Assembly (NCBI GenBank): GCA_017449495.1 | Contig: JAFTFO010000006.1 | Coordinates: forward strand, 62,001 to 126,000 | Origin: Prevotella sp. | GTDB taxonomy: Bacteria > Bacteroidota > Bacteroidia > Bacteroidales > Bacteroidaceae | Length of the DNA stretch: 64,000 nucleotides | Reading direction: 5' to 3' | Shown: in pieces, positions 1 through 64,000 of the stretch | Position numbering within the stretch: the stretch's first letter is position 1 | How the letters are laid out: each line of letters starts with the position of its first letter | Made by a program: the position numbers and the translations under genes | Notes under the pieces: generated by a model | What the model saw: only the letters and a program-made list of their open reading frames with translations | What the model was told of the DNA's origin: nothing | Database searches by the model: none

Positions 1-53
1 AACATTCTTCTCTTCTCGTTATTGTTATCATTTAAGCCTGAATCAATTTGCTG

Positions 54-85
54 CAAAGTTACAATTATTATTTGGATTATCCAAA
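54..85 (-). promoter_or_regulatory. Bacteroidota-type promoter facing left, out of the window
   Basis: On the minus strand a TTTG (positions 85-82) is followed after 20 bp by TAACTTTG (61-54). This matches the Bacteroidota -33/-7 consensus exactly. It points away from the first gene and presumably drives a gene that starts left of the window. The sequence around the -7 box resembles the UbiA promoter near 23.3 kb. Confidence 0.65.
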
Positions 86-188
86 ATAATGCTTGACTTT
101 CTTGCAAACTTATGGAATACAATGACTAACAGTACCTCTTTGTCATTTCTTTTTTATAATGTTAAAATCGCACATTTTATATATAATT

Positions 189-220
189 TTTGGTTATGTC
201 AGTCGAAATTTCTATATTTG
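189..220 (+). promoter_or_regulatory. Promoter of the first glycosyltransferase operon
   Basis: TTTG at 189-192 and TATATTTG at 213-220, spaced 20 bp, match the Bacteroidota -33/-7 elements. Transcription would start near 225, leaving a leader of about 25 nt before the ATG at 250. This placement argues against the longer reading frame that would start at 190. Confidence 0.7.
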
Positions 221-249
221 CAAAAATTTTGTGTGACAATAATAACAGA

Positions 250-1293
250 ATGGCTAAAGTGTATAAGATTTCAATAATTATCCCTGTCTACAATGTGCGA
301 AAATATGTTGGGCGTTGCATCAACTCTATTTTTGCACAAGAATGTTGCAATGCAGAGATAGAATGTCTTCTTGTGGATGATTGCACTGAGGACGACAGTA
401 TGGATATTGTTGCTCAGAAGCTGCAAGGCTATGAAGGAAAGATTCATTTCGTCATATTGTCTCGTCCCGTTAATGGCGGATTATGTGCAACACGCAACAC
501 AGGAATAAGAGCATCTAAGGGTGATTATTTGCTGTTTGTTGATTCTGATGATTACTTACAGCCGGGAACTGTGCAGTATTTTATAGAAGAGTTGGAGAAG
601 GCGGGAGGAGATGTAGATGTCGTTATGGGTAATACTTTTTCCTGCATGGATAAGCGGGCGGTAATGAATTTAGGTGAGACAGTAACTTTAATTGATAATA
701 CGAATAAAGAAGGTTTGCAAAAACTTATGTCTCGCGAGATCTTTCATACCTCTTGGAATAAAATGGTCAAGAAAAAGTTTTTTATCGAAGACAAAATCTT
801 TTTTGAAGATGGTATTATCAATGAAGATCTTTTGTGGTCATATCTACTCTTCCTCCGCGCTAAAAACATCCTTCTTTTACCCCGAGTAACCTATATTTAT
901 GAAGATGATAATCCAGATTCCATCACGAATACCTCAGAGATGAGGATTCCGAAGATTCTCAGTAGTCGTGTAATAATATGTAACAAGATTCTGGCTTCAC
1001 CTCCTCCAATGGTGACTGAGGAGTATTATACATATGTGTTCTTTATCCTTATGAAGGCATTGAATTTGTTCGAGAAAGATAGGAAGGAACTATATATATA
1101 CAAAAATGATCTGTATTCTATTAGAAACCAACTATTGAGGGATGTTTGGCATAGAGGTTTCTATGCTCTATATTTGTTCTTGTTGACATCCGTGAAACCA
1201 TTCTATTATGTGATATCTTTTAGGTTTTTCCGTAGGAATTTTGATACTATTATGAGAATGTTTGTCGCTATAGGCAAAAAAACGCATCTATAA
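250..1293 (+). CDS. GT2 family glycosyltransferase
   Basis: A 347-residue GT-A fold glycosyltransferase predicted to act on the cytoplasmic face of the membrane during polysaccharide repeat-unit assembly. The N-terminus has the typical beta strand and IPVYN (residues 11-15), a VDD acidic pair near 42-44 and a DSDD metal/nucleotide motif at 98-101. The C-terminal third is basic and hydrophobic, which may help membrane association. The ATG at 250 was chosen because the promoter at 189-220 lies inside the longer frame and because conserved sequence begins right after this Met. The next gene, an AT3 protein, starts 3 nt after the stop, so the two are likely co-transcribed. Donor and acceptor cannot be told from sequence. 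Confidence 0.9.
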   Translation: MAKVYKISIIIPVYNVRKYVGRCINSIFAQECCNAEIECLLVDDCTEDDSMDIVAQKLQGYEGKIHFVILSRPVNGGLCATRNTGIRASKGDYLLFVDSDDYLQPGTVQYFIEELEKAGGDVDVVMGNTFSCMDKRAVMNLGETVTLIDNTNKEGLQKLMSREIFHTSWNKMVKKKFFIEDKIFFEDGIINEDLLWSYLLFLRAKNILLLPRVTYIYEDDNPDSITNTSEMRIPKILSSRVIICNKILASPPPMVTEEYYTYVFFILMKALNLFEKDRKELYIYKNDLYSIRNQLLRDVWHRGFYALYLFLLTSVKPFYYVISFRFFRRNFDTIMRMFVAIGKKTHL

Positions 1294-1296
1294 TCT

Positions 1297-2256
1297 ATGC
1301 AGCGGAATGTGACCTTGGATATCATGAAAGGGATTGGTATGGTGGCTGTCATATTAGGTCATACTTATACCATTCCTACTCATCCATATAGAAATATCTT
1401 TTTTTCTTTTCATATGCCTTTGTTCTTTATTCTTGCTGGTTATTTCTATAAATATGATAGAGATGTCAAAGGTGAACTTAAAAAGGATTTTAAAAGGTTA
1501 GTTGTTCCATATATCCTCACAGCGTCATTATTTCTGGTTTATGACTTTATAAAAGCTTGTTATTATCATGATGCCAATTGTCTTGTGTTCGGTATTATCA
1601 GCGTTTTATATGGTTCAGGTTCTTTACATTCGTCAATTTATCTTTCGGATGTTCCAATTGTTGGTCCAATATGGTTTCTTTTGGCATTGTTCTGGTGCAA
1701 GGTGGTGTATAACTACCTTATTGTAAATAACCATTATGCAAATTATCTTGTGTTGGGAATCGCAATAGCTGCAACATTATTAGACAGGTATGTGATAAAT
1801 CTTCCTTTTAGTTTGCTACCAGGTTTGTCTGCTATGGTTTTTTATGTAATTGGTGTGATAGTTAAGAAGTATTCTGTAAGTTGGCCTTTAATTACTCTAT
1901 GCATTTTCTGCTGGATTGTTAGCATCATGTATTCTCACATTTGGATGGCGCAGTGTCATTATGGTTTTTACCCTATAGATGTTCTTGGCGCTTGTGGTGG
2001 TACGGCATTCGTATATTGGATATCAACGATAATTAGAAAAACATGCTTCAGCCATCCATTGTCTTGGGTAGGCTTTCATTCATTGTTGATTCTTTGCATT
2101 CATTCCTTAGACATGAACTTTAACTTTTGTTCCAAATGTAATATTCCAGAGATATGGTATTGTCAAGCTCTATTTAAAGTGTCTTTTTGTGTCATATTTA
2201 CAATAATTGCGACTCGTTTAGCGTTTGTGAGGCGTATGTTTGGCCTTTCCTGCTAA
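1297..2256 (+). CDS. Acyltransferase-3 (AT3) membrane protein
   Basis: A 319-residue integral membrane protein of the acyltransferase-3 (OafA/WecH-like) family, which moves acyl groups, usually acetyl, onto sugars across the inner membrane. Visible family marks are the N-terminal LDIMKGIGMVAVILGHTY segment with the conserved His at 22, the 'HMPLFFILAGYFY' stretch, and about ten hydrophobic segments. There is no SGNH domain. It follows the GT2 gene by 3 nt and probably shares its mRNA. Its 3' end faces the next AT3 gene across 77 bp in which no convincing terminator was seen. The acceptor sugar is unknown. Confidence 0.85.
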   Translation: MQRNVTLDIMKGIGMVAVILGHTYTIPTHPYRNIFFSFHMPLFFILAGYFYKYDRDVKGELKKDFKRLVVPYILTASLFLVYDFIKACYYHDANCLVFGIISVLYGSGSLHSSIYLSDVPIVGPIWFLLALFWCKVVYNYLIVNNHYANYLVLGIAIAATLLDRYVINLPFSLLPGLSAMVFYVIGVIVKKYSVSWPLITLCIFCWIVSIMYSHIWMAQCHYGFYPIDVLGACGGTAFVYWISTIIRKTCFSHPLSWVGFHSLLILCIHSLDMNFNFCSKCNIPEIWYCQALFKVSFCVIFTIIATRLAFVRRMFGLSC

Positions 2257-2333
2257 GATATGATACGCAAATCTTGAATCCTTCTCGACTCAATTGAGAT
2301 ATTTCTCCTATTGTCTGGGAGAGTAGTTCCCTT

Positions 2334-3323
2334 TTATGGTATGATATACCTAACGTATCTTTTTCTTTGTAAGGTATAGGTGATTCCTACTGCTAAGAGA
2401 TAAACGAAGAGAGTGCCTAATGTTAAGAACTGAAGGCTGGTGTATGGGATGTATTTCCTTAATACGCAGATGATAAAGAAGTGAAGAAGGTAAACGCCAA
2501 AACTGCGTTGTGCCAGGAAACGCCACACCTTGTGGACGGTCTGCTGTCTGGTAATTCTCTTGATTGCCATAAATACACCGATAGACGGCAGAATACTATA
2601 GAGTCCAAAATAGGAGAATAGTCCGTCTGGCTTGGCATCGGCATGGAATATGATAATGTATCTGATTATCAGGGATGCCAGACTCAATAAGATAATCCAC
2701 AGCAAGTATTTGTTATTGGTCTCATAGTCAGAGATGGAGAGAAGATAACCGAGAAGCGTAAACAGGAAGAATCCGCCGATGGGTAATTGAAATTGAATGT
2801 CTATCCCAAATATACTATAGACTGTTGGAATGATAGACTGAAGAACAATCAATAATGAGCATAGAATGAGTAATTGTTGCTTGTTAAGCTGATTCACCAT
2901 GAGTGCCAGGAAAGGCATAAATAAGTATATTACGAACAAGGGAATGAAAAACCAATAGAAGCCATACGGAACCTGTCCCATAGTGAGACCCCTGACGATT
3001 TCTTTCCAAGGCTGAGCCCCATGTTCCAACATGTAAAGACTGAAGAACGTCACGCTCCAGAACAGATAGGGTAATACAGTACGTAATACTCGCTTCTTAT
3101 AGAATGTCTTGGTAGAGTATCGCTTTCTGTATGATAAAAGCGTGGCACCGGAGAGCATGAAGAAGATGGGGACAGCGAAATAGAAAGATACTTCTATTAA
3201 TACCCTCAGCCACCATAATCCGTCTTTCTCAAAGGTGTGAATCATGCCGTTGCTATGGAGACAAACTACACCGAAACATGAAATGACATTTAAGACATCA
3301 TAATATGCAACCCTTTCTTTCAT
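2334..3323 (-). CDS. Acyltransferase-3 (AT3) membrane protein
   Basis: A 329-residue AT3 family protein. After the start it reads YYDVLNVISCFGVVCLHSNG with the conserved His at 23, then the 'AVPIFFMLSGATLL' motif, then about ten hydrophobic helices with short loops. The start at 3323 (MKERVAYY) was preferred over an upstream Met because the promoter at 3345-3375 lies between them and because AT3 proteins usually begin just before the YxDxL segment. It is a single-gene unit, convergent with the preceding AT3 gene. It probably O-acetylates an exported or lipid-linked glycan; the substrate is not predictable. Confidence 0.85.
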   Translation of the reverse strand: MKERVAYYDVLNVISCFGVVCLHSNGMIHTFEKDGLWWLRVLIEVSFYFAVPIFFMLSGATLLSYRKRYSTKTFYKKRVLRTVLPYLFWSVTFFSLYMLEHGAQPWKEIVRGLTMGQVPYGFYWFFIPLFVIYLFMPFLALMVNQLNKQQLLILCSLLIVLQSIIPTVYSIFGIDIQFQLPIGGFFLFTLLGYLLSISDYETNNKYLLWIILLSLASLIIRYIIIFHADAKPDGLFSYFGLYSILPSIGVFMAIKRITRQQTVHKVWRFLAQRSFGVYLLHFFIICVLRKYIPYTSLQFLTLGTLFVYLLAVGITYTLQRKRYVRYIIP

Positions 3324-3344
3324 GCTTATGCCAATATTTTTCTG

Positions 3345-3375
3345 CAAATGTACGAAATATCCATGACACAACCAA
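3345..3375 (-). promoter_or_regulatory. Promoter of the AT3 gene ending at 2334
   Basis: The minus strand reads TTGG (3375-3372), 19 bp, TACATTTG (3352-3345). The -7 box matches the consensus fully and the -33 box partly. The leader to the start at 3323 is about 16-20 nt. Confidence 0.6.
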
Positions 3376-3435
3376 TTTTTTGCTGGTTATTTTATTAAAT
3401 TATGCAAATAGCCCGTCTGTTTGACTGAAAATTTG

Positions 3436-3443
3436 TATCTTTG
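3436..3443 (+). promoter_or_regulatory. -7 promoter element of the GT4-GT2-GT2-GT4 operon
   Basis: TATCTTTG is a perfect Bacteroidota -7 element placed 13 nt before the ATG at 3457. A TTTG lies at 3420-3423 but the spacing is too short, so no convincing -33 partner was found. Confidence 0.5.
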
Positions 3444-3456
3444 CAACAGTAGAAGT

Positions 3457-4635
3457 ATGGGTACGTCTAAAAGATATAAGATCGTCTTCTGTACACCAGC
3501 CCTCTATTCTGCCGGTGGCGTAGAGCGGGTGGTATCCTTTAAGGCCAGCTACTTTGCAGAACAGTTAGGCTATGATGTGACGATTATCGTGACCGAGGGT
3601 AGGGGGCGGGATTGTTACTTTCCTTTGTCCGACCAGGTGAAGGTCATCAATTTTGAATTAGGCTTTGAGGCGTTATGGCAGGCTTCTTTTATCAAAAAGA
3701 TTTTTCTCTATCTGACTAAACAACGACAGTATAAAAGACTGTTGAAAGCTGAACTGATGCGTATCAGACCGGATATCACCATCAGCATGCTCCGGCGCGA
3801 GATCAATTTCCTGACCAGCATCCAAGACGGTAGTCGGAAGATTGGTGAACTGCATGTGAATAGAGCCAACTACCGAAATTTTGAAGCCAACGACTCCAAC
3901 GTCTTGAAACGTCTCTTTGCTAAACTCTGGATGAAGAGCCTGGTTGGTCAGTTGAGGCGTTTAGACCAGTTGGTAGTCCTGACAGAGAAGAGTAAGGCAT
4001 CCTGGCCAGAGTTGTCGAATGTGACGGTCATCCCAGACCCAATCCCCATACAAGTGGAGTGGGAAGTGGGAAGTGATGAGTATGGAGTGAAGGCCAAACG
4101 AGTCGTGACGATCGGGCGTTATGCCTATCAGAAAGGGTATGACCTATTACTACAGGCATGGGCCGAGGTTGAAAAGCAATATCCTGATTGGACCTTGGAT
4201 ATCTATGGCCAGGGCAATCAGACAAGCTATCGTCAATTGATGACGGAGCTGGGTGTTGATACTGAGCGGTGTCATCTGAATGGCCCCGTCAAAGATGTTG
4301 TTGAAGCGTATCGGGAGGGTTCAATCTTTGTATTGAGTTCCCGCTTTGAAGGCTTTGGACTGGTGCTGGTCGAGGCGATGGCCTGCGGGTTACCAGTAAT
4401 ATCATTCGACTGCCCGGCTGGTCCTGATGAGATTATCACCGATGGAGTCGATGGCCTGTTGGCTCCTTCTGGTGATGTTCATGCGTTGGCCGAAAAAATC
4501 ATGACGTTGATGGCTGACAAGGATCTGCGTCAACGACTGGCCAAACAAGCTCGCCAGACGGCACGGCGGTATGAAATGGCATCTCTTGCTAACCAATGGC
4601 AGAGGTTGTTTGAAACAGTCACCAATAACCGATAA
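3457..4635 (+). CDS. GT4 family glycosyltransferase
   Basis: A 392-residue GT-B fold retaining glycosyltransferase. The N-terminal half begins with VFCTPALYSAGGVERVV, typical of GT4 acceptor domains. The C-terminal donor-binding domain carries a GRYAYQKGYDLLL segment and the E-x7-E motif in EGFGLVLVEAMACGLP. The start at 3457 follows the -7 element; the longer frame would begin before the promoter. Residues around VEWEVGSDEYG are encoded by a heptanucleotide repeat (4054-4075). The stop is 5 nt before the next GT2 gene, with another heptanucleotide repeat across the junction. It is the first gene of a four-gene glycosyltransferase operon ending at 7659. Confidence 0.9.
   Translation: MGTSKRYKIVFCTPALYSAGGVERVVSFKASYFAEQLGYDVTIIVTEGRGRDCYFPLSDQVKVINFELGFEALWQASFIKKIFLYLTKQRQYKRLLKAELMRIRPDITISMLRREINFLTSIQDGSRKIGELHVNRANYRNFEANDSNVLKRLFAKLWMKSLVGQLRRLDQLVVLTEKSKASWPELSNVTVIPDPIPIQVEWEVGSDEYGVKAKRVVTIGRYAYQKGYDLLLQAWAEVEKQYPDWTLDIYGQGNQTSYRQLMTELGVDTERCHLNGPVKDVVEAYREGSIFVLSSRFEGFGLVLVEAMACGLPVISFDCPAGPDEIITDGVDGLLAPSGDVHALAEKIMTLMADKDLRQRLAKQARQTARRYEMASLANQWQRLFETVTNNR
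4054..4075 (+). repeat. Heptanucleotide repeat (GTGGGAA) inside a GT4 gene
   Basis: The coding sequence contains GTGGA followed by two perfect GTGGGAA units and a partial third. A gain or loss of one 7-nt unit would shift the frame of the GT4 gene. Similar 7-mers occur near 17.2, 45.35 and 47.83 kb. Confidence 0.6.
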
Positions 4636-4640
4636 CCGAC
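4621..4640 (+). repeat. Heptanucleotide repeat at a GT4/GT2 junction
   Basis: Units ACCAATA, ACCGATA and ACCGAC(A) follow each other across the stop codon of the GT4 gene (4633-4635) up to the ATG of the next gene at 4641. A change in unit number would alter the last codons and the intergenic spacing. Confidence 0.55.
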
Positions 4641-5666
4641 ATGAACTACGATGTGACCATAGGTATTCCAGTGTTTCAGGCAGAGCCATTCCTGACACGC
4701 TCATTGGAGTCGGCCTTGAACCAGACGTATCCGTCTATTGAGTTTTTGTTAGTAGATGATGGGAGCACGGATGGTTCTTTGTCCATTGTGCAAGATTGTC
4801 AGACCGACCATGTTCGTGGCGCTGATATTCGTGTCATCTCCAATGACCACAACTTAGGGGTATCTGAAGCCCGGAATAGTATCATAGATGAGGCGTCTGG
4901 AACCTATCTGTATTTCATGGATGCAGACGATACTATCGCCGAAGATACTATTGCCTTACTGATGGATCAGATCCGGCAATATGAGGCAGAGGTGGCCTTT
5001 GGTTCCTACGAAAAGATTGGGACGGATGGAAAACGCGAGGTTTATCAGTATCCGTCACTCCAACTGTTTGAAACAGACGAACTGGCGTCTTTTGCTTACC
5101 GGAAATATGCAGGTATTCAGGCATCAGCCTGTAACTATCTCGTTCAGACCTCTCTCTTGCGAGAACATCACCATCGTTTCATCAATACCGACTATTGGGA
5201 AGACTTTGTCTTTACTTTCGATTTGGTGACTCTCGTATCAAGGGCAGTTCTGTTGCCAGACATCACTTACACTTACTGGTGTCGGGAGAACTCCCTTTCA
5301 CGTTATCAGCAGCGACGACAGATTCCCAAGGAAGAGATTCTTCGTAATGTAAGCACCGTCAATCATCTTCGGGAGACCTCTTCTATATTATATAATAAGG
5401 TGTATTACCCTGACCGTTGTTTCAATATCGTGATGACGGGATTCTATATGGCCTGTAATGTTTTGAAACGGCGTCAGGATATCGCTCCCTCTATATCTGA
5501 CGACGAGATAAAGGCGATGCTGACACACCCGGCGACCTTCCGGCAAATCTGTGGCTTTCGTCAGTCTCGCCTCAAGAATCTGGCATTGTATCTACTCGGT
5601 AGGCTTCCAGCAGGCCCCTGTGTGGCGTTGATTAAATGTCTGGGTAAAATGAAGAAGTTAGTTTAA
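4641..5666 (+). CDS. GT2 family glycosyltransferase
   Basis: A 341-residue GT-A glycosyltransferase. It opens with VTIGIPVFQAEPFLTRSLES, has the nucleotide-binding LLVDDGSTDGS stretch near residue 37, and a MDADD metal-binding motif near residue 94. A WED motif around residue 175 (DYWEDFVF) is a candidate catalytic-base region by analogy with related GT2 enzymes. It is the second gene of the operon and is followed after 8 nt by another GT2. It probably adds one sugar to a polyprenyl-linked repeat unit; the linkage is unknown. Confidence 0.9.
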   Translation: MNYDVTIGIPVFQAEPFLTRSLESALNQTYPSIEFLLVDDGSTDGSLSIVQDCQTDHVRGADIRVISNDHNLGVSEARNSIIDEASGTYLYFMDADDTIAEDTIALLMDQIRQYEAEVAFGSYEKIGTDGKREVYQYPSLQLFETDELASFAYRKYAGIQASACNYLVQTSLLREHHHRFINTDYWEDFVFTFDLVTLVSRAVLLPDITYTYWCRENSLSRYQQRRQIPKEEILRNVSTVNHLRETSSILYNKVYYPDRCFNIVMTGFYMACNVLKRRQDIAPSISDDEIKAMLTHPATFRQICGFRQSRLKNLALYLLGRLPAGPCVALIKCLGKMKKLV

Positions 5667-5674
5667 TAAACATA

Positions 5675-6538
5675 ATGATAATGGCAAAGTGGTACGAAAA
5701 ATATCTCAGCATCTATGGGAAATCCTATAAGGAGGTCCCTGATGAGGTGCTCGACAGGATTAAGAGCCAGTTGGCGGGACGACAGAGCCTCGAGCCTGTG
5801 GCGTCTGTGGTGGTCATTGCCTATAATGAGGAGAAACGGTTGGCAGCCTGTCTCTGGTCACTGAGTGAGTTGCAGACCCAGTATCCGATAGAGATCCTGG
5901 GTGTCAACAACAATTCTAAAGATGAAACGGAACAGGTCTATCAGCGGTTGGGACTTCCTTATTTCAACGAGACCAAGCAGAGCCCTGGTTTTGCTCGCCA
6001 ATGTGGTTTGGAACATGCGAAGGGAAAGTATCACTTCTGCATTGATGCAGATACGTTTTATCCTCCTCGCTATGTTGATCTGATGATGACCAAACTCACA
6101 CGCCCGGATGTCTCCTGCGTGAGCTCTTTCTGGAGTTTCTTCCCTGACGAGCAACATTCTGCCTTTGGATTGCATCTCTTTGAATTGGCACGCGATCTGT
6201 TCCTGTATGTTCAGCACTTCAAACGCCCGGAACTCTGCGTCCGTGGTATGGTGTTTGCCTTCAATACGGACTATGCCCGGAAAGTGAAGATCCGAACGGA
6301 TATTCGTCGGGGAGAGGATGGGTCATTAGCCTTGTCGTTGAAACCTTATGGGAAGATCGCCTTCCTGTATGATAGGAAAGCGCGTCCTGTTACTGGTTAT
6401 GGCACGCTCGGAACACAGTCTTTATGGCAGAGTTTTGTCCAACATGTGAAAGTTCAGGGGCGTGGCATCACGCGAATTTTCTTCAAGAAAGACCATTATG
6501 AAGATAGTGACGACAATCTGGTAAAACCGAAGTCATGA
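5675..6538 (+). CDS. GT2 family glycosyltransferase
   Basis: A 287-residue GT2 enzyme. A short N-terminal extension precedes SVVVIAYNEEKRLAACLWSL. The usual VDDGS region is replaced by GVNNNSKDET, as in polyprenyl-phosphate hexose synthases and other atypical GT2 members, and the metal motif is CIDADTFYPP. No C-terminal membrane helices are obvious. Two ATGs are possible (5675 and 5681). The stop overlaps the ATG of the following GT4 gene by 4 nt, which points to translational coupling. The role is probably sugar transfer in repeat-unit assembly. Confidence 0.85.
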   Translation: MIMAKWYEKYLSIYGKSYKEVPDEVLDRIKSQLAGRQSLEPVASVVVIAYNEEKRLAACLWSLSELQTQYPIEILGVNNNSKDETEQVYQRLGLPYFNETKQSPGFARQCGLEHAKGKYHFCIDADTFYPPRYVDLMMTKLTRPDVSCVSSFWSFFPDEQHSAFGLHLFELARDLFLYVQHFKRPELCVRGMVFAFNTDYARKVKIRTDIRRGEDGSLALSLKPYGKIAFLYDRKARPVTGYGTLGTQSLWQSFVQHVKVQGRGITRIFFKKDHYEDSDDNLVKPKS

Positions 6539-7659
6539 GAATCCTGTATGTCACCGATGCCTTAGCGGTCTGGGGAGGACTGGAACGGGTTATTGTCGAA
6601 AAGGCGAATTATCTGGCCACCCACGGTGGTTATGAGGTGACGATTGTCACGGTCAGCCAAGGAAATCATCTTTTTCCATTCCCGTTGGATCCGTCGGTGC
6701 ATCATGTTGATTTGGACATTCCTTTTCACACACAGTATCAGTATTCCGGTTATCGTCGACTATTTCTGCTGAAACGTCTGCATCAGAACTTTAGGAAAGC
6801 CCTCCGTCATCAGGTGGATGCCATCAATCCAGATAGCATGGTATGTACTCGGATAGAACTTGTCAGTGACATCTGTCATGTCAAGGGTAATATTCCATTA
6901 GTGTTTGAATCCCATGCTTCTTTTTGGACGAGTCGGTTTGAAGGAGCAGGATGGCTCCGTCGTTTTCATACCTACTGGATGAATCATTCTGCCAGGAAGG
7001 CTGCTGCCATTGTTACCATGACAGAGGGGGATGCCAGTGTGTGGCGAAAAATTAATCCCTCGGTCTGTGTCATTCCTGATGTGGTACATCTAAATGAATC
7101 AAGTACGTATAGTGACGGTCTGTCTAAGTCGGCTGTCTTTGTCGGTCGTTTGTCGCGTCAGAAAGATATCGGGAGTTTGTTGGCTGTTTGGCGGTTGGTT
7201 CGTCAGCGTCATCCCGACTGGCAATTGCATGTTTATGGAGAGAAAGGGGATATAGAAGAATCCCTTTGGCAACAGTTACATGAGGATGGTTATGGCGTAA
7301 CTGTTCATTCGCCAACAGCTGACATTTTGGACATCTACCAGCTTCATGCCATGCTTTTGCTCACCTCCCGTTATGAACCTTTCGGCATGGTTCTGCCAGA
7401 GGCTATGAGTTGTGGATTGCCAGTTGTCGCCTTTGATTGTCCTTATGGCCCGACAGACATCATTACCGATGGCGTGGATGGCTTCATAATCAAAGATCGT
7501 CAGATGGCGGATTTTGCAGATAAGGTTTGTCTATTGATCGAAAAACCTGACATAAAGCAACAGATGGGAGAGGCGGCCATTCGCTCTTCCCAACGTTATC
7601 GTGCAGACCGCATCATGCCGGCATGGTATCATCTTTTTGAGTCATTTGGCACCAAATAG
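6535..7659 (+). CDS. GT4 family glycosyltransferase
   Basis: A 374-residue GT-B glycosyltransferase, recognisably related to the GT4 at 3457 (the same AxxxxGGLERVV start and a C-terminal DCPxGPxDIITDGVDG stretch). The donor domain has GRLSRQKDIGSLL and the E-x7-E motif in EPFGMVLPEAMSCGLP. Its start overlaps the previous stop (ATGA). Its last 18 bp overlap the 3' end of a convergent AT3 gene (7642-7659). It is the last gene of the operon that begins at 3457. Confidence 0.9.
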   Translation: MRILYVTDALAVWGGLERVIVEKANYLATHGGYEVTIVTVSQGNHLFPFPLDPSVHHVDLDIPFHTQYQYSGYRRLFLLKRLHQNFRKALRHQVDAINPDSMVCTRIELVSDICHVKGNIPLVFESHASFWTSRFEGAGWLRRFHTYWMNHSARKAAAIVTMTEGDASVWRKINPSVCVIPDVVHLNESSTYSDGLSKSAVFVGRLSRQKDIGSLLAVWRLVRQRHPDWQLHVYGEKGDIEESLWQQLHEDGYGVTVHSPTADILDIYQLHAMLLLTSRYEPFGMVLPEAMSCGLPVVAFDCPYGPTDIITDGVDGFIIKDRQMADFADKVCLLIEKPDIKQQMGEAAIRSSQRYRADRIMPAWYHLFESFGTK

Positions 7660-8682
7660 ATACTTTGCCAGTAAGGGACTGACTCTGAGAATACTGCTGA
7701 TTAACAGGCTGACGACCACTACCCATAAGGCCAGGATGAGGGCCATGGGTACAAACAGCGTGTTGTGGTGGTATTGTAGCCAGACATCAGGCTGGACGAG
7801 ATCATATGGCAGCACGAAATAGTGGATGATATAGATGTCGAGTGTTCGTCTGCCAATCAGTTGCAGACTTCGGCCATACCATGTGTTCAGAGAGAAATGC
7901 GCTTGATGTATTCGGAAGAAGGTGAAGCAGATGATTGTCCCAGAAAGGCCAGCTATCAGATAGGCGATGTACTCAATGCCTGGCGTGGAAAGCAGGACTG
8001 GCCACACGATGATAGCTGTAAATGCCCCGATCAATAGGGCCGTGACATAGCGGTTATCCGTCAATTGGATGAATCGGTCGAAATGTCTTCTAACGAACGT
8101 TCCCAGCCAGAAGAAGATGATATGTCTGATCTTGACAAAACTCAGGAAACCTAAGATATCCTTCCATATACCCAATTCCTCAGCATAACGGGTATAGTAT
8201 TTGGCATAGTAGAAAGCGCTGACGGAGAGCATCAGGATGATAGCCAAGACGCGCATTTCCCCTTTATTGGTGTTGTGTCGGTTAAACAGCGCCTCCGCCA
8301 GAATATAGATGACAAAGTATTCAAACAAGACAAACGTGAACCAATAGCCTTTCTTGTCACTGCCAAACGAGCTGATATCCAACAGGTTAAACATGGTTAG
8401 GTAAAGGAACATAAAGACCACCGTAGGAACGATTTGCACCATGAACTTCTTATGGATCATGCTGGTGATCGCATGTCCGTCCCATATCCTGCCAGCCTTA
8501 TAAAACAACCAGCCACTGATGAAGAAGAAGGTTGGCATGCGGAACCGCTCGATGATATCGTTGTAGCCTAACTCATACGATCCGAAGCCGTATGCTGCGA
8601 TATGGAAGTAGACCACGAGAATCATGGCCATCCCGCGCAGGGCATCGATGTATCCGATTCTATTTGGATGGATATGTTCCAT
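7642..8682 (-). CDS. Acyltransferase-3 (AT3) membrane protein, paralogue of the one at 16405
   Basis: A 346-residue AT3 protein. It shares clearly matching blocks with the AT3 at 16405: IGYIDALRGMAMILVVYFH against IEYIDAMRGFTMILVVYSH, FFFISGWLF, KKFMVQIVPT, GYWFTF, RTLDIY and a YLFG C-terminus. The conserved His lies in the first helix. The Met at 8682 was chosen because alignment with the paralogue starts there; an upstream Met at 8706 is possible. Either start overlaps the preceding AT3 stop (8660), so the genes are coupled. It is the last gene of the minus-strand operon 16311-7642 and overlaps a convergent GT4 gene by 18 bp. Confidence 0.85.
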   Translation of the reverse strand: MEHIHPNRIGYIDALRGMAMILVVYFHIAAYGFGSYELGYNDIIERFRMPTFFFISGWLFYKAGRIWDGHAITSMIHKKFMVQIVPTVVFMFLYLTMFNLLDISSFGSDKKGYWFTFVLFEYFVIYILAEALFNRHNTNKGEMRVLAIILMLSVSAFYYAKYYTRYAEELGIWKDILGFLSFVKIRHIIFFWLGTFVRRHFDRFIQLTDNRYVTALLIGAFTAIIVWPVLLSTPGIEYIAYLIAGLSGTIICFTFFRIHQAHFSLNTWYGRSLQLIGRRTLDIYIIHYFVLPYDLVQPDVWLQYHHNTLFVPMALILALWVVVVSLLISSILRVSPLLAKYLFGAK

Positions 8683-9733
8683 AGCAGAAATCTTTGTTTT
8701 TCCCAATCAGTATTGGGGCGTACTTCTTTGCAAAGAGGATAATGGGGTAGAGTAGGAGAATGATACCTATCGTGATGGGGAGTGCCTCGAACCAGTGATA
8801 ACCGAAACCTTCCCTGATGCCGAAGAGATGTTCCGACATATAGTTGATAATGCCGATGGGTATGATGTGGAGGCCGATGATGACCAGTGTGCCGATGGAC
8901 AGGTTGGTGATGAACGCCCAATGCCAGTGGTCTAAGAGTTTGCAAAAACAGAGTAGGGCGAACAACAGTCCGATATTCACGGGATAGAATAGGGCTGCAT
9001 GTATCAGGATTCGGTCTTCATGCAGATGCCATTCAAAGAACAGCAGACTGGTTGCCAGCAATAATATGGTGGCGAGAATCAGGGGGACTGTCCCCTGTGT
9101 GCGATGCTTGCGGTGTACATGGGGACTGTCCCCATGATTTCCTCTTCTCCACATTCCCATGACATAACCTAAATAATAATACGGCAACCGCCTGAACAGT
9201 CCCATGGGGGTCAGGTTTGGCATGAATTCATACTCCTTATTCGCGGCATAAAGGAAATAGCTGATGATACAGAGTCCAATCATGATGAGGTGCTGATGAT
9301 GCGTCTTTCGACAGGCATCTATGATCAGGTGCATGATGAGGATGGCTGGAAGATACCAAAGTGGTCCGTTGAGCGGTTCTGCCCATGCGCTCTCATGTTC
9401 AAACAACAAAGCTCCTATGATGGGTTTCATGGCAGAGAAGAAATCTGGCATTGCCCCATGTTGCATGGAGTATCTGATGAACCAATAAGGGTAGATGAGG
9501 ATGTTGTATATCAGATAGGGAACGATGAGTCCTGACCAATATCGCTTCCAGTTGGCACTGGTACTCCCATGGTCTTTCTTGAGGTAGCCGGAGATGAAGA
9601 AGAAGATGGTGATGGTCGTGGCCTGTAGGTAGCGGTAGTAGAACCACTCCTGCGACTGTGGCAGATGGCAGAACACCACACTGCACACCGCAAAGGCCTT
9701 CGCCCAGTCTATCCAGTTGATACGTCCATTCAT
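8660..9733 (-). CDS. Acyltransferase-3 (AT3) membrane protein with palindrome insert
   Basis: A 357-residue AT3 protein (INWIDWAKAFAVCSVVFCHLP start, FFFISGYL motif, about ten hydrophobic helices). Between two helices the protein carries the odd loop NHGDSPHVHRKHRTQGTVP, encoded by a pair of GGGGACTGTCCCC palindromes (9080-9136). The reading frame stays open through the insert, so the protein may still work. It starts 12 nt after the SASA-type esterase and overlaps the next AT3 gene, as part of the seven-gene operon. It probably O-acylates a glycan component. Confidence 0.85.
   Translation of the reverse strand: MNGRINWIDWAKAFAVCSVVFCHLPQSQEWFYYRYLQATTITIFFFISGYLKKDHGSTSANWKRYWSGLIVPYLIYNILIYPYWFIRYSMQHGAMPDFFSAMKPIIGALLFEHESAWAEPLNGPLWYLPAILIMHLIIDACRKTHHQHLIMIGLCIISYFLYAANKEYEFMPNLTPMGLFRRLPYYYLGYVMGMWRRGNHGDSPHVHRKHRTQGTVPLILATILLLATSLLFFEWHLHEDRILIHAALFYPVNIGLLFALLCFCKLLDHWHWAFITNLSIGTLVIIGLHIIPIGIINYMSEHLFGIREGFGYHWFEALPITIGIILLLYPIILFAKKYAPILIGKNKDFCYGTYPSK
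9080..9136. repeat. Paired GGGGACTGTCCCC palindromes inside an AT3 gene
   Basis: The first copy is CAGGGGGACTGTCCCCTG (9080-9097), the second CATGGGGACTGTCCCCATG (9118-9136), a perfect 19-nt palindrome around a central T. The 20 bp between them include part of a GTGTG/GTGTAC sequence. The block is 57 bp, 19 codons in frame. A similar pair lies at 16576-16644 in another AT3 gene. It resembles REP-like palindromes that move as pairs. Confidence 0.75.
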
Positions 9734-9745
9734 CCTTTCACATAC

Positions 9746-11044
9746 TTATGGATTGGGTTCACACGAATAGTCGAAGATATAGCACCAGTTGTCTTGCCGA
9801 TAGGTCTTCCCGTTGATAGTGACCTTCCGCTGTTCACCTTGTGAGTCGCGCAGGTTCCCTCGTGGTCCGTGAAGTCTGCCTCCCTTTCGGAATTCGCCAT
9901 TCACGCCATATCTGATCCTGCATCCTATCGGTGACTCCTGACAGGTGATGACTATCGTATCGCCTTGCAGAACAATGTCAGAGATGATGTCAGTATTGTC
10001 CTGGCGGATGATATTGAAACCGTAGTGTTCTGCCTTCAGGACTTGTACTGTGTCAAAACACAAAGGTGGAGTGGGTACATTAAAGATAATGGACACCTTG
10101 TTTCCTTCAACAAAGGTCTTGGTTGGTACCAACCCGATGAATCGTGGCTCGTTCCTGAGGATACCTAAGGCTGATTTGGCTGCTAAGTCACCAATCCGCT
10201 TCTGCCCGATAGCATCGATATGAAGGACCTCACGTATGAAATCATACGGATAGGTCGGTCCCATCGCCCAGATCAAGGACTCATCCCTAACCAGTTCCAT
10301 CTGAATCTCGGGCGTCCGCGACTCCGTCCCATCAAAGTTGTTGTTCTTAAACAAATCTCCTTTAGTAAGCGCACTGCTCTGATAGCAGATGATGCGGATA
10401 TCATTGGTTTGATGGGTCACTCGCTTGATGTCGGTATTGAGATTTTGATACATCTGATGAAACAAGGCTTTATAGTCCGTGTCAGGATATTCTGCAATAT
10501 CCGATTCCCCTTGCATCCAACAGACGGCCGGTACTTGGAAGTCCCAACCCAATTTCTTGGCAGTCTCATAGGCATATGCAATCTCCTCGATAAATTTGTT
10601 GTATGGATCAACAGGCTTCATCAATTGCGTAATGGTTGTCTGGCCATGCCCTCCTGGGAAGATACACAGGATGGTGTCTTCACCTAATTCGGTTATGAGA
10701 CTTTCGGCCATGCCATAGACGGATAGCTCGAAGGCTTTTCGATCATAGTGCAGTAGTCTCTTGATAAACTGTTTCGTCCGACTGCTATGGTCAAAATAGC
10801 CAAACACGTAGTTCATTTTCTCTGTGACGATCCTTCCGTCGTAGTTGATTCTCAAAGTGTCGTAGTTCGTGATTCTCTTGGCTTCTTCTCCTAACGCATA
10901 GCTCTGACCATAGACAGGAATACAGATCACAGTCTTGTGACCTTCCAGAGTTGGCTGGTCATGGATGATGACAGCGACGGTATATACGCCGAAAGAAACA
11001 ACCAGGAGGCCAATGGCTATCAGAATTATTCGAAGATTTCTCAT
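9746..11044 (-). CDS. SASA-type (sialate O-acetylesterase-like) carbohydrate esterase
   Basis: A 432-residue protein with an N-terminal hydrophobic anchor or signal (residues 5-27) and an SGNH-fold esterase domain of the SASA type. The nucleophile motif VYGQS places Ser at 48, CWMQGESD is the typical SASA block, and a His is present in the 'EVLHIDAIGQ' stretch. A C-terminal beta-rich region contains GPRGNLRDSQG. It would act outside the cytoplasm, removing or transferring acyl groups on glycans. A paralogue is encoded at 28940, with the same GQS, WMQGE and GNLRDSQG blocks. It starts 1 nt after the SGNH gene in the same operon. Confidence 0.8.
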   Translation of the reverse strand: MRNLRIILIAIGLLVVSFGVYTVAVIIHDQPTLEGHKTVICIPVYGQSYALGEEAKRITNYDTLRINYDGRIVTEKMNYVFGYFDHSSRTKQFIKRLLHYDRKAFELSVYGMAESLITELGEDTILCIFPGGHGQTTITQLMKPVDPYNKFIEEIAYAYETAKKLGWDFQVPAVCWMQGESDIAEYPDTDYKALFHQMYQNLNTDIKRVTHQTNDIRIICYQSSALTKGDLFKNNNFDGTESRTPEIQMELVRDESLIWAMGPTYPYDFIREVLHIDAIGQKRIGDLAAKSALGILRNEPRFIGLVPTKTFVEGNKVSIIFNVPTPPLCFDTVQVLKAEHYGFNIIRQDNTDIISDIVLQGDTIVITCQESPIGCRIRYGVNGEFRKGGRLHGPRGNLRDSQGEQRKVTINGKTYRQDNWCYIFDYSCEPNP

Positions 11045-11045
11045 G

Positions 11046-11954
11046 TTACGGTTTAATAAAGTCTTTTAGGTCATTGCATACTTTTTGTGAGAAGATGACA
11101 GCCCCCTCCTTATTGAGGTGCCCATAGTCATGGAAGAGTTCCGCATGTCCCATGAACTGCGGATCACGGAAGTAATCGTAGAAAGGAATATCGTGTTGCT
11201 GAGCCAGGTCGCGGGGTACCCTAAACACGTCCTCTTCTGTACAAATATACATCGGTGAGACCATCAAGCATAGTTTGATACCCTTGTCTTGGCAGTCTTG
11301 GATAAACCGCTCAAGTAACTTCACTTTCTCTTGATGAATCGGGAACGGAAACTCTTCTGCCTTGAGACCTGTTGTATCCAATTGCCCGTCAAGGGGCTTC
11401 CATCCTTTCAGGTGCCGGTCCATTCCTCCCCAAGGTCCGAAGATGAGGGCTGGCAGGCTTCCCGTATAACGATAGACAGTCGACAGACGGTAGGGCCAGT
11501 ATTTTCCGGAGCGCTTCAACATCTCATCACAGGCATTGCTCATCCCACAGAAAGGTGCCAGAGATCCTGCCCGTTCTGTGCCAGAGTAAGGCGTGTCCAG
11601 ATAGTCACAGGGATGGATTTCGAAAACGATGAACTTGGGGGTATAACGGGAAAGGATATTGCCTAAGAGACCATAGTGATAGTAGATGTTCTTGATGCCC
11701 CAGTCGGCAGTATTGAAGCAAGTCATGCCGTATGCCTCTTCGAATATGGACGGCACAAAATGGTGCAGGCATCGCGAACTGCCTACAAAGAGCAGCTCCT
11801 CATTCGTCTCAGCATTGGCATAGCCGATCTTATATTCGTCAGTGGCATTAGAGTGGCTGTACAGTTGTTTGAGTACGAAGCCTGTTGCTCTGTCAAATAC
11901 GAAGAACAGACCTGCAATGGTGAGTATATGGATTAATAACTTCTTCATCTTCAT
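11046..11954 (-). CDS. SGNH/GDSL-like hydrolase, partner of the MBOAT protein
   Basis: A 302-residue protein with an N-terminal membrane anchor (LLIHILTIAGLFFVF) and an SGNH-like domain. Block I is LFVGSSRCLHHF (nucleophile candidate in GSS) and the catalytic Asp/His pair is likely in DYGHLNKEGA near the C-terminus. MBOAT enzymes are often paired with such proteins (AlgI with AlgJ/AlgX, DltB with DltD, PatA with PatB), and this gene starts 19 nt after the MBOAT stop. The start at 11954 (or 11948) was chosen over a longer frame that would run back into the MBOAT gene. It probably takes the acyl group from the MBOAT and puts it on a periplasmic glycan. Confidence 0.75.
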   Translation of the reverse strand: MKMKKLLIHILTIAGLFFVFDRATGFVLKQLYSHSNATDEYKIGYANAETNEELLFVGSSRCLHHFVPSIFEEAYGMTCFNTADWGIKNIYYHYGLLGNILSRYTPKFIVFEIHPCDYLDTPYSGTERAGSLAPFCGMSNACDEMLKRSGKYWPYRLSTVYRYTGSLPALIFGPWGGMDRHLKGWKPLDGQLDTTGLKAEEFPFPIHQEKVKLLERFIQDCQDKGIKLCLMVSPMYICTEEDVFRVPRDLAQQHDIPFYDYFRDPQFMGHAELFHDYGHLNKEGAVIFSQKVCNDLKDFIKP

Positions 11955-11971
11955 AATCTGTGTAATCTGTG
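11954..11971. repeat. Tandem 9-mer TAATCTGTG next to the SGNH gene start
   Basis: Two perfect copies (11954-11962, 11963-11971) fill the gap between the MBOAT stop (11974) and the SGNH start. On the coding strand this reads CACAGATTACACAGATTA. The partial sequence GGATTACACAG recurs in the palindrome insert at 16.6 kb. Confidence 0.5.
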
Positions 11972-11973
11972 GC

Positions 11974-13449
11974 TTAGAACTGGAAATAAATAAACTGGTT
12001 GTTGTCAAACACGCCGAAGAGCAGGATAGCGACGATCTCAATGGCTACGGTCAGCTCCCATCGCCAACGGTTGACCTTTTGTGGTAAAGGTAGTTGGAAC
12101 TTGGGGAACCACTCCTCTTGGATGTCAACATAGATAAGGGCCACGAGACAGATGGCTGCATTGACCATCGATGACATATCTGTAAACAACCCACCTTCCC
12201 AATGGGTGACGATGCGTTCGCAGATATGTCCAAACTCACCGATAGTGGCAGAGTGGAAGAGCATCAGACCAAAGGTGACTACCAAATAGATGCCAACCAT
12301 CTTGATGACATATTGCTGTTTGGGCCATCCATGGGCATTGACCTTGATCTTCCGTTTCTTGAAGAATCCGCCACCGACCATCAGTGGGATGTACCACAGA
12401 CCGTGGTAGATGCCGAAAAGGAAGAAGGTCCAGTTGGCCCCATGCCACAGGCCGATGAACATCATGTTCAGCATGATGGCTGTGATAGTGCCATAGACTC
12501 CCCACTCCCGGAACTTAATATTCAGTGGCAGGAACACATAGTCTGTCAGCCAGCTGGTCAGCGTCATGTGCCATCGGCTCCAGTAGCCGGCAATGTCGAG
12601 TACGAAGAAAGGACGCTTGAAGTTCTCGGCCACCTTGAATCCCAACATCAGCGCCACGCCGATAGCCATCTCACTGTAGCCTGCGAAGTCGGCATACATC
12701 TGTAATGGATAGAGTAGGGAGGCAAAGAGGATGGAGATGGCAGAGTGGTGCTCGTAGTTGTTCCAGATGGCACTGACGTAGATGTCGAGGCGGTCGGCGA
12801 TACACATCTTCAGGAACATACCCCACAGCACGCGTCTGAAACCCGTCATCAGGTTGTCAGGATTGAAGAGACGAGCCATGTTCGCCTGTGTCAGGAATGG
12901 CTTGGGGCGGTCGATAGGTCCCGATAGAATTGTTGGGAAAAAGGCAATATAATTAGCATAGCTGATAAATCCGTTTAATCCGTCAAACCCGTTGTTGGGA
13001 ACAATCTTCCCGTGGTGGATGTCCAGCACATAGCTCATCAGTTTAAACGTAAAGAAACTCAACCCGATTGGTACGACCAAGTGGAGAGCTGTCCAACTCA
13101 TGTGGATGCCTATTAGTGAGGCCAAGGAAGCGATGGACTCGACAAAGAAGTCCAGGTATTTGAAGTAGAACAAGGCACCGATGCCAATAGTCACGCCGAC
13201 AGTGGTCAATAGACTCGCCTTTCGCTCCTCTTCCTGTTCCATATAATGATAGATGCCTTTGCCGAGTAACCAGAATACCAAGGTCAAGACCACCAGTAGC
13301 CCTGTCATCCTGATGTCAACCTGCGAGTAGAACCAATACGAGCATCCCAAAAGAAACACATTCTGGACTTCTTTCTTCATCTGGCACAGGTAGTACACGC
13401 TGATGACTATCAGAAAGAACCACAGGAATGAAAGTGAGTTGACGATCAT
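11974..13449 (-). CDS. MBOAT family O-acyltransferase (AlgI/DltB-like)
   Basis: A 491-residue polytopic membrane protein. The MBOAT marks are clear: WSRWHMTLTSWLTDYVF in the middle and GLWHGANWTFFLFGIYHG with the catalytic His in LWHG. The size matches AlgI-like enzymes (about 460-520 residues). MBOATs pass acyl groups across the inner membrane to a periplasmic acceptor protein, here most likely the SGNH protein encoded directly downstream. Its start overlaps the stop of the opine-dehydrogenase-like gene by 4 nt. The polysaccharide acceptor is not known. Confidence 0.92.
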   Translation of the reverse strand: MIVNSLSFLWFFLIVISVYYLCQMKKEVQNVFLLGCSYWFYSQVDIRMTGLLVVLTLVFWLLGKGIYHYMEQEEERKASLLTTVGVTIGIGALFYFKYLDFFVESIASLASLIGIHMSWTALHLVVPIGLSFFTFKLMSYVLDIHHGKIVPNNGFDGLNGFISYANYIAFFPTILSGPIDRPKPFLTQANMARLFNPDNLMTGFRRVLWGMFLKMCIADRLDIYVSAIWNNYEHHSAISILFASLLYPLQMYADFAGYSEMAIGVALMLGFKVAENFKRPFFVLDIAGYWSRWHMTLTSWLTDYVFLPLNIKFREWGVYGTITAIMLNMMFIGLWHGANWTFFLFGIYHGLWYIPLMVGGGFFKKRKIKVNAHGWPKQQYVIKMVGIYLVVTFGLMLFHSATIGEFGHICERIVTHWEGGLFTDMSSMVNAAICLVALIYVDIQEEWFPKFQLPLPQKVNRWRWELTVAIEIVAILLFGVFDNNQFIYFQF

Positions 13450-14456
13450 ATTGAAATGCTAATAATTTTAGATAGCCCCCACTGATATATACAATCAATG
13501 GTTGGAACATAAACATTTTGCTTGTGAGCCGTTTCCACAATGAAGCGGGTACCATACGGGAAGTCTTCTGTAAAATAACGGCTGTTGAAGTCTGGGATGA
13601 AGCCTCCTTCAACGGCTTTCATCGGGGATGCGATGTTCTGAAAGGCCTTGATACTCCGTAATTTATGTGTCAGTGTCTCTGCATCGGAAACTTCATAATA
13701 ATGAAGAACTGGTGGAATGCATCCGTCTTTAAGTCCAAGGGCTTTCAGCAGATGCTGGAATTCTCCGTCCATCTGGAGGAGCAGGGTCGAAGCTTCGAGT
13801 GTCCATTCGGCATAGAACTGTGGATTGTGCGGATAGACCACTCCCTCATGCCAGTCTTTCCACATGGTGTACAAACGGGAGGGATGAAGGAGTGGGTTGC
13901 TGTTAGAGAGACTGACCTCATAGTAATTTTCTGCAAGAGTGACGGGCTTCTCAAATAGTTGCTCGAGTGTTTGTCTGAGGCCTTCTTTTGACTCGGTGTG
14001 CTCGATGGCCACATGGAGTGATTCTTTATAGCCTTTCAACTCTGCAATTCTCCCGTATTCGACGACTCGTGAAATAAAGGGTACACGCTGGAATCCGAAG
14101 AGTGCGATGCCGGTCGACAACACATTAAAAGCCTCGAAGAAGAAACCGGTACTGGATACGACTGTTCCCACCTGACAGGTCTTTGACAGGTAAGGTCTGA
14201 TCTTGATGAGTTCATCGTGAATGGCATAGCCGGGCAAGCAGACCAAGACCATCTCTGCCTGCGGGATTACTTCGTCTGGATGGGACGAGACTTGAGTCAG
14301 ATGGCCTTTGAAGGTACCGTCAGGAGCAACAATCTCTATCTCCGGGCTCCAGCGTTCGGGCTTGGTCGTGAGCACAGATACCTGATGACCTCTGTTTGCC
14401 AGGAATCCTGCACATACATGTCCTAAATTTCCGCCTCCGCAAATACAAATCCTCAT
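13446..14456 (-). CDS. NAD/NADP octopine/nopaline dehydrogenase-like protein
   Basis: A 336-residue oxidoreductase. The N-terminal Rossmann fold starts at once with GGGNLGH (residues 7-13). The C-terminal half contains NPLLHPSRLYTMWKDW, which matches the helical substrate domain of the opine dehydrogenase family with its conserved Asn/His region. Opine dehydrogenases reductively condense an amino group with an alpha-keto acid; related proteins also act as simple 2-hydroxyacid or sugar-acid dehydrogenases. It lies between a nucleotidyltransferase-aminotransferase fusion (37 bp upstream) and an MBOAT gene (4-nt overlap). This suggests it helps to make an unusual N-substituted or keto-acid-derived group for a glycan. 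That role is inference. Confidence 0.75.
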   Translation of the reverse strand: MRICICGGGNLGHVCAGFLANRGHQVSVLTTKPERWSPEIEIVAPDGTFKGHLTQVSSHPDEVIPQAEMVLVCLPGYAIHDELIKIRPYLSKTCQVGTVVSSTGFFFEAFNVLSTGIALFGFQRVPFISRVVEYGRIAELKGYKESLHVAIEHTESKEGLRQTLEQLFEKPVTLAENYYEVSLSNSNPLLHPSRLYTMWKDWHEGVVYPHNPQFYAEWTLEASTLLLQMDGEFQHLLKALGLKDGCIPPVLHYYEVSDAETLTHKLRSIKAFQNIASPMKAVEGGFIPDFNSRYFTEDFPYGTRFIVETAHKQNVYVPTIDCIYQWGLSKIISISI

Positions 14457-14493
14457 CGTCGATTGTTAATTCGTGAAAATCGTAGTAAAAAAA

Positions 14494-16311
14494 TTATTTG
14501 TCTAACTCTCTTAGTCCTTCAACCAGTCTTGCATTATCCTCATGGTTCCTGACAGCAATGCGCATATATTGATGGCCGTCAAGACCGGGCTTGTTGCTAC
14601 AGTCACGGGTCAGGATATTATGGTGTTTCAGCATATACAGCACCACTTCGTTGGCTGTCCTTGGGGGCAGTATCTCACAAAGAAAGTAGTTGGCTTGCGA
14701 GGGCATTACCCTTAGGAAACTGATACTTCTCAACTGCTGTTCGAAGTCGGCACGTTCTTTCAGGAACTTGCTACAGGCTGATTTGTAATCCTTCTCATAC
14801 TTATTATAGATTTGCATGAAGAATTCTGCGAAAGAATTTAGGTTCCAGATAGATACCTGTTTTTTCATGCTTACAATCAAGTCTTTATCTGCCGAGGCGA
14901 GAATACCTAATCGAATGCCTGGCACACCGAACGACTTGGAGATACTCTTCATGACAATGAGATTTGGATATTCTTCCAAGAGTTCATCATGCAGCAATGA
15001 GTTGTTCTCCCAGCCTTCGCTGAAGTCCACGAAACTCTCGTCGATCATCAGGCGGATGCCTTTCGTTTTGCTCCACTCACAGAGACTGAGCAAATCACTC
15101 TTGGGAATAAAGTTGCCTGAAGGGTTGTCTGGGTTGATAATTAATAAGGTGTCGACGGGGTTGGCTTCGAAGAAGGTCATCAACTCATCGGCACTGTAAC
15201 GATAGGTGTTGTCTTCGGGGACGAAAGTCACCAGTTGCTCTTTCGGCAGACGGTTGGGGTATTCCTCGAAGGTGGGGCGGATGGTGCCTACTCTTCCTGT
15301 CGCACTTTCCATCAGCGCCTTGATGAGCTCTGCGGCACCATTGCCGGGGATGATATAGTCTTCGCTCACGCCGAAACACTTGCTGGCGATGATGGTGTTC
15401 ACTTTCATGCCAGAGGGATATTGCGTCAGCAGTGTCCCAAAGTTCGCCCGCATCTCATCGACCACACGGGGTGTCGGGAAGTAGGGGTTCACCAGATAGC
15501 AGAAGTCGAGCATCTGCGGGAATCGCCAGAAACCGCCGAAGCGTCCGTAGTACTTCCTCAACAAGTCTTTCTCATCGGCAAAGAGCGCTTCGGCAATATC
15601 CAGATCCTGCTTGTCGTCGATCTCATACCATTTCTCAGTTGTAATAGGCAATGCCTTCAGGTCATGACTGTTCAGGAAAGAGATGATGCGCAGCACATTC
15701 TCGTAGTATTCGTTATTGCCGACAGCCTTGGAATAGGCTTCGAGGAAGGGCACGTATTTCGTCTGTGAGAACTCACGACTGAACTTATAGATATTGACCG
15801 TCTTATAGTAGCTGTCGGTCTCGTTGTAGTCGAAGGCAGCCTTCGGCACGAAGTTCACGATGTTATTGTCATCATCAAGGCGTACCATCGTTCCGTCCAT
15901 CCAGGTCTCGTATTTGGCGACGAGGGCAAGGTTGGGGTAGGGATTCTCCGTCAGCAACGAGAACATCCCATCATCGAAGATCAGGTCACTCTCGATGAGT
16001 AGGGTGTCGTCTTCCTGGAGCTTATCCTTTGCCAACGCCAAGGAATAGATGTTGTTGGTTTTGTCGTAGATGGGATTCTCGACAAACTCTATCTTCAGCT
16101 GCCCGTCGTATCTTTGACCGATATAGTCGATGAGATTCTGTCTTTGATAGCCTACAACGATAACAACCCTGTTAAGTGCTTGCTTGGATAGTTGGGTCAG
16201 CAGACGGTCAATCAAACGTACGCCATTGACGGGTAGCATACACTTCGTGTTGTCCTTGGTGTATTCGCCCAGTCGGCGTCCCATACCTGCTGCTAAAATG
16301 ATGGCTTGCAT
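14494..16311 (-). CDS. Nucleotidyltransferase-PLP aminotransferase/decarboxylase fusion
   Basis: A 605-residue two-domain protein. Residues 1 to about 240 form a LicC-like sugar/alcohol-phosphate nucleotidyltransferase with LAAGMGRRLG (6-15), Lys23 and an ESDLIFDD metal region. Residues from about 255 form a fold-type I PLP enzyme of the HisC/CobD branch, with NPDNPSGN around Asn396, DESF with Asp424, and the PLP lysine in SKSFG at Lys459. Known parallels are PntC-AEP transaminase fusions and, as separate genes, Cj1436/Cj1437 for amino-alcohol phosphates. By analogy it may make and then activate an amino-alcohol phosphate as a CDP derivative. No phosphonate genes (pepM, ppd) are nearby. First gene of the operon. 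Confidence 0.85.
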   Translation of the reverse strand: MQAIILAAGMGRRLGEYTKDNTKCMLPVNGVRLIDRLLTQLSKQALNRVVIVVGYQRQNLIDYIGQRYDGQLKIEFVENPIYDKTNNIYSLALAKDKLQEDDTLLIESDLIFDDGMFSLLTENPYPNLALVAKYETWMDGTMVRLDDDNNIVNFVPKAAFDYNETDSYYKTVNIYKFSREFSQTKYVPFLEAYSKAVGNNEYYENVLRIISFLNSHDLKALPITTEKWYEIDDKQDLDIAEALFADEKDLLRKYYGRFGGFWRFPQMLDFCYLVNPYFPTPRVVDEMRANFGTLLTQYPSGMKVNTIIASKCFGVSEDYIIPGNGAAELIKALMESATGRVGTIRPTFEEYPNRLPKEQLVTFVPEDNTYRYSADELMTFFEANPVDTLLIINPDNPSGNFIPKSDLLSLCEWSKTKGIRLMIDESFVDFSEGWENNSLLHDELLEEYPNLIVMKSISKSFGVPGIRLGILASADKDLIVSMKKQVSIWNLNSFAEFFMQIYNKYEKDYKSACSKFLKERADFEQQLRSISFLRVMPSQANYFLCEILPPRTANEVVLYMLKHHNILTRDCSNKPGLDGHQYMRIAVRNHEDNARLVEGLRELDK

Positions 16312-16336
16312 ACTATTGGTAAAATTTTATTGAGTG

Positions 16337-16367
16337 CAAAAATAACAATTTCTATTGAAATAGCCAA
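16337..16367 (-). promoter_or_regulatory. Promoter of the seven-gene minus-strand operon (16311-7642)
   Basis: The minus strand reads TTGG (16367-16364), 19 bp, TATTTTTG (16344-16337). The -7 box is a full match. The leader to the ATG at 16311 is about 20 nt. It is divergent from the AT3 promoter at 16387. Confidence 0.6.
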
Positions 16368-16386
16368 GGATTTCGTCTTTTTTCTG

Positions 16387-16394
16387 TAATTTTG
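16387..16394 (+). promoter_or_regulatory. -7 element of the AT3 gene at 16405
   Basis: TAATTTTG ends 10 nt before the ATG, so the mRNA leader would be only a few nucleotides. No clear TTTG was seen at -33. Confidence 0.45.
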
Positions 16395-16404
16395 CCGACA
16401 GATA

Positions 16405-17445
16405 ATGAAACAAAGGATAGAATACATTGATGCGATGCGAGGATTCACGATGATTCTCGTAGTCTATTCTCATGTCTGCAATTTCTGTTTAGGTGATAAA
16501 TGGATGGGGTGGAATGATGTGTTCTTCTTGTTTCGTCTGCCGTGTTTCTTCTTTATCAGTGGATGGCTGTTTGAACCTCACAGGGGGACTGTCCCTTGTG
16601 TGAGCAGCAACGCGGATTACACAGGGACTGTCCCCTCTGTGAGGTCTGTCGTCAAGAAGAAATTCATGGTTCAGATAGTGCCCACAATAATCTTCTTGCT
16701 GTTATTGGCACCTCCGCCACTGTTCTTCTCTAAACTTGGTGCGACAAAGGGTGGATATTGGTTTACATTTGCTTTGTTTGTGTTTTTCCTGTTATATCTT
16801 CTGTCGGAGCGATATCTCAAACGATGGGGTGGGGTCTTTGCCCTCATGATCTCTATCGCGGCCTTCTGTTATGACGCCTATTATAATCGTTATTTCAAGG
16901 ATATGGGCATGATGACACAGGCTTTGGGATTCCTGAGTTTTATTACGTGGCGCTATTATCTGTTTTTCTTCATCGGCACACGGGTCAAACGCCATTTCGA
17001 AGTGTTCCTGAGGTGGACGAGTCAGCCTATCGTCATGGCCGTTGTCGTTATCGGCTTTGTATGGATCGCCATGAATCCTCGGTCGGAGAACGCGTTCTGG
17101 GAGTACATCATATTTGCCGTGGGAGGGATCCTTGGAATGACGATGATCTTTACCCTCTTTCGTTATCTATACACCATCCCCCGTCTCTCACCTCTCACCT
17201 CTTCCCTCTCGCCTCTCAAATACATCGGAACGCGAACGCTCGACATCTACCTCCTCCATTATTTCTTCCTGCCACGATTCCTGTCAGACTATGCCCCTCA
17301 ACTTCAGGCCATTGACAGCAGACTTCTTGAATTTACCGTTGCCATTTCGCTTTCGTTGGTTGTGGTAGCAGTCTGTTTGTTGGTGAGTTACATCATCCGT
17401 CTCAACCCTTTCCTCGGACATTATCTTTTTGGCGTGAGGCAGTAA
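16405..17445 (+). CDS. Acyltransferase-3 (AT3) membrane protein with palindrome insert
   Basis: A 346-residue AT3 protein, paralogue of the one at 7642 with matching blocks along the whole length. After FFFISGWLF it has the segment EPHRGTVPCVSSNADYTGTV, encoded by a 69-bp pair of GGGACTGTCCC palindromes (16576-16644); the paralogue has a shorter, unrelated loop here. A heptanucleotide repeat (17184-17219) encodes LSPLTSSLSPL before the conserved RTLDIYLLHYF. The last codons (CAG TAA) already lie inside the left inverted repeat of the VirE element. It is transcribed alone, divergent from the operon at 16311. Confidence 0.85.
   Translation: MKQRIEYIDAMRGFTMILVVYSHVCNFCLGDKWMGWNDVFFLFRLPCFFFISGWLFEPHRGTVPCVSSNADYTGTVPSVRSVVKKKFMVQIVPTIIFLLLLAPPPLFFSKLGATKGGYWFTFALFVFFLLYLLSERYLKRWGGVFALMISIAAFCYDAYYNRYFKDMGMMTQALGFLSFITWRYYLFFFIGTRVKRHFEVFLRWTSQPIVMAVVVIGFVWIAMNPRSENAFWEYIIFAVGGILGMTMIFTLFRYLYTIPRLSPLTSSLSPLKYIGTRTLDIYLLHYFFLPRFLSDYAPQLQAIDSRLLEFTVAISLSLVVVAVCLLVSYIIRLNPFLGHYLFGVRQ
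16576..16644. repeat. Paired GGGACTGTCCC palindromes inside an AT3 gene
   Basis: The left arm (16576-16604) runs from CCTCACAGGGGGACTG to TTGTGTGAG, the right arm (16620-16644) from CACAGGGACTG to CTCTGTGAGG. The outer ends (CCTCACAG and CTGTGAGG) are inverted repeats of each other, so the 69-bp block can fold as a whole or as two hairpins. It equals 23 codons and keeps the frame open. Confidence 0.75.
17184..17219 (+). repeat. Heptanucleotide repeat (CTCACCT type) inside an AT3 gene
   Basis: CTCACCT twice, then CTTCCCT and CTCGCCT, followed by CTCA, make a degenerate 7-nt tandem array that encodes Leu, Ser, Pro and Thr residues. Slippage by one unit would break the AT3 frame. Confidence 0.6.
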
Positions 17446-17553
17446 AATCGCACTACTCGAACTACTTTCGAGCGTATCTTATTGAATATCAGGTGAAATA
17501 CGGTAGTATCATTGTCGGAAATGGGACTACTTTGGTACTACTGTTGAACTACT
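17439..17553 (+). repeat. Left inverted repeat of the VirE element
   Basis: About 115 bp, starting GCAGTAAAATCGCACTACTC. It matches the reverse complement of 19981-20094 with one gap and about sixteen mismatches, roughly 85% identity. It overlaps the stop codon of the AT3 gene ending at 17445. It is rich in ACTACT motifs. Confidence 0.85.
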
Positions 17554-17596
17554 GTCGTTGAAAAATTTTGGCGTTAGCGTTTGCCTATAGGCGAAC

Positions 17597-17646
17597 AACC
17601 GTTTGAGCCAAGGCAAACGGTTGTTTGAGCCAAGGCAAACGGTAGT
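17597..17646. repeat. Tandem 22-mer (iteron-like) with hairpin
   Basis: Two 22-nt direct repeats, 17603-17624 and 17625-17646, start TTTGAGCCAAGGCAAACGGT and differ at one base. The first overlaps a perfect hairpin with arms CAACCGTTTG (17597-17606) and CAAACGGTTG (17615-17624) around an 8-nt loop. Direct repeats plus a hairpin beside a helicase-like gene are typical of replication origins; that function is inferred. Confidence 0.7.
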
Positions 17647-17836
17647 AAGGATAGGGTAAAACCCCTGTGATCATGCCTGATAACCCCTATTAACAGGCAT
17701 CATCTTCCCTGTCAGGAGGCATCTGCAACAACCATACAAGGCATCAGCAACCATGTTAATGGCCATTCCCGTGGGGACATGATTCATGATTCACGACAAA
17801 AAGTGCTGCTTCCGATGAAAATAATGGCCTTTTTCC

Positions 17837-17867
17837 TTGCAAATGGCCTTATTTTTTAGTACCTTTG
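17837..17867 (+). promoter_or_regulatory. Promoter of the VirE-type gene
   Basis: TTG (17837-17839), 20 bp, TACCTTTG (17860-17867). The leader to the ATG at 17897 is about 25 nt. The element therefore carries its own promoter in host style. Confidence 0.65.
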
Positions 17868-17896
17868 CACATTGAAAAACAAAACGAACAATATCA

Positions 17897-19996
17897 ATGA
17901 AAATTACAAAGATCAAGACCAAAGCCGGGGCCTTCGGAGCCCCAACCACCACAGACCTCGACGACGTCGTGGAGCGCATGCGCTCGCCGAAGACGAAGGA
18001 GGCCGCCGACCGTGTCGCGGCCGTCGCGCTGAAGTCGAGGCTCGCCATTGAGAAGGGCGCCGCCCGCTTCCTGCTGCTCGACAACGACCGTCTGCCCTAC
18101 CTCGTGTTCAGTGCCACCTTCGGTCGCGAAGGCTTCGACAAGCCCAACGCACGGACGGGACTGCTGTTGCTGAACATTCCCTGTCCGCAGGGTGCGAGAC
18201 AGGTCAGCGAACTGCGCCGTCGCGTCAGTCAGATCCCCTACACGCTGCTCACCTTCGCGGGTGTCAGCGGCGTGACGCTGAAGGTGGTGGTGCGATGCGA
18301 CTATAAAGATACCAAAGAAATTGACAAAGACGCTTATGTCGCCTTCCTGAGGGAGGCTCATGACAATGCCGCCAGACTGTACACCTCGTTGGCGATGTGC
18401 GACCTGTTGGTGGGAGAGCAGACGCTCACCCGCGGCTGTCGCATGAGCTACGACCCGCAGCTCTACTACAACCCCGAGGCACTGCCGATGCCCGTCGTCC
18501 GCGAGGCCCACGACCCGTTGGGCGTCTATGCCGGCACGAAGGCCGACGACGACGGCACCGTCGTGTGGTACCCCGACTCCGACGAACAGCGACGGATAGA
18601 GATGGAGTTCCAGACCTGCCTCTCGAAGGCCCTCGACGACCAGCCAGGGAACATGGAGGCCTGTCTGCAGGCACTGGCCGACTACTGCGCCAAGGCCTTT
18701 CTGGCGGAGGAGGGCTGTGTGGTGCGCGCCGACTGGAACGCCCGCTTCAAGCCGTTGGGCGCCGACGTCATCCGCAAGACCTTCCGGAATGCCTATAAAA
18801 AACCTTACAACGGAAAGCCCGCCTCGCAGATGAACGAGAAGGAGCGTATCATGCGGAGCATCGAAGACTTCCTGAGCCGCCGCTACGAACTGCGTTACAA
18901 TGTGGTGAAGGGCATCACCGAGTTCCGACCCAACGACCTGCGCTTCAAGCAGTGGAAGACGCTGACGGACAGGGACTTGCGCAGCCTCGTCGTGGAGGAG
19001 ATGAAGGAGGGCGGCGAGAGTTGGATGAACGACATCAGGACTTATATCGAGTCGGCGCACGTGCAGGACTACAACCCCATCCACGAGTTCCTCGCTGCCT
19101 GCGGCCCGTGGGACGGAAAAGCGAATTATATTGAAGATTTCGCCCGTCGTCTACCGACGGACTACGACCGCTGGCCGCAGTACTTCCACCGCTGGTTCCT
19201 CGCGATGGTGGCGCAGGCCCTCGACCTGAACAAGGACTACGGCAACTCGATGGTGCCGCTGCTCATCGGCGAACAGGGTTATCTGAAGACGCAGTTCTGC
19301 AACCATATCCTGCCCCCGTCGATGCGCGAGTACTACATGAAGGACATCAAGATGGACAATGCCGAGCAGGTGGAGCGTGTCTTGGGCCGCATGTGGCTCG
19401 TCAATATCGACGAGTACGACGCGAAGACGCAGCGTGAGCAGGCGAAGATCAAGCGGCTGCTGACGGAGAAGGAGGTGCAGACGCGCAGGATGCGGTCAGA
19501 CCAGTACACGCTGACGCCCCGCCTTTGTTCGTTCATCGCCACCACCAACGACCTCGCGCCGCTGCCCTCCGGCGACGGCACCCGCCGTTACCTCTGTGTG
19601 GAGGTGACGGACAAGGTGGACATGAGTGGGAATATTCCTTACAAACAGATGTTCGCCCAGGCCGTCGCGGAGCTGCGCGATCCGGACTGTCTCTACTGGT
19701 TCACGAGCGATGACGAGCGAGAGATACAGGCGCACAACCAGCACTACCAGCAGGTGCAGCCCATCGAACAGCTGCTGCCGTCAATCCTTGTTCCCACCTC
19801 GGAGCACAAGCGCCAGAACCTCTGGCAGGTGAAGGATGTCCAGAAGGAACTCGAGAAACACCTCCGTTCCAGTGATATCCCCAACCTGAAGGCCCTCAGT
19901 ACCATCCTGAAGAATCTCAGATGGCCCAGAGGTGCCTCTAATGGCACGGAAGGCTATTACCTCAAACTGCGCAACAGTCCAGTAGGTCGACAGTAG
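17897..19996 (+). CDS. VirE-family primase/helicase-like protein (BT4734/BF3469 type)
   Basis: A 699-residue protein. The N-terminal part (to about residue 180) resembles the BT4734-like/VirE_N domain. The C-terminal part is the VirE P-loop ATPase with a Walker A-like GEQGYLKT (458-465), Walker B VNIDEYD (502-508) and a sensor motif FIATTND (546-552) followed by an Arg pair in GTRRYL. Such proteins are related to primase-helicases of mobile DNA and occur next to capsule loci in Bacteroidota. By eye the gene is much richer in G+C (about 60%) than its neighbours. It is the only gene between ~115-bp inverted repeats, and its last codons lie in the right repeat. No transposase or integrase is present. 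It is unrelated to Agrobacterium VirE2. Confidence 0.85.
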   Translation: MKITKIKTKAGAFGAPTTTDLDDVVERMRSPKTKEAADRVAAVALKSRLAIEKGAARFLLLDNDRLPYLVFSATFGREGFDKPNARTGLLLLNIPCPQGARQVSELRRRVSQIPYTLLTFAGVSGVTLKVVVRCDYKDTKEIDKDAYVAFLREAHDNAARLYTSLAMCDLLVGEQTLTRGCRMSYDPQLYYNPEALPMPVVREAHDPLGVYAGTKADDDGTVVWYPDSDEQRRIEMEFQTCLSKALDDQPGNMEACLQALADYCAKAFLAEEGCVVRADWNARFKPLGADVIRKTFRNAYKKPYNGKPASQMNEKERIMRSIEDFLSRRYELRYNVVKGITEFRPNDLRFKQWKTLTDRDLRSLVVEEMKEGGESWMNDIRTYIESAHVQDYNPIHEFLAACGPWDGKANYIEDFARRLPTDYDRWPQYFHRWFLAMVAQALDLNKDYGNSMVPLLIGEQGYLKTQFCNHILPPSMREYYMKDIKMDNAEQVERVLGRMWLVNIDEYDAKTQREQAKIKRLLTEKEVQTRRMRSDQYTLTPRLCSFIATTNDLAPLPSGDGTRRYLCVEVTDKVDMSGNIPYKQMFAQAVAELRDPDCLYWFTSDDEREIQAHNQHYQQVQPIEQLLPSILVPTSEHKRQNLWQVKDVQKELEKHLRSSDIPNLKALSTILKNLRWPRGASNGTEGYYLKLRNSPVGRQ

Positions 19997-20094
19997 TGTG
20001 AAAGTAGTCCCATTCTCGACAATGGGACTACCGTTTTTCTCCTGAAAATCAATAAGATATGCTCAAAAGTAGTTCGAGTAGTGCTATTTACTGC
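19981..20094 (-). repeat. Right inverted repeat of the VirE element
   Basis: 114 bp; its reverse complement aligns end to end with 17439-17553. It overlaps both the 3' end of the VirE-type gene (stop at 19994-19996) and the last codons of the minus-strand AT3 gene (stop at 20088-20090). No clear target-site duplication was found outside the repeats. Confidence 0.85.
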
Positions 20095-21110
20095 GAAAAC
20101 TTACGATAGATCGCATAAGCGATAACGAATATGGCTGCCTTTAGTAACGGAGCCAGAAGATAATGAATTGACAAAGCTGGTATGGAGCAACCGAAAAGGC
20201 TGAAGAATGCGGTATCGATGAAAGAAAAGAAGAACACGTAATGGGCCAGATAGATGAAATAGGCAGAGTCGCAGACCACCGACGGAAGGCGAGTGGTGGT
20301 TACGGAGAGGATTCTTGATGCAAGACAGAACACGGCAATGGCTCCAGTGAGACGGAAACAGAGCATGATGGAGGAAAAAATAGGTGTGTTGTATGTCAGC
20401 ATCATCGCCATAGCAAGAATCAACGACAATAGATAGGCTGGCCATTCAAACCGTTTGAGGCTTCCTATCAGATCCATCTTGCGGATACTCAAGAATGTTC
20501 CAAAAGAAAAGAAATAGACGGCATAGGCCGAGAGGCCTGGGATAAAGGCGTAGACGCCAGAGAGGTAGAGTGCCGTCAGCACGGCCATCAGCCAATAGCC
20601 ACACTTTTTTACTAAAATATATATAATAGGTGTCAGCAGTGAAACCACCATCAGGTCTCTTAGGAACCAGAGGGGCATGTTGGCAGGAGCCGTCATCAAC
20701 TGTTCATGTCCGAACCAGTCAATCTGTCTTCCCGCAGGGTCCCAAAACACCCAAAACATGTTCCAACTGAACGTCTTCAGTTTGACGGCCATCATCAGGT
20801 TCCAGATCAGATAGGGCAGCAGCAAGGTCTTAGCCCTTCTGAGCATCTTTGCCTTATAGATTCCGAGGCTCCATTTCTCGACATTCGCAAAAAACAAATA
20901 GCCCGACATGATGAAGAACACAGGCACCGCCACCTTCACCAGCGTCTGACTCACCAATAGCTTCAAGAACTCATAGGTATTCCAATCCGATGACAACAAC
21001 GAGAAATCCTCTGTCACTCCGCCATAGCTATGGGCAAAAGTGACGAGGATAATCATCGGGAACCGCAGTTGTCGAAAGACGTCGTATTGAGTTACATCGC
21101 TTCTATCCAT
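20088..21110 (-). CDS. Acyltransferase-3 (AT3) membrane protein
   Basis: A 340-residue AT3 protein (MDRSDVTQYDVFRQLRFPMI start, His in the VTFAHSYGG helix, PVFFIMSGYLFF motif, about ten hydrophobic segments). The ATG at 21110 is the first usable start; it lies only 6 nt after the end of the -7 box (21117-21124), so the mRNA would be nearly leaderless. The last two codons (CAG TAA) are within the right inverted repeat of the VirE element, just as the AT3 gene on the other side ends in the left repeat. It probably O-acylates a glycan. Confidence 0.82.
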   Translation of the reverse strand: MDRSDVTQYDVFRQLRFPMIILVTFAHSYGGVTEDFSLLSSDWNTYEFLKLLVSQTLVKVAVPVFFIMSGYLFFANVEKWSLGIYKAKMLRRAKTLLLPYLIWNLMMAVKLKTFSWNMFWVFWDPAGRQIDWFGHEQLMTAPANMPLWFLRDLMVVSLLTPIIYILVKKCGYWLMAVLTALYLSGVYAFIPGLSAYAVYFFSFGTFLSIRKMDLIGSLKRFEWPAYLLSLILAMAMMLTYNTPIFSSIMLCFRLTGAIAVFCLASRILSVTTTRLPSVVCDSAYFIYLAHYVFFFSFIDTAFFSLFGCSIPALSIHYLLAPLLKAAIFVIAYAIYRKFSQ

Positions 21111-21116
21111 CGCCTG

Positions 21117-21124
21117 CAAAATTA
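21117..21124 (-). promoter_or_regulatory. -7 element of the AT3 gene starting at 21110
   Basis: The minus strand reads TAATTTTG. It is so close to the ATG that transcription would start at or next to the start codon. No clear -33 TTTG. Confidence 0.45.
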
Positions 21125-21220
21125 CTAAAAATACTGGTCCTTAAAGTGGGATGAACATTAATAATTCTAAAATTAACCTAAAAATGAGCAAGTTATGCAT
21201 TTTATTATGATTATAATAAT

Positions 21221-21228
21221 TATATTTG
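21221..21228 (+). promoter_or_regulatory. -7 element of the AAA ATPase gene
   Basis: TATATTTG lies 19 nt before the ATG at 21248, in a very A+T-rich stretch. No clear -33 partner. Confidence 0.5.
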
Positions 21229-21247
21229 CAATAAAAATTGTAATTGT

Positions 21248-22387
21248 ATGGATGGTATATTTGTAAACAACCCGTTTGTAGTAGGTAAATATCTGTCGGA
21301 TGATTATTTCTGTGACAGAGTGGCCGAGACGGATTTTCTTCGTAAACAAATTTATAATGGCAGAAACGTCGCATTAATATCTCCACGCCGAATTGGCAAG
21401 TCGGGTTTGATTCAGCATTTCTTCAATCAGCCGGATATTAAGGATGACTACTACCTATTCTTTGTGGATATATATGCCACGACGTCGTTGGCAGAATTTG
21501 TCTATACATTAGGAAAAGAAATTTATGAACAACTAAAGCCCACTACCACTGTCTGGAAAGAAAAGTTCTTCCAAATTATTACATCCTTCCGTGTCGGCTT
21601 TAAGTTTGATGCAATGACGGGTGCTCCAGGTTTAGATATAGGATTAGGGGATATTCAGACTCCTCAAACGACGCTTGATGAGATTTTCTCTTACATCAAC
21701 GAGGCAGACAAACCTTGTATTATTGCGATAGACGAATTTCAACAGATAGGCGAATATGCTGAAAGGAATGTTGAAGCATTGCTCCGTACGAAGATTCAGC
21801 AGTGCCGTCGAGCCCAGTTTATATTCTCTGGCAGCAAGCGACACATGATGAGCAATATGTTTTATTCTCCATCTAAACCCTTTTATCAGAGTGCAATCAG
21901 CATGGGGCTGGAACCGATTCCAATCAATACCTATACAGACTTCGCAATTCGTCTATTTGAGGGAAATGGAAGACATGTTGATAAGTCTGTAGTAGAGGCG
22001 GTCTGGCAAAAGTACGATGGTTATACCTGGTTTATTCAGATGATGATGAATGAACTTTTTGCGCTGACATTGCCAGGCGAGATATGTCGGAGTGAACGTA
22101 TCGATGAGGCCCAGCGTAATGTCATTATGTCGCAGGAAAATAATTATATGACGCTATTATCTCAGTTGCCTCCGAAACAGAAAATAGTCCTTCAGGCAAT
22201 AGCTAAAGAAGGCATTGCACGGAATATCACCTCTTCAGGTTTTATCAAGAAGTATAGCCTCAATTCTGCAAGTTCTGTCCAGGCTGCGGTTAAACTACTG
22301 TTAAAGAATGATATGATTACTCAGACAGACAATGCCTATCGTGTCTATGATTATTTCTTCTCTGAGTGGTTGGCAAAGGTGTATTAA
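21248..22387 (+). CDS. AAA family ATPase (ATPase_2-like) with C-terminal winged-helix region
   Basis: A 379-residue protein of a family common in Bacteroidales. The N-terminus reads NPFVVGKYLSDDYFCDR, followed by Walker A in ISPRRIGKSGL (residues 46-56), Walker B in CIIAIDEFQQI and a sensor-like FIFSGSKRHMM. The C-terminal 90 residues (PPKQKIVLQAIAKEG onward) look like a winged-helix DNA- or protein-binding domain. The biological role of this family is not established; it is often found near mobile or variable regions. It is a single gene with its own promoter, convergent with the UbiA gene across 20 bp. Confidence 0.8.
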   Translation: MDGIFVNNPFVVGKYLSDDYFCDRVAETDFLRKQIYNGRNVALISPRRIGKSGLIQHFFNQPDIKDDYYLFFVDIYATTSLAEFVYTLGKEIYEQLKPTTTVWKEKFFQIITSFRVGFKFDAMTGAPGLDIGLGDIQTPQTTLDEIFSYINEADKPCIIAIDEFQQIGEYAERNVEALLRTKIQQCRRAQFIFSGSKRHMMSNMFYSPSKPFYQSAISMGLEPIPINTYTDFAIRLFEGNGRHVDKSVVEAVWQKYDGYTWFIQMMMNELFALTLPGEICRSERIDEAQRNVIMSQENNYMTLLSQLPPKQKIVLQAIAKEGIARNITSSGFIKKYSLNSASSVQAAVKLLLKNDMITQTDNAYRVYDYFFSEWLAKVY

Positions 22388-22407
22388 GACGGGATACCCC
22401 TCAACCC

Positions 22408-23286
22408 CTACAAGTAAATAATAATGAAGAAGGATATCAACCAGCCTGCGATACAGAGTTGGATGAAATGATCCTTGACGAGCGATTTCGTTGGGCTGCC
22501 GCTGTGGTTGTAGACGATCATGTTCTGCAGATAGCGAAGTAGGCCAGCCAGGACCCATCCAGATGTCAGATACACATACCGGGTGCCCATTCGCTCAATG
22601 ACCTCTGGTGACATGGTGTACATGATATAGCAAACCATGGTGACAGAAGCCACGATCGCTGTTGCTTCGTTGATGAACGTCTTGTTGTAACCTGTTATGG
22701 AAACACGTGGCTTTGTTCCTGTCTGTTCGTAGATGCGATAGTCATCGTTGCGCTTCGTCAATGCCAGGAACAATGTGACGAGGAAAGTCATCATGACGAG
22801 CCAGTGGGACACCCAGATGTCTGTCGTCAGGCCTCCGATAAGCACACGCATCACAAAGCCGACAGCTATGATCGTCACATCAAGAATGGCTATCTGTTTC
22901 AGTTTCAGACAATAGGCTATGTTCATCAGCCAGTAGCACACCACTATTATATATAAATAAGGTGTATTGGGGCTTTTGGCAAACGGAAGCAATACCAAGG
23001 CCCCAACCATGCAAAGTATCATCATCACGTAGCCAGCTGTCACAGAGACAGCCCCTGAAGCTATCGGACGTTTGCATTTCTTGGGATGCAGGCAGTCAGC
23101 CTCAATGTCTTTCAGGTCATTGAAACAGTAGATGCTACTCGAGGTGAGGCAGAATGAGGCGAACACAATGAGTGTTGGCCACAAGTATTCGCTCTCCAGC
23201 AGATGGTTACTGAAGAAAATGGGCGCCAGGACAAACGTGTTCTTGAGCCATTGCAGTGGCCGAAGCAGTTGGATATATTTCGTCAT
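22408..23286 (-). CDS. UbiA-family prenyltransferase, decaprenyl-phosphate phosphoribosyltransferase-like
   Basis: A 292-residue polytopic membrane protein of the UbiA superfamily. The opening LLRPLQWLKNTFVLAPIFFS and the motif NDLKDIEADCLHPKKCKRPI (D-x3-D Mg/diphosphate site) match the branch that attaches phosphoribosyl from PRPP to polyprenyl phosphate (DPPR synthase, Rv3806c type). In mycobacteria the product feeds D-arabinofuranose donor synthesis. No DprE1/DprE2-like epimerase or phosphatase gene is in the window, so the final product is open: a ribofuranosyl lipid or an unrelated glycan carrier. Single gene, divergent from the LtaS-like pair. Confidence 0.8.
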   Translation of the reverse strand: MTKYIQLLRPLQWLKNTFVLAPIFFSNHLLESEYLWPTLIVFASFCLTSSSIYCFNDLKDIEADCLHPKKCKRPIASGAVSVTAGYVMMILCMVGALVLLPFAKSPNTPYLYIIVVCYWLMNIAYCLKLKQIAILDVTIIAVGFVMRVLIGGLTTDIWVSHWLVMMTFLVTLFLALTKRNDDYRIYEQTGTKPRVSITGYNKTFINEATAIVASVTMVCYIMYTMSPEVIERMGTRYVYLTSGWVLAGLLRYLQNMIVYNHSGSPTKSLVKDHFIQLCIAGWLISFFIIIYL

Positions 23287-23293
23287 TTTGCTG

Positions 23294-23325
23294 CAAAGTT
23301 ACGAATAATCGAGAGAAAAGCCAAA
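23294..23325 (-). promoter_or_regulatory. Promoter of the UbiA-family gene
   Basis: The minus strand has TTTG (23325-23322), 20 bp, TAACTTTG (23301-23294), a perfect match with a short leader to 23286. Confidence 0.7.
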
Positions 23326-23392
23326 TTTATTTGAGTTTTTCCGAGATAAAGTAACATCGGCAAGGCCAAAGGTACAAAATTACTTTGAATAA

Positions 23393-23424
23393 TTTGTTTT
23401 TTAGACAAAAAAACGCTATCTTTG
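23393..23424 (+). promoter_or_regulatory. Promoter of the LtaS-like operon
   Basis: TTTG (23393-23396), 20 bp, TATCTTTG (23417-23424). A perfect match, leaving a leader of about 75 nt before the ATG at 23505. Confidence 0.7.
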
Positions 23425-23504
23425 CAGAAAAATAGAAAATACGGAGTGATTATCAGAATCTTAGAATCATAGCGTTGGGACTTGTACAAGTAATTCTATA
23501 TGAT

Positions 23505-25223
23505 ATGAAATTTAATTTGAAGAATAGCAGTCATTATATTTTAGTGATGCCATTCATGAACCTATTGTTCATGAATTGTTACTTTTATATGAATGGTCTT
23601 TTGGAATGGGTTTATTTATACTCATGGTTCATCAGCATTTGTTCTGTACTTTTCGACGTTTATGTCCTTGCATTTGTTTTCACCATTTTAACAGGTGGTC
23701 GAATTAAAATGGCATGTGCTATCACTCAGCTTGTCACCCTCGTTTGGTCGTTAATAAACACGTTCTATGGACGTTTTTTCTTTCAGTATATATCTTTGTC
23801 TGCTTTTGGAGAGGCTCAAAGTCTTCAGGATAGTATTGTCATAAAAAGTATCATGTCAGGAATAAGTTGGTATGATTTATTCTATATTATATCAATTGTC
23901 ATTTTTATCTTTCAATATAGAAGGATACCACAAATAAGATACGATTTTCGTTCCCATGCAAAGATGCTAATTGTCCCCATCATAACACTTGTCCTAAGTT
24001 GTTCTGTTTATACAGTATATCATTTTATTCATCCTCGTTATCGTAATAATTTGCAATTGTATGTGGACAGATTAAATGAATTTTTGTTTGATGGCTTCAG
24101 AGCAGGAACTCCCAACCTCGCCCATTTTCAAGCAGGAAGCATTCGAGTTATAATAACAGAAATACATGACCAAAGCATCAGAAAGGAATTGTCGGAAGGT
24201 CAAAGAGCTTTAATTACCAATTATTATCAGGACTTGTCTGAACGCACGACACAACATTCTCCCAATGAGAATCTCAAGAATGTGATATTCATTATTCTGG
24301 AATCCTTTTTGTCGTCACCAATTGATTTGACGGTGGATGGGAAAGAAATAACGCCTTTTTTGAATTCACTCAAGCGTGATACCTGTGTCTATTATAATGG
24401 CAGAATGTTGTCAGACATTACATGTGGAGAGTCAGGAGATGGGCAGTTTATATATATGAATGGTATTTTACCATTGCGCAATAGAATTACTGTCGGACAT
24501 ATAAAAAATAACACTTTTCCTTCTCTTCCAGGACTGTTGAAGAAGTATTATGGTATTAGACAAACGGAAATATTTGTTCCCTCAAGGCCAAACCTATGGC
24601 AACAATCAGATATGAATGAGGTATACGGAATATCAAAAATGTTTTCTCAATTGGATATTGATGCAGAAGAATCTGTAGACGATGAAAAGATATTTAAGTT
24701 TGCTTCTGCAAACATGGGCAAGACAAAAGAGCCTTTCTTCTCAATGATTCTTAGTATTTCTGGCCATAATCCATATGATAATTTCTATGGAGAAGATATT
24801 ATGAGAGATTCCAAGTCTTTCTCCAAAGAATACAGAAATTATCTGAATACATGTCACTATACAGATATTCATCTCAAACACTTTATAGAAGCAATCAAGC
24901 AGAAAGACCTATATAATCAATCGCTCATTATTATAGCAGCAGATCACAATGCCCATCTTAGTCAATTAAAAATGGACAAAAAGATTACAGAACACATTCC
25001 ATTGTTTATTATTAATGGTCGCATAAACAGCTCTGCTTGGAGTGGGGAAATGAGGCAGTTGGACGTCTATACTACTATTCTTGATATTCTCAATATCAAT
25101 AGCAATTGGCGCGGGTTAGGACATACTATTCTCTCTCCTAATTATCATAATTCGGTAAATGATCATGTATATGAACTTTCAGAGATGATAATTGAAGGAG
25201 ACTATTTTAAAGATATCAAATAA
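23505..25223 (+). CDS. LTA synthase-like membrane phosphotransferase (sulfatase fold)
   Basis: A 572-residue protein with about five N-terminal membrane helices and an extracytoplasmic alkaline-phosphatase/sulfatase domain. Visible site residues are Glu in FIILESFLSS, the nucleophile position in CGESGDGQF (Ser310, where LtaS has Thr), His in ISGHNPYD and Asp-His in AADHNAH. These enzymes move phosphoglycerol or phosphoethanolamine from phospholipids to surface glycans. The ATG at 23505 was chosen because the longer frame starts with TTG without support. A paralogue follows after 1 nt. The gene is A+T rich compared with the xylose and fucose genes. The transferred group is unknown. Confidence 0.82.
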   Translation: MKFNLKNSSHYILVMPFMNLLFMNCYFYMNGLLEWVYLYSWFISICSVLFDVYVLAFVFTILTGGRIKMACAITQLVTLVWSLINTFYGRFFFQYISLSAFGEAQSLQDSIVIKSIMSGISWYDLFYIISIVIFIFQYRRIPQIRYDFRSHAKMLIVPIITLVLSCSVYTVYHFIHPRYRNNLQLYVDRLNEFLFDGFRAGTPNLAHFQAGSIRVIITEIHDQSIRKELSEGQRALITNYYQDLSERTTQHSPNENLKNVIFIILESFLSSPIDLTVDGKEITPFLNSLKRDTCVYYNGRMLSDITCGESGDGQFIYMNGILPLRNRITVGHIKNNTFPSLPGLLKKYYGIRQTEIFVPSRPNLWQQSDMNEVYGISKMFSQLDIDAEESVDDEKIFKFASANMGKTKEPFFSMILSISGHNPYDNFYGEDIMRDSKSFSKEYRNYLNTCHYTDIHLKHFIEAIKQKDLYNQSLIIIAADHNAHLSQLKMDKKITEHIPLFIINGRINSSAWSGEMRQLDVYTTILDILNINSNWRGLGHTILSPNYHNSVNDHVYELSEMIIEGDYFKDIK

Positions 25224-25224
25224 G

Positions 25225-26982
25225 ATGAAACATCACACACATTTTCGAAAATATATAAATGCCAGTTTTTTGACCTTATTCATCATGTCGCTGATGAATC
25301 TGTTATTTCTGCATTATTACTTCTTGCAGACGATAGAATTGGAGGTTGGATGTTTCAAATCTTCATTATTAGACAATTTTCTGGCCAGCCTATTAGATAA
25401 CACTGTTTTACTTGTTGTAGTTTGGCTCATTACTTTTCGAAAACTTAGACTTAGTCTGACCATTACTTTTTTCATTACATTGATATGGTCATTCTGTAAT
25501 ACGTTTTATGCCCGATTCTTCCATCAATACCTTTCATGGTCTTCTATCGGACAAGCTGGCAATCTGACAGATAGCACTGTTACCAATAGTATGTTGGCTG
25601 GTTTTGAACTCACAGACCTCTATTATCCATTGATGATTTTACTTTTCTTCTTTTTTTTATTCCGAACAAGGAATCGGGTTGTAACAAAGAAGAGTCTTAT
25701 CACCACCATTATTGTATGGCTCTGTAGCCTTATCCTGTGTTTGGCAGTTCACTCTCTTTACATTTTTCATCCAGCTCATGGGTTTATATATGTGTTGGAG
25801 AAGACCATATTCACTCCTGAGAAGATGGATTCTATGTGGCCTAACTGGACTGTTTTCCACAAAGGTTTTTTCAGAAAACTTGTTTTAGACCAATTGTCTC
25901 ATAAGAGTGAGTTAAAGTTGACCAAGGACCAGAGACGAGAAATAGAAGCATTCTATTCTGACCATAGTCAGAGAGTTACGGAACGAACGGCCCCGGAACA
26001 TGTCAAGAATATTATTTTTATCTTGGTGGAATCATATCTCTCCGTAACGTCCGATCTGATTGTCGATGGAAAGGAGATCACTCCGAACTTAAACAAACTC
26101 AGGCATGATAGCACAGTATATTTCAATGGACATATGCGTCCCAATGTCTCTATAGGCGAATCTGCAGACGGTCAGTATATCTATATGGCAGGTCTTTTAC
26201 CGTTACATGCAGAAATAACGGTCAGTAAGGCAAAACATAACACTATTATAGGCTTGCCAGAACAATTAAAGAAGATGTACAAGGATGTCAAATCCTACAC
26301 AATCATCCCTACAAATCCTACTTTATGGGAACAACAGCCAATGTCAGAAGCCTATGGCTTTGACAGACTTTACTCTATGCTGGACTATCAGACAGATATG
26401 AGGGACAATTACAATAATGATTTCTTGACTGATGGCATGATTTTCAAATATGCAACTTATAAGAATCATGCATATAGTCAACCTTTCTTTTCCTTAATAC
26501 TTACTATGTCTATGCACCAACCATATGATTCTTTCATAAAGCATGGTTTTGAAGTCACAGACACAAGTCTTCCACAATCATATAAGAATTATCTCAATAG
26601 TTGTCACTATACAGACATGCAGATTGGAAATTATATGGAGGCATTAAAAGAAGAAGGACTTTATGACAATAGTCTAATTGTTATTGTAGCTGACCATGAT
26701 GCTCGGCCAAGATATCTTGATATGGAGGGAAAGATTCCAGATGACATCCCTATCTATATCGTTAATGGTGGATTTAATCCAGTCAACGCATGGGATGGTG
26801 CATGCAACCAGCTAGACGTGTATACAACCATACTTGATATTATGGGTATCGACAGTAGATGGCGTGGTCTGGGCCATACATTATTAAATAAGAACTATCA
26901 GAATTCTGTGACGGAAAAGACACAAGAATTATCTGACTGGATCATCTACAGTAACTATTTTAACAAAAAAGGTTTTGAATGA
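25225..26982 (+). CDS. LTA synthase-like membrane phosphotransferase (second copy)
   Basis: A 585-residue paralogue of the preceding gene, matching it throughout: helices at the N-terminus, IFILVESYLS with the metal-binding Glu, IGESADGQY with Ser313 at the nucleophile position, SMHQPYD and VADHDAR. Both copies end in a QLDVYTTILDI...WRGLGHT block. Start at 25225, 1 nt after the stop of the first copy. The two proteins may act in sequence or on different acceptors, as initiating and extending enzymes do in some LtaS systems; this is inference. A deacetylase gene follows after 1 nt. Confidence 0.82.
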   Translation: MKHHTHFRKYINASFLTLFIMSLMNLLFLHYYFLQTIELEVGCFKSSLLDNFLASLLDNTVLLVVVWLITFRKLRLSLTITFFITLIWSFCNTFYARFFHQYLSWSSIGQAGNLTDSTVTNSMLAGFELTDLYYPLMILLFFFFLFRTRNRVVTKKSLITTIIVWLCSLILCLAVHSLYIFHPAHGFIYVLEKTIFTPEKMDSMWPNWTVFHKGFFRKLVLDQLSHKSELKLTKDQRREIEAFYSDHSQRVTERTAPEHVKNIIFILVESYLSVTSDLIVDGKEITPNLNKLRHDSTVYFNGHMRPNVSIGESADGQYIYMAGLLPLHAEITVSKAKHNTIIGLPEQLKKMYKDVKSYTIIPTNPTLWEQQPMSEAYGFDRLYSMLDYQTDMRDNYNNDFLTDGMIFKYATYKNHAYSQPFFSLILTMSMHQPYDSFIKHGFEVTDTSLPQSYKNYLNSCHYTDMQIGNYMEALKEEGLYDNSLIVIVADHDARPRYLDMEGKIPDDIPIYIVNGGFNPVNAWDGACNQLDVYTTILDIMGIDSRWRGLGHTLLNKNYQNSVTEKTQELSDWIIYSNYFNKKGFE

Positions 26983-26983
26983 C

Positions 26984-27733
26984 ATGAAAAAAATTGTCTG
27001 CATACTACTTCTGTTATTAGCCATCGGATTACTAATCTGGTGGCGTATGCCACTGATTGGAAGTGAATGGAGTAAACAGACCATCTTTGTAGGATTATTA
27101 GATGCATGGTATGGAGCATCTAGAGATGACAAAGCCTATGCATTATGGATTGACGATGACAGTACGAAAGGAATATTTGATGTTAAAACTATAGCAGACG
27201 AAGTTGGCATCATGCCGGTTTTTGCCGTCATTGCTGACAAAATGGAGCCTGAAGTTGCAGACTCCTTGGCAAAATGGCAGAACCAAGGCGCAGGTATCGT
27301 ATTACATGGATTACGTCATGAACGATGGAAGGACTGGAATGAAAGACAGATTAAAGATGATATCCTGCAAAGTTATCATAGACTTTCTGCGCAAGGTTTT
27401 GATACGACTAAAATAATGAAGATGATTATTCCTCCACATGGATGTAATACCAGAACTATCCGAAAAGTTATATCACAACATGGTTGTTCGATGATATCAG
27501 GAGCTTGTCTTATTAATCCAGATCGACATGTTTTCCAATTAGGACGTATTGGTATTACTCGTGATACCGATCTTGTTGCTATGCGAGAACTTCTTCAGGA
27601 AGCTCTCGGTAGGAACTCTTTTGTAATTTTTGGTACTCATTCTTCTATCCCTGAAAGTTTTTCCAGAGAAAAGATAAAAGAGGTGTTGATGATGGCTAAA
27701 GATTTGGGCTTTTCTTTTGATATTCAAAAATGA
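26984..27733 (+). CDS. Membrane-anchored polysaccharide deacetylase-like protein
   Basis: A 249-residue protein with an N-terminal signal anchor (IVCILLLLLAIGLLIWW) and a divergent polysaccharide deacetylase fold. The metal-site candidates are the acidic run in LWIDDDS and the two His in VLHGLRHERW; a PPHG segment follows as in related enzymes. The canonical NodB TFDDG is not present, so another hydrolytic role on glycans is possible. It is the third gene of the LtaS-like operon (1-nt gap) and probably trims the same surface polymer. Its 3' end overlaps a convergent AT3 gene by 10 bp. Confidence 0.7.
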   Translation: MKKIVCILLLLLAIGLLIWWRMPLIGSEWSKQTIFVGLLDAWYGASRDDKAYALWIDDDSTKGIFDVKTIADEVGIMPVFAVIADKMEPEVADSLAKWQNQGAGIVLHGLRHERWKDWNERQIKDDILQSYHRLSAQGFDTTKIMKMIIPPHGCNTRTIRKVISQHGCSMISGACLINPDRHVFQLGRIGITRDTDLVAMRELLQEALGRNSFVIFGTHSSIPESFSREKIKEVLMMAKDLGFSFDIQK

Positions 27734-28782
27734 AAAATCCATTTGTCTGATTTCGCAATGATGCGATCAATCTTTAGTAGAGAAAAAACTTTTTTTCTAA
27801 TAGCATCAATGAGAATACATGAGAGGAAAATGGTTATACATAAACTTAATACTATAATAGGGAATACCCATTTCTCACATTCGGAAGTAATCGAAACCAT
27901 CTTCCATAGCCATCCCCGTACTAATAAATGATCATGAATCAAGTATACACCAAGAGAATAAGGAGCCAACCTGACCAAAAAGTTACAGATGCCAGAGTCA
28001 TGGACATGAGTCTGTCTGACATATAGGAAGACTAATACAGAAAGGATAAATGGCAGACTATTATAGTCAAGCCAACATAAACTGACAGTTCCATGGTGAT
28101 AACCACCATATATTTCACAGGCGATGGTCAAAATGGTTACTATCAAGATTGATAAGAGCAATTTTACCTTTGGAATTCTTTTCACATGGTGTTTGATAAA
28201 GCCTGCTATCAAGAATAAATATGCAAAAGACCAAACCGAATTCCCATGAGCCACGTGAAAACGCCTACCCATGGGGAATTCCGGCAATATAGCCAGGCAG
28301 ATACAGGCTAAACCAATGAGAAGTCCGATATACTGTCTATACGATAGTTGCTTAACTAAGATAGCCAAGAAGGGGGACAGTATCAGTAAACCCACGAATT
28401 GGGTTACGAACCAGTAAGAATCGGAACTCAGTGGGAAAAGACTTTTGCACAATGATACTACATTGAACTGTGTCACGCCCCCCAGTATCATAATAGAGGA
28501 TATTAAAAAAGAATAGAAACATGCCTGAACCCATAGTCTCACAATTCTACTCATTTTGAAGTCTAAGTCTACAAGGAAATAACCAGAGATCATCACATAT
28601 AGGTTTACAGAAATGCTGCTAATAGCAAGCATGAAAGTCGAGAATAGAAGGTTGAATGTTGATATCGGACTGCTTATGATAAAAACATGTTCTTCATCAA
28701 TTCCACGAATGAGGCAATGATAGATGACGATGAAAAACATCGCCATTGTTCTCAAGACTTCAAAATTAGACTCTCTCTTCAT
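27724..28782 (-). CDS. Acyltransferase-3 (AT3) membrane protein
   Basis: A 352-residue AT3 protein (NFEVLRTMAMFFIVIYHCLI start with the conserved His, ISVNLYVMISGYFLV motif, about ten helices, and LGVYLIHDHLLVRGW near the C-terminus as in family members). It has its own promoter (28803-28833) and is convergent with the deacetylase gene, overlapping it by 10 bp. It is divergent from the second SASA-type esterase gene. Confidence 0.85.
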   Translation of the reverse strand: MKRESNFEVLRTMAMFFIVIYHCLIRGIDEEHVFIISSPISTFNLLFSTFMLAISSISVNLYVMISGYFLVDLDFKMSRIVRLWVQACFYSFLISSIMILGGVTQFNVVSLCKSLFPLSSDSYWFVTQFVGLLILSPFLAILVKQLSYRQYIGLLIGLACICLAILPEFPMGRRFHVAHGNSVWSFAYLFLIAGFIKHHVKRIPKVKLLLSILIVTILTIACEIYGGYHHGTVSLCWLDYNSLPFILSVLVFLYVRQTHVHDSGICNFLVRLAPYSLGVYLIHDHLLVRGWLWKMVSITSECEKWVFPIIVLSLCITIFLSCILIDAIRKKVFSLLKIDRIIAKSDKWIFHF

Positions 28783-28802
28783 CTCTATAGGCTATTTTTA
28801 TG

Positions 28803-28833
28803 CAAAAGTAAAAAAAAAAAGTGAGAAACCAAA
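28803..28833 (-). promoter_or_regulatory. Promoter of the AT3 gene starting at 28782
   Basis: The minus strand reads TTTG (28833-28830), 19 bp, TACTTTTG (28810-28803), with a leader of about 18 nt. Confidence 0.65.
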
Positions 28834-28902
28834 AGATTTCATCAGTTTTTCGTATCTTGGGCTATACCCAAAGATACTTTCGCATGGAAAAACTCGTTTT
28901 TG

Positions 28903-28934
28903 TTTGGTTTTTCTCTCACTTATTTGTACCTTTG
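28903..28934 (+). promoter_or_regulatory. Promoter giving a near-leaderless mRNA for the SASA-type lipoprotein
   Basis: TTTG (28903-28906), 20 bp, TACCTTTG (28927-28934), a perfect match. Only 5 nt separate the -7 box from the ATG at 28940, so transcription would start at about the start codon. Confidence 0.7.
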
Positions 28935-28939
28935 CATCC

Positions 28940-30196
28940 ATGAAACAAATAATACTTTTTACTATTTTTGGAGTCTTGGTACTTATATCATGCCGTGATT
29001 CTGATGAATACAAAACAGTTGTCTGTATTCCCGTCTATGGTCAAAGCCTTGCCATTGGAGAGGATGCTATCCGTGTGACGGATTTTGATTCTTTGGCTAA
29101 TTATGCTAATGGACGCATTGTTACGGAAAATATGGATCATCGTTTTGGTTACTATGACATTAATCCACTAAAGCAATTCGTAAAGAGAATCATCCGTCAT
29201 CAGAAACGGTCTTTTGAACTGACTGTATATGGCATGGCAGAAGTGATTGCAGATAAAACGGGAATTGATACGCTTGTTTGTATTTTCCCAGGTGGTCAAG
29301 ATGGAACTGTTATCGCAGATCTTGGAAAAGGGAGTAAGCCCTATAACAAATTTTTACATGATATAGAAACCGCTTATTGCTCGGCTAAAAGACGAGGCTG
29401 GGATTTTGTGATGCCGGCACTCTGCTGGATGCAAGGAGAGACCGATGTTACCAGTTATCCAAGGACTAATTATCGCAGTCTGTTTCTCCAATTTGTCAAG
29501 GATATCAACCATGATGTTAAAAGAATCACGGGACAAAAGCAGGATATAGAAGTCATTTGTTATCAATCAAATCCCGTCACAAGAGCTAGTAATTTTAATC
29601 CGTTAGCTTATAATTGCTCAGAGACCTCCGTTCCAGAAACTCAGTTGGAGTTAGTTCGGGATCATCCATCATTTCATGCAAGTGGGCCCACATATCCATA
29701 TAATTTCGTTCATGAAATTATACACATTGACGGGGAAAGCCAAAAGTGTCATGGTGTGCTTGTCGCTCTTGCTGCTATAGATATACTAAAGAAAGAGGAC
29801 AACATGCGCGGTTTATTTCCTTTTAGAGCACAAAGCCACAATAATGAGGTTGTTGTTGACTTTAGTGTTCCATGCCCTCCCTTAACTTTTGATACAATTT
29901 TGGTCTCTAATCCTGGTCATTATGGATTTAGTGTTATTACACCAGACAACCGTAATATCATCCAGAAAGTAATTATTCAAAACAATCGAGTTAGACTTAT
30001 ATGCTCCGAATCTTCAAAAGGTTGTCATGTTCGTTATGCAGTCAATGGTGAAAAGATGAAGAGTGGTCGGTTAAACGGCCCCCGTGGAAATCTGCGTGAT
30101 TCTCAAGGCGATTCAATCACTACAGCGATTCATGGGAAATCATATCCTATACATAATTGGTGCTATCAGTTTGATATGCCAATAGATTTTGATTAG
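28940..30196 (+). CDS. SASA-type carbohydrate esterase, lipoprotein
   Basis: A 418-residue paralogue of the esterase at 9746. The start at 28940 gives a clean lipoprotein signal: hydrophobic stretch, then LISC with Cys18. Mature parts include VYGQS (Ser36), CWMQGETD, a His in EIIHIDGESQ, and the C-terminal GPRGNLRDSQG seen in the paralogue. It is expected on the periplasmic side or outer membrane, removing O-acyl groups from glycans. Longer frames upstream would run into the promoter and the divergent AT3 gene and are rejected. The AT3-SGNH gene begins at its stop codon. Confidence 0.8.
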   Translation: MKQIILFTIFGVLVLISCRDSDEYKTVVCIPVYGQSLAIGEDAIRVTDFDSLANYANGRIVTENMDHRFGYYDINPLKQFVKRIIRHQKRSFELTVYGMAEVIADKTGIDTLVCIFPGGQDGTVIADLGKGSKPYNKFLHDIETAYCSAKRRGWDFVMPALCWMQGETDVTSYPRTNYRSLFLQFVKDINHDVKRITGQKQDIEVICYQSNPVTRASNFNPLAYNCSETSVPETQLELVRDHPSFHASGPTYPYNFVHEIIHIDGESQKCHGVLVALAAIDILKKEDNMRGLFPFRAQSHNNEVVVDFSVPCPPLTFDTILVSNPGHYGFSVITPDNRNIIQKVIIQNNRVRLICSESSKGCHVRYAVNGEKMKSGRLNGPRGNLRDSQGDSITTAIHGKSYPIHNWCYQFDMPIDFD

Positions 30197-31967
30197 GACC
30201 TTTATTTGCTGTATCTTGGAAAGGAAATATCGTCATGATTTGGACTTGCTGAAAGGACTGGCTATCGTTGCCGTTGTTCTTTATCATGCTGGTTGGTGCA
30301 AGAGCGGATACCTTGGGGTCGATTTGTTCTTCGTGCTGAATGGCTATTTGGTTGTCCCCAAAGTCATGACAGAGATTTCGGAAGGGCGATTTCGATATTT
30401 CCACTTTTTAGAAAAGAAGATCTTCCGGTTATTGCCTTTGGTTTTAATCGTGAGTGGATTGTCGTTGGCGGTAGGCTACTGGGGCATGTTACCACACGAT
30501 TTGCGGTTCTTGAGTGAGGAGGTTGTTGCAGCCTCTACTTTTATGAATAACGTACTTCAAGCTGTCACGACACAGAATTACTGGGCTGCTATCTATCAGA
30601 AAGTCCTGATGCACACGTGGTTCCTGGGCGTATTGTTCCAGTTCTATGTGGTGTTTCCGCTGTTGATGCTGCTGATACGTCGTCAGATGAAAATGACACT
30701 GATAGTTCTGACGGTTATATCCTTTCTCCTTTACCTTTTGCCTATAGACAGTATTGGAAACAAGTATTATCTGCTGCCATATCGTTTTTTTGAGATGGCT
30801 ATTGGAGGATTGGTTGCCATCAGACAACCAATAGTTTCAACCCGTCTGAAGTATATCTCATTATGCGGGTTACTTTTCATGATATTCTTTGGTGCTTTTA
30901 CCATAGGGGAACGTGCTATGCCATATAACCTTGTAGGAGGTACAAACTCGATTCGGGAGAGTTTCCTACCTCGAGAGGTCTTGGTACTGTTGACGGTGCT
31001 ATTTGCAGTATTATCTTGTTTCCATGATCAAGTTGAAAATAAATGGACGGCTTATGCCAGACGGTCTAAAATCATCGCCCCTATTGGACGCATGAGCTTG
31101 AGCATCTTTCTGTGGCATCAACCTCTGTTTGCTTTCTATCGTTATTTCTATGCTGATGAACTTTCGCCAGTCATGTTATTAATGCTGGTAGGAATAGTAC
31201 TTGCGTTTTCAGTTTTCACGTATTCTATCATCGAGAAACGTGTCATCATTAATAAGACTTCGAGATTATGCCTGATCCTTTCTTTCCTTGTGGTCAATGC
31301 CTTTGCTTTATGGGTTTATCAGAAAGGAGGCGTCGTCAGGGATATTCCAGAACTGGATCTTTGGGAGGGGGTGACAGATCCCATGGCCTTAGAAAAATAT
31401 ACAGACCGTATATTTCAGTATGACCATGAATTCTCTCCTGATAATGAAAGGAAGAAAATCCTTGTCATCGGCAATAGCTTCGCCCGTGACTTTGCTAATA
31501 TCTTGCTCGAGTCTCCTATGAAAGACTGTATTCAACTATCCTATCATTATGGTATCGAGGACTGCCCATTAAGCCGAGTGCTACAGTGCGACCGTATTTA
31601 CTTTTTCGGCTGGAAACATGAGGTGCCAGCTATTATTTGGAATCATCTTAAGTCTGGGGCAGAAGTCTGGGGTATCGGCACAAAGAATCATGGGACGAGT
31701 AATGGTATGTTTTATAAGTACCGTCATAGAAGTGATTATTTCTCTCAGAGAACAGCTATTCGAAAAGATTTCTATGCTGTTAATCGCTTACAAAAAGAAG
31801 AATGGCAAGGTGATTATGTGGATCTTCTAAATATAACTATAGATCCTGATGGATCAGTGCCCATATTCACCCCTGGACATAAATACATTACTTACGATGG
31901 TAGGCACCTGACTCCTGCTGGAGCTCATTATTACGCCAGTATGTTGTCAAAATCCCTTTGGCAATAG
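30189..31967 (+). CDS. OafA-type AT3-SGNH fusion acyltransferase
   Basis: A protein of up to 592 residues. The first ~390 residues are an AT3 membrane domain (RHDLDLLKGLAIVAVVLYH, GVDLFFVLNGYL). The rest is a periplasmic SGNH domain with KILVIGNSFARD as block I and DGRHLTPAGA as the catalytic Asp-His block. This is the OafA layout used for O-acetylation of surface glycans. No ATG precedes the conserved start: translation may begin at TTG 30189, overlapping the previous stop, or at TTG 30216 (MERKYRHD). Its last 80 bp, including the catalytic Asp/His codons, overlap the convergent SGNH gene. Confidence 0.82.
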   Translation: MIRTFICCILERKYRHDLDLLKGLAIVAVVLYHAGWCKSGYLGVDLFFVLNGYLVVPKVMTEISEGRFRYFHFLEKKIFRLLPLVLIVSGLSLAVGYWGMLPHDLRFLSEEVVAASTFMNNVLQAVTTQNYWAAIYQKVLMHTWFLGVLFQFYVVFPLLMLLIRRQMKMTLIVLTVISFLLYLLPIDSIGNKYYLLPYRFFEMAIGGLVAIRQPIVSTRLKYISLCGLLFMIFFGAFTIGERAMPYNLVGGTNSIRESFLPREVLVLLTVLFAVLSCFHDQVENKWTAYARRSKIIAPIGRMSLSIFLWHQPLFAFYRYFYADELSPVMLLMLVGIVLAFSVFTYSIIEKRVIINKTSRLCLILSFLVVNAFALWVYQKGGVVRDIPELDLWEGVTDPMALEKYTDRIFQYDHEFSPDNERKKILVIGNSFARDFANILLESPMKDCIQLSYHYGIEDCPLSRVLQCDRIYFFGWKHEVPAIIWNHLKSGAEVWGIGTKNHGTSNGMFYKYRHRSDYFSQRTAIRKDFYAVNRLQKEEWQGDYVDLLNITIDPDGSVPIFTPGHKYITYDGRHLTPAGAHYYASMLSKSLWQ

Positions 31968-32718
31968 CACTGTCAAGTTTTGCATAGCCGTTTTTGTTTA
32001 AGTGCAAATGATCGTACCAGTATAGGTGATCAAGATCGTTTAAATAGTCGTTATTCCATGTCTTGTAGCGTATGATACTGACATGGTTTTGATATCCTTT
32101 TTCATAGATGAGATCATCAAGTGCATCTCGAAACAGTTGTTTGCAGTCAACGGGCATGTCGTGGAAATACATATATAATCGACGTACAAACTTTTTGTAA
32201 AACTTCTGTTTGTCGTCTATCATCTTAATGTCATAGTCAGGTATCTCCTGAATCAAAGGATGGACATTATTTGTAAGCATCAGTTGGATGATATGGCTGA
32301 TACTCTGTTGGTAGTATGGAATGCTCATCTTTTTATGGGTATCATTGATACCGGCAGAAACATAACAATACTCATATCTTCTTTTTGTCAGGAATTCCTT
32401 GAAGTTGCTGTTTTCAAACATGTTCTCATAAATCTCCCTGCTTGTTCGTCCGCAGATGCCATAAGAATGAACTCTTACAGGGCGATGAAGCGTATCTTCC
32501 AATAATCGCGCTATCTGACATTCGTGGTCTTTGTGCCAATAAGCCCAACTGTCACCAATATAGGCAATCCTCAGGGTGTCCTCCGCCTCTTGCTTCATCT
32601 TGAAAGGCTGTCTATAAGAGGGTGGGGCATAGTATTGTAATGATAGATAGATCGTCCATCCTAATAGTATCAGGATAAGGAAAAAGATGCATATATGCTT
32701 GTACTTTACGATCTTCAT
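31888..32718 (-). CDS. SGNH/GDSL hydrolase-like protein
   Basis: A 276-residue protein with an N-terminal membrane anchor (ICIFFLILILLGWTIYLSL) and an SGNH domain: IAYIGDSWAYW (block I), AGINDT (block III-like) and DHLHLNKNGY (block V Asp-His). The start at 32718 was chosen because it lies 10 nt after the stop of the AT3 gene upstream; the longer frame runs into that gene. With the AT3 gene it may form a split acyltransferase, as MBOAT/SGNH pairs do. The last 27 codons overlap the convergent OafA-type gene. Confidence 0.8.
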   Translation of the reverse strand: MKIVKYKHICIFFLILILLGWTIYLSLQYYAPPSYRQPFKMKQEAEDTLRIAYIGDSWAYWHKDHECQIARLLEDTLHRPVRVHSYGICGRTSREIYENMFENSNFKEFLTKRRYEYCYVSAGINDTHKKMSIPYYQQSISHIIQLMLTNNVHPLIQEIPDYDIKMIDDKQKFYKKFVRRLYMYFHDMPVDCKQLFRDALDDLIYEKGYQNHVSIIRYKTWNNDYLNDLDHLYWYDHLHLNKNGYAKLDSAIAKGILTTYWRNNELQQESGAYHRK

Positions 32719-32728
32719 TTTGAGGAGG

Positions 32729-33715
32729 TCAATGACGTCTGTCAATATAATAACGAACAATAGATGGAGTGATGCATATCATTGTCGATATTACAATAGA
32801 GACTATTTCATTTGTAATGAGGCCGAGTCCTGGCATTACTAACTTTACATATCTGCTGATAATTGCAAAATAGAACATTTGAAACAGATATATCTCATAA
32901 GAATATTTACCAAACAGCTGGATGCCCACTTTTATAGGATTATTGGACTTGTTATAAATAAATCTCAAGAGCCAGATATATAAAATAGCAATATAAGGAT
33001 AGCAGATCCAATGACAAGAACGCCAATAAGGATAGTTGATGCAGAATAGATGTCCCCAGTCAAAGGTGGTATAGTTGAAGAAGTAAATAAATGCCATACT
33101 GATCAGAGATATGAAAATGGTCATTGTGTTAACTGGTATACCATCCTTTGCAATGAAATATCCCAGATAAATGAGGAAGAAGTATCTGAAAAATGTAATC
33201 CTATAGACGGCATCAGGACAATGGGTCATGAAGATGAGGTATTCAATGAGTAGTGAGATGATCACAAAAATAAGGCATAGCCATTTCAATGAAAAGTGTC
33301 TTAAGATTGGATGAATGAGGGGCAGAAGAAATGCAAATTGCAAATACACAAAGATGTAGTAAGATCCAGGTCCGCGGTTGTCCCAGTATAGTGAAAGATT
33401 GAATTGTCCAGAGGTGTCTTTATAATAGATCAAGTAATCGAAGGCAAACATAAAAAACAAAAAGATCAGATATGGTAGAATAATTCTCTTCCACAACTTC
33501 TTGAATGAAGGCATCTTGGCGGTATCCTTCTTGTAGCAATGAAACGTCTGGATTAACAGGAATAGTGGAACAGCTGTGTCACCCCAGAAAGGGAAAAGGA
33601 TGTTACTTAGTTCATCTCTCGGTATACAGTGAGTCCATACCACAAATATGATGCTAATACCTTTTAAATAATCTATAAAAGGGTCATATTCATTTTTAAG
33701 GAACTTAATTCTCAT
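32729..33715 (-). CDS. Acyltransferase-3 (AT3) membrane protein
   Basis: A 328-residue AT3 protein: FIDYLKGISIIFVVWTHCI with the conserved His, DTAVPLFLLIQTFHCYKK where others have FFxISG, and about ten hydrophobic segments. The replacement of the SG part by QT is unusual for the family, though overall features fit. It forms a two-gene unit with the SGNH gene downstream. Confidence 0.8.
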   Translation of the reverse strand: MRIKFLKNEYDPFIDYLKGISIIFVVWTHCIPRDELSNILFPFWGDTAVPLFLLIQTFHCYKKDTAKMPSFKKLWKRIILPYLIFLFFMFAFDYLIYYKDTSGQFNLSLYWDNRGPGSYYIFVYLQFAFLLPLIHPILRHFSLKWLCLIFVIISLLIEYLIFMTHCPDAVYRITFFRYFFLIYLGYFIAKDGIPVNTMTIFISLISMAFIYFFNYTTFDWGHLFCINYPYWRSCHWICYPYIAILYIWLLRFIYNKSNNPIKVGIQLFGKYSYEIYLFQMFYFAIISRYVKLVMPGLGLITNEIVSIVISTMICITPSIVRYYIDRRH

Positions 33716-33771
33716 ACCAAATGGTTGTATATATAGATAATTTTTATCAGTAAAGATCGGACTATTGACTG

Positions 33772-33802
33772 CAAAAGTAAGAATTTTAGATTAGACATGC
33801 AA
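33772..33802 (-). promoter_or_regulatory. Promoter of the AT3-SGNH gene pair
   Basis: The minus strand reads TTG (33802-33800), 20 bp, TACTTTTG (33779-33772). The leader to 33715 is about 52 nt. Confidence 0.6.
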
Positions 33803-33841
33803 GTTTTTAACCAAATAATATTGCTTTTCTCCTTTTTTTTG

Positions 33842-33849
33842 TATCTTTG
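33842..33849 (+). promoter_or_regulatory. -7 element of the GT4 gene at 33869
   Basis: TATCTTTG, 19 nt before the ATG. An ATTG at 33820-33823 lies 18 bp upstream and could serve as a weak -33 box. Confidence 0.5.
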
Positions 33850-33868
33850 CATGGTTTATGATTGAGAT

Positions 33869-34987
33869 ATGGCAAAACTGAAAGTGTTGGAGGTGATACG
33901 CCAGGGGCAAATAGGTGGCGGTGAGTCGCATTTACTGGATCTGATCTATTTCCTTGATAAGGAGAAGATTGATCCAATATGCTTGTCCTTCTCTGATGGT
34001 GAGATGATCAGCCGACTAAAGCAGATGGGAATTACATGTTATGTAATTGATACCCAGAAGCCTTTTGATATGGGTGTCCAGAGGCAGATTGTGAAATTGA
34101 TTCAGAAGGAGAACGTTCAATTAGTTCACGCTCATGGGAGCAGAGCCGCTTCAAATGTTCTTTATCCTGTTCGGGAGTTGCACCTTCCTTTCGTTTACAC
34201 GGTTCATGGCTGGAGTTTTCATGATGACCAATCCTTCTTAATCAAGAAACTGCGTGGTTGGAGTGAGAAACTGATCTGCCACTATGCTAATCAGGTGATT
34301 TGTGTTTCTGAGAGTAACAAGAATACGGGTAGAGAGGTCTTTGGACTCAAGAATGCCATTGTCATAGAAAATGGTGTCAATCTGGAAAAATTCAATCCTG
34401 ATCGTTCGTTTAAGAACATGAGACAGGAGTTTGGCTTTTCTGATTCAGATTTCATTGTAGGTTTTATTGCGAGATGCACTAAACAGAAAAATCCGCTTGT
34501 ATTTCTGACTGCGTTGGAAAAGGCTCATGCTAAAAATCCCTCTATCAAAGGCTTGTTTGTTGGAGAAGGGGATATGGACGAGGAGGTTGATGCCTATATC
34601 CAACAGCATCAGATGTCAAGTTACCTGTATCGTTCGCCATTCCGGACAGATGTGCCGGATTTACTTCACAGTATAGATGTCTATTGTCTGCCAAGTCTTT
34701 GGGAAGGTCTTTCTATTGCTCTATTGGAAGCGATGGCTATGCGTAAAGCCATTATCGCAACGCCAACAGATGGAACAAAAGAGGTCATAAGCCATCAAAA
34801 GAATGGTTATATTGTTTCGTTTGACGATGTTTCTGCTCTTGCAAATGCTATCAATGCTTTTCATGAGGATACTTCTTTAATGAAAAGATGTAGCGAATCA
34901 GCACGCCTCTTTGTTTCAGAGCGTTTTAATGCCAAACGTGTGGCAGACTCGGTCATTTCGGTTTATTCCAGAATAGTGTCATCCTAG
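33869..34987 (+). CDS. GT4 family glycosyltransferase
   Basis: A 372-residue GT-B enzyme. The acceptor domain starts KVLEVIRQGQIGGGESHLL and has VHAHGSRAA and TVHGW. The donor domain carries GFIARCTKQKNPLVFL and the E-x7-E motif in EGLSIALLEAMAMRKA, followed by a GTKEVI segment. The family contains many capsule and LPS sugar transferases acting at the cytoplasmic membrane. It is a single gene facing the CE4 deacetylase gene across 4 bp. Confidence 0.9.
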   Translation: MAKLKVLEVIRQGQIGGGESHLLDLIYFLDKEKIDPICLSFSDGEMISRLKQMGITCYVIDTQKPFDMGVQRQIVKLIQKENVQLVHAHGSRAASNVLYPVRELHLPFVYTVHGWSFHDDQSFLIKKLRGWSEKLICHYANQVICVSESNKNTGREVFGLKNAIVIENGVNLEKFNPDRSFKNMRQEFGFSDSDFIVGFIARCTKQKNPLVFLTALEKAHAKNPSIKGLFVGEGDMDEEVDAYIQQHQMSSYLYRSPFRTDVPDLLHSIDVYCLPSLWEGLSIALLEAMAMRKAIIATPTDGTKEVISHQKNGYIVSFDDVSALANAINAFHEDTSLMKRCSESARLFVSERFNAKRVADSVISVYSRIVSS

Positions 34988-34991
34988 ATAT

Positions 34992-35981
34992 TTATCTTTC
35001 ATATAGATAAACTCTTGGTAGGTGGGCTAATTGTCGCTTGTTATACTCTGTGATACAACCTCCGTATGCAGTAAATACAGTCTTAAAGTTGAATTCAGAG
35101 ATTAATTTAAACTCTCTTTCTCCTATCTCATTTGGAGAACCGTATGGGTATGCGAAATGTCGTATAGGCTTTCCTGTTGCAGACTGTAGCTTCGCAACTC
35201 CATCTGCGACTTCCTGTCGGAAATCTTGATCGCTCAGTTTGTTAAGTGCAAGATGGGATACTGTATGACCTCCAATCGTACAGAGAGGATGCTGGCTAAT
35301 AGCCTTCACTTGTTCCCACGACATGGCTTGTCGCTGAACCGGTTCATGCCAATCAATAGTATAATTTGAAAATGATTCTTTTAAAGCCTGCTCTATGTTT
35401 TTTTGATCAAAATTGAGGATTGACTCCCTAACAATGCGGAACGTATCCCACTTTTCATTAAATGAGTGACATCTATACTCTTGATCTTTAAAAACAATAG
35501 AATCATTTTTAGATATTAATCCTTCTAAAATATCCCACCATAAGACTGCTTTATGATCTATAAAATCTGTAGCCACAAAAATCGCAAATGGGACATTGTG
35601 GTACTCAAATACTGGTAGAGCTTGAGAATAGTTGTCTTTATATCCGTCATCAATTGTAAACGTGATGAAAGGCTGGATAACTTCTTTGTCAGATGTGATG
35701 ATGTCGTATAGTTCGTCAAGTGAGATAAAGTTAAAGCCTTGGCTTTTGTATTTGAGGATAGTTCTTTCTAAGAATTTAGGTGAAACTATTAAATCTTCAT
35801 TTGTTGGAATACCATGTGGATTTTTATGCTTTATGTGATGAAGCGTAAAGACTATGCCGATAGCTTTCTTCTCTTGCCATTCTTTTCTACTGATACTGGT
35901 GAGCATTGGGAATTGTTCACAGACAATATTTCGCCTGTAGAAACTTTTTATTTTATATTGAATATTCTTGGTTATTCCCAT
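34992..35981 (-). CDS. Polysaccharide deacetylase (CE4/NodB family)
   Basis: A 329-residue protein of the CE4 family. FTIDDGYKDN carries the catalytic base/metal Asp pair and GGHTVSH the two metal His residues. A late HFAYPYG segment matches the family motif with Pro-Tyr. An early VFTLHHI stretch is typical of the subfamily seen in capsule and exopolysaccharide loci. No signal peptide is obvious, so it may act on cytoplasmic lipid-linked sugars. The ATG at 35981 was used; the longer frame begins with TTG inside the promoter. Confidence 0.82.
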   Translation of the reverse strand: MGITKNIQYKIKSFYRRNIVCEQFPMLTSISRKEWQEKKAIGIVFTLHHIKHKNPHGIPTNEDLIVSPKFLERTILKYKSQGFNFISLDELYDIITSDKEVIQPFITFTIDDGYKDNYSQALPVFEYHNVPFAIFVATDFIDHKAVLWWDILEGLISKNDSIVFKDQEYRCHSFNEKWDTFRIVRESILNFDQKNIEQALKESFSNYTIDWHEPVQRQAMSWEQVKAISQHPLCTIGGHTVSHLALNKLSDQDFRQEVADGVAKLQSATGKPIRHFAYPYGSPNEIGEREFKLISEFNFKTVFTAYGGCITEYNKRQLAHLPRVYLYER

Positions 35982-35999
35982 TTTAATATTATTTTTCTG

Positions 36000-36007
36000 C
36001 AAAAATA
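36000..36007 (-). promoter_or_regulatory. -7 element of the CE4 deacetylase gene
   Basis: The minus strand reads TATTTTTG, 18 nt before the start at 35981. Its upstream part overlaps the divergent promoter at 36031. Confidence 0.45.
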
Positions 36008-36030
36008 CAATTATTTTGGAAAATAATCGC

Positions 36031-36038
36031 TAAATTTG
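36031..36038 (+). promoter_or_regulatory. -7 element of the GT2 gene at 36060
   Basis: TAAATTTG, 21 nt before the ATG. It shows that the TTG at 36036 is not the start. Confidence 0.5.
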
Positions 36039-36059
36039 CAGAATAAAAAACAAAAGTCG

Positions 36060-36845
36060 ATGAAACTTTCTATTATTACAGTCAACTATAATGATGCGGA
36101 AGGGTTGGAACGCACAATACAGAGTGTGATTTCTCAGACATTTCGTGATTATGAATTCATCATCATTGATGGGGGCTCTACTGATGATAGTGTTGATGTC
36201 ATTAAGAAATATGAAAATCATATAGACTATTGGGTGTCAGAACCTGATGGTGGCATATATCCTGGTATGAACAAAGGGCTTCGTCAAGCCAGAGGTGAGT
36301 ATGTGAATTATATGAATGGTGGTGATTGCTATCATGCTCCAGATGTTCTTGAGAAGATATTCTCAATGAATACTGATGCCGATATTATTACGGGTGCTCA
36401 TGCAGAGAATGGACTTAGAAATGTGGGGAAAGGTGGAGTGACTATGCTTGACCTTTACAAATGGGCTATAGATCATCAGGCATCTTTTATACGTCGGGAA
36501 GTTGCACGTCGTCATCTATACGACGAGAAGTATCGTATTGTTTCTGATTGGAAGTTTTTTATAGAAGCTCTGATATTAGACAATTGTTCATTCTATTACA
36601 CAGACACTATTGTCGTAGATGTTGACATGAAAGGCATTAGCAATACCAATTTGGAATTGGACAGAAAGGAACGCGAGAAAGTTCTTCGTGAACTATTTCC
36701 GGAAAGGATATTAAAAGATTACCAATTGTTGTCGTCCATCCACCCAGATATTTTGAAGGTAGCCCCTCGGATTAGTAAATCACAGACCATTATGAATGCG
36801 GTTCTGAAGATGACACACCATTTATTGAAGATTAAGGGTATCTGA
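36060..36845 (+). CDS. GT2 family glycosyltransferase (WcaA-like)
   Basis: A 261-residue compact GT2 enzyme. It starts directly with KLSIITVNYNDAEGLERTI, has FIIIDGGSTDDSV, then SEPDGGIYPGMNKGL and a YMNGGD where many GT2 have DxD. This set is typical of the short glycosyltransferases in colanic acid and capsule loci. Its last 14 bp overlap the convergent GT2 gene. Confidence 0.9.
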   Translation: MKLSIITVNYNDAEGLERTIQSVISQTFRDYEFIIIDGGSTDDSVDVIKKYENHIDYWVSEPDGGIYPGMNKGLRQARGEYVNYMNGGDCYHAPDVLEKIFSMNTDADIITGAHAENGLRNVGKGGVTMLDLYKWAIDHQASFIRREVARRHLYDEKYRIVSDWKFFIEALILDNCSFYYTDTIVVDVDMKGISNTNLELDRKEREKVLRELFPERILKDYQLLSSIHPDILKVAPRISKSQTIMNAVLKMTHHLLKIKGI

Positions 36846-37827
36846 GGCTATGCTGCCAATTTAACAGCCTCTTATATGCTTTGGCGATAGGAAACATATT
36901 GTTTGCTGCAAACCATAGTTCTATTTTCTGTTTAAAACTTATTTGGTCATATTGCCATATATGTTTATGAGTTTCCGGATAGATACTCAGCCACTCTTGG
37001 CATACTTCTTTATTGTTCAAATCTTTAATAAGTGGTAGCTTGGAAAAGAATTTTCTATATTCTATATCTTTAGCATATTGCTCATACAGAGATTTTTCTT
37101 TCATTACCTTTTCTATCAGACCTGCTATGGCAATATCGCTGTCAACTGATTTGCGTGTCTTCTGGACACACGAGGAATCTTCAGTATGGCGATAATGGTA
37201 TGGTGCCCAATCCATACTAACAATTTTTTTTGCATGAAGATATAGTTGAAGATTAAAGAATAGATCCTCACCCATGTTTAATCCACTCGGAAATGTTATA
37301 CCATTCTCAACAATTAGGCTCTGGCGAGTTAAAGAGGTACACAATGATGGAAATATTCTACCGTTTATCAATCTGCTGATATTCTCATCAATGGTATCCG
37401 CATATTGCTGGTGGAAGTCATATTGAACATCTGCATATTCATGGCGAAAATTGCAGCCAACAATATCTGCATCTGTTTCTTTGGCCTTTTGGTAAAGCCG
37501 CTCATACATATCCTTGTCAATCCAGTCGTCGCTGTCGCAGTGAATCAGATATTCACCAGTAGCATGTTGAATGCCAATACGCCTCGCATTAGACACTCCG
37601 CCGTTTTCCTCCAAATTAAGAATTTTTACGTAAGGCCTTCGTGTAGGATGATCTATTAAAATAGATTCAAGAATCAAGATGCTTTTGTCTGGTGTCGCGT
37701 CATTCACAAATATGTATTCAATACTATCAAGTGTCTGTCCAAATAAAGAGCGGACACAGTCATTGATGAATTTTTCACTATTAAAAATAGTTATGATGAC
37801 GGATAATTTTGGGAATATGGGAATCAT
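36832..37827 (-). CDS. GT2 family glycosyltransferase
   Basis: A 331-residue GT2 enzyme: KLSVIITIFNSEKFINDCVR, YIFVNDATPDKS, and HCDSDDWID as the metal/nucleotide motif. GEDLFFNLQLYL around residue 210 is a candidate catalytic region with conserved Glu-Asp. It is a single gene with a leader of about 70 nt, convergent with the GT2 gene at 36060. Confidence 0.9.
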   Translation of the reverse strand: MIPIFPKLSVIITIFNSEKFINDCVRSLFGQTLDSIEYIFVNDATPDKSILILESILIDHPTRRPYVKILNLEENGGVSNARRIGIQHATGEYLIHCDSDDWIDKDMYERLYQKAKETDADIVGCNFRHEYADVQYDFHQQYADTIDENISRLINGRIFPSLCTSLTRQSLIVENGITFPSGLNMGEDLFFNLQLYLHAKKIVSMDWAPYHYRHTEDSSCVQKTRKSVDSDIAIAGLIEKVMKEKSLYEQYAKDIEYRKFFSKLPLIKDLNNKEVCQEWLSIYPETHKHIWQYDQISFKQKIELWFAANNMFPIAKAYKRLLNWQHSLRYP

Positions 37828-37899
37828 TTTTGAATATATATATGTGGTTTGAGTACTGAGACCTTTGCAATAAAGGTGTTATGTTATGATAATCGGATA

Positions 37900-37930
37900 C
37901 AAAGATACTCAAGATTTGTCATTTATGCAA
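37900..37930 (-). promoter_or_regulatory. Promoter of the GT2 gene starting at 37827
   Basis: The minus strand reads TTG (37930-37928), 20 bp, TATCTTTG (37907-37900). A small hairpin, ACCTTT/AAAGGT (37861-37877), lies in the leader. Confidence 0.6.
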
Positions 37931-37957
37931 GAATTATTTGAAATTACTTGTTATTCT

Positions 37958-37989
37958 TTTGGTAATTTGATGATATTTTTGTAATTTTG
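37958..37989 (+). promoter_or_regulatory. Promoter of the IspD-SDR-LicD operon
   Basis: TTTG (37958-37961), 20 bp, TAATTTTG (37982-37989). Matches the consensus; the leader to 38009 is about 15 nt. Confidence 0.7.
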
Positions 37990-38008
37990 CCAACAAATTG
38001 TTAATAAT

Positions 38009-38728
38009 ATGAATATTGCATTATTAATCGCAGGTGGTGCAGGTAATAGAATGGGGCAAGATATCCCCAAGCAATTTATGCATATCGATGGATGTCCTAT
38101 TATTGTATATACAATGCAATGTTTTCAGAGACATCCAGATATTGATGCTATAGCAGTTGTTTGCCTTAAAGGATGGGAAACGGTGTTAAAAGCATATGCT
38201 AATCAATTCTTGATTGATAAGTTGAAATGGGTTTTTCCTGGTGGAGATACAGGTATGCAGTCTATAAGAAATGGAATATATGGTTTAAGAAAAGAGGGAT
38301 GCGCAGATGAGGATTTGGTATTAATCCATGATTCCGTACGTCCTTTGTTATCTCAAGAGATTATTTCTTCTAATATAGCAACCTGTAAAGCTTACGGATA
38401 TGCTATTACGGGAATCCAGTGTCGTGAGGCAATTTTGGAAAGTGAAGATGGCTTTACAACGAAGACGAGTATTCCCAGAGATCGACTAATTCGCACCCAG
38501 ACTCCTCAAACATTTAGTTTGGGTAATATTATCAAGGTGCATGAGGAAGCAAATCAGAATGGTATAGTAAATTCAGTTTCTTCATGCACGTTAATTGCAG
38601 AAGTTGGTAATGGGCGAGTGATGCATATAGTACCTGGCTCTGAAAAAAATATTAAAATTACTACAATAGAGGATCTGGAAATATTAAAGGCTTTAATGCA
38701 TACGTTTAAAGAGTCGTGGATCAAATAA
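38009..38728 (+). CDS. IspD/TarI-like cytidylyltransferase
   Basis: A 239-residue CTP-dependent cytidylyltransferase. Marks are LLIAGGAGNRMGQDIPKQF (residues 5-23), LIHDSVRPL, and RTQTPQTF. The family includes IspD (isoprenoid pathway) and TarI/Bcs1/human ISPD (CDP-ribitol synthesis). Its place in front of an SDR gene (13-bp overlap) and a LicD gene argues for a CDP-polyol or similar donor rather than isoprenoid synthesis, as with the IspD-SDR enzymes of Haemophilus capsules. The polyol (ribitol, glycerol or other) cannot be read from sequence. Confidence 0.82.
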   Translation: MNIALLIAGGAGNRMGQDIPKQFMHIDGCPIIVYTMQCFQRHPDIDAIAVVCLKGWETVLKAYANQFLIDKLKWVFPGGDTGMQSIRNGIYGLRKEGCADEDLVLIHDSVRPLLSQEIISSNIATCKAYGYAITGIQCREAILESEDGFTTKTSIPRDRLIRTQTPQTFSLGNIIKVHEEANQNGIVNSVSSCTLIAEVGNGRVMHIVPGSEKNIKITTIEDLEILKALMHTFKESWIK

Positions 38729-39762
38729 TATCAACATTTGAATCTGATCTGTTAAAGGTCTTTAAAAATAATCTGCCATGGGAAGTCCTATCTGGCAGGT
38801 CAATCTTGATAACGGGTTCTACTGGTTTAATTGGTGGCTGCCTTGTTGATGCATTGATGAAGAATCCAAACCGTGACTATCACATTTATGCAGGTGGTAG
38901 AGATATAAAACGTGCTAATGAAAGATTTAAAGAATATGCCAGTTGTGACACATTCCATTTTGTGAAGTTTGATGTCATGTATCCTCTTAATAGTGATGTT
39001 GACTTCGATTTTATTATTCATGCTGCCAGTTATGCGAGTCCTAATGCTTTCATTAAAACCCCCGTTGAAGTAATGAAGTCGAATTTCATTGGTGTTAGCA
39101 ACCTGATGGAGTATGGATTATGCCATCGCATGAAACGCTTTGTGTATATTTCATCAGGAGAGGTGTATGGGGAAGGTGACGGAAGACCTTTTGACGAGAA
39201 CTATAGCGGATATGTGAACTGTATGACTCCCCGTTCATGTTATCCTTCTTCTAAGAGAGCTGCAGAGACATTGTGTGTGTCGTATGCGGAAGAATATGGT
39301 GCTGATGTCGTCATAGCAAGACCGTGTCATGTTTATGGCCCCAATTTCTCTGAGAAAGACAATCGTGTTTATGCACAGTTTATTCGAAATATCCTGAATG
39401 ATGCGGATATCGTCATGAAGAGTACAGGAGAGCAATTCCGTTCATGGTGTTATGTCGTTGATTGTGTGTCAGCTATACTCTATGTCTTGTTAAAAGGTGA
39501 GAAAGAACAGGTATATAATATTGCAGATAGTCAATCGGTGATTTCAATCAAGGATTTGGCTGAAATAATTGCAGAAATCGGAAATAAGTCTGTTGTAATG
39601 GAGATTCCTTCTTCATACGAATCTTTAGGCTATAATGTTGTTACTAAATCTGTTTTCTCAACAGAAAAGCTTGAGTCTTTGGGATGGTCTATAGAGGGAA
39701 CTATGAAAGAAAAATTAGAAAAAACAATTAAATATGAAAGATCAAGAAATAATAACATATAA
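38716..39762 (+). CDS. NAD-dependent epimerase/dehydratase (extended SDR)
   Basis: A 348-residue extended SDR. The Rossmann motif is GSTGLIG (34-40), the Ser of the active site is in YISSGEVYG and the Tyr-Lys pair in YPSSK. The layout resembles UDP-glucuronate decarboxylase and dTDP-glucose dehydratase relatives. It overlaps the cytidylyltransferase gene by 13 bp and the LicD gene by 29 bp, so the three are translated as a tight unit. It may reduce or epimerise the sugar or polyol phosphate that the first gene activates, or modify the CDP product; this is inferred from context. Confidence 0.82.
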   Translation: MDQIISTFESDLLKVFKNNLPWEVLSGRSILITGSTGLIGGCLVDALMKNPNRDYHIYAGGRDIKRANERFKEYASCDTFHFVKFDVMYPLNSDVDFDFIIHAASYASPNAFIKTPVEVMKSNFIGVSNLMEYGLCHRMKRFVYISSGEVYGEGDGRPFDENYSGYVNCMTPRSCYPSSKRAAETLCVSYAEEYGADVVIARPCHVYGPNFSEKDNRVYAQFIRNILNDADIVMKSTGEQFRSWCYVVDCVSAILYVLLKGEKEQVYNIADSQSVISIKDLAEIIAEIGNKSVVMEIPSSYESLGYNVVTKSVFSTEKLESLGWSIEGTMKEKLEKTIKYERSRNNNI

Positions 39763-40570
39763 TACAGGGGAGACTTCAGAAGAGCTAAAGGCTAAGTATA
39801 ATCCAGAGGGTAGTTTGATGAGAAATGTACAATTACGACTTTTAGACATGTTACTCTATCTGGATAAGGTGTGTAAAGACAATCATATTGACTATCGGAT
39901 AGATGGTGGAACTGTTTTAGGAGCATTGAGACATGGTGGGTTTATACCATGGGATGATGATGTGGATGTTGTGATAGAGAGTAGTAAAGATTATAAAAGA
40001 CTATGTCGTTATCTAAAAAAACACCCTCATCCACAGTATGCTTTACAAAATGATGAAACTGATAAAGGATGTATCAAATATTGGAGTACACTAAGGGATT
40101 TGAAAAGTGAATATGTACATTCTGATCCGTATGAGCGTGCTGTTGATTGTAAGATGAAATATAGGGGGCTGCAAATCGATTTATTTCCTTATGAGAGAGG
40201 TGTTATACCTTCTTTGTATTTCCGATATGCTGAACTTGGTCGAAAAGAGCGCTATAATATTGTACATAATTTCTCAAAAGCCAGGGCATTGCATTTGATA
40301 AGAAAACATATTTGTAATCCCGTATTACATGCTATTAGTAGATTGCTTGGCAATAAGAATATGTATATGCATGCATACGGGGAAGGATTCCCGTATAGGT
40401 TCCCAAAAACGGTTTTATTACCTCATAGACCTATCATGTTTGAGGGATATGAATTCCCAGGACCTGCTGATCCACTTAAATTCTGTGAGGTCATATATGG
40501 CAATTATATGGATTTACCACCAGTAGATAAAAGAGACTATCACTTGGTAACATATAAATTATGGGATTAA
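39734..40570 (+). CDS. LicD family phosphotransferase
   Basis: A 278-residue LicD/fukutin-related protein. The key motif is RIDGGTVLGALRHGGFIPWD followed by DDVDV (residues 56-79), the nucleotidyltransferase-fold metal site. LicD proteins move phosphocholine, and FKTN/FKRP move ribitol phosphate, from a CDP donor to a glycan. With the IspD-like gene just upstream, a CDP-activated alcohol is the natural donor. The gene starts within the SDR gene (29-bp overlap) and is strongly A+T rich. Last gene of the cassette. Confidence 0.85.
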   Translation: MKDQEIITYNTGETSEELKAKYNPEGSLMRNVQLRLLDMLLYLDKVCKDNHIDYRIDGGTVLGALRHGGFIPWDDDVDVVIESSKDYKRLCRYLKKHPHPQYALQNDETDKGCIKYWSTLRDLKSEYVHSDPYERAVDCKMKYRGLQIDLFPYERGVIPSLYFRYAELGRKERYNIVHNFSKARALHLIRKHICNPVLHAISRLLGNKNMYMHAYGEGFPYRFPKTVLLPHRPIMFEGYEFPGPADPLKFCEVIYGNYMDLPPVDKRDYHLVTYKLWD

Positions 40571-40616
40571 AGATTAACTATGTATCGTAGTTGCTTTGTA
40601 TTGTGACATTATTACA

Positions 40617-41534
40617 TTATATTATCAGCCATCTTTCGAAATCCATACCAATCATTTTGTTGCCAAGGAGCATTCCAATAAACATCCCAGGATTGGAACT
40701 ATATGTTCCAACAAACAACTCAGAATTGAGTATGATTTGAATAGAAGCGAATAATTCAATAAGATTATTCTGAATAATCTCTTTGGATGATATGGAAAAC
40801 TTATTTTGGTCGTATCCTCTTTCTTCAGGTGACGTTGTAGTGAAAAAAGAATAATCTGGATTGTTATCTCTAATTTTTTCATATATACTATAGTCATCTG
40901 TTGCTACAAAACAATTTCGACATGAAGATATTTTTTTTGCCCTATCCAGATAATCTTGTGGTTCGATTAGGTCTCTTTCTGTTTTTTTATCACCAGCTCT
41001 GACATGAAGACTTATATAATTTGATGGAATATTCAGATCATTAATCATTTTATTGATTATTGTCGTATATTTTGTATTAAAGCGATACACAATTGGAATG
41101 ATGGTCTTCATTGCTTGACGGATATCTCCATCAATATTTAGTTCTGGAATAATAAAACGAGAATGTTCAAACCATGATGTGCGACAATACCAATAAACAT
41201 CACTACTAATTAGATTCTTAGTGAGAATTTTATAAAGGAATAAGTATTTGTCTCCATTACTATCGTTATAATATCCTCTTGATATTCGTTTGCCAATAAA
41301 ATTGTTGTTGTATTGTGGACAAAATACCTCAAAAAATTCAGACCATCCATTTCCAAAGCAAAAGGTTGCATCATTTGAATATAATTCGAGCCTAAGGTTG
41401 TTCTTTAGACAATAAAGAGTGGAGAATAGTAAGGAATTTAGTTCAGAAAAGAACCCCTGTCCTGTACCAAAATGATGAATAAACTTTTTGTGATAACTTT
41501 CGTTTAATTGCTTGTAGATTGTGATATTATCCAT
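40617..41534 (-). CDS. GT23-like (alpha-1,6-fucosyltransferase/NodZ-type) glycosyltransferase
   Basis: A 305-residue protein. It lacks GT2/GT4 marks but has ISLHVRAGDKKTERDL, FVATDDYSIYEKIR and a C-terminal GTYSSNPG segment. This order (HxRxxDK, ATDD, xSS) is that of the FUT8/NodZ and related GDP-fucose enzymes. A GDP-L-fucose operon (manC-gmd-fcl) lies at 57-60.6 kb, so the donor could be made locally. The Met at 41534 follows the ABC ATPase stop by 4 nt; a longer version from 41561 would overlap it. Assignment is by motif order and is not certain. Confidence 0.65.
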   Translation of the reverse strand: MDNITIYKQLNESYHKKFIHHFGTGQGFFSELNSLLFSTLYCLKNNLRLELYSNDATFCFGNGWSEFFEVFCPQYNNNFIGKRISRGYYNDSNGDKYLFLYKILTKNLISSDVYWYCRTSWFEHSRFIIPELNIDGDIRQAMKTIIPIVYRFNTKYTTIINKMINDLNIPSNYISLHVRAGDKKTERDLIEPQDYLDRAKKISSCRNCFVATDDYSIYEKIRDNNPDYSFFTTTSPEERGYDQNKFSISSKEIIQNNLIELFASIQIILNSELFVGTYSSNPGMFIGMLLGNKMIGMDFERWLII

Positions 41535-41538
41535 GTTA

Positions 41539-42807
41539 TTATTGACAATTTGATAATCCAATAAATCCGTTGGGCTCTTGGCTCAAAGCCCTGCCGAAAC
41601 CTTTCTGAAATCCTTCGCTTTCAAGAGAGCAACAGTCTGGTGCTTTCATCATATACTCTACCATCGGGTGGTGGATATAGAGATCAATCCTGATAATACC
41701 CTTGCTAAGTATTTTAGGTAATTCAATGGTTCGTTTAAGTGTGAATTTTCCTTTTTTTTGAATTTGTATTTCACCAAAGTAGTGACCTATAGCATAGGTG
41801 GCAAATGGGATGCCTTCTTTGCTTTTTAACGTCATCATAATGTCGTAGATCATGTCTTCATCGGTATGCCCATCAATAGTGAGGTCTAATGAAGTCTGAC
41901 CATTGTGTAAGATGGAGGTCGATTTTTCTGTTCCATTGATGGATATAGACTGGATTTGCAAGGTGTTTTTCGTCCATTTAATGTTGTCAACGATTCTTCC
42001 TTGTTGTGCCGAATCACTATTTCTTAAATAGTGGTCAAGTGTATCTGGAATATTACCGATAAAATCAACCATTCCATTTTTAAGCATAATTCCACGAGTA
42101 CAGAGGCTTCTGACGGCTGCCATGTTGTGGCTGACAAATAGTACAGTGCGTCCTTCACCTTTTGACACATCTTGCATTTTACCAATGGCTTTCTTTTGGA
42201 ATTCTGCATCACCGACTGCAAGGACTTCGTCAACAACAAGGATTTCTGGTTCTAAGTGAGCAGCAATGGCAAACCCTAGACGAACCATCATGCCCGAAGA
42301 ATAGCGCTTAACAGGGGTGTCTACGTATTTGGCTACGCCAGCGAAGTCTACTATCTCATCAAACTTACTTTTTATCTCAGCCTTGGTCATACCCATGATG
42401 GACCCGTTCATAAATATGTTTTCACGGCCAGTCATCTCAGGATGAAAGCCTGTGCCAACTTCCAATAGAGAGGCAATACGTCCTTTGATCTTGATGTCAC
42501 CAGTAGTGGGTGAAGTGACGCGGGAAAGAATTTTCAGGAGGGTTGATTTTCCGGCACCGTTTTTACCAACGATGCCTACGACATCGCCTTGCTCTACTTT
42601 GAAGTTGATGTCACGGAGTGCCCATACAAATCTGCCATTACCTTTCTGAGTACGGTCATTGGTCTCGCCGATTTTTAAATATGGATCTTCTTTGCCTCGG
42701 ATGTTCGCCCACCATCGGTTGAGGTCCTGACTTAATGTGCCCGTGCCAATAGTACCGAGAATATATTGCTTACCTACATTGTTGAATTCTATAACAGTAT
42801 TGCTCAT
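41539..42807 (-). CDS. wzt: Polysaccharide ABC transporter ATPase with carbohydrate-binding C-terminus (Wzt-like)
   Basis: A 422-residue ATPase. Walker A is GKNGAGKST (81-89), the signature is in RYSSGMMVRLGFA, and Walker B is ILVVDEVLAVGD. The long N-terminal lead and the inserted YLKIGETND region before the Walker A are usual for TagH/Wzt proteins. Residues from about 265 form a beta-rich C-terminal domain like the Wzt carbohydrate-binding module, which reads the end of the finished O-polysaccharide before export. It follows the permease gene by 11 nt. Confidence 0.9.
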   Translation of the reverse strand: MSNTVIEFNNVGKQYILGTIGTGTLSQDLNRWWANIRGKEDPYLKIGETNDRTQKGNGRFVWALRDINFKVEQGDVVGIVGKNGAGKSTLLKILSRVTSPTTGDIKIKGRIASLLEVGTGFHPEMTGRENIFMNGSIMGMTKAEIKSKFDEIVDFAGVAKYVDTPVKRYSSGMMVRLGFAIAAHLEPEILVVDEVLAVGDAEFQKKAIGKMQDVSKGEGRTVLFVSHNMAAVRSLCTRGIMLKNGMVDFIGNIPDTLDHYLRNSDSAQQGRIVDNIKWTKNTLQIQSISINGTEKSTSILHNGQTSLDLTIDGHTDEDMIYDIMMTLKSKEGIPFATYAIGHYFGEIQIQKKGKFTLKRTIELPKILSKGIIRIDLYIHHPMVEYMMKAPDCCSLESEGFQKGFGRALSQEPNGFIGLSNCQ

Positions 42808-42818
42808 AGTGTAGAATA

Positions 42819-43670
42819 TTAAATGACATCCATAAAATTACGTTGTACACGATTGAATATCACAATGCCTAATATCAAAATGATAATGGTGAAAGAAAAA
42901 CTGTAACCAAGATAGAACCAGTTGAACTCACCAACACCCGTAAAGGCATATTTGAATGTCTCCAAAATAGCAGTCAAAGGATTAGCTACTAAAACCCAGA
43001 TGTATTTGGGATATGTATCTTTCATAACGGATAGTGGGTATATGACAGGAGTTGCATACATCCAAAGTTGAACACCAAATGTAATGAGAAATCTCAAATC
43101 ACGATATTTGGTGGTCATAGATGAAATAATCATTCCAAAGCCAAGCCCCAGGCATCCGAGCATGATTATGAGTAAAGGAACCAATACGATGGTCGCATTG
43201 ACATGGAATTCAACTCCTGATGCAAAATAATAGATATAGACAACCAAAAAGAGAGCAAACTGAATGGCCATCTTAATTAGATTGGAAATGACAATAGATA
43301 GGGGTACAACCAATCTTGGAAAATAAACCTTGCCAAAGATGGCCTGATTTGCATTGAATGTATCGGAACATTTACTCAAACAGTCTTGAAAATAGTTCCA
43401 GCAAACGAGACCTGACAGATAGAAAACTGCTTGAGGAATGCCATCCGTTGATATACCTGCGATTCCCCCAAACACAAACATAAACATGATGGTGGTGAGA
43501 AGGGGCTGGATTACGAACCACAGTGGACCTAAAACAGTTTGCTTATAAAATGTGACTATATCGCGTTTGACATACATAGCCAATAGGTCACGGTAACGCC
43601 ACACTTCTTGTAAATCGATGCTTAGAAGATTACTTTTGTTAGTAATTATGATATCCCAGTCTTTAGTCAT
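42819..43670 (-). CDS. wzm: Polysaccharide ABC transporter permease (Wzm-like)
   Basis: A 283-residue ABC-2 type permease with about six hydrophobic helices. The cytoplasmic amphipathic start LQEVWRYRDLLAMYVKRDI and the QTVLGPLWFVIQPLL block are typical of Wzm/TagG exporters, and LWMYATPVIYPLS is the conserved C-terminal motif. With the Wzt-like ATPase it would export a polyprenyl-linked polysaccharide from cytoplasm to periplasm. The start at 43670 was chosen because the promoter (43688-43719) lies upstream of it and inside the longer frame. Confidence 0.9.
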   Translation of the reverse strand: MTKDWDIIITNKSNLLSIDLQEVWRYRDLLAMYVKRDIVTFYKQTVLGPLWFVIQPLLTTIMFMFVFGGIAGISTDGIPQAVFYLSGLVCWNYFQDCLSKCSDTFNANQAIFGKVYFPRLVVPLSIVISNLIKMAIQFALFLVVYIYYFASGVEFHVNATIVLVPLLIIMLGCLGLGFGMIISSMTTKYRDLRFLITFGVQLWMYATPVIYPLSVMKDTYPKYIWVLVANPLTAILETFKYAFTGVGEFNWFYLGYSFSFTIIILILGIVIFNRVQRNFMDVI

Positions 43671-43687
43671 ATTATGAAAATTTAGTG

Positions 43688-43719
43688 CAAAGATAGGAAT
43701 AATAATTGAATGAGCCAAA
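43688..43719 (-). promoter_or_regulatory. Promoter of the wzm-wzt-GT23 operon
   Basis: The minus strand has TTTG (43719-43716), 20 bp, TATCTTTG (43695-43688). A perfect match that separates this exporter unit from the operon above. Confidence 0.7.
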
Positions 43720-43722
43720 TAA

Positions 43723-44550
43723 TTAACAGTGTTTTTTGTAAATTAGGTAGTTGGTCAGCCTACGATAGATCGCCCGGTAGTTGCTGATGTTGAGATCTTC
43801 ATGAAAATCATCTATTGGCATAATGAGGGGAATGTGTTTAATATGCAAATGATAATGTTCACAAAAGACATTAATGAGTCGTTCACTCATATAGCCATAG
43901 ATTCGGCTCTGGATGGGGTCATCGATGGGAGGAACACGGCGTTCCACTTCAAAAAGTATGTCAAAGAGCCATTCTGAGTAGGCCTCGAAATGCTTCCAAT
44001 GGGTAATGAACATGTTATAGCCTACGGACTTATTGCTGTGATCCATTGTCTTTTCAAAGGCGGGGATACATTGAGGAGATTGTTCTTTTATAATCAGTCG
44101 AAGCATCTCCCAATCCTTGGCAATATGGTATTCCCCATACTGTTGTGTGTTACTGACTCGCCAATGGCGGGCTACGGGGAGGATGATGTCGTATTTTTGA
44201 AGAAGTTTCTCTAAATCTGGGAATTGGTAGTCTTGTTGGAGGAACTCTTCTGTCGAGATGAAACGTTTGTCAGAAGAGAATTGTGGCCATTTCTTCTGGA
44301 AGTCGAAATAACGACGATAATGGTTTAAACCGACAATATCGACATTCTTAAGATTCTTCCATGCCCAGTAATGACAAGTAAGTTCACAGAAATGGGGATT
44401 TTTGGCCGATATATTATCTCCCTCGTTATCTGACTGATAGCCAGGAATGGCGTCATGTAGTGCTGCTCCTGCCTGAACTGGTAAGAAAAAGGGGTGTTGG
44501 GGTAGGGGCACTTCCTTATGGGCGCAGATGAAAATCTTGATTTTACTCAT
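43723..44550 (-). CDS. DUF4422 family putative glycosyltransferase
   Basis: A 275-residue protein of the DUF4422 family, common in capsule loci. Visible conserved parts are IFICAHKEVPLP, QSDNEGDNISAKNPHFCELT, YWAWKNLKNVDIVGLNHYRR and, later, GYNMFITHW. The family is thought to be glycosyltransferase-like (GT-A-related); the exact reaction is not defined. It follows a GT2 gene by 3 nt as the last gene of the long exopolysaccharide operon that begins at 54168. Confidence 0.82.
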   Translation of the reverse strand: MSKIKIFICAHKEVPLPQHPFFLPVQAGAALHDAIPGYQSDNEGDNISAKNPHFCELTCHYWAWKNLKNVDIVGLNHYRRYFDFQKKWPQFSSDKRFISTEEFLQQDYQFPDLEKLLQKYDIILPVARHWRVSNTQQYGEYHIAKDWEMLRLIIKEQSPQCIPAFEKTMDHSNKSVGYNMFITHWKHFEAYSEWLFDILFEVERRVPPIDDPIQSRIYGYMSERLINVFCEHYHLHIKHIPLIMPIDDFHEDLNISNYRAIYRRLTNYLIYKKHC

Positions 44551-44553
44551 AGG

Positions 44554-45747
44554 CTAACCATGTTGGGTGTGAATAAAGTCAGTATTCTTTCGGTCCATGT
44601 TGAGAAGATTCTTGAACATACGAAGAACCAGACCGGGGATGGCGAGAACCTTGGCGAAGGACCTGAAGCGGAGTTGACGGGGGAGGGCGATGAAGAGAGA
44701 AACTGCCAAGAGGGCAAACAGTATCCACCACTTTTCGCACCAGATGGGCATGAAGATGGTCATGAGGATGGAGATGCCTGCCAACAGGACAATCAATATG
44801 GATCGGGGAATCAACGCCTGCTGGATGGTCTTGTCGACAAAGTTGATCTTACCATGAATGATGGCTCCTGGTATCTTCGGCAGGTTGCTGAGCAGACTCT
44901 GTACCTGTGCGGTCATCCAGCGCATGCGCTGACGTTGGAAATTGTCCTGATTGCTGACTTTCTCGTCAAAGACATGAATATCCGGGGCATATTTGATGAA
45001 AACTTCTTGATGAAGCAACAAGGCTTCCATCTCGCGATCCTCACCGGCGGTCTTCAATTCAAAGACGTTTTTCTTGAATAATTCATAGCTGAAACACATG
45101 CCAGAGCCAATGAGGGCAGATGACAGCCCTAAGCGATTGTGGGCCTTGCGGAAAATGGTGTTGTTGATTTCTTCACTGGCACCGTCGAGTACAGCCACAT
45201 CGTTATCGGCATTCTTGGCACAGCGATGACACTGGATGACGTCGTAGACAGTGCATAAAACATTCAGTTGGGACAGAAAGTCTGGGCGGACTACATTGTC
45301 GGCATCGAGAACCACCACCTGATCAAATTTCCCGCCTTCCACTTTTAACTTTCCACTTTCCACCATCTCAATGGCATATTGCATGGCCTTGGCCTTGGAG
45401 CTCTTCTCAAAGACTGGCTCCAGCAGTGTGATAGGCAACTGACGCAAGTAATCGTTGGTCTCAGGTTGCATGTGGTCGGAGATGACGGCCACGGTATAAT
45501 GGGTCGTGGGATAGTCCTGCAACAGGAAATTCTCGACCGCATTGATAATCACGCGGTCTTCCTTATAGGCTGGGTAAAGAATGAGGAATCTGCTTTGCCT
45601 GTTACTCAGGGCTGCAGCATGGATAGCTACTTGATCTTCTTTATCATAGAACAAAGAGATAATTGCAAAAAATACCACGTAGATCACAGATCCCGCGATG
45701 ATCACCCACAGGGCAATGTCGATACCATGTAAAACAGACCAGATCAT
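44554..45747 (-). CDS. Processive-type GT2 glycosyltransferase with membrane helices
   Basis: A 397-residue membrane GT2. An N-terminal helix precedes the catalytic domain; motifs are LDADNVV, TAGEDREMEALLL and QRQRMRW, the QxxRW motif of processive beta-glycan synthases. Two to three helices follow near the C-terminus. It is paralogous to the next gene upstream (45744), with which it overlaps by 4 bp. Between the QYAI and LDADN blocks it has about six extra residues (ESGKLKVEGGK region), encoded by a heptanucleotide repeat (45336-45364). Polymer product unknown. Confidence 0.88.
   Translation of the reverse strand: MIWSVLHGIDIALWVIIAGSVIYVVFFAIISLFYDKEDQVAIHAAALSNRQSRFLILYPAYKEDRVIINAVENFLLQDYPTTHYTVAVISDHMQPETNDYLRQLPITLLEPVFEKSSKAKAMQYAIEMVESGKLKVEGGKFDQVVVLDADNVVRPDFLSQLNVLCTVYDVIQCHRCAKNADNDVAVLDGASEEINNTIFRKAHNRLGLSSALIGSGMCFSYELFKKNVFELKTAGEDREMEALLLHQEVFIKYAPDIHVFDEKVSNQDNFQRQRMRWMTAQVQSLLSNLPKIPGAIIHGKINFVDKTIQQALIPRSILIVLLAGISILMTIFMPIWCEKWWILFALLAVSLFIALPRQLRFRSFAKVLAIPGLVLRMFKNLLNMDRKNTDFIHTQHG
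45336..45364. repeat. Heptanucleotide repeat (TGGAAAG) inside a GT2 gene
   Basis: Two perfect CTTTCCA units (45349-45355, 45356-45362) are preceded by a related CTTCCACTTTTAA. The paralogous GT2 gene lacks this segment, so it is an insertion. A change of one unit would shift the frame. Confidence 0.65.
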
Positions 45748-46892
45748 TTCTTTTTAAGGGATAGATTCGGTTTGTAATGTTTCCAAAGACGCTTCAGCGG
45801 GTCACGCAGGAATGTCTTGTCCCACATTTCCGTTACCAGATAGTCAGGTGTGGCCAAAGCAAAGATGAAGAGGGCGATGGCTCCAAGAACCCACCATTTG
45901 ATGACCAATGTCATATAGATGAACGGCAGGATGATGCTCATGACCAAAATAATGGCCATCATGGCAGTACGGGGAACGAGCATCCACTGGATGATCTTGT
46001 CTGCCAAGTCATACTGTTTCCGGAAGATGGCACCTGGCAGGAACTTGATGTTGCGAATGAAATTGTAGAACTGCTCCTTGGCCCAACGACCATGTTGCTG
46101 ATTGAGTTTAGACGTGGTGCGCTTCTTCTCACCATAGACGTAGATGTTATCGAAATAATCGATGAAAATCTCCTGACGGAGTAAGAGGGCCTCCAACTCT
46201 TTATCCTCTCCAGCCGTACGGGCTTTCATGACATTGTCTTTGAACCAGGCGAAGTCGTAAGCGATGCCAGAACCTGCCAAGGCCGAGGACAGTCCCACAT
46301 TGATATGACCACGACGGAAAATGGCGTTGTTGATTTCCTCAAAGATGGATCCTAATAGGGCTGCTGTGGTATCCCTGTTTCGAGAGATGCGGTGCATCTG
46401 GACGGCCTTGGTGGCTGCCGTCTCAAACGCCTCGTTGACCTTCACTAAGAAATCCTGTTCAACGATATTATCTGCATCGAGGATAAGGGCAATATCGTAG
46501 ATCTTGAATTCGGGTAAGTTAAGTATGGCATATTGCAGGGACTTCGCCTTGGTACTTTCCTCGAAGTTTGGGGTGAGGAGGGTAATGGGATATTGAGCCA
46601 AGCGCATGTTGGTCATTTCTTTCTGATGGTCGGAAATAACAGTGACATCGAACATGCGTTGAGGGTAGGCTTGTGACAGAATAGAGATGACAGCCTGCTC
46701 AATGACTGTATCCTGTTTAAAGGCCGGGAAAAGTACGACGATACGATTCTGCTTTTTTATTCGTGGAGTCTCATGGGTTTTCTTAAACAAAGAAGCTATT
46801 GCAAAGACTCCTAAATAGAGAACGGTTGCGGCCACTATGATAAACAGAAGCATATCTGTGTAGATCATTATATCCCAGAAAGTGATGCTCAT
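45744..46892 (-). CDS. Processive-type GT2 glycosyltransferase with membrane helices
   Basis: A 382-residue membrane GT2, paralogue of the gene that follows it. It has an N-terminal helix, ILDADNIVEQDF, TAGEDKELEALLL and QQHGRW (QxxRW). C-terminal helices (ILVMSIILPFIYMTLVI and another) follow. Tandem paralogues of this type could act as a pair or make alternating linkages; this is inference. It lies between the rhamnosyltransferase-like GT2 gene (24-bp gap) and its paralogue (4-bp overlap). Confidence 0.88.
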   Translation of the reverse strand: MSITFWDIMIYTDMLLFIIVAATVLYLGVFAIASLFKKTHETPRIKKQNRIVVLFPAFKQDTVIEQAVISILSQAYPQRMFDVTVISDHQKEMTNMRLAQYPITLLTPNFEESTKAKSLQYAILNLPEFKIYDIALILDADNIVEQDFLVKVNEAFETAATKAVQMHRISRNRDTTAALLGSIFEEINNAIFRRGHINVGLSSALAGSGIAYDFAWFKDNVMKARTAGEDKELEALLLRQEIFIDYFDNIYVYGEKKRTTSKLNQQHGRWAKEQFYNFIRNIKFLPGAIFRKQYDLADKIIQWMLVPRTAMMAIILVMSIILPFIYMTLVIKWWVLGAIALFIFALATPDYLVTEMWDKTFLRDPLKRLWKHYKPNLSLKKK

Positions 46893-46916
46893 ATAATTTT
46901 TTTTAGTGTTTAGTGA

Positions 46917-47810
46917 TTATAGATAAGTGCTTAATAAGTGCTTATTAAAGATGAAATCACAGAGGGCACGAAAAGTAGCCTTTATGAGATCAAAGCGAGC
47001 AGAAAATGTATATTTTAGGATGTCGCGTGAAGCAACCACTAAGATCAGATAGAGATAGGACCAATATTTGGAAAATTCTTCCGGATTTCGCTTAACAAGC
47101 AAAAGCCTGTTCCGAGTGAGGTAATAAGTGCGAAGCGGGCTATTCTGACCGGTGGCCTGACTTTCCTTGTGATAGATGGCACAAGCCGGTTCGTACCAAA
47201 TCTGATAACCTGCACGGGTGAACATCATGGACCAGTCAATTTCTTCATAATAGAGGAAAAAACATTCAGGCATGAGACCCACACGTTCTATAGCCTCACG
47301 GCGAATCAGCATAGCAGCACCATGGGCGTAGGGTGTAGGATGGGGAGCATCATATTGCCCGTGGTCATCTTCTCCGAAACCAATAGCGCGATTGCGAATC
47401 GTCACTTTTGTGAGTGAGGTATAGCCTGCAAACTGGATGGGATGATTCCCCCAGGCAAAACGAATTTTTGGGCACACAATGCCAATCTCAGGTGAGGATT
47501 CCATTCGGCCAATCAGAGACAGGATGTTGAAATCTTTGAAAACAGTATCGTTGTTAATCAAAAATAAATATTTCCCTTGAGCTGCTTGAATGCCTAAATT
47601 ATTACCTCCAGCAAAGCCAAGGTTATGGTCACTTCGGATAACTTTAACTTGGGGATAGCGTCGAGCAATCGTATCTGCTTCCTGATTCTTTGAGGCATTA
47701 TCTACCACAATCACCTCCATGTTTTCATTGAAGGGGATGGTCTCAATCAATGCACAGGTGTCTTCCAGTCCATTATAATTGATGGTGATTATAGAAACCT
47801 CAATTTTCAA
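46917..47810 (-). CDS. GT2 family glycosyltransferase (rhamnosyltransferase-like)
   Basis: A 297-residue GT2 of the WbbL/RfbF-like type: VSIITINYNGLEDTCALIE, VIVVDNASKN, DHNLGFAGGNNLGIQ, FLINNDTVF as metal motif, and the late FFLYYEEIDWSMMFTRAGY block that is diagnostic for this group. Donors are often dTDP-rhamnose, but no dTDP-rhamnose genes are in the window. The end of the gene contains a perfect tandem 11-mer (46923-46944). Confidence 0.9.
   Translation of the reverse strand: MKIEVSIITINYNGLEDTCALIETIPFNENMEVIVVDNASKNQEADTIARRYPQVKVIRSDHNLGFAGGNNLGIQAAQGKYLFLINNDTVFKDFNILSLIGRMESSPEIGIVCPKIRFAWGNHPIQFAGYTSLTKVTIRNRAIGFGEDDHGQYDAPHPTPYAHGAAMLIRREAIERVGLMPECFFLYYEEIDWSMMFTRAGYQIWYEPACAIYHKESQATGQNSPLRTYYLTRNRLLLVKRNPEEFSKYWSYLYLILVVASRDILKYTFSARFDLIKATFRALCDFIFNKHLLSTYL
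46923..46944. repeat. Tandem 11-mer ATAAGTGCTTA at a GT2 gene end
   Basis: Two perfect copies (46923-46933, 46934-46944) cover the last codons of the GT2 gene. A copy change would alter only the C-terminal residues. Confidence 0.5.
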
Positions 47811-47820
47811 TATCCTATTT

Positions 47821-47841
47821 CTTAACTCTTAATTCTTAATC
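47821..47841. repeat. Heptanucleotide repeat between wzy and a GT2 gene
   Basis: Three units CTTAACT, CTTAATT and CTTAATC follow one another in the 34-bp gap between the two genes of the operon. Unit-number changes would alter spacing, not protein sequence. Confidence 0.55.
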
Positions 47842-47844
47842 GAA

Positions 47845-49377
47845 TTAGACTCTTGATGCCAACTTCTTCTCTAATCTTAATCGTTTCTTTTCTTCTATTT
47901 TGGCCAATCTGTTTTCTTCATATTTAATCCATTCTGGCTCTATATAGGGGAGTAAGTATACAATCGCCATTCCGCCAAAGAATGTTACGCCATTGGGGTA
48001 TAAATATAGAATCTGGTTGGCATATCCTCCTAATTGTATGGATACAAAGGCTGCACATAGTCCGCCACCTATTCCAATCATAGAGCGACTTTTAAGCCTG
48101 AAAAGCACGATAATACACCCACCTAAGAGCATCATGACCATACAGCATGTAAAAACAGTAACGCCAATAGGGCCTGTCCTAACCCAGATATATACATATT
48201 CGGAATCAGGCGGAATGTCTGATAATTTTTTAAATTTGTTATTGGCAGGAATATCTTTGGACATCATTCCTATTCCTATTCCCCATGGGGCTTCTTTCAT
48301 ATATTTGGCAATGGCGGCTTTATTAATGTCACGGACATTTGCTGAAGCATCCTCCTTTGCTTTAAATGCTGATCTCATTCGTCGAATCTGTTGATTGCCA
48401 TTCCCTATATTTGTGAACATGAGTATGAATAAGAGAATTCCTCCAATAATAGCACTTGGAACCAATATCTTTACAGATCTTGCTAAGAATAAGTAAACGA
48501 CAAAACCGGCAATCAGGGTAATCATGGCCGTTCTTGTTCCTGATTGGAACATTCCCCAAACGACAATTGCTGCCGTTAATAAATAGAATATTCTTTCATA
48601 TTTTATTTTCGACGTAATTCCGAAGATCAAAAATGCCACAGCAGAAGCACTGGCATTACAGCCATACGAGGCGGCATCATTAAAAGTAGACCAATATCTA
48701 ATTAGTGTACCCGCATTTAGTAAATGAGTTCTATTGGTACCGCTATGTAACCAAGCATATTCAGTGTGTGTTAGGCCAATATTGATCATTTTCCAGGTAT
48801 AAAATGCAGAAAATAGAGAAAGTGCAGCCCATAATTTTAAGTATATGTTTAGTGATTTCGGATCGGAAATATATAATGAGAATACCAAAATAATCCATAC
48901 AAGATGTAGAGCCAAAAATCTAAATCCTGTGAACCATGCATTAAAGTTTAATCCTAGTCCACAGGTGTCATTAATGATTTCAAGAATACATAGCCCACAC
49001 CAGATCATAATGGCTAAAAACATAACGTTTATAGCTCTTCCAAAATGTGGTGAATAACGAACATCTATGATTGCCATAGCAATCAAAAGTAATTCAAGTG
49101 ATTCATCTGCCAAAGAAGTTGGAAAGGGTAAAAATATATTTCGATTCATCACGAACCAATTGACTACGATTAGAGTCCAGAATATAGCCATTTTCCATTT
49201 AAATGCCACATAGAAAAAAAGAACAGCTAATGGCGATAGACAAATCACTGCAAAGGCATTAAAACCTGCATGAATGAATTGGTAAATGGCAAGTGCAAAT
49301 AGGAGAAAGAGTATTGCTACTCTTCCTCCGTTTTCATGGGTGTATTCGGATAACCTATTTGAATAAACTCTTGCCAT
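47845..49377 (-). CDS. O-antigen polymerase/ligase family protein (Wzy-like)
   Basis: A 510-residue polytopic protein with about twelve hydrophobic segments and a large periplasmic loop in the second half (from about residue 325, with RSAFKAKEDASANVRDINKA). This is the layout of the Wzy/WaaL family. Ligase (WaaL) and polymerase (Wzy) cannot be separated by motif; the directly preceding Wzz gene (0-bp gap) favours polymerase. The C-terminus is basic (KKRLRLEKKLASRV). Confidence 0.82.
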   Translation of the reverse strand: MARVYSNRLSEYTHENGGRVAILFLLFALAIYQFIHAGFNAFAVICLSPLAVLFFYVAFKWKMAIFWTLIVVNWFVMNRNIFLPFPTSLADESLELLLIAMAIIDVRYSPHFGRAINVMFLAIMIWCGLCILEIINDTCGLGLNFNAWFTGFRFLALHLVWIILVFSLYISDPKSLNIYLKLWAALSLFSAFYTWKMINIGLTHTEYAWLHSGTNRTHLLNAGTLIRYWSTFNDAASYGCNASASAVAFLIFGITSKIKYERIFYLLTAAIVVWGMFQSGTRTAMITLIAGFVVYLFLARSVKILVPSAIIGGILLFILMFTNIGNGNQQIRRMRSAFKAKEDASANVRDINKAAIAKYMKEAPWGIGIGMMSKDIPANNKFKKLSDIPPDSEYVYIWVRTGPIGVTVFTCCMVMMLLGGCIIVLFRLKSRSMIGIGGGLCAAFVSIQLGGYANQILYLYPNGVTFFGGMAIVYLLPYIEPEWIKYEENRLAKIEEKKRLRLEKKLASRV

Positions 49378-51555
49378 TTATTTCGCGTGACTGTTTTCAA
49401 CAGCGGTTAGACCCATCTGTGACATGCGGTATACGAAGTTGTTGAACTTGGTATAAGGCGGTAACTGACCCACAAACTCCTCCACAGCATAGCGCTGAGC
49501 CTCCGTGAGGTACATAAAGAGCGTATCTTGGTTCTCAAGCTGGGACTGAAGTTCTTTCAAAGCCTTCTGATCTACATCCTTCCAGGTGCGGTTCGCACGC
49601 GTCACCAAGAGGTTGATGGTGCCCATGTTGAGAAGACCTGAAGGAATGGAATTGTCGTCCAAGTTCGGATATTCAACAATGGCTATTTCATTGGGCAGGA
49701 TGTCGGGACAAATGTCCTTGATGTCCTTGGCCATGATGAAGCGGCTATCTTCGGCCAAGAAGTCCTCATCGTAGGTGAGACGGCGTACCTGCAAGCCAAT
49801 GGAGATCCAATAATTCTCTAATTCCTGAGCCAAGTAGCTCTTGCCATTAGCAGCATCAGTCGACAATAGATTAAGCACATTCTGTTGACCCTCCTTAAAG
49901 TGGGGGAGAAGAGCTTTGCTGAGCTGACGGAGGGCCATGTCGGCTATGGTCTTGTTAAAACGACGATAGCGCAGGGTGCTTTCTTTTGGGAAACAACCCA
50001 TGACAGGAATTTTGGTGATTCGCTCCGAGCGCATGCGGTCTCGCAAGGTGCGATCCAGTAACTCGATGATGAAAAAGTACATGGCCGTCAGTAAGAACGT
50101 CAGCATGAAGGCACCCAGCAGAATCATCATACGATTGGTAGGCTGTGCATTCATTGGGAACAATGGCGGATTCAATACACGAAGGGTAGCTGTTGTCATC
50201 TGGAGGTTTTTCTGGCGGAGACGAGCTGAATTTAATGCCCTAAGCATTTCCATGTAGTTGCCCTCAATAAAGCCGATGTGACGATCTTTACGACCCAACG
50301 TTGCTCCAATAGGAGCATAATATAGAAACTGCCTATCAATATTGGCACGCATGATCTCTTGAGATGCCAGCTCCGCTTTTGTTTTTTCCAACAAAAGGAC
50401 TTGCTCCAACCATCTGCTAATCATGTCGTTAGCTTTGACACCTGTCTCTGTGCTATAAGTGCCAGCCTCAATATCCTTAATAAGTGAACGGACATTATCT
50501 GTTGCATTTTGCAACATTCTCTCGGCTTTTGCTAATTCTTGCTGGGATTCGACGCCACTTCCACCACCTTCACTACTCATGAGCCGGAGGTTGGATATAC
50601 GAGACTGGATGCGTGAGATATCAGTTACCTGATTGGTAAAATCTTTATTGGCTTTAATGATTTTTGCGCGATCACCTAACTGACGCTCCAAATAGTCCAT
50701 CAGTGCACGGGTAGTTGCTTGAGCTTTTAATAAATCATTGTCCCCTTTCTGTTGTGAGCCGTCCATATCTGCCAAAACCTTTGTCTGTTCGCCATAGTTA
50801 ATGATGCGCTTTTCCACATTATAGCGAATGAGGTCATCTTCAGCATTGGTCAGGATACGATAGAGACGAGCCACTTCACGCTCAAAGAACTTGATGACAT
50901 TGTTGGTTTCACCATAACGCAACTGGGCATATTGCCGAGCAAAGACCTCGTTTAAGATGTCCAATGTATTATAAGCGATACCTGCATCATTGGCTGAATA
51001 ACCAATGTCAATAATATCACTTCTGTTTAATTGCATTACTTTTAGTCTACTCGTGATACTATTAATGCCAAAGTACGGATGGTAATTTGTCAATCCAAAG
51101 AGATAATTATCTTGAGTAGGTTTCTCATATGCCTTCAGGTTGGCGTAGGTGGCATTTTCGCTATTATGATTGATCAGTGCTTTGACATCTGCAGGAACAC
51201 TGTTGTTCAATTGACGGAAATGCTCGGCAGAGATATAGTTGTTATCTTTATTTGTGTTGCCATACATCATACAGCGGGCAAACAACCTGAGAGAGACCTC
51301 ATGGATAGTCACGTCCGTTGTAATCAGCAAAATGAGATTTCTCATATTTGTTTCAGAATGCCCTCCTGCAGTACCAGAACCGCCTTCAATGTTATAGGCG
51401 GTAATCATACCTGTATAGATAGTCGTATTGGTGTTGTAAATACGCTCCATGTGACGCGTCATAAACCAAGCTACCACCAAAGCAATCAATGGCAGAATGA
51501 TCAAATACCAACGAATTTTGTATAAGAACCTGACGATATATCTGAATAAATCCAT
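49378..51555 (-). CDS. Wzz/GumC-like chain-length protein with degenerate BY-kinase-like domain
   Basis: A 725-residue co-polymerase. It has membrane helices near residues 13-31 and 480-505, and a long periplasmic coiled-coil region between them. The C-terminal ~190 residues resemble a bacterial tyrosine kinase domain: a P-loop-like STDAANGKSYLAQ and a B-strand IAIVEYPNL. However, Walker A' (VLLIDxDxR in active enzymes) reads RRLTYDEDF, and there is no C-terminal Tyr cluster. It is therefore likely a pseudokinase. It controls chain length together with the adjacent Wzy-like protein. Confidence 0.88.
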   Translation of the reverse strand: MDLFRYIVRFLYKIRWYLIILPLIALVVAWFMTRHMERIYNTNTTIYTGMITAYNIEGGSGTAGGHSETNMRNLILLITTDVTIHEVSLRLFARCMMYGNTNKDNNYISAEHFRQLNNSVPADVKALINHNSENATYANLKAYEKPTQDNYLFGLTNYHPYFGINSITSRLKVMQLNRSDIIDIGYSANDAGIAYNTLDILNEVFARQYAQLRYGETNNVIKFFEREVARLYRILTNAEDDLIRYNVEKRIINYGEQTKVLADMDGSQQKGDNDLLKAQATTRALMDYLERQLGDRAKIIKANKDFTNQVTDISRIQSRISNLRLMSSEGGGSGVESQQELAKAERMLQNATDNVRSLIKDIEAGTYSTETGVKANDMISRWLEQVLLLEKTKAELASQEIMRANIDRQFLYYAPIGATLGRKDRHIGFIEGNYMEMLRALNSARLRQKNLQMTTATLRVLNPPLFPMNAQPTNRMMILLGAFMLTFLLTAMYFFIIELLDRTLRDRMRSERITKIPVMGCFPKESTLRYRRFNKTIADMALRQLSKALLPHFKEGQQNVLNLLSTDAANGKSYLAQELENYWISIGLQVRRLTYDEDFLAEDSRFIMAKDIKDICPDILPNEIAIVEYPNLDDNSIPSGLLNMGTINLLVTRANRTWKDVDQKALKELQSQLENQDTLFMYLTEAQRYAVEEFVGQLPPYTKFNNFVYRMSQMGLTAVENSHAK

Positions 51556-51566
51556 AATGCTACTAT

Positions 51567-52529
51567 TTATTTCGTTTTACTTTCTTTCTTGGCTGCTTTG
51601 GCTGCGGCTTTTTCGGCTTTCTTTTCTGCTTTTTCTAAGGCTTTTGTCTTTTTCTCGTCCTCTTCCACAGCCTTCTTAATCCGCTTTTCCACCACTTTGT
51701 TTTCTTTAGCGATCTCCTTGTCTGATTTCACGACATGGGTGTCCAGCGTAATTTCCGTCGTGGAGTTTGTTATAATGGGTGTGTGAGTTAGAATTTCCAA
51801 TGTAATAATATCAGTAGTAATAGAGGTTTGCATGGACTGATAACCACTCACTTGACTAACCTCATACAATTTCGTATGAGCATAGGCTTCAATTTCCATG
51901 TTACCATTTTCGAATTCTTCACGGTTTAAGGCACCTGCACCTTGATAGGCGGCAGCTGCCTCTCCTAAAGTTTTTAAAGAGACGAGATCATTCGTAATCT
52001 TTACATAGAGAGAGGCAATCTGAAGTTTCAAATTGTCATAGGCGATGTCTTTGTTAATCACAGCCTGATCCACCTCCAGTTTAGAACGTCTGATGGATGG
52101 TACATAATCTAAAATGTCCTCAACGGTGATACTTGCCCTTACACCCACATTCCAATAACTTTGCTCTGTGCCTTGGAACTGGTATATCATATAACTGGTC
52201 GTTGAGGAGTTGTTGCCCCACATGTCTGCCTTACCATAGCTATAGCTCGCATTACCACTAATATGAGAAAAAATACTTCTTTTTGTTTTCGCCACCTCAG
52301 CTACAGCAATCTGCCGTGCTTTCTCTAAAGAGGTAATCTGCGGATTGGCCTTAGCATTCTCCAACAACACCGCCAAAGGTGGGAGATGGAACTGCGAGAA
52401 ATTGATGTCCTTGTCCTTGCTGGAGTCGAAGAAACCAGCCGCGATACCGCTCTCGTCAAACTGGGCGAAAGCGGAGGAACCGATGCCTATGGCCGCTACA
52501 ATCATGAATAGTCGCTTCATCTTGTTCAT
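51567..52529 (-). CDS. TolC-like outer membrane protein with short body and basic tail
   Basis: A 320-residue protein with a signal peptide (LFMIVAAIGIGSSAFAQ). The rest looks like half of a TolC/OEP family channel: PPLAVLLENAKANPQI, an aromatic beta segment, and long helices (DKDIAYDNLKLQIASLYVK type). The family normally has about 420-480 residues; here the second half is replaced by a Lys/Ala/Glu-rich tail (from about residue 280). It lies between the Wzz gene and the sugar transferase gene and may serve as the outer-membrane part of export, since no Wza-type gene is seen. That role is inferred. Confidence 0.7.
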   Translation of the reverse strand: MNKMKRLFMIVAAIGIGSSAFAQFDESGIAAGFFDSSKDKDINFSQFHLPPLAVLLENAKANPQITSLEKARQIAVAEVAKTKRSIFSHISGNASYSYGKADMWGNNSSTTSYMIYQFQGTEQSYWNVGVRASITVEDILDYVPSIRRSKLEVDQAVINKDIAYDNLKLQIASLYVKITNDLVSLKTLGEAAAAYQGAGALNREEFENGNMEIEAYAHTKLYEVSQVSGYQSMQTSITTDIITLEILTHTPIITNSTTEITLDTHVVKSDKEIAKENKVVEKRIKKAVEEDEKKTKALEKAEKKAEKAAAKAAKKESKTK

Positions 52530-52555
52530 TGCGCTATGTTTAATAATCTTTAGTT

Positions 52556-53773
52556 TTAGACGTTATCTTTTTGAATGAATGCTGTCAGTGTATGGAATAT
52601 GATCTTCATATCCAGAGTGAAACAGTAGGTCTGACCGTAGGTGATGTCGAGCTGTTTGCGCTCTTCTGCTGACATCAGACCTCCCTTGCCGCGCTCTTCG
52701 ACCTGCCAGAGGCCAGTGAGACCGGCAGGTGCCATGAAACGGTCGATGCTGGAGTCTACGGTGAGCTTCTCGGCCTCATAGAGAGGCAACGGGCGATTGC
52801 CAACGATGGACATGTCACCTTTCAATATGTTGAAGAGCTGTGGCAACTCGTCAATGCTATATTTACGGATGAACTTACCCACTTTGGTGACGCGTGGGTC
52901 GTTCTCAATCTTGACAAAAGCATTGCTGATTTCCTCTTCCTTTTCTTTGTTGAAATCAGACTCGGAGACCACGAAGTCGTCGCCGACCAGCATGACTTCA
53001 TCGTCGCTGATCATCATGTCGGACTCCATGCCCATGTTCATCATCATCATCTCAGCTTCCTCGCCTAAGGGTGCCGTGATGACACTCTGGTGATCCTTCT
53101 CCTCTTCAGGCTGGTCTTTCTCGGCATACTGGTTGCCAGCTTCCTTAGCGACTTCTTTCAGTCGTTGTTCTGCATCAGCATACATAGAACGGAACTTCAG
53201 GAAATCGAATACCGTATAGTTCGTGCCGACACGCTTGGACTTGAAGATGACCGGTCCCTTGCTCTCCAGTCGGATGGCAATGGCAGTGATAAGGAAGACT
53301 GGTGAGAGGATGATAATACCCAACAGTGAGAAGAAAATGTCAAACAGACGCTTCCAAAGAGGGATCTTGAAACGAAGGATGCGATGCTTGGACGGGGCAT
53401 CGTCGAACAGCATCATCTCACGGTCGGAGATAAACTGGATCTTCTTGTTAAGTTCCGTAATGGAAGAATTGACATCAATCGTGTCGTTGATGCCACACTT
53501 CTGATACATCTTCCGGTCGTCCACCGTCAACTGGTGGGTGAGCAGAATGATGTAGACATTCTTGCATTTCTTCTTAATATATGTGATAGCTGTGATATCT
53601 TCTGTCTGTACACTCTGCTCGTAGAACATGATGAAATGTTCATTACGAACATGGGGGGCACAGGCAGAGGCACCATCCTTGTAGTTGGTTGTAAACTGAA
53701 CCAACCGCCCGGGAATGTATTTCAGACGTTCCTGGGTTTCGGGGTTGTTGCCAAGATAAACTATACCTATCAT
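52556..53773 (-). CDS. Polyprenyl-phosphate sugar phosphotransferase (ExoY/WbaP-like) with receiver-like N-terminus
   Basis: A 405-residue initiating transferase. Residues 1 to about 125 look like a receiver-type domain without a clear phosphorylation site. From about 130 the catalytic part follows: KRLFDIFFSLLGIIILSP helix, GPVIFKSKRVG, FLKFRSMYADAE, then DPRVTKVGKFIRKYSIDELP, GNRPLPLYEAE and GLTGLWQVEERG. Between FRSM and DPR there are about 95 residues instead of the usual ~30; the insert (about 205-285) is acidic and Met-rich (a run of four Met near EEAEMMMMNMGM). It starts the repeat unit on undecaprenyl phosphate and is preceded by a stand-alone receiver gene. Confidence 0.88.
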   Translation of the reverse strand: MIGIVYLGNNPETQERLKYIPGRLVQFTTNYKDGASACAPHVRNEHFIMFYEQSVQTEDITAITYIKKKCKNVYIILLTHQLTVDDRKMYQKCGINDTIDVNSSITELNKKIQFISDREMMLFDDAPSKHRILRFKIPLWKRLFDIFFSLLGIIILSPVFLITAIAIRLESKGPVIFKSKRVGTNYTVFDFLKFRSMYADAEQRLKEVAKEAGNQYAEKDQPEEEKDHQSVITAPLGEEAEMMMMNMGMESDMMISDDEVMLVGDDFVVSESDFNKEKEEEISNAFVKIENDPRVTKVGKFIRKYSIDELPQLFNILKGDMSIVGNRPLPLYEAEKLTVDSSIDRFMAPAGLTGLWQVEERGKGGLMSAEERKQLDITYGQTYCFTLDMKIIFHTLTAFIQKDNV

Positions 53774-53802
53774 ATATTATATAATAATGTATAAGTGATT
53801 CG

Positions 53803-54168
53803 TCAGGGGATGATCTTCTTGACCCTGATCTTCAACTCCATGGGGTTAAATGGTTTGACGATATAGTCCTCGGCGCCAATCTCCAACAGACGGATTCGCT
53901 CGCTTGTAGAGTCCTCACTGGACAGCATGATGACGGGAATGTGCTTGAACAACTCATTCTGCTTGATCCACTCCAGAAAATCGTCGCCACGCATACCAGG
54001 CATACGGATATCGGAGATGATGAGGTCGGGCGTGTTTCCTGCCTGGAGCCATTTCACACCTTGCAGTCCATCCGGAAGCCACTGTACGTCATAGTCGCTC
54101 ATCAGATAGATGGAGAGCACCTTTGCGATGGTCTCTTTGTCGTCAAGTATTAGTATTTTTTTCTTCAT
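53803..54168 (-). CDS. Single-domain response regulator (receiver only)
   Basis: A 121-residue CheY-like receiver. The acidic pocket is Asp9/Asp10, the phospho-acceptor Asp53 (LIISDIRMPG), followed by MLSSEDS and VKPF with the conserved Lys. There is no output domain and no histidine kinase gene nearby. It is the first gene of the exopolysaccharide operon, 29 bp ahead of the sugar transferase gene, so it may control its product by protein contact. The start at 54168 replaces a longer frame that would run over the promoter. Confidence 0.88.
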   Translation of the reverse strand: MKKKILILDDKETIAKVLSIYLMSDYDVQWLPDGLQGVKWLQAGNTPDLIISDIRMPGMRGDDFLEWIKQNELFKHIPVIMLSSEDSTSERIRLLEIGAEDYIVKPFNPMELKIRVKKIIP

Positions 54169-54210
54169 ATATGAATGGTTTTTATTACGTAATATAGCTA
54201 TTCTATCGTG

Positions 54211-54218
54211 CAAAGGTA
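54211..54218 (-). promoter_or_regulatory. -7 element of the exopolysaccharide operon
   Basis: The minus strand reads TACCTTTG; a TTTG lies 22 bp upstream (54244-54241), slightly far for the consensus. The leader to 54168 is about 38 nt. Confidence 0.55.
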
Positions 54219-54279
54219 AACAAAATATTTTAATTGAACACAAAAATTGGTAAAAAAAATGCATTTGGACCTAAAAAAA

Positions 54280-54310
54280 TTGCTAAAATGAAAAAAAATA
54301 GGGAAATTTG
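54280..54310 (+). promoter_or_regulatory. Possible xylBA promoter
   Basis: TTG (54280-54282), 20 bp, GAAATTTG (54303-54310), with one mismatch to TAnnTTTG. The leader to the ATG at 54353 is about 38 nt. No operator was recognised. Confidence 0.4.
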
Positions 54311-54352
54311 CAATTAAAGCGTATTATAAATAAACGTAATTTGATTGTTAAA

Positions 54353-55843
54353 ATGGCAGATAGACTTTTATTAGGATTTGATGTCGGTAGCTCGTCAGTG
54401 AAGGCATCGCTCGTGAACGCCGATAACGGCAAGTGTGTAGCAACCGCTTTCTTCCCCGAAAAGGAGGCCCCCATCATGGCTGTTAAAGCCGGATGGGCAG
54501 AACAGGATCCCCAGATGTGGTGGAACAATGCGAAGTTGAGTCTGAAGAAAATCATGGCTGACTCCGGTGCTAAGGCCGAGGAAATCAAGGCCATCGGTAT
54601 CTCTTACCAGATGCACGGATTGGTCTGTGTGGATAAGGACCTGAAGGCATTACGTCCCTCGATTATCTGGTGTGACTCTCGTGCTGTGCCTTATGGCGAA
54701 AAGGCTTTTAAGGAACTGGGCGCAGAGCAGTGCCTCAGCCATCTTCTGAACTCGCCGGGTAACTTTACTGCAGCTAAGTTGGCATGGGTTAAGGAGAATG
54801 AGCCGGAACTTTACAGTAAGATATATAAGATTATGCTGCCGGGTGACTATATCGCTATGCGATTGAGTGGTGTTGCCAATACGACGGTGAGTGGCTTGAG
54901 CGAGGGCATGTTCTGGGACTTTAAGAACAATCAGGTGGCCGACTTCCTGATGAAGTACTACGGCTTCGACGCTTCTCTGATTGCCGATATCGTGCCTACC
55001 TTTGCCGAGCAGAGTGTGGTCAGCGCTGAGGCCGCAGAGGAACTGGGGCTGAAGGCAGGTACTCCTATAACATACAGAGGTGGTGATCAGCCCAATAACG
55101 CCCTGTCACTCAATGTGTTAAACCCCGGTGAGATCGCTGCTACTGCAGGTACGTCAGGTGTTGTCTATGGCGTACTTGGCGATGTGAATTACGATAAGCA
55201 GAGCCGTGTGAATACCTTTGCTCATGTGAACCACACTGCCGACCAGACTCGTCTGGGTGTGCTCCTCTGCATCAACGGTACAGGTATCCTGAATGCCTGG
55301 ACGCATCGTAACATCACGCCTGAGATCGGCTATGCCGAGATGAACGATCTGGCAGCCTCAGTGCCCATCGGCAGTGAGGGGGTGACGATTATCCCGTTTG
55401 GAAACGGCGCTGAGCGCGTATTAGAGAATAAGGAGATTGGCTGTTCTATCAATGGCCTGAACTTCAATAAGCACAACAAGGCTCATCTGGTACGTGCAGC
55501 CCAGGAAGGTATCGTATTCTCGTTCTGTTATGGTATGGAGATCATGCAGCAGATGGGCATGGATATCCAGAAGATCCATGCTGGAAAGGCCAACATGTTC
55601 CTGAGCCCCCTGTTCCGCGACACCTTGGCTGGCGTGAGTGGTGCTACCATAGAGCTCTACGACACAGACGGCTCTGTAGGCGCTGCCAAGGGTGCCGGTA
55701 TCGGAGCAGGCATCTATGCCAATGCCGACGAGGCCTTTGCGACACTCGACAAATTGCAGGTAATAGAACCTAAGGAAGCTGACCGTGCTGCCTATGCTGC
55801 TGCATATGCCCATTGGAAGGAGTCCTTGAAAAAGAACTTATAA
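54353..55843 (+). CDS. xylB: Xylulokinase
   Basis: A 496-residue FGGY-family sugar kinase that phosphorylates D-xylulose to xylulose 5-phosphate in the cytoplasm. Family marks are LGFDVGSSSVKASLV at the N-terminus (phosphate-binding loop), QMHGLVCVD, the catalytic Asp region GGDQPNNAL and the C-terminal ATP-binding GGAxG-like segment. The ATG at 54353 (MADRLLL) was chosen; the frame upstream has only a TTG in A+T-rich leader. xylA follows after 27 bp, so together they convert xylose to xylulose 5-phosphate. No xylose transporter or regulator is within the window. Confidence 0.93.
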   Translation: MADRLLLGFDVGSSSVKASLVNADNGKCVATAFFPEKEAPIMAVKAGWAEQDPQMWWNNAKLSLKKIMADSGAKAEEIKAIGISYQMHGLVCVDKDLKALRPSIIWCDSRAVPYGEKAFKELGAEQCLSHLLNSPGNFTAAKLAWVKENEPELYSKIYKIMLPGDYIAMRLSGVANTTVSGLSEGMFWDFKNNQVADFLMKYYGFDASLIADIVPTFAEQSVVSAEAAEELGLKAGTPITYRGGDQPNNALSLNVLNPGEIAATAGTSGVVYGVLGDVNYDKQSRVNTFAHVNHTADQTRLGVLLCINGTGILNAWTHRNITPEIGYAEMNDLAASVPIGSEGVTIIPFGNGAERVLENKEIGCSINGLNFNKHNKAHLVRAAQEGIVFSFCYGMEIMQQMGMDIQKIHAGKANMFLSPLFRDTLAGVSGATIELYDTDGSVGAAKGAGIGAGIYANADEAFATLDKLQVIEPKEADRAAYAAAYAHWKESLKKNL

Positions 55844-55870
55844 ACATAAAAACTCAAAAACTTAAGAATT

Positions 55871-57190
55871 ATGGCAAAAGAGTATTTCCCGTTTACGGGT
55901 AAAATCCCTTTCGAAGGAAAGGACAGTAAGAATGTGATGGCTTTCCACTATTACGAGCCAGAGAAGGTCGTGATGGGGAAGAAGATGAAGGACTGGCTGA
56001 AGTTCGCTATGGCCTGGTGGCACACACTGGGTGGCGCCAGTGCTGACCAGTTTGGAGGACAGACTCGCAGTTACGAGTGGGACAAAGCAGCTGACGCCGT
56101 TCAGCGTGCGAAGGATAAGATGGATGCCGGCTTCGAGATCATGGACAAGCTTGGAATCGAGTACTTCTGTTTCCATGATGTAGACCTCGTTGAGGAGGCT
56201 GCTACCATTGCAGAGTATGAAGCCCGCATGAAGGCTATCACTGACTATGCTCAGGAGAAGATGAAGCAGTTCCCCAACATCAAGTTGCTCTGGGGTACGG
56301 CAAACGTTTTTGGTAACAAGCGTTATGCCAACGGTGCCTCTACCAACCCCGACTTCGACGTGGTTGCCCGTGCTATCGTCCAGATTAAGAATGCTATCGA
56401 TGCTACGATTAAACTGGGTGGAACCAACTACGTGTTCTGGGGTGGCCGTGAGGGCTACATGAGCCTGCTGAACACAGACCAGAAGCGTGAGAAGGAACAC
56501 ATGGCCACCATGCTGACGATGGCTCGTGACTATGCGCGTGCCAAGGGCTTCAAGGGCACGTTCCTCATCGAGCCAAAGCCGATGGAGCCCTCGAAGCACC
56601 AGTATGACGTGGATACAGAGACCGTGATTGGCTTCCTGAAGGCACATGGTCTGGACAAGGATTTCAAGGTGAACATTGAGGTGAACCACGCAACACTGGC
56701 TGGCCACACCTTCGAGCACGAGCTGGCTTGTGCCGTTGATGCCGGTATGCTTGGCTCTATCGACGCTAACCGCGGTGATGCTCAGAATGGTTGGGATACC
56801 GACCAGTTCCCCATCGACAACTTCGAACTGACGCAGGCCATGATGGAGATTATCCGCAATGGCGGTCTGGGCAATGGTGGAACGAACTTCGACGCCAAGA
56901 TTCGTCGTAACTCTACTGATCTCGAGGACTTGTTCATTGCCCATATCAGCGGTATGGACGCTATGGCTCGCGCTCTGATGAACGCTGCCGATATCCTTGA
57001 GAACTCTGAGCTGCCCGCCATGAAGAAGGCTCGCTATGCCAGCTTTGACAGTGGCATCGGCAAGGACTTCGAGGATGGCAAGTTGACCCTCGAGCAGGTT
57101 TACGAGTATGGCAAGAAGGTTGAGGAGCCGAAGCAGACTTCTGGCAAACAGGAGAAATACGAAACGATCGTAGCCCTCTACGCTCAATAA
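55871..57190 (+). CDS. xylA: Xylose isomerase
   Basis: A 439-residue xylose isomerase of the class II (long) type. Active-site segments are visible: CFHDVDLV with the catalytic His, WGGREGY, FLIEPKPMEPSKHQYDVD with metal-binding Glu and Lys, EVNHATLAGH, and DANRGD. Length and sequence fit the Bacteroidales enzymes known to work well in other hosts. It is downstream of xylB, the reverse of the xylA-xylB order in many bacteria. A strong bidirectional hairpin terminator follows at once. Confidence 0.95.
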   Translation: MAKEYFPFTGKIPFEGKDSKNVMAFHYYEPEKVVMGKKMKDWLKFAMAWWHTLGGASADQFGGQTRSYEWDKAADAVQRAKDKMDAGFEIMDKLGIEYFCFHDVDLVEEAATIAEYEARMKAITDYAQEKMKQFPNIKLLWGTANVFGNKRYANGASTNPDFDVVARAIVQIKNAIDATIKLGGTNYVFWGGREGYMSLLNTDQKREKEHMATMLTMARDYARAKGFKGTFLIEPKPMEPSKHQYDVDTETVIGFLKAHGLDKDFKVNIEVNHATLAGHTFEHELACAVDAGMLGSIDANRGDAQNGWDTDQFPIDNFELTQAMMEIIRNGGLGNGGTNFDAKIRRNSTDLEDLFIAHISGMDAMARALMNAADILENSELPAMKKARYASFDSGIGKDFEDGKLTLEQVYEYGKKVEEPKQTSGKQEKYETIVALYAQ

Positions 57191-57225
57191 AATTAAAGCC
57201 CGCCAGTCGGCGGGCTTTAATTTTT
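57191..57225. terminator. Strong bidirectional rho-independent terminator
   Basis: Perfect 14-bp stem AATTAAAGCCCGCC (57191-57204) / GGCGGGCTTTAATT (57209-57222) with loop AGTC, followed by T's on the plus strand and preceded by A's, so it can end both xylA and the convergent fcl transcript. Confidence 0.92.
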
Positions 57226-58396
57226 ATATTAGACTCTGACGGTACCAATCGAATAACTTCCGTACACCATCTTCGATTTCGACCTTGTGCGTCCAACCCA
57301 GAGAGTGGAGTTTCGACACATCAATAAGTTTCCGCATGGTACCATCGGGTTTGGTGGCATCGAATTCGATCGTCCCTTCAAAACCTACGGCCTCGACAAC
57401 GAGTTCTGAAAGTTGGCGTATCGTCAGTTCCTTGCCCGTGCCGACATTGATGTGGCAGTTGCGTATTTCGCCCAGCTTTGGGATAGCGCCACCGCGTCCG
57501 GCAGAGTGATTCCTGTCAACGGCTCCATCAGTGGAAGCGCCATAGTGTACTGAAGAATACTTCTCTATGCCGATGATGTCGCTGAAGTTTACGTTCAGCA
57601 GCACGTGGACGCTGGCGTCTGCCATGTCCTCGCTCCACAGGAACTCGCGAAGGGGCGTACCCGTTCCCCAGAGTATTACCTTATTATTATAGATGCCATA
57701 CTTGGCCAGCACTGTCTCGATGGCTTCGTTGCTGGCAGAGCCGTCGACACCTTCCACGGGTCGCTTGTCCATGTCAGTTCGAATGGCATCCCATGAGCCG
57801 TCGTGAATGAGCTTTGCCAGATAGACCTTTCTCATCATGGCCGGCATCACGTGACTATTTTCAAGGTGGAAATTGTCGTTTGGTCCATATAGGTTCGTGG
57901 GCATCACGGCGATGTAGTTAGTGCCGTATTGCAGGTTGTACGACTCGCACATCTTTAGTCCGGCTATTTTCGCAATGGCATATTCCTCGTTGGTATATTC
58001 CAGCGGAGAGGTTAGCAGACAGTCTTCCTTCATGGGCTGGGGGGCGTTCTTCGGATAGATGCAGGTGGAACCGAGGAAGAGTAGTTTCTTCACTCCGTGG
58101 GCATAGGCCTCGGAGATGACATTGCACTGGATCTTCATGTTCATCATGATAAAGTCGGCCCGATAGAGCGAGTTGGCCATGATGCCACCCACGAAGGCTG
58201 CTGCCAAGACGACTGCATCGGGCTGCTCCTCGTCGAAGAACTTTTTCACAGCCATCTGATCCGTGAGGTCAAGCTCTTTATGGCTGCGGCCTATCAGATT
58301 GGTATAGCCTCTCTGCAGGAGGTTATTCCAAATAGCGGAACCCACAAGGCCGTGGTGTCCCGCTACGTATATCTTGCTGTGCTTGTCTAAACTCAT
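57224..58396 (-). CDS. fcl: GDP-L-fucose synthase
   Basis: A 390-residue SDR that converts GDP-4-keto-6-deoxy-D-mannose to GDP-L-fucose by epimerisation and reduction. Rossmann motif GHHGLVGSA, active-site Ser in LGSTCIYP, Tyr-Lys in YAIAK. It is about 70 residues longer than the E. coli enzyme, mainly by an insert around 190-225 and a stretch near 290, as usual in Bacteroidota. Its start overlaps the gmd stop by 4 bp. Last gene of manC-gmd-fcl. Confidence 0.94.
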
Positions 58397-59478
58397 TCTT
58401 CCATCTGGGCTTTAATGAATAACTTCTTCACGAACTTCATGTCGTGCTTCACCATGATCTTGACGAGATCAGGGAAGGATGTCTTCTGGGGATTCCAACC
58501 CAACTTGGCTTTGGCCTTGGCTGGATTGCCCAACAGTTGGTCTACCTCGGCTGGGCGGAAGTACTTGGGATCCACTTCGACGAGGGCTTTGCCTGTTGCC
58601 TTGTCATAGCCTTTCTCGTCGACGCCGTCTCCGCGCCACTCCAACTCGATGCCTACTTCCTTGAAGGCGAGGGTGGCAAACTCACGGACAGTGTGGTATT
58701 CACCAGTGGCAATCACGAAGTCATCAGGCTCTGGCTGCTGCAGGATGAGCCACATGCACTCGATATAATCCTTTGCATATCCCCAGTCGCGCAGTGAGTT
58801 CAGGTTGCCTAAGTAAAGCTTGTCCTGATAGCCTTGTGCGATACGGGCTGCTGCCAAGGTGATCTTACGGGTCACGAAGTTCTCGCCTCGGCGTTCACTC
58901 TCGTGATTGAAGAGGATGCCATTGCAGCAATACATACCGTACGACTCACGGTAGTTCTTCATAATCCAGAAACCGTAGAGCTTAGCAACAGAGTAGGGGC
59001 TGCGGGGATAGAACGGAGTGGTCTCACTCTGGGGCACTTCCTGCACCTTTCCGTAGAGTTCAGAGGTGGAAGCCTGATAGATACGACAGGTATTCTCCAG
59101 TCCGCAGATGCGAACGGCTTCCAACAGTCTTAATACACCAGTAGCATCGACGTCGGCAGTGTACTCAGGAACGTCGAAAGAAACCTTTACATGACTTTGG
59201 GCAGCCAGATTGTAGATCTCCGTCGGCTTGGTCTCACCGATGATGCGGATCAGAGAAGATGAATCGGTCATGTCTGCCCAGTGCAGGTTGACAAGACGCT
59301 TCTTCTTCATGTCCCTGACCCACTCGTCGAGGTAGAGGTGTTCGATACGTCCGGTGTTGAACGATGAGGAACGGCGCAACAGACCGTGAACCTCATAGCC
59401 TTTTTCGATTAAGAATTCTGCCAGGTAGGAGCCGTCTTGGCCCGTGATACCTGTAATAAGAGCAACTTTTTTATCCAT
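58393..59478 (-). CDS. gmd: GDP-mannose 4,6-dehydratase
   Basis: A 361-residue extended SDR that makes GDP-4-keto-6-deoxy-D-mannose. Rossmann [22 protein letters not shown], active-site STSELYGK and YSVAKLYG are all present. Length is normal. It is between manC (8-bp gap) and fcl (4-bp overlap) in the GDP-L-fucose operon, which can supply the GT23-like enzyme at 40.6 kb. Confidence 0.95.
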
Positions 59479-59486
59479 AATATGTA

Positions 59487-60554
59487 TTATTCGTTTCCTG
59501 AGAATTGTTTGATACGCTGTTCTTCCGTGAGTTTACAGATGAGCAGGGTGTCGTCTTTCTCGGCGACAATATAACCGTCCAATCCTTGGATCACCACTTT
59601 CTTCTCCTGGGTAGTGTGCACAATGCAGTTGTGGCTCTCGAAGATACTGATGTCACTGCCAATGCAGACATTGCCGTAGAGGTCTTTCTTGCTCTGCTCG
59701 TGCAGCGATCCCCAGGTGCCAAGGTCGCTCCAGCCGAAATCGGCAGGGCAGACGAAGATCTCTTCAGCCTTCTCCATGATGGCGTAGTCGACGGAGATGT
59801 TCTCACATTCGGGGAATAGACGGTCGATCTCCTCCTGTTCCTTGGAGGTGCCATAGACAGGCAAAAGTGATTCGAAGATCTTGGCTATTGCCGGCTGATA
59901 GACGCGGAAAGCATTGACAATGGTGTTGACGTTCCAGATGAAGATGCCAGCATTCCAGAAGTAATAGTTTTTCTTGATATATTCCTGAGCTGTCTGGAGG
60001 TTTGGCTTCTCCCGGAAAGAGTCCACTCGGAATATCTCCTTGTTGCGGAGGGAACTGCTGCTGAGGTCTGCTTGGATATAACCATAGCCCGTCTCAGGAC
60101 GGTTGGGCTTCATGCCTAAGGTAACGATGGCATCGGTCTCGCTGGTAAACTTCATGCATTCCTTTACAACACGCTGGAACTCAGCGCTATCCGTGACAAT
60201 GTGGTCGCTGGGCGTCACTACGATGTTTGCCTTGGGATCAGCAGACTTGATGCGCCAGCTGACATAGGCAATGCAGGGTGCCGTATTCCTGCGACAGGGC
60301 TCACAGAGGATATTGCCTTCGGGCATATCGGGCAACTGTTCCCTCACAATGGAGGCATACTTCTGGTTGGTCACAACCCAGATGTTCTCTGGGCTCACCA
60401 GACTGCCGAATCGCTCGACGGTCAGCTGTAATAAGGTTTTCCCGACACCAAGTACGTCAATAAACTGCTTGGGCTTGTCTGTCGTGCTCATGGGCCAGAA
60501 GCGACTCCCGACGCCGCCTGCCATGATAACCAGATGGTTGTTTGTTCTTGCCAT
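59487..60554 (-). CDS. manC: Mannose-1-phosphate guanylyltransferase
   Basis: A 355-residue nucleotidyltransferase that forms GDP-mannose. Motifs are [28 protein letters not shown] and FREKP. It lacks the C-terminal phosphomannose isomerase domain of long ManC proteins. First gene of manC-gmd-fcl; no phosphomannomutase gene is present in the window. Confidence 0.93.
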
Positions 60555-60579
60555 AATCTTCTACGCTGATAATAATCGG

Positions 60580-60587
60580 CAAAGATA
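60580..60587 (-). promoter_or_regulatory. -7 element of the manC-gmd-fcl operon
   Basis: The minus strand reads TATCTTTG, 25 nt before the start at 60554. No good -33 TTTG was found. Confidence 0.5.
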
Positions 60588-60652
60588 CAAACTTTCTCTG
60601 AAATAAAAGAATAAATTAGGGAAAAATGTGATTTTTATGCAAGATTCTTCGT

Positions 60653-61279
60653 CTATTTCTTCTTTAGAAGCCATTTCTTGGCCACAAAATAGAGAATAGC
60701 GAGTGCGACGAGACCCAGAATCACGATCTTGATATATTCGGCATACTCGCTGATCTTGTCGTTCAACTGGTCCTCTGGGACGATGGCGTGCAGATACCAT
60801 CCCAAAGCCGCCAACACACTGTGCCAGCCTCCAGCACCGATGGTGGTGAAAAGCAGGAACTTTCCATAGTTCATCCTGGCCAGTCCGGCGGGGATGGATA
60901 TCAGGTGACGAATGACAGGTACAAAGCGTCCCGTCAAGGTGGCTGCCACTCCGTGGTCGTCAAAATATTTCTCACTCCGTTCCACCTTCTCCTGATTCAG
61001 CAGGCACATCTTACCCCATTTGCTGTTGGCAAACTTGAAGACGACTGGTCTTCCGACATACAGGGCCACGAAGTAGTTGATGCTGGCACCGACGTCAGCA
61101 CCCAGAGTGGCAAAGAGAATGATAAGGAAAACATTCAGAGAACCACTTGCTGCATGATAGGCCGCAGGGGTGACGACAAATTCAGATGGTACGGGTATGA
61201 CGGTGCTCTCTAATAACATCAGAATGAACACCGTGGGATACCATCCTAAGCTGTTCAGTATGTTCGTTATGAAATTCAT
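60653..61279 (-). CDS. DedA family membrane protein
   Basis: A 208-residue DedA/VTT protein. The characteristic pieces are LLESTVIPVPSEFVVTPAAY, the GADVGASINYFVALYVGRP block, and RFVPVIRHLISIPAGLARM with the conserved Arg. The family works as lipid scramblase/flippase, including undecaprenyl-phosphate recycling, which would suit a glycan-producing cell, but DedA is also widespread. It is 4 bp after the TPR gene and probably part of a glnS-TPR-dedA transcript. Confidence 0.9.
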   Translation of the reverse strand: MNFITNILNSLGWYPTVFILMLLESTVIPVPSEFVVTPAAYHAASGSLNVFLIILFATLGADVGASINYFVALYVGRPVVFKFANSKWGKMCLLNQEKVERSEKYFDDHGVAATLTGRFVPVIRHLISIPAGLARMNYGKFLLFTTIGAGGWHSVLAALGWYLHAIVPEDQLNDKISEYAEYIKIVILGLVALAILYFVAKKWLLKKK

Positions 61280-61283
61280 GTGT

Positions 61284-62708
61284 CTATACTTTGTTCAATT
61301 TATTCAACATATATTGATAATATTCTTTAGGATCCATTCCGACGGGAAACAGACCGCTTAAAACGGTCTTTGCCTCTTTTGGATTCTTTTCTGAGGCCAG
61401 TTTTAAGTAATGCAGGAACTCTTTCTGCTTACCAAGGTCACGGCAACAGAGTGCCATATAGGCGTATCCCTCGTTCCAATCCTCGTCCATGTCTGCGAGC
61501 AAATGCTTTAGGAATGTATAGGAGGTCTGGGTATATTGGTTGTCATAGAGTGAAACGATTATCCGAAGCATCGTCCTGGGTGAGTTGTCAGACTGGCTGA
61601 GTGCCGACCTGAAAGCCTCTGCTGCTTCCTCTGGGTGTTTGTTGGCCAACAGAATGTGTCCTTTGATGATTTCCATGCTGGCATGGTCACAATCCAAGGA
61701 CTGAGTCTGGTCCAGGTAGTGCAAGGCGGTTTCTGTCTCTCCTTGCTCACTATAGCCAAAGGCCAACTCCTGATAGATCTCTGGGAGATATTGTGAGTCG
61801 GGCGTAGCTGTCTCCAGTGCCTTATGAAGAATCGTAATTGCTTCCTGATACCGTCCGAGATTGATGAGGCAGGTACCCTGATAGAGGTAACCAAATTCGT
61901 CCTCATTCACCTGCTCAGAGTATCTCTGGAAGTATTCAAGAGCCTCCTCATAGTTCAACAGGTTATAGAGACAGTTGGCTTTCGACAGCAGACTCTCCGG
62001 GTCCTTCGGATCAATGGCGATGGCATATTCGCTGCTGGTGATGGCTGCACTGTAGTCTTCTCTCATGAACTGTGCGCTGGCCAGAGCGTTCCAATAGCGA
62101 ATAGAGTAGGGGTCATGGTCTATCAGTTCGTTAAAGATGCGCTCGCTGTCCTTGTATTTTCCCAGACCGAACAGCGTGTGTGCCATCAGCTCCTTGAAAC
62201 TGTCGGAGTCGTCCCCTTGTGAGCGTGCCATCCACTGGAAAGCCTTATCATGCATATCATAGTCAGAGAAGATATTGGCCACATCGTAGACATAGTCCAT
62301 CTGCTCGTCTGTCATGATATCCTTCATCTGTTCGATAAAGTACTGGTCGGCCTCTTCTGTCTTACCTTGACAGATCATGATCTCGCCTTTGAGATAGACG
62401 GCTTCCATCACATCGACGGCTTCTATCTTCTCAGCATAGTCCCGGGCGGTATCGAAGTCATTGCCCATAATGGCCTCCCTCGCCTTGAAGAGCAAAGGCC
62501 CTACAGCCTCTGGATTGTATTCCAGTGCCAGATCAACGGCTATCCTTGCTTTCTCTGGATAGCCGTTGTATTGGTAATAGTCGGCAATATCGGCTAAGTC
62601 GTCAGCATCGATATAGGTAGGATGCTCCGACTCTACCGACTCCTCGTATTGGTTTAGAATCGTCCGGAATTCCTCACTGTCGAAATATGCGAGATCGTCT
62701 GATTGCAT
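61284..62708 (-). CDS. Tetratricopeptide repeat protein
   Basis: A 474-residue soluble protein made of TPR units: repeated helix pairs with Leu/Tyr/Ala/Phe spacing such as YNPEAVGPLLFKAREAI, PYSIRYWNALASAQFMREDY, DPKDPESLLSKANCLYNLLN and EYGYLYQGTCLINLGRYQEA-like units. No signal peptide or other domain was seen. The function is not known; TPR proteins act as scaffolds. It lies between glnS (52-bp gap) and dedA (4-bp gap), which points to a housekeeping unit rather than the glycan locus. Confidence 0.85.
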   Translation of the reverse strand: MQSDDLAYFDSEEFRTILNQYEESVESEHPTYIDADDLADIADYYQYNGYPEKARIAVDLALEYNPEAVGPLLFKAREAIMGNDFDTARDYAEKIEAVDVMEAVYLKGEIMICQGKTEEADQYFIEQMKDIMTDEQMDYVYDVANIFSDYDMHDKAFQWMARSQGDDSDSFKELMAHTLFGLGKYKDSERIFNELIDHDPYSIRYWNALASAQFMREDYSAAITSSEYAIAIDPKDPESLLSKANCLYNLLNYEEALEYFQRYSEQVNEDEFGYLYQGTCLINLGRYQEAITILHKALETATPDSQYLPEIYQELAFGYSEQGETETALHYLDQTQSLDCDHASMEIIKGHILLANKHPEEAAEAFRSALSQSDNSPRTMLRIIVSLYDNQYTQTSYTFLKHLLADMDEDWNEGYAYMALCCRDLGKQKEFLHYLKLASEKNPKEAKTVLSGLFPVGMDPKEYYQYMLNKLNKV

Positions 62709-62760
62709 ATCATTGATTTTGAACCCTAAGGCTTACGCCGCTTCCCATGAAAGAGAATAC

Positions 62761-64000
62761 TCAAACTTTGAGTCCTACGGTCTTGTTGAATACGGGATGC
62801 TCTGGCGTTGAGTCCAGGTCAGGTGTGAAATAGCCAATACGCTGGAACTGCAAATGGCTCAATGCTGGCATGGAAGCAGCAAAGGGCTCGATATAACATT
62901 CTGTCAGAACCTTCAGGTTGTCGGGATTCATCATTTGTTCCCTGGCCTGAGCATAGGTAAGGCCTTCTGCCTGCAGACGAGCCAGTTCATCACGGGGATT
63001 CTCCACCTTCCACAGACGGTCATAGAGGCGTACCTCTGCCTTCTGGGCATTATGGCAACTCACCCAATGCAGGGTCTTACCCTTAATCTTCCTGTCTGCC
63101 CCAGGCTGTCCGCTGCGAGTATCTGGGTCATAAGTGCAGTAGATGGTCGTGACGCGTCCCTCAGCATCCTTGTCGCAGGGATGCGCTTCGTCGCACTTGA
63201 TGATATAGGCGTTCTTCAGTCTCACCTCCTTGCCTGGAGCCAATCGCATAAATTTCTTCTCTGCCACTTCCTGGAAGTCGCTGCGCTCAATCCATATCTC
63301 ACGTCCGAACTCCACCTCATGGGTACCATCTGCTTCGTTCTCCGGGTTGTTGATAGCAGTAAGGGTCTCGGTCTTTCCTTCGGGATAGTTGGTCAGCACT
63401 ACCTTGACAGGGTCGAGCACTGCCGATACGCGGATGGCACGACTGTTCAGATCATCACGCACCACACTCTCCAAGAGTGCCATGTCATTCAGTGCGTCAA
63501 TCTTTGTGTAGCCAATCTTATCGATGAACTTCACGATACTTTCAGGAGAATAGCCTCTGCGACGGAAGCCACAGATGGTTGGCATGCGGGGATCATCCCA
63601 GCCACTCACGATACCATCTTCTACCAGGGCCTTGAGGTTACGCTTCGACAGAAGGATATAGTTCAGGTTCAGTTTATTGAACTCTGTCTGTCTGGGACCC
63701 TGATAAGTCTCGAGTGAAGTAAACAACGTAGAGAGTCTGCTACCACTCTCAGCATCAGCGCCACAGTCTGCAGCCCATTCCCGCATCCACTCTACAAAGA
63801 GGTCATAGAGAGGACGGTGCTCCACAAACTCCAGCGTACACCAGCTGTGGGTCACACCTTCCAGATAGTCGCTCTGACCGTGAGTGAAGTCATACATGGG
63901 GTAGGCGTTCCACTTGTTGCCTGTACGGAGGTGGGGGATATTCAGTACACGATAGATTAGCGGGTCACGGAACAGCATGTTCGGATGGGCCATGTCAATC
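62761..64000 (-). CDS. glnS: Glutaminyl-tRNA synthetase, C-terminal part (runs off the window)
   Basis: About 413 codons of a class I aminoacyl-tRNA synthetase, open to the end of the window. The part includes YDFTHGQSDYLEGVTHSWCT of the catalytic core, the LLSKRNL motif (KMSKS equivalent), DPRMPTICGFRRRGY and the two beta-barrel anticodon-binding domains ending in the PVFNKTVGLKV tail. The HIGH motif would be outside. The Met-initiated frame at 63993 is internal; the real start lies beyond 64000. An insertion near EWAADCGADAESGS before the KMSKS region is seen in Bacteroidota enzymes. Confidence 0.93.
   Translation of the reverse strand, partial: IDMAHPNMLFRDPLIYRVLNIPHLRTGNKWNAYPMYDFTHGQSDYLEGVTHSWCTLEFVEHRPLYDLFVEWMREWAADCGADAESGSRLSTLFTSLETYQGPRQTEFNKLNLNYILLSKRNLKALVEDGIVSGWDDPRMPTICGFRRRGYSPESIVKFIDKIGYTKIDALNDMALLESVVRDDLNSRAIRVSAVLDPVKVVLTNYPEGKTETLTAINNPENEADGTHEVEFGREIWIERSDFQEVAEKKFMRLAPGKEVRLKNAYIIKCDEAHPCDKDAEGRVTTIYCTYDPDTRSGQPGADRKIKGKTLHWVSCHNAQKAEVRLYDRLWKVENPRDELARLQAEGLTYAQAREQMMNPDNLKVLTECYIEPFAASMPALSHLQFQRIGYFTPDLDSTPEHPVFNKTVGLKV

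Follow-up and report, generated by a model that had tools for sequence, protein, structure and literature searches.

What is a solitary VirE gene doing between two inverted repeats? Bacteroidota commonly carry VirE/BT4734 genes, which are not known to do any particular job. The question is posed by positions 17439-20094 of a 64,000-nucleotide stretch of Prevotella sp. DNA (contig JAFTFO010000006.1; hereafter the window), which an earlier note had described as a VirE-type gene enclosed by repeats of about 115 bp and possibly a compact mobile element. The reading that we narrowly favour is that this segment is a minimal mobile Rep-plus-origin cassette, bounded on either side by an origin-like array and acquired or lost as a whole.

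Inverted arms around a single gene

The two repeats, referred to here as arms, span 17439-17554 (left, plus strand) and 19980-20094 (right, an inverted copy on the minus strand); they align over 116 columns with one gap and 85% identity, include an ungapped core of 110 nt (17445-17554 and 19980-20089; 85%), and score 145, whereas 20 shuffles reached at most 31. The left arm consists of two plus-strand ACTACT units, U1 (17452-17457) and U2 (17461-17466), a spacer, an inverted unit GGTAGT (17502-17507, minus strand), and three further plus-strand ACTACT units, U3-U5 (span 17526-17553), which begin at 17526, 17537, and 17548 with a period of 11 bp. The right arm carries minus-strand units at 20077-20082, 20068-20073, 20003-20008, 19992-19997, and 19981-19985, and an inverted unit at 20027-20032. 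The word CTACT occurs five times in each window arm, a significant enrichment (p = 5e-5), while a 7-mer repetition test on the same arms gave no significance (p = 0.80 and 0.88). Both flanking genes encode acyltransferase 3 (AT3) proteins, and their CAG TAA ends sit inside the arms, as the earlier note had stated: the left gene (16405-17445, plus strand) has, from the arm edge on, an end unlike that of four relatives, and the right gene (20088-21119, minus strand), which ends within the arm, differs at its end from one relative (L166). The VirE stop codon (19994-19996) falls within the right arm. An Rfam scan yielded two sub-threshold matches only, which we read as chance.

The VirE gene (17897-19996, plus strand) encodes a 699-aa BT4734/VapE protein, an initiator-type helicase, and is GC-rich as described (60.5%, against 43.7% for the window). 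Its Pfam domains are BT4734-like_N, of a primase-like family (18086-18469; aa 64-191), and VapE-like, the helicase domain (19106-19750; aa 404-618), and a structure model predicts a winged helix in the last ~80 residues (19760-19969; aa 622-691). The leader (17561-17896, plus strand) holds an imperfect inverted repeat, 17575-17605/17614-17644 (overall 17575-17644), and a TACCTTTG box at 17860-17867; TAnnTTTG is the -7 box of Bacteroidota. The single-gene layout was borne out, VirE and ORFs overlapping it being all that lies between the arms: integrase, regulator, and packaging genes are absent, and recombinase, nuclease, and transposase are absent among the ORFs and Pfam domains of the cassette. 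Profile and fold comparison agree on 7pds, PriRep1, which we take to be SaPI-borne, as the nearest solved structure to the helicase. In the designation 'primase/helicase', the first half is doubtful, as the primase fold shows no recognisable motif I: where we presume the motif to lie in VirE, the window protein and a consensus of 27 read LNIP, and four of seven distant VirE members read LExN. Two PADLOC models hit the N-terminal part of the protein, one for a PrimPol type and, weakly (4.9e-5), one for a reverse-transcriptase-associated VirE. Motif I of AEP primases is defined as hhhDhD/E in the accessible part of PMC5862659.

Arms recur in the VirE family with differing words

Such arms were found at 31 of 47 testable VirE-family loci, the window included, versus 0 of 70 control ORFs (70 of 102 were tested, the remainder being dropped for short flanks). 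The 47 loci are those left from 65 once 13 truncated or unfit loci and five with less than 50% identity had been removed, and they include two same-site pairs, L054/L075 and L068/L069; at the site shared by the latter, L069 has no right arm. Sixteen of the 47 had an arm score below 45, and three of the 31 armed loci (L043, L052, and L096) match over just 32-50 columns. The figure for a distant VirE set was 6 of 38, with two loci entered twice (L011/L103 and L013/L105). Judged by eye, most arms follow one plan, written in differing words: a pair of short units is separated by a ~35-nt spacer from an inverted unit, after which come three further units. The BT4734/BF3469 genes of Bacteroides/Parabacteroides belong to the same protein family, with an HU gene adjoining in two of three loci viewed and one array of the same plan upstream of L262 (by eye); unlike the window element, all three relatives tested there lack the inverted arm pair.

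The several genomic copies of the 115-bp repeat that the earlier note had named as a sign of mobility did not appear: the window's own genome (assembly 68% complete) returned only the two window arms and short matches of 14-28 bases. Because elements carry their own arm pairs, a search for copies of one repeat misses the pattern, which emerged when each VirE locus was aligned with itself. A second copy in the same genome, C23, is 91% identical to the window over VirE aa 1-456, and its leader is 83% identical over 17561-17745, the alignment beginning just inside the arm, while the arms themselves are unalignable; along 126 bp, the left arm of C23 matches the right arm found on contig C5. Some relatives have similar arms in common, though C23 and the window differ. 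These replaced arm pairs bear on the idea of a transposon-like or MITE-like element, whose terminal inverted repeats would be mobilised in trans by a recombinase from another locus. Such an element would fit with a single gene between inverted ends, with the diversity of sites, and with internally deleted copies (L084 and L087), but its ends should not differ between copies, least of all between two that are 91% alike inside; by eye no target-site duplication was seen at the window element, and its arms resemble iteron arrays. We consider this explanation highly unlikely.

An HU-like (HU-HIG) gene is present at 39 of 65 VirE loci, frequently ending at the arm edge. This association, together with the position of the right arm at the VirE stop, is what would be expected if the arms served a resident module as operators or terminators, bound by VirE and HU for the control of expression, with neither replication nor mobility. 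That reading, which we hold to be unlikely, is opposed by the window element, which has no HU gene, by the initiator-type helicase core, which an operator does not need, and by the diversity of sites, one of them empty in relatives.

Could the block instead be the remnant of a larger integrative element or satellite that has decayed down to its replication module? G024 contains four similar ~15-kb stretches, each closed by a VirE gene, and one of them carries tyrosine integrase, fimbrial, and DnaB-like genes; moreover, 89 phage and 38 plasmid records contain relatives with less than 60% identity. Decay from such a source is nonetheless very unlikely in our estimation, given that the neighbours in the close family are unrelated genes and that long open VirE genes are retained across many species.

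Arms vary together with the VirE C-terminus

Identity in 40-aa VirE windows was compared with left-arm similarity (28 elements; the Mantel set comprised loci with an arm score of at least 45, without L091, and the protein comparison left out L068, L079, and L084, in which VirE is broken or deleted). Left-arm similarity tracks the last ~80 VirE residues more than the remainder of the protein, even though their coding region lies more than 2 kb from the left arm. For aa 660-700, rho was 0.51 by alignment and 0.37 by k-mers, and the partial correlation given the whole protein was 0.43 and 0.28, respectively, whereas partial correlations below aa 600 ranged from -0.16 to 0.17 (alignment); by the k-mer measure, some correlation is left for the body when the C-terminus is controlled for (0.17, p = 0.024). 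The locus whose arms are nearest to the window's among 28 others, L095, matches it at 93/73% in the C-terminus and at 48-85% in the body. Two further loci share a C-terminus with the window: L047 (80/69%) has no detectable arms, and the arms of L044 (70/70%), when paired with the window's, fall outside the 30 most similar pairs. HU was considered as a reader of the arm word and set aside, as arm similarity over the same 210 pairs correlates at 0.32 with HU identity versus 0.45 with VirE, and the window has no HU. The covariation suggests that the C-terminal tail of VirE may read the arm word. The C-terminal codons run directly on into the right arm, so linkage together with homogenisation of the arms could yield covariation without binding.

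Sites, orientation, and neighbours

A comparable site lacks the element in 8 of 30 relatives examined. These are TrpB loci (30 examined, from 119 matching genomes), in which Hsp20 is present in 11 and within ~120 bp of TrpB in 8, with neither VirE nor HU in the examined flanks of any of the 30. L062 does not represent a clean insertion from arm to arm, as about 85 bp of additional sequence lies on either side. The nuoN site lends weak support for an empty site: five relatives have no HU or VirE within 1.5 kb, with the right flank mismatched. Two other candidates were rejected. TatC proved uninformative, its 11 ortholog loci having no VorB, HU, or VirE in the flanks covered. L176, where the left AT3 gene is directly followed by UbiA, is not a clean empty window site because the right AT3 gene lies elsewhere in relatives and a distant VirE lies ~3 kb away in L176 itself.

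VirE is present in both orientations with similar flanks: the order HU-VirE-large gene is found in L038 and L043, and VirE is reversed in L081 and in L080/L096. An invertible cassette with no mobility of its own, in which VirE is flipped by recombination between the arms, be it as a switch or incidentally, would produce this arrangement, and arms of 110 bp at 85% identity would probably permit homologous recombination. Where compared, the large-protein genes flanking VirE share only 41-46% identity, so separate insertions in opposite orientations may account for the pattern in place of an inversion event. Inversion alone leaves the diverse sites and the empty site unexplained, and we judge it highly unlikely.

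In the close family, no Pfam family matched more than four times among 64 flanking proteins (of 84; shorter or doubtful ones were omitted from the scan). For the close family this argues against a constant association with capsule loci, the setting mentioned in the earlier note, of which the two AT3 genes were considered at the window element; for the wider family, a distant VirE relative in 7 of 15 regions around AT3 homologues argues in favour of one. The proposed mobility is supported in part: a one-gene block with inverted ends, relatives at many unrelated sites, and a comparable site empty in relatives speak for it, and the arm sequence is not multi-copy. Taken at the level of sequence, the distribution suggests that the element comes and goes in genomes as a block.

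A candidate Rep-plus-origin cassette

In the mechanism that we propose, the sole cassette protein would be a VapE/PriRep-type initiator helicase, and each arm an array of iterons arranged as in a satellite origin, to either side of a spacer, with the gene between the two facing arms. VirE would use its C-terminal winged helix to bind the iteron word of its own element at either end, and the helicase would open the DNA at the arms, so that the segment between them is copied locally. Over evolutionary time, copies would be gained, lost, and spread to new sites by some route of excision and insertion; the specificity domain and the arms would change jointly, both arms would be kept alike, and the segment could come to lie in either orientation. 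Self-replication of the window element, one of the options in the earlier note, would be plausible.

AAV-type Rep is a helicase initiator between inverted terminal repeats that carry its short binding words. One helicase initiator enclosed by inverted repeats is a likeness by analogy only, for the window element has no nuclease domain by Pfam, and the viral life cycle is not part of the comparison. A transposon or insertion sequence differs in having a transposase and terminal repeats conserved between copies. Closer parallels are found in SaPI and PICI; PICI origins consist of two iteron sets around an AT-rich region (PMC6092414). VirE is an initiator helicase homologous to VapE/PriRep; the window right arm, immediately downstream of VirE, likewise has a spacer with iterons to its left and right; and iteron words differ between elements there too. 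In excerpts of PMC7581432, the C-terminal domain of SaPI Rep and of SCCmec Cch2 recognises iterons downstream of the gene, for Cch2 as an isolated domain binding just downstream, to which the covariation of arms and C-terminus would be the parallel in VirE. Unlike SaPI/PICI, the window element has a second, inverted array upstream and neither an integrase nor a packaging gene, and its primase motif I is not seen; unlike VirE, Cch2 is a Primase_Cterm/D5-type helicase, with one such region described in those excerpts, between cch2 and ccrC. Two facing origins around a replication module were not found in the accessible text of the open literature searched (subscription papers and preprints lay outside it).

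More tentatively, these loci may be minimal mobile elements of a new kind. Each would have a single initiator helicase, with an exchangeable C-terminal winged helix reading a private iteron word, between two inverted origin-like arrays, and would spread by end copying without its own recombinase, while word and reader diverge so that several elements can share a genome free of cross-talk. Should the arms function as origins, the presence of VirE/BT4734 genes would be explained: they would form a stand-alone replication module with two facing origins, comparable to a phage satellite stripped down to its copying unit. The covariation itself supplies natural pairings of an iteron word with a winged helix by the dozen, which may suffice for reading out a recognition code.

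The VirE gene and its arms

A VirE primase/helicase gene within inverted repeats of about 115 bp had been read in the earlier note as a possible compact mobile element, and the repeat is present as claimed, at 17439-17554 and 19980-20094 (116 columns, one gap, 85% identity). The single gene between these arms (17897-19996; GC 60.5% vs 43.7% window-wide) encodes the 699-aa protein VirE, whose N-terminal domain is BT4734-like and whose helicase domain is VapE-like. Its 3' end and those of the flanking acyltransferase 3 genes, AT3L on the left and AT3R on the right, all lie within the arms. The left arm carries the unit ACTACT in direct orientation at 17452, 17461, 17526, 17537 and 17548 and an inverted unit at 17502, a layout mirrored in the right arm. 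CTACT occurs five times per arm (p 5e-5, the lowest value that the shuffle test can give); 7-mer repetition in the window arms was not significant. The AT3L coding sequence (16580-16643) contains a 25-nt direct repeat (84%) that includes GGGACTGTCCC. Two neighbouring look-alike genes of 582 and 596 aa at 23475-26982 are, by eye only, sulfatase/LTA-synthase-like.

The solved protein nearest to VirE is 7pds, PriRep1 with dsDNA, both by profile (E 5.5e-19) and by fold (E 8.6e-14). VirE contains GEQGYLKT and NIDEYD, which we take to be Walker A and Walker B. At the place where motif I would presumably fall, LNIP is found in the window protein and in the consensus of 27, and LExN in four of seven distant members. 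PMC5862659 gives motif I of AEP primases as hhhDhD/E. Because LNIP or LExN stands where this motif is expected, primase activity is doubtful.

Recurrence of the arm-bounded block

The arm-bounded VirE block is real and recurrent. A protein search with VirE returned 54 loci in named genomes, whose titles mostly give Prevotella or Prevotellaceae and in many cases a ruminant source; close paralogues are also present in the genome of the window. The upstream region of each locus was compared with its own downstream region for an inverted repeat, with a pass at a score of at least 45. This score was reached by 31 of 47 testable loci, the window counted, and by none of 70 control ORFs of at least 400 aa from the same loci; the best control scored 35, a value exceeded by 35 of the 47. 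The match is short (32-50 columns) in three passing loci (L043, L052 and L096), and 6 of 38 more distant VirE loci pass. Internal deletions occur in the VirE copies of L084, whose arms are still 89% alike, and of L087, where the arm test detected none. Of 15 regions surrounding AT3 homologues (L162-L176, 10-14 kb each), 7 contain a distant VirE relative.

Most arms share a plan and not a sequence: by eye, two direct units are followed by a spacer (about 35 nt), a unit in inverted orientation and three further direct units, these last about 10-12 bp apart. With all elements pooled, the 7-mer test is passed by 44 of 64 arms and by 4 of 59 coding segments. The words differ among elements (GTGCCCCT, GGTGCTAT and ATCCTGCT among others); usually one word serves both ends of an element, and it can be common to close relatives.

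Arm replacement and the VirE C-terminus

Three contigs of the same genome, C23, C5 and C4, break within VirE, as near-identical copies would be expected to do. The C23 arm matches the right arm on C5 over 126 bp, which suggests that the two contigs are halves of one element. Compared with the window, C23 is 91% identical over VirE aa 1-456 and 83% over the leader, with similarity starting at the inner arm edge; the arms themselves are unalignable. On these alignments, arm pairs evidently get replaced.

The VirE C-terminus varies together with the arms. Identity of window VirE to L050, C23 and C5 is 82-100% in regions up to aa 620 and 30-57% beyond. L095, whose arms are nearest to those of the window, has the opposite pattern, with 48-85% in the body and 93/73% in the C-terminus; at the DNA level, aa 621-693 are 84% identical, the arms 68-73% and the leader 35-58%. 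Among 28 elements, left-arm similarity correlated most strongly with VirE identity at aa 660-700, by alignment (rho 0.51; partial 0.43 given the whole protein) and by k-mers (0.37; partial 0.28). Partial Mantel values were 0.40 (alignment) and 0.26 (k-mers; both p 0.0005) for the C-terminus given the body, and 0.12 (p 0.06) and 0.17 (p 0.024) for the body given the C-terminus. Since the right arm is contiguous with the C-terminal codons, linkage combined with homogenisation of the left arm would yield the same covariation, and L047 and L044 share the C-terminus of the window protein without having arms that match. In the AlphaFold model of window VirE (mean pLDDT 84.8, pTM 0.60), residues 622-691 form three helices and a beta wing.

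Genomic sites and neighbouring genes

A Pfam scan of proteins flanking VirE elements (n = 64) found no family matched by more than four. The last codons differ from the arm edge onward between AT3L and four relatives and between AT3R and one, in agreement with insertion at gene ends. The L062 element, with an arm score of 50, separates convergent Hsp20 and TrpB genes. In 8 of the 30 relatives examined, about 50-120 bp lie between these two genes; by eye, seven of these gaps hold a hairpin-like terminator, and the eighth (L200) reaches the contig end. Neither VirE nor HU was found in the examined TrpB-locus flanks of the 30 relatives. L062 carries two terminators, plus some 85 bp of extra sequence flanking each arm on the outside, so either the insertion was not cleanly arm to arm or it has since decayed. 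The complete genome G024 contains four stretches of about 15 kb that resemble one another (L115-L118; blocks mostly 77-95% identical); on the right, all four stop at the outer boundary of the VirE right arm, and their arm pairs are weak (scores 30-42). L115 encodes a tyrosine integrase, fimbrial and RteC-like proteins, an M15 peptidase, a Toprim/DnaB-like protein and VirE. L166 holds four GCCTTAAGGC palindromes at 5885-6090, in the interval that separates the AT3R ortholog from a convergent HU gene; behind these lies a truncated UbiA gene.

An HU-HIG gene is present in 39 of 65 VirE loci (two checked with Pfam), far from VirE in three and as a fragment in one; the window element has no HU gene. 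The HU-HIG end often coincides with the outer arm edge, the gene adjoins VirE on the right, converging, in five loci, and in L067 an HU 3' end is present on both sides of the element. In L038 and L043, HU lies to the left of VirE and a very large protein gene runs toward it from the right, an order that C23/C5, if one element, would share. Relatives of this large gene stand to the left of VirE in L081 and L080/L096, where HU approaches convergently from the other side, so that VirE is reversed relative to its flanks. As the large genes of the two types are only 41-46% identical, the reversal would reflect either an inversion with the arms as endpoints or insertions in opposite orientations. 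In L037, L038, L039, L043, L080/L096, L081 and C5 (L121), the large gene, which encodes 3931 aa on C5 and elsewhere runs off the locus edge, has its 3' end toward the element, to the left or to the right of VirE; in some of these loci so does a 410-483-aa gene.

Comparison with known replicons

The window right arm and VirE fit the SaPI/PICI-type arrangement of a Rep gene with a downstream iteron origin (PMC7581432, PMC6092414), but the excerpts of those accounts describe no inverted second arm. By eye, the Bacteroides finegoldii locus L262 has a single array of the window-arm plan, with the iteron-like unit ATGAGAGAT, upstream of position 4001 and of a VirE family member, and no inverted arm pair was found in any of the three Bacteroides/Parabacteroides family loci tested. 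The pair may therefore derive from a single-origin ancestor. The best reading of the VirE block is a replication cassette of the Rep-plus-iteron type that bears origin-like arrays at both ends, and for which we infer binding, replication and movement.
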